Positions 1 to 21,594 of a DNA stretch of 21,594 nt are shown here, in pieces. The notes beneath the pieces are model-generated. The model searched no databases. It had not been told where the DNA came from and saw only the letters and a program-made list of their open reading frames with translations. The position numbers and the translations under genes are program-made. The DNA comes from Lunasporangiospora selenospora (taxonomy: Eukaryota; Mortierellomycota; Mortierellomycetes; Mortierellales; Mortierellaceae), in assembly GCA_015680635.1 (NCBI GenBank), contig JAABOA010000007.1, positions 1 to 21,594 on the forward strand, read 5' to 3'. The first letter of the stretch is position 1. Each line of letters begins with the position of its first letter.

Positions 1-50
<50 letters not shown>
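1..50. repeat. (GA)25 dinucleotide microsatellite
   Basis: Twenty-five uninterrupted GA units begin at the first base, so the array probably continues beyond the left edge. It lies about 80 bp past the stop codon of the guanylate kinase gene. On that gene's strand it reads as a pure CT tract, either in the 3' UTR or as the pyrimidine tract of a further intron. Confidence 0.97.
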
Positions 51-53
<3 letters not shown>

Positions 54-131
54 CAAGATTGTCAATTAGCACGCCATGTTGCAAGAATTAAGGTGAAGAC
101 AAGCAAAGCTTCCTGTGGCCAAAAAATCGCA

Positions 132-921
132 CTAACCTCTGTCAATAAATGCCTTAAACTTTGCATAGGCAGTTTCAAGATCGTCGTTGACAATGGTCTC
201 ATCAAAGGAGCCCTCCTGGTTAGCGTACTCAAGCTCGCCCGCTGCTGCTGCAAGTCGATTCTGAATCTGCTCTTCCTTCTCAGTGCCACGGGCACGAAGG
301 CGCTTCTCAAGCTCCTCGACCGAAGGAGGCTGGACAGACAAGTAGTGAGGGTCGAGGCTAGTTTCCTTGACCTGCTTCACTCCCTGTTAAATTTCAAGAA
401 GAGCAATTGATGCATCCTGGGTGAGTGCCACTCGTCACTGTTACTGAAATAAGGATAGACTGGACGAGATCAAGAGCTAGTATTTAGATGGACATGACAA
501 TACCTGCATATCGATATCCAGAATGCAGACCTTGCCTTGGTCACTAACGCTCTTGACGGCCTGAATGGTGGTTCCGTAAAGGTTCTTCGAGAACTCGGCA
601 TGCTCGACAAACTCCTTGCGAGAGACCCCCTCCAAAAACTCCTCCCGAGTCACAAAGTTATAGTCGACACCGTGAGCTTCACCAGCACGAGGGGTGCGGG
701 TAGTATCTATAAAAGTAATTTACAGATTAGTAAAATAAAAACCGACAGAGAAAAGGTCGTCGATGAAGAGGTTTGGATCCTAATTGCGAACAGCAAATGA
801 ACAACTCCTATAACATACGAGAGACACTGAATCCAAACTTGTCGGGGTACTCGGCGAAAAGACGCTTCAAGAAGGTCGATTTGCCAGCTCCCGAGGGTCC
901 TGAGATGACAATGGGTCTCAT
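132..921 (-). CDS. GUK1: Guanylate kinase (GMP + ATP to GDP + ADP)
   Basis: Cytosolic kinase that phosphorylates GMP/dGMP in guanine nucleotide supply. Exons on the minus strand are 921-819, 706-504 and 383-132, with introns of 112 and 120 bp; the joined product is 185 residues, close to the usual length (about 187 in yeast). The P-loop GPSGAGKS lies at residues 8-15. The GMP-binding signature [13 protein letters not shown] starts at about residue 32 and spans the first splice junction. LDIDMQGV crosses the second junction, and the end VNDDL...AFIDRG matches the family's C-terminus. The stop TAG is embedded in GTTAGT, which is also a legitimate 5' splice site, so a further tiny exon beyond the left edge cannot be excluded. 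An alternative start at 1118, with a 10-nt first exon (1118-1109) spliced to 926, would add MSSAS in frame. Divergent from MSH1. Confidence 0.93.
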
Positions 922-1244
922 AGAAGCTGAGGGTGTACAAACAAAATAAAGAAATTGAATGAACAAATGTCAGTGATGCGTTAGAATACCCTGGCTACTC
1001 TGTTATAAGCATAATGCTTGGTTTGCGGACCGTTCCTGGTTGTCATCAACCCCCGCCGAGCGCCATACACCGATGGCCACATATTGATCCTGAGCGCTAG
1101 TTTCGCACCTGAAGACATGGTGAAAGTCGAGGATGAGAGAAGAGAGAAGCAAGAGAGAAGGAATTCAATGAACCAACTTGACGAAATATCAATAAAAAAA
1201 AGCAGAGGTGACTGTCCTGAGTTTTCTCTGAAAACGCGAAGTCC
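922..1244. promoter_or_regulatory. Divergent promoter between GUK1 and MSH1
   Basis: 323 bp separate the two start codons, which point away from each other, so both core promoters must be here. If GUK1 starts at the upstream ATG (1118), most of this interval is its first intron and the true intergenic part is only 1119-1244. I see no clear TATA box. The segment at about 1125-1160 is purine-rich (AGAGA-type). Confidence 0.55.
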
Positions 1245-4200
1245 ATGAATGCTTCACCTTCTTCATGTGTCTCCATGCCATTCCCAATGCAGCGTCCTTC
1301 GCATCACAGCACATGGAATGCTCTTAGGATCATTGCATGTGTGCATCCATCCTTGACTCCCAAACACCAATGTTTTCATCGCGGTTGGCGTCGTCTCGCG
1401 CCCCTTGGAGACTGGTCGACTCTGAACCGACCTTTGGCCCCTTTTGCCACTAAATTTGGATCCACCTACTTTTTTCACTCAAACCCTGTCCACAGCAGCA
1501 AATCCCTTACCTCTCAAACGATCCCCCAAGTGTTTAAGGAGCCATTACTTCAAAAGGCACGGGCGGCCAAGAAGAAGCCAAAAAGTTCAGTACTGACTTT
1601 GGATGACCTCCAAAGCGTCAACCCTAAACCAGCCGTGCTCTTGGGCAGCTCTTCGCACCCACTAGTAGAGACACCAAAGGAGTGTGAATCAAGCGATACA
1701 CCTATCCTGGATACCTCTAACCCTGACCCAACAACAAAGAAGAAGACAACGCCGCTGAGGAAACAGATTATTGAGCTTGAAGCAACACATCCTGATTGCG
1801 TCCTTCTTATCCGAGTCGGGGAATTTTATGAGGTATTGCCATGATGGAGCCACATAGAAGTTGTATATCGAAAAGAAACCTTGAATTAACTGTGGAAGCG
1901 CCGCCTTTTCTCGATTGACACAGCTCTACGATCATAATGCAGTCGAATGTGGCCATCTTTTGGGCCTCAAGATCGCGACAAAAGTATTTGGCAGCGAAAG
2001 CGTTCCGTTCACCGGATTTCCTATTCGACAGTTGGATCGTCATTTAGAGACGCTTGTCGGGAAACACAGTCTCAAGGTCGCCCTTTGTGAGCAGTTCCAT
2101 GATGGGGTCCGTGGAAATAGCCGAACATTCAGAAGGTCAGTCCACCGGATTATCACCCCAGGAACACTCATCGACGAACAGTTCTTGGATCAGACGGAAA
2201 ACAACTGGCTCTTGGCTGTAGCTAGTGACAGATCAAGTCGTTTATTGGGCCTATCCTGGCTCGATCTCTCAACAGGAGATTTCTTCACTCAGGAGACAAC
2301 ATATGACAGCTTCCCCAATGACCTGGCGAGAATCCGACCGAGAGAGATTATCCTGAATTCTTACCTAAAAGACCAACCGGATCACACGATCCTACAGACG
2401 ATTCAATCAGCCGGATCATACCTAGTTAGCTATGAAGACATGAGGTCAGCAGCACAAATGGCCCTTCTCAGCAAGCATTCGATCTTGGAGGACTCGGAGA
2501 CCTTGTTTGATTTTGATCCGCAGTACCTAGAGCCTTTCACAAATCGTGAGCAATCCGCTTGTCTATCGATCCTGCGATATGTCAATCACACCCAGATGGG
2601 GAGGCGACCTGTGGTCCAGGGACCGATCGAATGGCAAGACAGCTCAATAGTGAAAATCGACAAGAATACGATTGAGGCACTAGAACTTGTGAGAACTCTA
2701 CGTGATTCATCGAGAACAGGAAGTCTTCTATATCACCTTGACAAGACAAAGACGAGGGCAGGGTCAAGATTGCTTGCTGAATGGCTCAGTACGGTCTACT
2801 GTGATTGTTCTAGAAGCTGAAAGGTCAGAGATAGATTGACCGAAAGATCCTAACCTTAGTCCCATTTTTATCCTTCTTCAGCATCACCTTTGACGAATAG
2901 CGATAAGATCAATGATCGTCTGGACATGGTGAAATTCTTAACTGAGGACAGCCACTTGAGGACTGACCTTGAAGGCTATTTAAAACGATGTCGAGATGCC
3001 CAGAGATCCATCCAGAAACTCTCACTTGGATTAACCGACCCACAGGACCTTATTTCAATCAGACTCACGCTCGAGGCCCAACAATATATCAAAGCGTGTA
3101 TGCTCAACAATATCTATCTCATGGATTCACAGGAAACTCGAGATAGAGCTGTTCCACAGGTGGCCAAGAATATAGTGACAGGATTAAAGGGCCTGGAACA
3201 TACCTGCGAATTGATTCAAAAGGTTGTTGATGACAGCATGGAGAGCAGTCAAGGATATGGATTCATTAATGAAGGGTATGTTAATGAAAAGAATGCCTGT
3301 TTGCTATGACATCACGAAGTCAGCCAAGTCTAATTGTGTGTCATTAATAGAGTAAGCCCTCATCTGAACGGTCTTCACGTCAAACTACGTGATCTTAAGC
3401 GGAAGAAGAAAGAGCTGCTTGATCAATGGACAACCCATCTCGGAGGCGCCAAGCCCTTTGAGATTAAATCCTCGTATGGATATCGCCATGTAGTAGAGCT
3501 TCGCAACACCGTGGCTGCTGAACGGCTACGCAGTCTTTTGGAGGAACAAGTTGTAGATGTATCTCATGCTGAGCAGAAGCGTACAAAGATTCGTTATCAA
3601 GTTCCCGTAAGTCCTTTTGTTGGTCCCGATGGACTGATGTATCTCTTTGAAGAGTTTATTAATCCACACAACCATACCAATTTTAATGAAGTTTATCCCT
3701 CCGTTTATTATTGAATGTTTGGCTCAACATTTTATAGACCTTCTCGCGGCTAATGGAGTCGATTGAAAGAACAGAGTCAGACATTATCCTTGAAGAGAAG
3801 AGTATTCTCCAAGCTACCCGATCCGAAGTAAGCTAGATCTGACTGAATCGGATGTGCACAGGATTTTACAAAAGATACTAAGCATAAACCGCTCTCTCTC
3901 TGTCTCATTCTCTCTTTTTTTTTCGACATCTCAGATTTTGGAAGAAAGTGCGGCAATCATTCAAAACTGTCGCTTTATTGCAGAACTGGACGTACTCCTC
4001 GCCTTTGCAAACATTACAGTCGAGCGCCATTATGTCCGCCCAGTTCTAAATCAGAGGTACTTGAGCCCATGGAGATCTCTGGTGTCTGGCCGTGCTTTAT
4101 GTAGTGTAATACATCATTTAACCACCCACCACCTGCATTGACTTTAATTCTTGATAGCTTAAAATCAGATGTAATCAACGGCCGACATCCAGTTGTTGAA

Positions 4201-5276
4201 CTTGCATTACAGTCTGAAGGTCGACATTTTATGGAAAATAGTTGTACAGTTGGAGAGAACGAACAAATATGGCTCTTGACTGGGTAATGGCACAAGTATT
4301 CAACCTGAATATTACTCTATTTACTAGCACGAATGTCTTTCTTGATCTAACATACCTCGGCTTGGTTATGAATATTGTCAATAATAGTCCAAACATGGGT
4401 GGAAAGAGTACGTTCTTACGACAGAATGCCATCATCACTATCATGGCACAGGTGGGCTGCTTTGTTCCGGCTTTTGCCGCAAATCTAGGAATTGTCGACA
4501 AAGTATTCAGTCGAGTATGTTCATCAGTCGTGGCCTATACCTAAAGTTCTTTATTTTTTTTCATCCTGGAGATTTCATGATATTAACTGCATCTTTGATT
4601 TTTTTGCTTCAGCTTGGATCGACCGATAACTTGGCAAATTCTCAGTCGACATTTATGGTTGAGATGATAGAGACAGCATGTATCCTTCAGCATGCAACTG
4701 AACGGTCACTCGTGATCATGGATGAGGTTGGCCGAGGAACGGCAACTTTGGATGGATGTGCGATCGCATATGCGACTCTCCACCATCTCTACCATATCAA
4801 CAAGTGCCGCACGTTATTTGCAACTCATTATCACGAGCTTGCAGATATGGTTGGGGCCATCTCTGGCAAATTCTCGCGAAGTCCTTCGAGAACGACGCAC
4901 TCGGCGTTACAATCCTATGAAGTGAGTGACTCTACCCAAGTAGAAGATACTTTTGTTCGTACAGGTGTCCTAAAAGCTTGGAAAGGAAAGAAGCCTCTGG
5001 AAAATGTTAAATGTTACCAGACAACTATCGAACAACAAGAGGTAAGAAGCAATGGGTCGAATATGTTGCTTGGAAAGCACAAAAACGTGTCATATCGATT
5101 GTTAATCTTGCTCCTTTGCCTGTTAGGATGGGATGTATACCTATATGCACCACGTAATTCCCGGAGTATGTCGACAGTCGCACGGAATCCATGTCGCTAA
5201 ACTAGCAGGAATGCCTCAGAGCGCAATTGATGTATCAACCAGAGTCCTTGAAGTACTCCAAGGAAAGGACTCATAA
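1245..5276 (+). CDS. MSH1: Mitochondrial DNA mismatch-repair protein of the MutS family
   Basis: Mismatch-recognising ATPase that keeps mitochondrial DNA stable. Ten exons: 1245-1832, 1924-2788, 2882-3275, 3351-3606, 3738-3827, 3935-4056, 4158-4283, 4388-4514, 4613-5041 and 5127-5276. All phases close to 1048 residues (yeast Msh1 is 959). The N-terminal 100 or so residues are rich in Ser, His and Arg with few acidic residues, as expected for a mitochondrial presequence; Met11 and Met15 are alternative starts. The mismatch-binding F-x-E motif is GEFYE (192-196), ending exactly at the first intron. The lever/clamp region contains [17 protein letters not shown]. Walker A is GPNMGGKS (814-821), Walker B/signature is [12 protein letters not shown] (from 893) and the switch is THYHE (927-931). 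A stretch of about 52 residues (936-987) interrupts the usual spacing after THYHELADM. Yeast-like MSH1 rather than plant-type: no GIY-YIG domain follows, and the stop at 5274-5276 comes soon after the LAGMP motif. Confidence 0.95.
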
Positions 5277-5765
5277 TACATTTTAGCCTATCCCAAAGGC
5301 GAGCGCGCTACTCTAAAACATCACCATTCACATTGGAGTCGAAAATATCCGAATAAAGAACTTGATTATTGTGTACTTTTCCCAAGGGTGTCTCGATGGG
5401 CATTAACTCCAAGCATTTATTTCAAGTGTTGAGCCTTTTTTTTTTTTGCAACCAATGATGGTGTACGTGACAAATGCTGATTACTTGGATGTAGAGGCAG
5501 AGGTCGTCGAGGCCGAGGATTCGGGTGGATGCACTGATGGTATGCTAAGGTTCCTGTCCTTCAAAAAGATACTCCAGGCTATACGACATAAAGCAAAAAC
5601 GAGATGTATTAGCATCCATCATGGATGGACAACCCTGGGACTAGGAAGAAAAAATACCCCCCAAATAGTCTTTCACTCACTGCTGAGAGTCTTGCTGATC
5701 GATGCACGGTCGACCCAGAACTATCGGACGCGTCCAAAGCAAAAGCAACAACGATAAGAATAATG
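5277..5765. other. Convergent intergenic region, 3' ends of MSH1 and the small gene
   Basis: 489 bp between two converging genes. It contains a T-run around 5440 and an AATAAA near the MSH1 stop. A plus-strand ORF from the ATG at 5455 to 5757 (100 residues, with an acidic patch DYLDVEAEVVEAED) ends 8 bp before the opposing gene. It has no recognisable domain and no splice or promoter support, so I do not call it a gene. Confidence 0.6.
5352..5357 (+). terminator. Probable polyadenylation signal of MSH1 (AATAAA)
   Basis: A canonical AATAAA lies 76 bases after the MSH1 stop codon, a typical position, followed by T-rich sequence (about 5365-5380). Fungal poly(A) signals are degenerate, so this is suggestive only. 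Confidence 0.45.
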
Positions 5766-6205
5766 TTAGATGAACCCTCCACTCTCCTCTGTCAACTTGA
5801 TATAGAATTTTTGCGAGGGCTCTACCATCTTCATCTCGTCAGTAAACTCGCGCCACTCCAGCTTGGACTCGATAGCAACGACGCGCATGGCATTCAAGTC
5901 TGCCTCTTCGAGCTCTATTGAAAATATCGAGAAGAAAAAAAAATCCGCTTATTCTTGTGAATACAAAACTCTTGAGCAAAACATTTATTGTTGGATCCAT
6001 TGGTTTGGACCGACTCCTTGCATCCTGCATTCTTTTTTTTTAACAATGCATTGGCAGCTGCCCTATTGACATCAAGTTTACCATCAATGCGCTCCACATG
6101 CATTCGCTCGCAGGAACGAAACTTGCAGTACTCCACGAAGCCATCGCGCTCCTCAATGTCGGACACTGGAAGCGTAGAGGGCTTGTCGACTGATGTGGTG
6201 GCCAT
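5766..6205 (-). CDS. Small conserved-looking protein of unknown function (90 residues)
   Basis: I do not recognise this protein. The model has two exons, 6205-6082 and 5914-5766, with a 167-bp intron (donor GTAAAC, acceptor TTTTCAATAG after a T-rich tract). It gives 90 residues: a Ser/Thr/Pro N-terminus, then SDIEERDGFVEYCKFRSCER with two Cys spaced CX4C (residues 27 and 32), then a charged, helix-prone segment (ELEEADLNAM...) and a C-terminal KFYIKLTEES. No signal peptide or membrane segment is visible. Without splicing, the first exon runs into Asn/Lys-rich intron sequence, which supports the intron. The ATG at 6205 has A at -3. It lies 204 bp downstream of the BCS1 stop on the same strand, with its own promoter space. 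Similarity search or RNA-seq would be needed to name it. Confidence 0.6.
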
Positions 6206-6409
6206 TGTATTGTGATTATGGATTGAGTGAAAGAGATGTGTCGTGTTAATTCTGGAAATGAATGTTGCGAATATCTGGAGTAACACAAGGAACAGCAGTT
6301 TCTGTCCTCTCAAGCCCCCAACACCACTACTCCACTCTGTCTCTTTCACAGCTACTTTTATTTCCTCCGCCGAGATGGTTTGAGGTGGAGAGTCTCTCTT
6401 TTCTTTCTC
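6206..6409 (-). promoter_or_regulatory. BCS1 3' flank and promoter of the 90-residue gene
   Basis: Only 204 bp separate the BCS1 stop from the ATG of the next minus-strand gene, so terminator and promoter share this space. On the minus strand the sequence is rich in A and G next to BCS1 and becomes mixed near the ATG. No clear TATA box was found. Confidence 0.4.
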
Positions 6410-8198
6410 TCAACGGATCTGGTCTCTCTCCTGAAGATAGGACACACTATTGAACGCGTCTTGTGGTCGGTCCTTAAAGTGAACAAAGTGACCTTGCAGG
6501 GCGGCTGTGCTCACTTTTTGGTTCTCCAGAGCCTTCACAAACTGATCTGCCAACACGCTCTCGCCCTCATAAAACCGCAAGAACATCTTTCGAATCTGTG
6601 AAGGCGATGCATCCCCGACATATTCTCGAAGATCGACTCGCCCGGGTCGAATCAATGCTGGATCCAAGACCTCGACATGGTTGGTTGTCATGAAAATAAT
6701 CCGCCCCTCAGACGAGGCTACACCGTCCAACGCATTGAGCAGTCCACTGAATGTCACCATCGATTGGAAGCTATGTTTCCGTTCCGAGTAGTAAATAATC
6801 GAAAAGAGTGTTAACAATAAGGGTCCTCCCGCAGAGCAGCATCAAGGATCATGAAGTTCAATCGACAACACTTACCCCTCCTGTGTCTTATCACGTTTGG
6901 CAAATGCAGCATCAATATCCTCAAGCAACATGATACTTCGATCAGGAAGGTTTGTCAAGAGATGGTTCAATCTATCGTTGGTCAACCCCCGCTCACTGAG
7001 GTTCAGAATACAGATATTATACTCTAGTTCACCCGCCAGTGCCTGAATAAAGCTGGTCTTTCCGCTTCCAGGAGGTCCATAGAGTAAGTATCCACGGCGA
7101 TAAGGAATTCCTATTGAAAAATGATCATCATCAATTAGACAAAGCCGAGGTGCTTGAATCCTTTTCGGTGGCTCAATCTTTTCCTGCGACCAAGGGAAGT
7201 CTCATACCTCGGTCGGAATACCACTTTTCGTTTTTGATAAACTCTTGCACATCCTGTACTATCCTCTCGCCAATCCCATTGTCCAGGATGACTGACGAGA
7301 GCAGTCTTCTCTTCCTTGGCGGACCAAATGGCCTCCATTCAGGACCCCAGCTTGTGTAGATCACTGTCTTTCCTTCCTGACTTGCCAAAGCCATTTTTTG
7401 TGCCTCTTTAAGTAGCTCTGTAAAGACGTGACGGTCGCGTGAAAGTGTCGTCAGGGTCACTGTCTCCCATGGTGAACCTGTCGAGAGATCCATCATTTTT
7501 GCATCCCGTGTCCGTTCAACCTGGATCCAGGCTCCTTGGCATCGGATCAAATGTTTTCCATTGCCAGGAACCAGGTTGAAGCGGGTCGAGACGGATCCAT
7601 TGTCATGCTGCTTGAATTCCGTCTGGACGGCGAGGAACTGAGATCGACGGCCAACCTTACTAGCCAACTGATCCATCCAGCGCTTGATGATCCCGCTGCT
7701 GTTGAGAGATGGGCCGGTGGATGCAGAAGAAGTCAATGAAGCCACCGCTCTTGACTGAGACGACATCCAGTGAAGGAACCACAGATATGATTTGTCCTTG
7801 CTAGGGATCTCGAGCGTGACGAGCAACTGTCGACGCATAAGACCGGCACCGGAAACCGCACCCTTACGCAGGATGGTCAACCCTGCACCAAGGGCCATTA
7901 GACCAAAACCTGCTGAAAAGTAGGGGTTAGAGTCCATGATTGACTGGAAAACTCCTGGAGTCTTTTGCTCAGCTTCAGGAGTAATGGGTGTTGATGAGTT
8001 TGATTCTATCGGTGAGGATGGTGCCTTGGTGCTATTCGTTGTAGAGGACAGTGGTGGTTCATGACGGCCTGTGGGAGGACGAGTATTGATGTAGATAATT
8101 TGAGGTAGAGGGTGTGTCGATGACTCCTGGGTTGGTAAAGGGATAGAGTGTTGTTGACTCGAGCTTTCGCCCAAAGCCTGAATGTTGATGGATGCCAT
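6410..8198 (-). CDS. BCS1: Mitochondrial inner-membrane AAA ATPase, Rieske protein translocase of complex III
   Basis: BCS1 moves the folded Rieske Fe-S protein across the inner membrane at the last step of cytochrome bc1 assembly. Exons on the minus strand are 8198-7208, 7110-6876 and 6770-6410 (introns 97 and 105 bp); 528 residues. The first 85 or so residues are Ser/Thr/Pro-rich. The single transmembrane segment is [20 protein letters not shown] (91-110), followed by a basic RKG patch that is part of the internal import signal. The BCS1-specific domain contains [22 protein letters not shown] and [11 protein letters not shown]. The AAA domain has [10 protein letters not shown] (341-350), [10 protein letters not shown] (391-400), sensor MTTNH and arginine-finger region LIRPGRVD. 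It ends with a short basic tail (QERDQIR). The N-terminus before the membrane segment is about 40 residues longer than in yeast Bcs1 (456 residues). All key ATPase residues are present. Confidence 0.96.
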
Positions 8199-8704
8199 GA
8201 GTGGAAAAGTGGTGGAAAAGAGAAATGATGGATTCTAATTGAAAATGACCGCTTGTCAGTTCCGACTCCTTTAAGATGCTTTGAGCGCCCTGAATTGGCT
8301 CTGGGCACGATCCTGACACTGCACTCGGAATGAATGGGATGGAATACCCGATTTATTGTGCCTGACCGTTGATCAGGACAAGAGGTCTGTGAGGTGGCTT
8401 TTCAACACCAAGTCTTACAGCTTTGCCACTTTTTTTTTTTTCTTCCCTTTCTTTCATATACTCTTAGGAGGATCGATTCTCATTTTGAAAACGGTGAGGG
8501 TTTATTACTTTTGAGATCTACTATTTAGTTTTGGGGAATGTCTTCTGGTGTCTCAAGGGAGTTCGTTGTTAACGAGATAGCTGGGGCAGCGCGTTTGAAG
8601 GAAGGGTATAGTGGGTGGTGGGGACCAGTGCAACGGTGTTATAATACAAACGTGGATATCTAACCAAGTGAATGAGCGGCCCTTATCCCGTCGAATAATC
8701 GCCT
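8199..8704. other. BCS1 promoter and sulfate permease 3' flank
   Basis: 506 bp between the permease stop codon and the BCS1 start, both genes on the minus strand. It contains a long T-run (about 8430-8441) followed by a pyrimidine stretch, which on the gene strand is an A/G-rich block. No ORF or RNA gene is evident, and no convincing TATA box was seen for BCS1. Confidence 0.5.
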
Positions 8705-11379
8705 TTAGACATGGTGGATATCAAACTTATCCTTGCGGTCAGCCTCACTCGAGTCTGTGTCCGATCCAGAGAGATGGAGATCGGCGGGAACGTCTCTCTC
8801 CCAAACCTGGTGGCGAATCAAGACTGCATCGACAGCATCACGAATGGTCAAATGGACCAATCCCTCTTCCTTCAAGAATGGGCTTGAGCCTTGGATAGAA
8901 AGAGCGCCAACACCGGTAGCACCTGGAGCAGGACGAGCAGCAGGCTTGATATCAAGCGAGTCGCGATCCTGATCGGCCTCGTTTCTGATGACGTTGGGGG
9001 TCTCCTCAATGACTTCAACTTTGTTAAGGGCGATAGGGGCGACAGGGCGTGTAATACCAGACAACTCCAGAACGTTGAGCACGTTAGCCTGGATACCGAC
9101 AAAGTGAACCTCAAAGAATGTCGAGGCGTAGTCAGTCACACCCGCATAGTCTCTGAGAAGCTCACGAAGATCGAAAAGTCCCTGGAGACCGGTCGAGTCG
9201 ACATTGTTGACAGCAGAAAAGTCAAAGATGACAGCACGCAACTTGGGAAGGTCGTCGTCGGTGATGTTCGAGTCATTTCCATGGGCGGCCTTGCGCAGGT
9301 TGCGGATGTGGACATCCATGTCATCAGACCAGAGCCTCTCCGCGGTCTCCTTAACACGTCCTCCAAATCGAGTGAACTTGTAGACTTCGTCGAGAACCCA
9401 AGACTTGAAGGCATCAGCATTGGGGAAGGTAGTGGACTCCTCGATACGGAAAACGAGGACACCGTGAGGAGCAGGAACGATATCAAGATTACGGCTGAAG
9501 GAAGAGTCGATAAACACATCGGGACGATTCTTGAGCTGGTGGAGGACACGGAAGTTGGGGCGAGCAATTCTGAAGAGGAGGACAATGAGCGAGAAACCAA
9601 CACCGGCAGCAATACCAGTCTCAACCGAGACAAAGATAGTGACCCAAAGAGCGACCTGAGACGAGAGGAAATCCCACAAGTTGATCTTGAAGAACTGGAT
9701 AAAGACGCTGGGAGGGCTGATCAAAGTAGCAACGGCAACCATAATGACGGCGGACAGGGCAGCATCAGGGATGTAGTAGAAGCTATTATCCAGAAGAGGT
9801 ATACGAACAGAAGCAACACGTGTACAAGAGTTAGCAAAAACTTGTGTGTTTGTGTGTGTGAAATATGGTCTTGTGTAATTTTCAAACAACGACACAAAAT
9901 CGCGGCCCGATATCGCAGACCCAGAACCAATCCAGCAGCATCGAACCCTCATTCGAACCGAGGTTGTGTCCTCACCACAATCACGATTTCCCTTCTCTCG
10001 GTCCAATCAACCGTACGCCCACATTCCCACACGACTGGAGTCACAAGCAAAAGAAAACTTACGCTGGAGTCAAAAAGTAAAGAGCCAATAGGACCAAAGC
10101 ACCAGTGACAAATCCGGCAAAGGGAGACTTGACACCACACTGGAACTTGACAGCGGAGCGCGAGAATGAACCAGTAACAGTGTAGGCACCAAAGAACGAG
10201 GCAGTGACATTGGCAGCACCAAGGGCAAGAAGCTCCTGGTTGGTATCGATGGCATAGCGGTTCTTGCGAGCAAAGGCCTTGGCAATAGCAATGTGTTCCA
10301 GAATGGTAGCGAGAGCAATGGCGAAGAGCTTGGGCACAATCTCGGAGAAGATCTCAGAGCTGACATGAGGAACCTGTGGTGGGGGCAAACCCGAAGGGAC
10401 AGTCTTCAAGATGGAGAGTCTGGGAGTCGTCAAGTCCTTGTTGATCGCAAACGAGGCAACAGTTGCCAAGACAGTAACAATGAAGAAACGAGAGATCTTG
10501 ACCAACTGGACAGAGAACTTGCCACGTCCCCAACGATCAACAGCCAATCCGATAGAGATCAACATGAAGAAGCCAACAAGACCGAAAACAAGATCCAACC
10601 ACGACAAAGTCTTGATAGCCTTGAACATGTTGATGATGATGTCGTAGACTGGGGCACGGTTGTTGATACCGGGCACACCCAACCACTTTGGAATCTGTTG
10701 GATAACGATAGTTGCTGCAGCGCCGGAAGTGTATCCGACCAAGACTGTTGTTGGGAAAAAATCGAGGATAATACCGAGACGAAGGACACCGAGGATCAAG
10801 GTCAGAGCACCGACACACATGCAAGAGATAGCGGCAACTTCAGGGGCGGTCATACGCCCCGAGAGTTGAGAAACAAGCTCGCCAGTAATCAAAGAGATAA
10901 CGGCAGTTGGTCCGATAGTCAAGTCCTTGGAAGTTCCCATAAAGCAATAAAAGATAGCACCAATGTAGGCAGAATACAAGCCGTGCTGGACAGGAAGACC
11001 AGCAATCTTTGCGTAAGACATTCCCTGAGGAACGACAATCAAACCAACAGTGATACCGGCAATGGTATCCCTGAGGGCCCAAGTGCGGTTGTACTTTGGC
11101 AGCCTAATTCGGGATGAAGATAAGCAGAAGTAGGTCGAATGAACTTGTTAGGATCATTCTGTGTATATTGGTGAAAAGCAGTGGGGGGGGGGTCGAGTAT
11201 CTGTCATGTAAACCACAAGCCTTGGATGCTGCCAGAAGAGGGAGTTGGAGGTTGGGAGTTGATTATTACCATTTGATGATGGGAAAGCGCTCAGTAACGT
11301 AACGGGGGGCGTTGGAGGGGAAAGCCTTGAGCCACGAGACGACATTGCGTCCGTACTGCTTCAGCTCTCGATCAGCCAT
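8705..11379 (-). CDS. SulP-family sulfate permease with C-terminal STAS domain
   Basis: Plasma-membrane sulfate uptake protein (SUL1/SUL2/CYS14 type), first step of sulfate assimilation. Exons on the minus strand are 11379-11270, 11103-10063 and 9782-8705, with introns of 166 and 280 bp; 742 residues. The N-terminus is a short cytosolic helix (MADRELKQYGRNVV). The SulP signature region is PQGMSYAKIAGLPVQHGLYS, after the split Trp37 and LPKYNRTWALRDTIAG. Many hydrophobic segments follow, with the conserved TGSFSRSAV motif and FYYIPDAALSAVI at the third exon. The STAS domain covers about 485-710 and contains FDFSAVNNVDSTGLQ (571-585, phosphorylation-type loop D-S-T-G). A linker of about 40 residues with acidic patches (SDDMDVH, DSNITDDD) is inserted in STAS, as is common in eukaryotic members. 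The tail is acidic (SGSDTDSSEAD). Codon use is strongly biased, so long antisense frames stay open. Anions other than sulfate cannot be excluded. Confidence 0.94.
9844..9860. repeat. Interrupted (GT)n in the second intron of the sulfate permease gene
   Basis: GTGTGTTTGTGTGTGTG on the plus strand, which is a CA-rich tract on the gene strand. It lies within intron 2 (9783-10062), well upstream of the acceptor. Confidence 0.8.
11182..11191. repeat. G10 homopolymer in the first intron of the sulfate permease gene
   Basis: Ten consecutive G on the plus strand (C10 on the gene strand), inside intron 1 (11104-11269). It is a possible length-variable site. Confidence 0.9.
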
Positions 11380-11567
11380 TGTGTAGATGAGGAGAGGCAG
11401 GAAAGGTGTGTCGATGGTAAAGGAGGATGGGGGTGAAGAGAGGAATGAGAATTCTACTGTGCAAATATTGAGGGTCAACAACTGTGACCAAGACTAGTGG
11501 GGGGTGGGATGGAGATGGCGGTCGAGACACAAGGAGAAGAAGAAAAGAGAAGAGGTAAAGCTAGTTC

Positions 11568-11577
11568 CTTTTATACA
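11568..11577 (-). promoter_or_regulatory. TATA box of the sulfate permease gene
   Basis: The minus strand reads TGTATAAAAG about 190 bp upstream of the permease ATG (11379). Between the box and the ATG the gene strand is strongly pyrimidine-rich (CTCTTTTCTTCTTCTCC and CCATCCTCC-like runs), the typical leader of a well-expressed fungal gene. The transcript probably begins some 25-40 bases downstream of the box, at about 11530-11545. Confidence 0.65.
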
Positions 11578-13561
11578 CGCGATCATGGTGAGCAAGACCG
11601 GGCGATGGATAAAGCTCCACGCAACTGTACTCAATGACGAATCGGACAACAGGGGATGCACAACGACGGTGGCCTTGCAACAACGACAGAACCTTAAAGG
11701 CCCGCCTCTGCCTCCCTCTGCTTGGTGTATTACGGAAGGCTAGAGCTGAGTGAGCACGACTTGGAGCGATCGCACCATTCTCAAGATCTTGCAAGCAGAC
11801 TTAAACTTCAATAGGCTTCTTTGTGCCACGCGGAACAAGCAAGGGCGGAAGTCAGCACAAGTGCCACCTTGGTCCTCCCTCGGCCCCACCATCCAGGCTG
11901 AGGACCATCGTCAATGACTGCCACGAGGAAATAGATTGGGCAAGGGCGCAGGAGAACTAGACCTGCATGGGCACAGAAGTTTAGTGCAGCCATCATGCTT
12001 TTTACCGAGGATAACAGCCACATCGAGCCACTTGTAGCCAATCAGGGGACATGAACGGAACTATCAGAGCGAATCACGAAAAGGTAAACTCTGTCCGCCC
12101 GTCTTGTTCGCTGTCCGAAGTTCACTTAAGCTGGAGTCTACCAACAGCATTTTGCTGCAAATGTAACTAACCTGCTGTCGATGCAGCAGCATCTCTGTGA
12201 GGGTCCATCTGTCCAAGGGCGGCCTTTCTCTTTTTTTTTTTTCTACGCCTCGCTGTCTGCATGGGAAATGTTTGAGAGACTAGAATAACAGAGGGATTGA
12301 ATAAAAAAATTTTGAACGCTTGGAGAGGACTGACTAGGTCCTCAATTCAATTGTGTAACCTGCAGGGGTGACGAACGGATCTTGAAGAATTGCGACATTT
12401 CGACCACGACTCTCGCGATTGCGTGTCGCTCCTAGACGGACAAACACACACACACCGGTATTCGGTACCTCTAACCTTCACACTCTTCCATTTTATCTCG
12501 TCTGTCCGTGTGTATTCTATAACATTGTTCCTTAGACCCTCCGCAGACTACTTTCCTCCGGCTTGAAGCGCAGCTCACCATAGTATATACCATCCATTGT
12601 TAGCGCTCTCTCCCATCTTCTCCTCCAAAAGCCTTTAACAAGGACATGTCGGACCCTCTTCAGTGCTGAAAGCACGATCTAATACAATAAGAACTGAAGG
12701 GGGTGCACTCGTGCCCATACTGATACACTTTTCATCTGTTACTTTTTTTTCTTTCTCCACATCTGCCTTGAATGCGGGGCAATTCATCTCTGTCGATCTC
12801 GATGTAATGGAAAACGCCTAGCATCCCGCCAATTCTCAACGGCCTCGAGGAGGGACTAAAGAGACCCTACCTCAGCTCCTTATCTCACTAGCAATCCGCT
12901 AAGAATAAGAACTGCGGGCAAGGTGATAGTGAAATTATTATTAAGACTGGTCAAAAGTTGGAGAGATAGGGTAGGGGAGGAGAACTTCATCGTTTCTACT
13001 GGATGAAAGTATCAGAGTAGGAATATATGAGGATGGACGGCCCAGGAATAACTCCCTAATATTTGATCCAAGAGTCAGTCGATTAGACTCCCCATGTCTA
13101 AGGCTGCAGTGTTCAACGCATCTTTCATTTAACACAAGGAAAGTCCATGATGACGCGATATGGTGATGTCCCAGGACTCGGGATGCACCATTACCTTTGC
13201 GCTCTTCTGGACAAGTTCTTGAAAAAATAGAGCACTTCATCCTGAACAAAACATTTTTTATTTTTTGCCAAATGGCGCGATTTCTGGCAGATGAAAAGGC
13301 CTTGAAGTGTGAGACTGGACTCGAGAAGGATTTGTGTCCCTCGAGCAGAGAAAGGATAGGAGAACAAGACCTATCGAGGTAAACTCCCCTGTTTTGTTTG
13401 CTCCTCTGGGTACTTTGAAAGTATAAGGATAAGGACAGCTTGGCTGTTCGAGTCTATGCAGGAAAAGGGGAAAGAAAGGGGCAGGTGCGTCCTCTTTCTA
13501 GGCCCCGTCGAGTCTCGTGGTCTTTCGGTGTGGGTGAGTATCTGGTCCATAGCACTGCTGT

Positions 13562-13683
13562 ATGGCAATGCCATGCTCAGCATTGAGCATGGACTCCCTC
13601 GTGTGTTGTACAGGCTCGTCGAAGGGCACGAGCAATGACCAGGCTAGTTGTTTAGCCTTCCATGAGCGATATGATGCCATATC
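13562..13683. repeat. Cluster of five perfect inverted repeats (hairpin-forming)
   Basis: Five consecutive perfect stems in 122 bp: ATGGCA/TGCCAT (13562-13567 with 13569-13574, 1-nt centre); CCATGCTCA/TGAGCATGG (13571-13579 with 13584-13592, loop GCAT); GCTCGT/ACGAGC (13614-13619 with 13628-13633); AGGCTA/TAGCCT (13641-13646 with 13653-13658); GATAT/ATATC (13668-13672 with 13679-13683). The first two share CCAT (13571-13574), so they are mutually exclusive foldings. CCATA at 13547-13551 can also pair with TATGG at 13561-13565. A structured RNA or protein-binding palindromes are possible; no family is recognised. Confidence 0.6.
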
Positions 13684-14149
13684 TCTTCTTTCATGTCCAT
13701 CTCTGAACTTTTGTTCTCACCCTACATAGCACTCTCGCCATGGATCGCCTCATTCACACCCTCAACTAGTCTTCTCACCCTATCATAATTGTACTGAAAA
13801 TACTGATTTTGAGCGCTCATTGTTATTATTACTATCTGCTTCTAGGCAGTCTAGCAAGGATATGGTCCTTTACCATTTTTATCTACAGCGAATATCGGCA
13901 GATAAAGAGAGCTGGAGATTGTCTTAAGAATTAGCCCACTCTCTTCCCTTCCTCCGTCCGTTTTATGATCCTAAAGTTATATGGAGCCGGGGATTGTAAT
14001 TCTTGGAGACTCCGAAATCTGATCATTGAGTTGAAGATCACAGTTCTGGATTATGGACGTTTTCAATTCTCCGCGACCACCAATCTGCACCCCACAAGCT
14101 ATTTTTTTTTTCTTCCAGCGCTTCATCACCCCCACGCTATGGTCCAGCG

Positions 14150-14160
14150 CCCCCCCCCCC
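14150..14160. repeat. C11 homopolymer
   Basis: Eleven C in a row, followed by T and five more C, in the gene-poor interval. Confidence 0.9.
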
Positions 14161-14553
14161 TCCCCCTTCTCCTATTGACCTCCCTTTGAGAGTGAATCAC
14201 AACCTGGGCATGAATCTTGAAAATTCTGTTTCAGGCCTGTGTGTTGTAACATAAACAAGTGGATTTACCAAAGAAGAAAAAAGTCCGTTACATGTCGGCA
14301 GAAACTCTAAAAATGATGCCATATCCCTCGCAGATACCACATGGACGTGAAGACAGACAGAAAGGGCTCTCCTCCCTCCCCCCCTCAATGCCAAAATGGC
14401 CTACTTTGTCCAATGGACAGTCCACGCCTACTTCCATCCCGATAGAGAGGCTTTGCCCACAAGCACACATGCTCACAAGAATACAGGGAATCAAAAAACG
14501 ACCCGAAGAAACGTAGGCTTGTGGGTGAACTGATTGAGTTATAAGGGAAGGGC

Positions 14554-14570
14554 GTGTGTGTGTGTGTGTG
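14554..14570. repeat. (GT)8 microsatellite
   Basis: Perfect GT dinucleotide run of 17 bases in the gene-poor interval. Confidence 0.92.
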
Positions 14571-14737
14571 CATGACCCTGGATTCGTTCTAGTCCTCCTC
14601 CAAATAGAGATCTCGCATGGCCACGGGTCCGATTCATTTCGAACAAAAGTGAACAACTGGAAATCAAGCTGTGTTGCATGTGGCGGCATAAACAGTAGTT
14701 TTGATCAAGGAACACAGAACTGTGCCTCAGGGGCAGA

Positions 14738-14749
14738 GGGGGGGGGGGG
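14738..14749. repeat. G12 homopolymer
   Basis: Twelve consecutive G preceded by GGGGCAGA, in the gene-poor interval. The length may be unreliable in sequencing. Confidence 0.9.
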
Positions 14750-15003
14750 ACAGAGTCTGCGGTTGAGATTTAGCTCTTTCCAAAAGATCTCGACTGCTGC
14801 CAGTTCCTTGCATTAGAGAAATCATAAACATGGGCAACAATTAGATGGTCTAGAAGCACTCTCGTTCGGACCCAACACTGTGTTAGGTGGCGTATCCAGC
14901 ACTCTGGTGCTTTGGGAAAGACCTCGTGTTCAGACTCCAAGAATTTCATGTTATTGGATGGCAGCCCCAGTGGAAATGTTCAGCATTGTGGAAAGGACGC
15001 CAG

Positions 15004-15048
15004 ACAACAACAACACCAACAACAACAACACCAACAGCAACAACAACA
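15004..15048. repeat. Imperfect (AAC)n trinucleotide array
   Basis: About 15 units of AAC with ACC and AGC variants. It would read as poly-Asn with Thr/Ser in one plus frame (a 68-codon ORF, 14880-15086), but that ORF has no other protein-like features. Confidence 0.85.
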
Positions 15049-16017
15049 TAAAACTAGAGAACAGTCGTAGAAACCAATCACTGTGACCCTAACACAATAT
15101 ACTCATCGCGTTTGCTAGCAGTTTTATTGCAGATCATTTTTGCTGATACCTGGATTGCTGGAAATGACTAATGTCCCAGTAAAGGAGATCATACTCAACG
15201 GTAAGGAAATGACCACCGAATCAAGAACTCTGAGCCTCCCAGGCTAGATTGGTTCCTATGGCGCGATGCCCCATTGTGTCGACTCTGAATGTAAGAGAGC
15301 CTCAACAAAGTTGATGCGGCATATCAGCTGTTAGCGAAGTGTTCACCAATGGGTAACGCCTATCTTATCGGCGGTAGTCCTACAAACCAGCAGAGTGTAG
15401 TGAGTGAACTTTCATAGTTTGTGAAGTAAATCCTATCCATCAGCAACATTGAGAGAGACTCCAGTTGGATAGGGTACAGCCTATCAGAGGGTTCTCTGAC
15501 ACGGTCTCCTAAACCAACATCAATGGTCGGACGACTGAGCGCTCCGGGGTTACAGCACTCGCTTTCCTTTGACCACAATTAATGAGTGGCTCGTATTGAC
15601 GGAACATATCTCAGAGAAAGGGGTTTCTACTGAAAACTTTTACTTTCGTTTTTAAATAATGCTGACCCATTTCTCTCTGGTATAGCGCGATTCCTCTGTC
15701 AGTCCCAAAGGAACATTTCGTCTATTGGGAATAGGATTTGCGATGGCGAATCTTGGAGTGTTACAAAGGATTGAAGGTGAGTTGAGTGAGGAGGTTATGT
15801 GGCTTGTACACAACTTTTTTTCAAGCGACCATTCATGAAGTGCGATCAGTCTGGTTAGTCTCAAATCAGTAGAACTCGACATCAGGACAGCTCAGGAAAA
15901 AAACCCGCCACCTCTAATCAGCATTCAACTTGAACACAAAAACTCTAGGAAGACAGGGTATTGACCACCATCCAAAATAAGGACAAAGAATATTTGACGA
16001 CCCTCTGGTACCGACCC

Positions 16018-16025
16018 TTTTTATA
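16018..16025 (+). promoter_or_regulatory. Possible TATA element of RPC25
   Basis: TTTTTATA followed by CAG lies 80 bp upstream of the RPC25 ATG, leaving room for a leader of about 50 bases. The match is partial, so confidence is low. Confidence 0.35.
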
Positions 16026-16104
16026 CAGCAACGCCCTTCGAGACTCCAGACACACACCAACCAGGAGTACGATATTCAAAAAGTCTTAGACGTATTCGAT
16101 AACA

Positions 16105-17206
16105 ATGTTTAACCTTGCAGAGATTAAGGACACCATCAAAATCGAGCCCTCAGGGTTCCGCAAACCGAAGGCACAGGCTATTACAGACGAGATCAATCGC
16201 AAGTATGCCAACAAGGTAATGCCAACAAGGTGGATTTACTGGTCTTTACTTTAAACCGACCTGTGAGAAGATGAAGGTTTGAGCTGGAGTGGCAATAGGA
16301 AATTATAGTAACTACTACAGGATAAGGGAGCCCAATACTCATGCTATCCACTGGTCCACCTCCCTTCTACTACCGCTAATCAATGCTTTTTATCACTTCT
16401 CTTCTCAGGTTCTACAAGATATTGGACTGTGCATTGCAATGCACGACATTCTCTATGCGAGCGAAGGATTCATTCATCACGGTGATGGGTGTAGTTATGT
16501 CACTGTTGTTTTCCGATTAGTCATCTTTCGTCCATTCGTTGGAGAGGTCCTCACCGGAAAAATTCGCTCCTGCAACCAAGAGGGCGTCCGAGGTAAATTT
16601 GCCAGACTGAACTGATTCTATTACGCTTTCTTGGAGAGAAACATTAGTGTTGGCAGCGCCCGATTTGAAAATTGCGGAGGAAATCACAAGAGAAGCTGTT
16701 TGTGACAAAACGGCGGCTCCATTTGTCCCCTTGGTTGCCTTTAGGTCTCGCAGGCATGAGGACTAATTTCGGTGTCTGTATTCCTGTATTACGATATGAT
16801 TTTCTATAGTCACTTTGGGATTCTTTGACGACATTCTTATTCCACATGGATACCTCCAGGAGAATTCAGAGTTCAATGCAGATGAGCAAGTCTGGGTCTG
16901 GATGTACGACGAAAACGAAATGTTTATGGATTTGGACGAAGATATTCGGTTCCGAGTCGAGTCGGAGCAGTTCTTTGATACTTCACCGTCGGTCAGGCCC
17001 AAGAAAGAGGGTGTTGATACTCCGGACTTGAGCGCAAACTCTGCAAAGCAAGCGCCATATTCCCTTACGGTAATGATCTACACTCTGCATGCATATCCCT
17101 TTTCCGCACAGTATAGACTTTTTTGATTGCTAACACGTACTTGCTTTCCAATTAGTGTTCGATCAACGGAGACGGACTTGGTCTACTATCCTGGTGGGGA
17201 GCATAA
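16105..17206 (+). CDS. RPC25: RNA polymerase III subunit RPC25 (RPC8, Rpb7-like stalk subunit)
   Basis: Stalk subunit of RNA polymerase III (pairs with RPC17), needed for initiation at tRNA and 5S genes. Exons are 16105-16215, 16409-16592, 16810-17069 and 17156-17206 (introns 193, 217 and 86 bp), giving 201 residues against 212 in yeast. The N-terminal Rpb7-type domain runs from MFNLAEIKDTIKI through KYANKVLQDIGLCIAMHDIL and GDGCSYVTVVFRLVIFRPF to about residue 80. The OB-fold half contains GEVLTGKIRSC, the IFDDI.IP-type motif GFFDDILIPHGYL, and VWVWMYDE with IRFRVE. The last exon encodes the diagnostic C-terminus INGDGLGLLSWWG. The start is the first ATG after the promoter and gives the canonical MF start. 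A 14-nt-period tandem duplication covers the first exon-intron junction. Converges with transketolase 154 bp downstream. Confidence 0.95.
16205..16231 (+). repeat. Tandem duplication of the RPC25 exon 1 splice donor
   Basis: The 13 bases ATGCCAACAAGGT occur at 16205-16217 and again at 16219-16231. The first copy contains the real donor AAG|GTAATG; the second offers AAG|GTGGAT 14 bases downstream. Use of the second donor would add 14 nt and shift the frame. Confidence 0.9.
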
Positions 17207-17273
17207 CCATAGTTGAGAACAAGTAGCACATGTACATCACAGCATCAGCACGATTCGGCATCAACAATAATAT

Positions 17274-17279
17274 TTTATT
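17274..17279 (-). terminator. Probable polyadenylation signal of transketolase (AATAAA on minus strand)
   Basis: TTTATT on the plus strand gives AATAAA on the transketolase strand, 82-87 bases past its stop codon. The surrounding AT-rich block (about 17264-17290) also follows the RPC25 stop at 17206 on the other strand, so the two convergent genes may share a bidirectional 3'-end region. Confidence 0.45.
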
Positions 17280-17360
17280 CAATATTTTCTCAGAATCCCA
17301 ATGGAGCATATAAAGCAATTTGGCAATTGGATGGAAGGGTGTCCCTTTAAGCATAGACTC

Positions 17361-20337
17361 TTAGTGGAAATACTTTCGGACAAGAGATGGGACATAACCC
17401 TCCTTCTTGTAAAAGGTCACAATTTTCTGCACCTTGGACGCAACAACGTCAGGAACAAGTCCAAAGTACTTGTAAACATCTTTGTAAGGGCCAGAGGCAC
17501 CAAAAGTATCAATTCCAATGGACTCGTGCGCATAGTGACTCCATCCACGAGTGGTCAGAGCTTCAACGCTGACGACAGGAATGGCATCAACAAGGACTGA
17601 AGCCCTGTATTCTTGCGTTTGTTCGTCAAACAGAGTGACTGATGGGAAAGAGACGATACGTGCCTATTCACAACAGTAGTTGCATAAATAAATAAAATGA
17701 AATAAAATAGAAGAGCGCAGTGGTGTCAGGTCAACACTATTTTCAATGAACTTATCCATTGTAATAATGATTTTAATTGGTCTTACCTTGATTCCCTGGT
17801 CCTTGAGAATCTTGGCTGCATCGACACAGAGAGAAACCTCGGAACCTGTTCCCAACAAGGTCACATCAGCACCATCAACCTCTTGTAGGACATAGCCTCC
17901 CTTCAAGGTCTTCTCAACGGAGGAGCCCTCAAGCTGGGGAAGATCTTGACGTGTCAATGAGAGAACACTGGGCCGTTTCTTGGCCGAGATGGCAAAAAGG
18001 TAAGCACCCGAGGTCTCATTACCATCGGCAGGACGCAAGTCTACCAAGTTGGGTGTAGCCCTGACGAGGGCCATAGTCTCGATAGGCTGGTGCGTAGGTC
18101 CATCCTCTCCAAGCCCAATGGAGTCGTGGGTCATAACATAAATGACACGATGGCCCGACAGTGCAGATAAACGCACAGCACCTAATGATCAGGTAAATGG
18201 CAAACCATCCGTTAGGGACTTGAGCTGGGAATGTTTCTAATCGGATGCTAGTCATAAGTCAATGTCAAATGCCGTATATTACCCCAAGCATAAGTGATAA
18301 AGTTAAGGAAAGTGGCTCCAACAGGAATTAAACCGCCATATGCGTCTAGTCCGTTCATGATAGCGCTCATTCCATGCTCGCGAACACCATATCGGATGTA
18401 TCGCCCAGCAAGATTTCCAGTGTTGGAACCCTCGGGTTGGAAGTCCACAGCGCCCTTCCAACGAGTTAGATTTGAACCTGTCAAATCGGCTGAACCAACA
18501 ATCAGCTCAGGTAGCACTTCAGCAATCTTGTTCAGGACAACCTCAGAATCCTTTCGAGTAGCAATTGGCTTGTCTGCAGGGGTGTACTGAGGAAGAGCTT
18601 TCGCCCAGCCTTCGGGCAGTTCACAGTTCAAGCGGCGATGGAGTTCAGCCCCAAGATCGGGGTGCTGAGCCTTGTATCGATCAAAAAGAGCATCCCATTC
18701 TTGATTGAGTTGAGCTCCCTTGCTAGCCTTTGCATGGTAGTGGTCATACACCGTTTGTGGGACGACAAACTTTTCCTCTGGATTGAAGCCGAAGGCCTTC
18801 TTGAGCTGAACAATATCATCGGCCTTAAGAGGAGAGCCGTGGACCTTTTCAGTGCCTTGGTTCAAGGATCCAAAGCCGATCGTAGTAAAGATCTTGATCA
18901 ATGTAGGCTTGTCCGTAACCTTCTTGGCTTCCTCAATGGCATGGGCAATGCTCTCAAGGTCACTGTTGCCATCTTTGACAACTAGCACGTGCCACCCATA
19001 AGCTTCGAAGCGCTTGGCAACATCCTCTGTGAAAGAGACTTCAGTATCACCATCAATCGAGATGTGGTTATCATCGTACAGTGCGATCAGCTTGCCTAAC
19101 TGCAAGTGTCTATTTAATTAAGGAAGAAAAAAACCCCTCCCGTTGAATGTTAGACCTCCCAAGACAAAATTTTCACCTTTGCAACAGTGCGCATTAATTT
19201 GGACTTACCCGGCCAGCGAGGCTGCCTCACTGGCTACACCTTCTTGCAAGCAACCATCACCAAGGATCGTGAAGGTATAGTTGCTGAATAATTCGTAGCC
19301 TGGCTTATTGAAGGTAGCAGCCATATGCGCCTCACCAATAGCCAAGCCAACAGCATTGGAAAACCCTTGACCAAGAGGGCCCTGTGATCCAGGTTCCAAG
19401 GACAATTGCCCGTTGACAGATAGTCAGAAACGAACGAAACTACACTGAGAGAGATATATACCCAGACTCTAGAGATGGCATGAATAAGCCAGTGATCATT
19501 ACCGTTGTAACTTCGATACCAACCGTAAGGTGTGACTCGGGATGGCCAGGAGTTCTAGATGGATTGTGATCAAGTCCAAGAGAAGCGTCAATATTAATTG
19601 TTGTGATTTCGACATGCCTCGGACTAATATGTTCTGCAATTGGAACTGATGTGTATAGCAGCGACATCCGGGTCACCAAAACGATGTCTCGTAGAAGATA
19701 TCTCGCCTCCTGGAGACAAGCTGAGAGTATTAAAGCAATGCAATGGGGAATGAACATACTTGCTGTTAAGCTGTCGGAAATTCTTCAAGTCATCCATCGT
19801 GAGAGGAGACCCGGTAAGATGGAGCATAATATACTGAAGGGCACAGGCGTGCCCATTCGACAAGACGAACCGATCCCGATTAGCCTATTTATGTTGTTGA
19901 CCCATGGGAAAACAGTTGAGCATTTTCTACCGACTGATACCTAGCGCCTGGGAGCTACCACACAGCAAACTGAAGCCAGCGGCCTCGGCTTCAATACCAC
20001 GAATCAACTCAGTAATAGTAGATAGTCAACTGTGCATTACCCAGCAAGGGTTCTTGGGGTTGTAGTTCATGTATCGTGAGAAAAGCAGATGGGCCATAGG
20101 AGCACACCCCATTGGGGCGCCTAAAAGTAAGAGACGACCCGGCCCGATCCAGCAAACAGCGAAACAGTCAGAAGGGAGTGTGAGAAAAAAAAATCATTTT
20201 GGAAACAGTCGAGCAACTCGCGTTTGAGCAGAGTGATTCATACCAGGATGGCCCGAGTTGCTCTTGAATACCGTGTCAGCAGCAAGAACACGGATAGTGT
20301 TGATAGCGAGGGTGTCCTCGTCAGTGAATCTGGTCAT
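17361..20337 (-). CDS. TKL1: Transketolase (thiamine diphosphate enzyme of the pentose phosphate pathway)
   Basis: Transfers two-carbon units between ketose and aldose phosphates in the cytosolic non-oxidative pentose phosphate pathway. Eight exons on the minus strand: 20337-20244, 20120-20041, 19884-19760, 19554-19503, 19381-19209, 19109-18283, 18181-17787 and 17663-17361; introns are 99 to 205 bp. The product is 682 residues (yeast Tkl1 is 680). Visible motifs: SNSGHPG (26-32, with the catalytic-region His); [30 protein letters not shown] (118-127); the diphosphate-binding GDG (158-160) ending at YDDN (186-189); the pyrimidine-domain [22 protein letters not shown] (470-483, the transketolase signature); and RPADGNE. 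The C-terminal domain ends with [12 protein letters not shown]. No key residue is missing. The start gives the usual short N-terminus ([21 protein letters not shown]). Divergent from glutathione reductase. Confidence 0.97.
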
Positions 20338-20442
20338 GGTGAATGAAGCGGTGGGAGTGAGATCAGAATGGGTGTGGACGTTGCGTGGGTGATGCGTGGA
20401 ATGAGACGCAGAGAGAATAAAGAAAAGAACGAACGCAAAGAC

Positions 20443-20457
20443 CACTTCTCTGAAGTG
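20443..20457. promoter_or_regulatory. Perfect inverted repeat CACTTC-N3-GAAGTG
   Basis: Six-base arms with a 3-base spacer, about 106 bp upstream of the transketolase ATG. The symmetry suits a dimeric transcription factor. The TTC-to-GAA spacing is three, not two, so it is not a canonical heat-shock element. No binding factor is identified. Confidence 0.4.
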
Positions 20458-20697
20458 ACCTGCAGCTACCCAAGTGAGAACCAGTCATAGCACCTGACTT
20501 TCCATGTCTCTTGGAGCTCTTAGACACTGCTGGCACCTTTGGCTGCGTAGCTTAGAAATGGCTGCTTGAAGGGAACGAAGTGTAGAAGTGAAAGAGAGAG
20601 ATAGAGAATTGGTGACTGACAAATCATCGGAATCCGCGACTTAGACTTTAGTCCTTCCCGCCGTGCCCGGCCTGCGCAACTGAGCCAGAGATCGAAA

Positions 20698-20705
20698 TAT
20701 AAAAG
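20698..20705 (+). promoter_or_regulatory. TATA box of glutathione reductase
   Basis: A TATAAAAG consensus lies 216 bp upstream of the ATG at 20921, followed by a pyrimidine-rich stretch (20720-20740, CCATTTTTCTTTTTCTC). Transcription should start near 20725-20750. No ATG occurs between the box and the annotated start. Confidence 0.65.
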
Positions 20706-20803
20706 CTGGCCAGGACTTGTCTCCATTTTTCTTTTTCTCGTAACCATTGTCATCAGCCCCATTCTTTGATCGCTTGATCCTCCCCAACTCCTTCGCTACC
20801 TGA

Positions 20804-20920
20804 TTCCCGTCGCCTGGTTTGAAGTTCATCTCGCCTAGTCGACACCGGATCGTACATTCCTTCGCCAACCTGACGTCCCCAACCCGCCGCCTCCTTCAGC
20901 TCGCACAATCCTTTGGCAAG
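20804..20920 (+). other. In-frame, AUG-less 5' extension of glutathione reductase (possible mitochondrial presequence)
   Basis: Upstream of the ATG the reading frame stays open for 39 codons back to a TGA at 20801. The translated stretch contains six Arg/Lys and no Asp/Glu (for example SPSRHRIVHSF and SPTRRLLQLAQSFGK), the composition of a mitochondrial targeting helix. In-frame near-cognate starts are TTG at 20819 (G at -3), CTG at 20870 and ACG at 20873. Translation is inferred, not shown. Confidence 0.35.
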
Positions 20921-21594
20921 ATGCCTCCAACTGGAACGATCTATGACTACCTCGTTATCGGAGGTGGTAGCGGTGGTAAAGTTGGCTGCGCAACTATTCA
21001 CGCGCGATTGAATACCAAGTTGTTTGGAAGATTATGTACTTACCTTCTCCCCTCGCGGTGCCTTTAGGTCTTGCTTCCGCCCGCCGCGCCGCCACGTATG
21101 GCGCCAAGGTTGGCCTGATCGAAGGCAGTGGCCGTCTCGGAGGTACCTGTGTCCCCAAGAAAGTCATGTGGAACACTGGTAAGCATGGCTTGTTTTTACT
21201 CCTCCTTCCCAGCTGAATCAGGAATCGCTTCCCACGCTAACAGTTGAACTCTTCTACTCTCCACTCGGAACAAAAGCTTCTATTGCTGAGGCCCTCCACG
21301 ACGCGAAAGAGTATGGATTCCCCGATGTTGGCCCTGCCACTTTTGACTGGAATACTCTCAAGCACAAGAGGGATGCCTACATTAAGCGTTTGAATGGTAT
21401 CTATGAACGCAACCTCGAGAAGGACTCGGTTGAGTACATCTCTGGCTGGGCCTCTTTGCTTGACAAGAACACTGTCACGCTAGGCAATGGGGAAGAAATC
21501 CACGCAAAGAAGATTTTGATTGCTGTTGGTGGTCGCCCCATTATCCCCAAGATTCCTGGAGCAGAGTTGGGCATTGATAGCGACGGCTTTTTCG
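20921..21594 (+). CDS. GLR1: Glutathione reductase, partial (runs off right edge), with atypical redox motif
   Basis: NADPH-dependent flavoenzyme family that regenerates GSH from GSSG. Exons seen are 20921-20975, 21068-21178 and 21277-21594 (open at the edge); introns are 92 and 98 bp; 161 codons are visible out of an expected 460-480. The FAD-binding motif is VIGGGSGG (12-19), then [17 protein letters not shown] and GRLGGTC (40-46). The expected redox motif GGTCVNVGCVPKK is here GGTCVPKK: five residues, including one of the two active-site cysteines, are absent at 21154-21162, with no nearby splice site that could supply them. The following sequence is well conserved ([65 protein letters not shown]). 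The family call is secure; catalytic competence is doubtful unless the gap is a sequencing or assembly error. Confidence 0.9.

Follow-up and report, generated by a model that had tools for sequence, protein, structure and literature searches.

The glutathione reductase gene (GLR1) at the end of the 21,594-nt window of Lunasporangiospora selenospora DNA analysed here lacks five codons of its active site, one of the two catalytic cysteines among them, so that the CxxxxC redox disulfide expected of a glutathione-disulfide reductase is not encoded as assembled. The five missing codons most likely reflect either an error of assembly or a mutation that inactivated the gene recently, and not a new kind of enzyme. 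We consider it slightly likelier that the 15 bases were dropped from the draft assembly or its consensus (probability about 0.5) than that their absence is a true feature of the genome.

Read directly from the window, positions 21139-21162 (+) are GGA GGT ACC TGT GTC CCC AAG AAA, which translates as GGTCVPKK; the deletion junction lies somewhere inside TGTGTC at 21148-21153 (+). The first-pass annotation, which had placed the lesion at 21145..21172, found the site itself, with a start six bases late and an end ten bases late. Six donor/acceptor combinations were compared for GLR1, and a single one, corresponding to the three exons in Table 1, was open throughout. The joined exons form an open frame across all 161 residues that precede a run of Ns. 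In the 27-row alignment the N-terminus of one homologue, P0022, begins six columns later than exon 1. Directly after the window, contig C7 consists of N at 21595-24998 (3,404 bases); the run begins ~420 bases beyond the end coordinate given earlier and hides the remainder of GLR1. The NADPH domain and the C-terminal HPTSAEE, which contains the catalytic His-Glu of glutathione reductase, would fall within it.

Table 1. Positions of GLR1 features and of the neighbouring transketolase gene in the window
Feature	Position	Strand	Basis
Transketolase gene, divergent neighbour of GLR1	17361..20337 (ends approximate)	-	Open reading frames
GLR1 exon 1 (FAD-binding GxGxxG)	20921..20975	+	Aligns with N-termini of 26 homologues
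GLR1 intron 1 (GTAAAG...TTTAG)	20976..21067	+	Window sequence and frame test
GLR1 exon 2, carries the lesion	21068..21178	+	Window sequence, frame, alignment
GGTCVPKK, five codons of the family GGTCVNVGCVPKK absent	21139..21162	+	Sequence, alignment, motif count
GLR1 intron 2 (GTAAGC...AAAAG)	21179..21276	+	Window sequence and frame test
GLR1 exon 3	21277..21594	+	Open up to window end

Elsewhere in the window, the pieces of a MutS-family gene, covering MutS domains I, II, III and V, lie at 1915-5197 (+), with a 199-codon frame upstream of them at 1245-1844. They are followed by a BCS1-like mitochondrial AAA chaperone with BCS1_N, AAA and BCS1 lid domains at 6413-8198 (-) and a sulfate permease with a STAS domain at 8708-11042 (-), antisense to which run open frames of 405 and 274 codons.

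The product is a glutathione reductase, as the first-pass annotation had called it. The best NCBIfam match of its 161 residues is TIGR01421 (glutathione-disulfide reductase, 6.8e-59), which scores it ahead of TGR, lipoamide dehydrogenase and MerA models; the score of 200.2 bits falls short of the cut-off of 556 set for full-length proteins, which is no surprise with 161 of ~467 residues present. The solved structures that match best are likewise glutathione reductases (top 6.3e-46), and the FAD motif VIGGGSGG is unchanged across 27 of 27 aligned rows. The surroundings of the lesion are conserved, as had been claimed: the window protein shares the FAD motif with its relatives Entomortierella parvispora (P0001) and Podila epigama (P0002), and is up to 92% identical to them over 161 residues (or 89% by BLASTP, which counts the gap). 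In these Mortierellaceae enzymes CVNVGC is intact, whereas the window copy is five residues short there and is interrupted by the N run.

Compared with 25 of 26 aligned homologues (the 26th being P0025), the window protein is short of exactly five residues inside CVNVGC and the frame is kept, which bears out the earlier reading of a 15-nt in-frame loss. The comparison with related species that had been proposed gave the same gap for 24 of the 25 Mortierellaceae glutathione reductases aligned, and all four structure alignments inspected open a gap of five residues at GGTCVPKK. Naming which five residues went missing is arbitrary, with a Cys-Val pair flanking both sides. The active site is indeed near-invariant in the family: GG.[CS]....C[VI]P is present in 119 of the best 120 of 7,996 homologue matches, P0025 being the exception, and CxxxxC[VIL]P in 236 of 239 proteins when these are pooled with the best 120 of 1,770 matches in a second list of shorter proteins. 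None of the best 120 of 7,996 homologues has the five-residue gap of the window protein. Two short glutathione reductase-like proteins, P0191 and P0236, carry VVNGGC and GLGNGGR in place of CVNVGC; these are substitutions of one or both cysteines, without a gap. The GLR1 model of Gryganskiella cystojenkinii, P0025, is likewise without the CxxxxC stretch in the database protein. It differs from the window copy in that 21 residues are absent, ending where the window's exon 2/3 junction falls; to judge from this position the absence looks like a gene-model effect, a second lesion being the other possibility. The accessible portions of the literature on glutathione reductase and Mortierellaceae genomes make no mention of an active-site deletion of GLR1.

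We used the adjacent transketolase gene as a reference for both linkage and rate of change. Its 504 joined residues are 100% identical to P0240 from L. selenospora. GLR1 and the transketolase of the same taxon are linked for 8 of 25 listed Mortierellaceae GLR1 proteins (Podila epigama, Mortierella alpina P0005, Podila minutissima, Linnemannia zychae, AM989, AD094, Lobosporangium transversale and Dissophora ornata), where linkage means equal contig sizes, taken as the same contig, and not observed adjacency. The remaining 17 of 25 are without such a transketolase match among the rows listed, as is Entomortierella parvispora. The two genes thus seem linked across Mortierellaceae, as far as contig sizes tell. 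This arrangement, being that of the relatives, argues for orthology, and the window gene looks like an ordinary GLR1 orthologue.

The end branch of the window GLR1 is 0.093 compared with a tree median of 0.038, a 2.4-fold excess, in a tree of 25 of the 27 rows that excludes the misshapen models P0024 and P0025; no other end branch in its supported set of 11 rows is as long. The transketolase of the same organism has an end branch of 0.16 against a median of 0.068, also ~2.4-fold, in a tree of 24 rows chosen from 120 listed in a family with paralogues, so that not all rows are strict orthologues. Because both ratios are ~2.4, the lineage is by this measure divergent, and GLR1 is not relaxed beyond the neighbouring transketolase. 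Apart from the gap, neither the invariant columns nor the branch length gave a sign of decay in the 161 residues; one substitution, F to L at column 121, sits at a column otherwise invariant in 27 rows. With this single change and a branch ratio equal to that of transketolase, the view that the gene is no old pseudogene holds.

We also looked for a second GLR1, using the window protein, the DNA of exon 2 and the full-length relative P0001 as queries. None was found in the 8.2 Mb searched, which is far from complete. There, exon 2 DNA matched itself once, the exact CxNxGC DNA pattern had no match (a motif interrupted by an intron would escape), and P0001 detected neither the NADPH domain nor the C-terminal part of GLR1 elsewhere. 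Proteasome matches occur at 2 loci and Cpn60/TCP1 matches at 5 in the 8.2 Mb, where ~14 proteasome and ~9 Cpn60/TCP1 genes are expected; we therefore judge the searched DNA incomplete. No lipoamide dehydrogenase gene was seen in the 8.2 Mb either, its model fitting GLR1 best and three other contigs weakly, and the thioredoxin reductase model matches one contig only, weakly; the cut-offs of both models were built for whole proteins, and with introns, scores below them prove little. Since lipoamide dehydrogenase is missing too, the absence of a second GLR1 is weak evidence. The lookup proposed in the first-pass annotation for the whole genome returned no intact copy in these 8.2 Mb; one could lie outside them. 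A near-identical GLR1 protein is absent among the best 120 of 7,996 and the best 120 of 1,770 matches, which fits a real assembly gap at the N run. Each taxon appears once among the 25 listed Mortierellaceae GLR1 proteins, save M. alpina with two, in a database clustered at 90% identity that could conceal near-identical copies.

The way in which the data could have lost the bases is suggested by the family motif, where the Cys-Val codons would be doubled five codons apart (CV-NVG-CV). A join, a gap fill or a template slip across two similar 6-mers would remove exactly 15 bases and keep the frame, and we infer that the fungus itself has the bases and that only the data lost them. The 3,404-base N run shortly downstream, be it an assembly gap or withheld sequence, counts toward such a fault (N of either kind is present in 2 of the 9 loci listed), as does the normal-looking constraint on the rest of the 161 residues, where a null allele of some age should have left more traces. 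According to the accessible part of one survey, genera of the subphylum, including Lunasporangiospora, are represented by reference genomes of low as well as high quality, and low-coverage sequencing served the classification of these genera (PMC10386755). Control genes without a comparable fault count against an error in the data. Among 68 aligned proteins there is no indel private to the transketolase P0240, and 4 of 5 Cpn60/TCP1 loci, partial and with 1,705 residues joined, show gaps of at most 4 residues relative to the best solved structure, setting aside eight intron residues retained in one join; the comparison omits the fifth Cpn60/TCP1 locus and two proteasome loci. Small in-frame deletions appear uncommon here, although a sample set against distant relatives cannot measure a rare fault. 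A six-base repeat is also too short to confuse ordinary k-mer assembly, which again counts against a data fault. The same clean controls fit a genuine 15-base in-frame deletion in the strain, produced by slippage or microhomology between the Cys-Val codon pairs and inactivating the enzyme. We rate this as a strong contender at somewhat under an even chance; the recent allele and the assembly error named in the first-pass annotation are both live options. Electrons in glutathione reductase pass from NADPH to FAD, from the reduced flavin to the disulfide and from the resulting dithiol to GSSG; a protein with a single cysteine cannot carry out the last two transfers. A null protein may still fold and bind FAD and NADPH, but it could not form the redox disulfide or reduce glutathione disulfide, and thioredoxin would need to take over the glutathione disulfide load. 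A deletion in the genome is favoured by a contiguous sequence with the frame kept, by a loss of just the 15 bases expected between Cys-Val pairs, by the long GLR1 branch within its 11-row set and by the lack of a second GLR1 in the 8.2 Mb searched; it is disfavoured by the absence of any further mark of decay, by a transketolase that matches the long branch and by the adjoining N run, which casts doubt on the local sequence quality. The amino acids fix 4 of the 6 bases of the Cys-Val repeat (TG.GT.). From a codon use of TGT for 7 of 21 Cys and GTC for 59 of 147 Val (~1,870 codons), the lost copy would also have read TGTGTC with a probability of ~0.33 x 0.40 = 0.13. Slippage between repeats is a plausible origin, the second copy of the repeat lying outside view: of the proposed slippage between TGT-GTC repeats, the Cys-Val on both sides stands, while the slippage itself is conjectural and an exact six-base repeat has a chance of ~13%.

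Other readings accept the lesion and give the gene a function, or remove the lesion from the transcript. By analogy with known relatives, a retained one-cysteine flavoenzyme might, in place of reducing glutathione disulfide, pass electrons from NADPH through FAD to another acceptor, be it quinones, peroxide or another nucleotide. The deletion is in frame and the remainder conserved, and Irc15p, LpdA and STH, without one or both cysteines, keep flavin activity (PMC6296175, from the accessible part of the paper). We nevertheless think such an enzyme very unlikely, given a transketolase linkage like that of the relatives' genes, evolution not faster than in the transketolase neighbour and a gap found in none of the best 120 of 7,996 homologues; moreover, the loss of five residues beside the flavin would probably be harsher than a substitution. 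Were the deletion real and kept, the product might be a single-cysteine NADPH flavoprotein with another acceptor, glutathione being reduced by thioredoxin, an outcome to which we give long odds. A paralogue retained for another role, as the first-pass annotation had offered, was considered and finds no support, in view of the transketolase linkage, a branch ratio of 2.4 that equals the neighbour's and one listed GLR1 per taxon (90% clusters; M. alpina excepted). A paralogue of the Irc15/STH/LpdA kind would be a separate gene alongside a normal orthologue, and the incomplete 8.2 Mb yielded no second copy; it would also form its own line of descent with faster change, whereas the ratio found is that of transketolase. 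Least probable of all is a gene-model effect, in which another exon or an unusual splice brings in the missing residues. GLR1 does have introns, which is a general fact only, and the motif would need to break into a reading frame that is contiguous. A transcript in which another exon supplies the second cysteine had been suggested, and no exon with the motif was found in the six frames of 20801-21594; the one partial match to a piece of it, VGC in intron 1, is unusable, as it appears that no splicing could put it inside the contiguous exon 2.

What the site means depends on where the loss occurred. If the bases are missing in the data only, this is a draft-genome fault at a site that automatic checks would miss, the frame staying open. 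If the fungus itself lacks them, this is a naturally occurring null for glutathione reductase in a family of oil-producing fungi, where one could ask whether thioredoxin is enough by itself. Enzyme chemistry is concerned only in the unlikely case of a retained one-cysteine protein.

Disulfide reductase relatives without a complete cysteine pair are known as distinct, divergent genes. Irc15p of yeast, soluble transhydrogenase (STH) and LpdA of Mycobacterium tuberculosis share this trait with the window GLR1, and in the accessible part of their description their activities are quinone and dye reduction or transhydrogenation, Irc15p and LpdA, with an incomplete pair, reducing quinones and no disulfide (PMC6296175). 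Unlike them, the window GLR1 is a near-normal orthologue with a short deletion.
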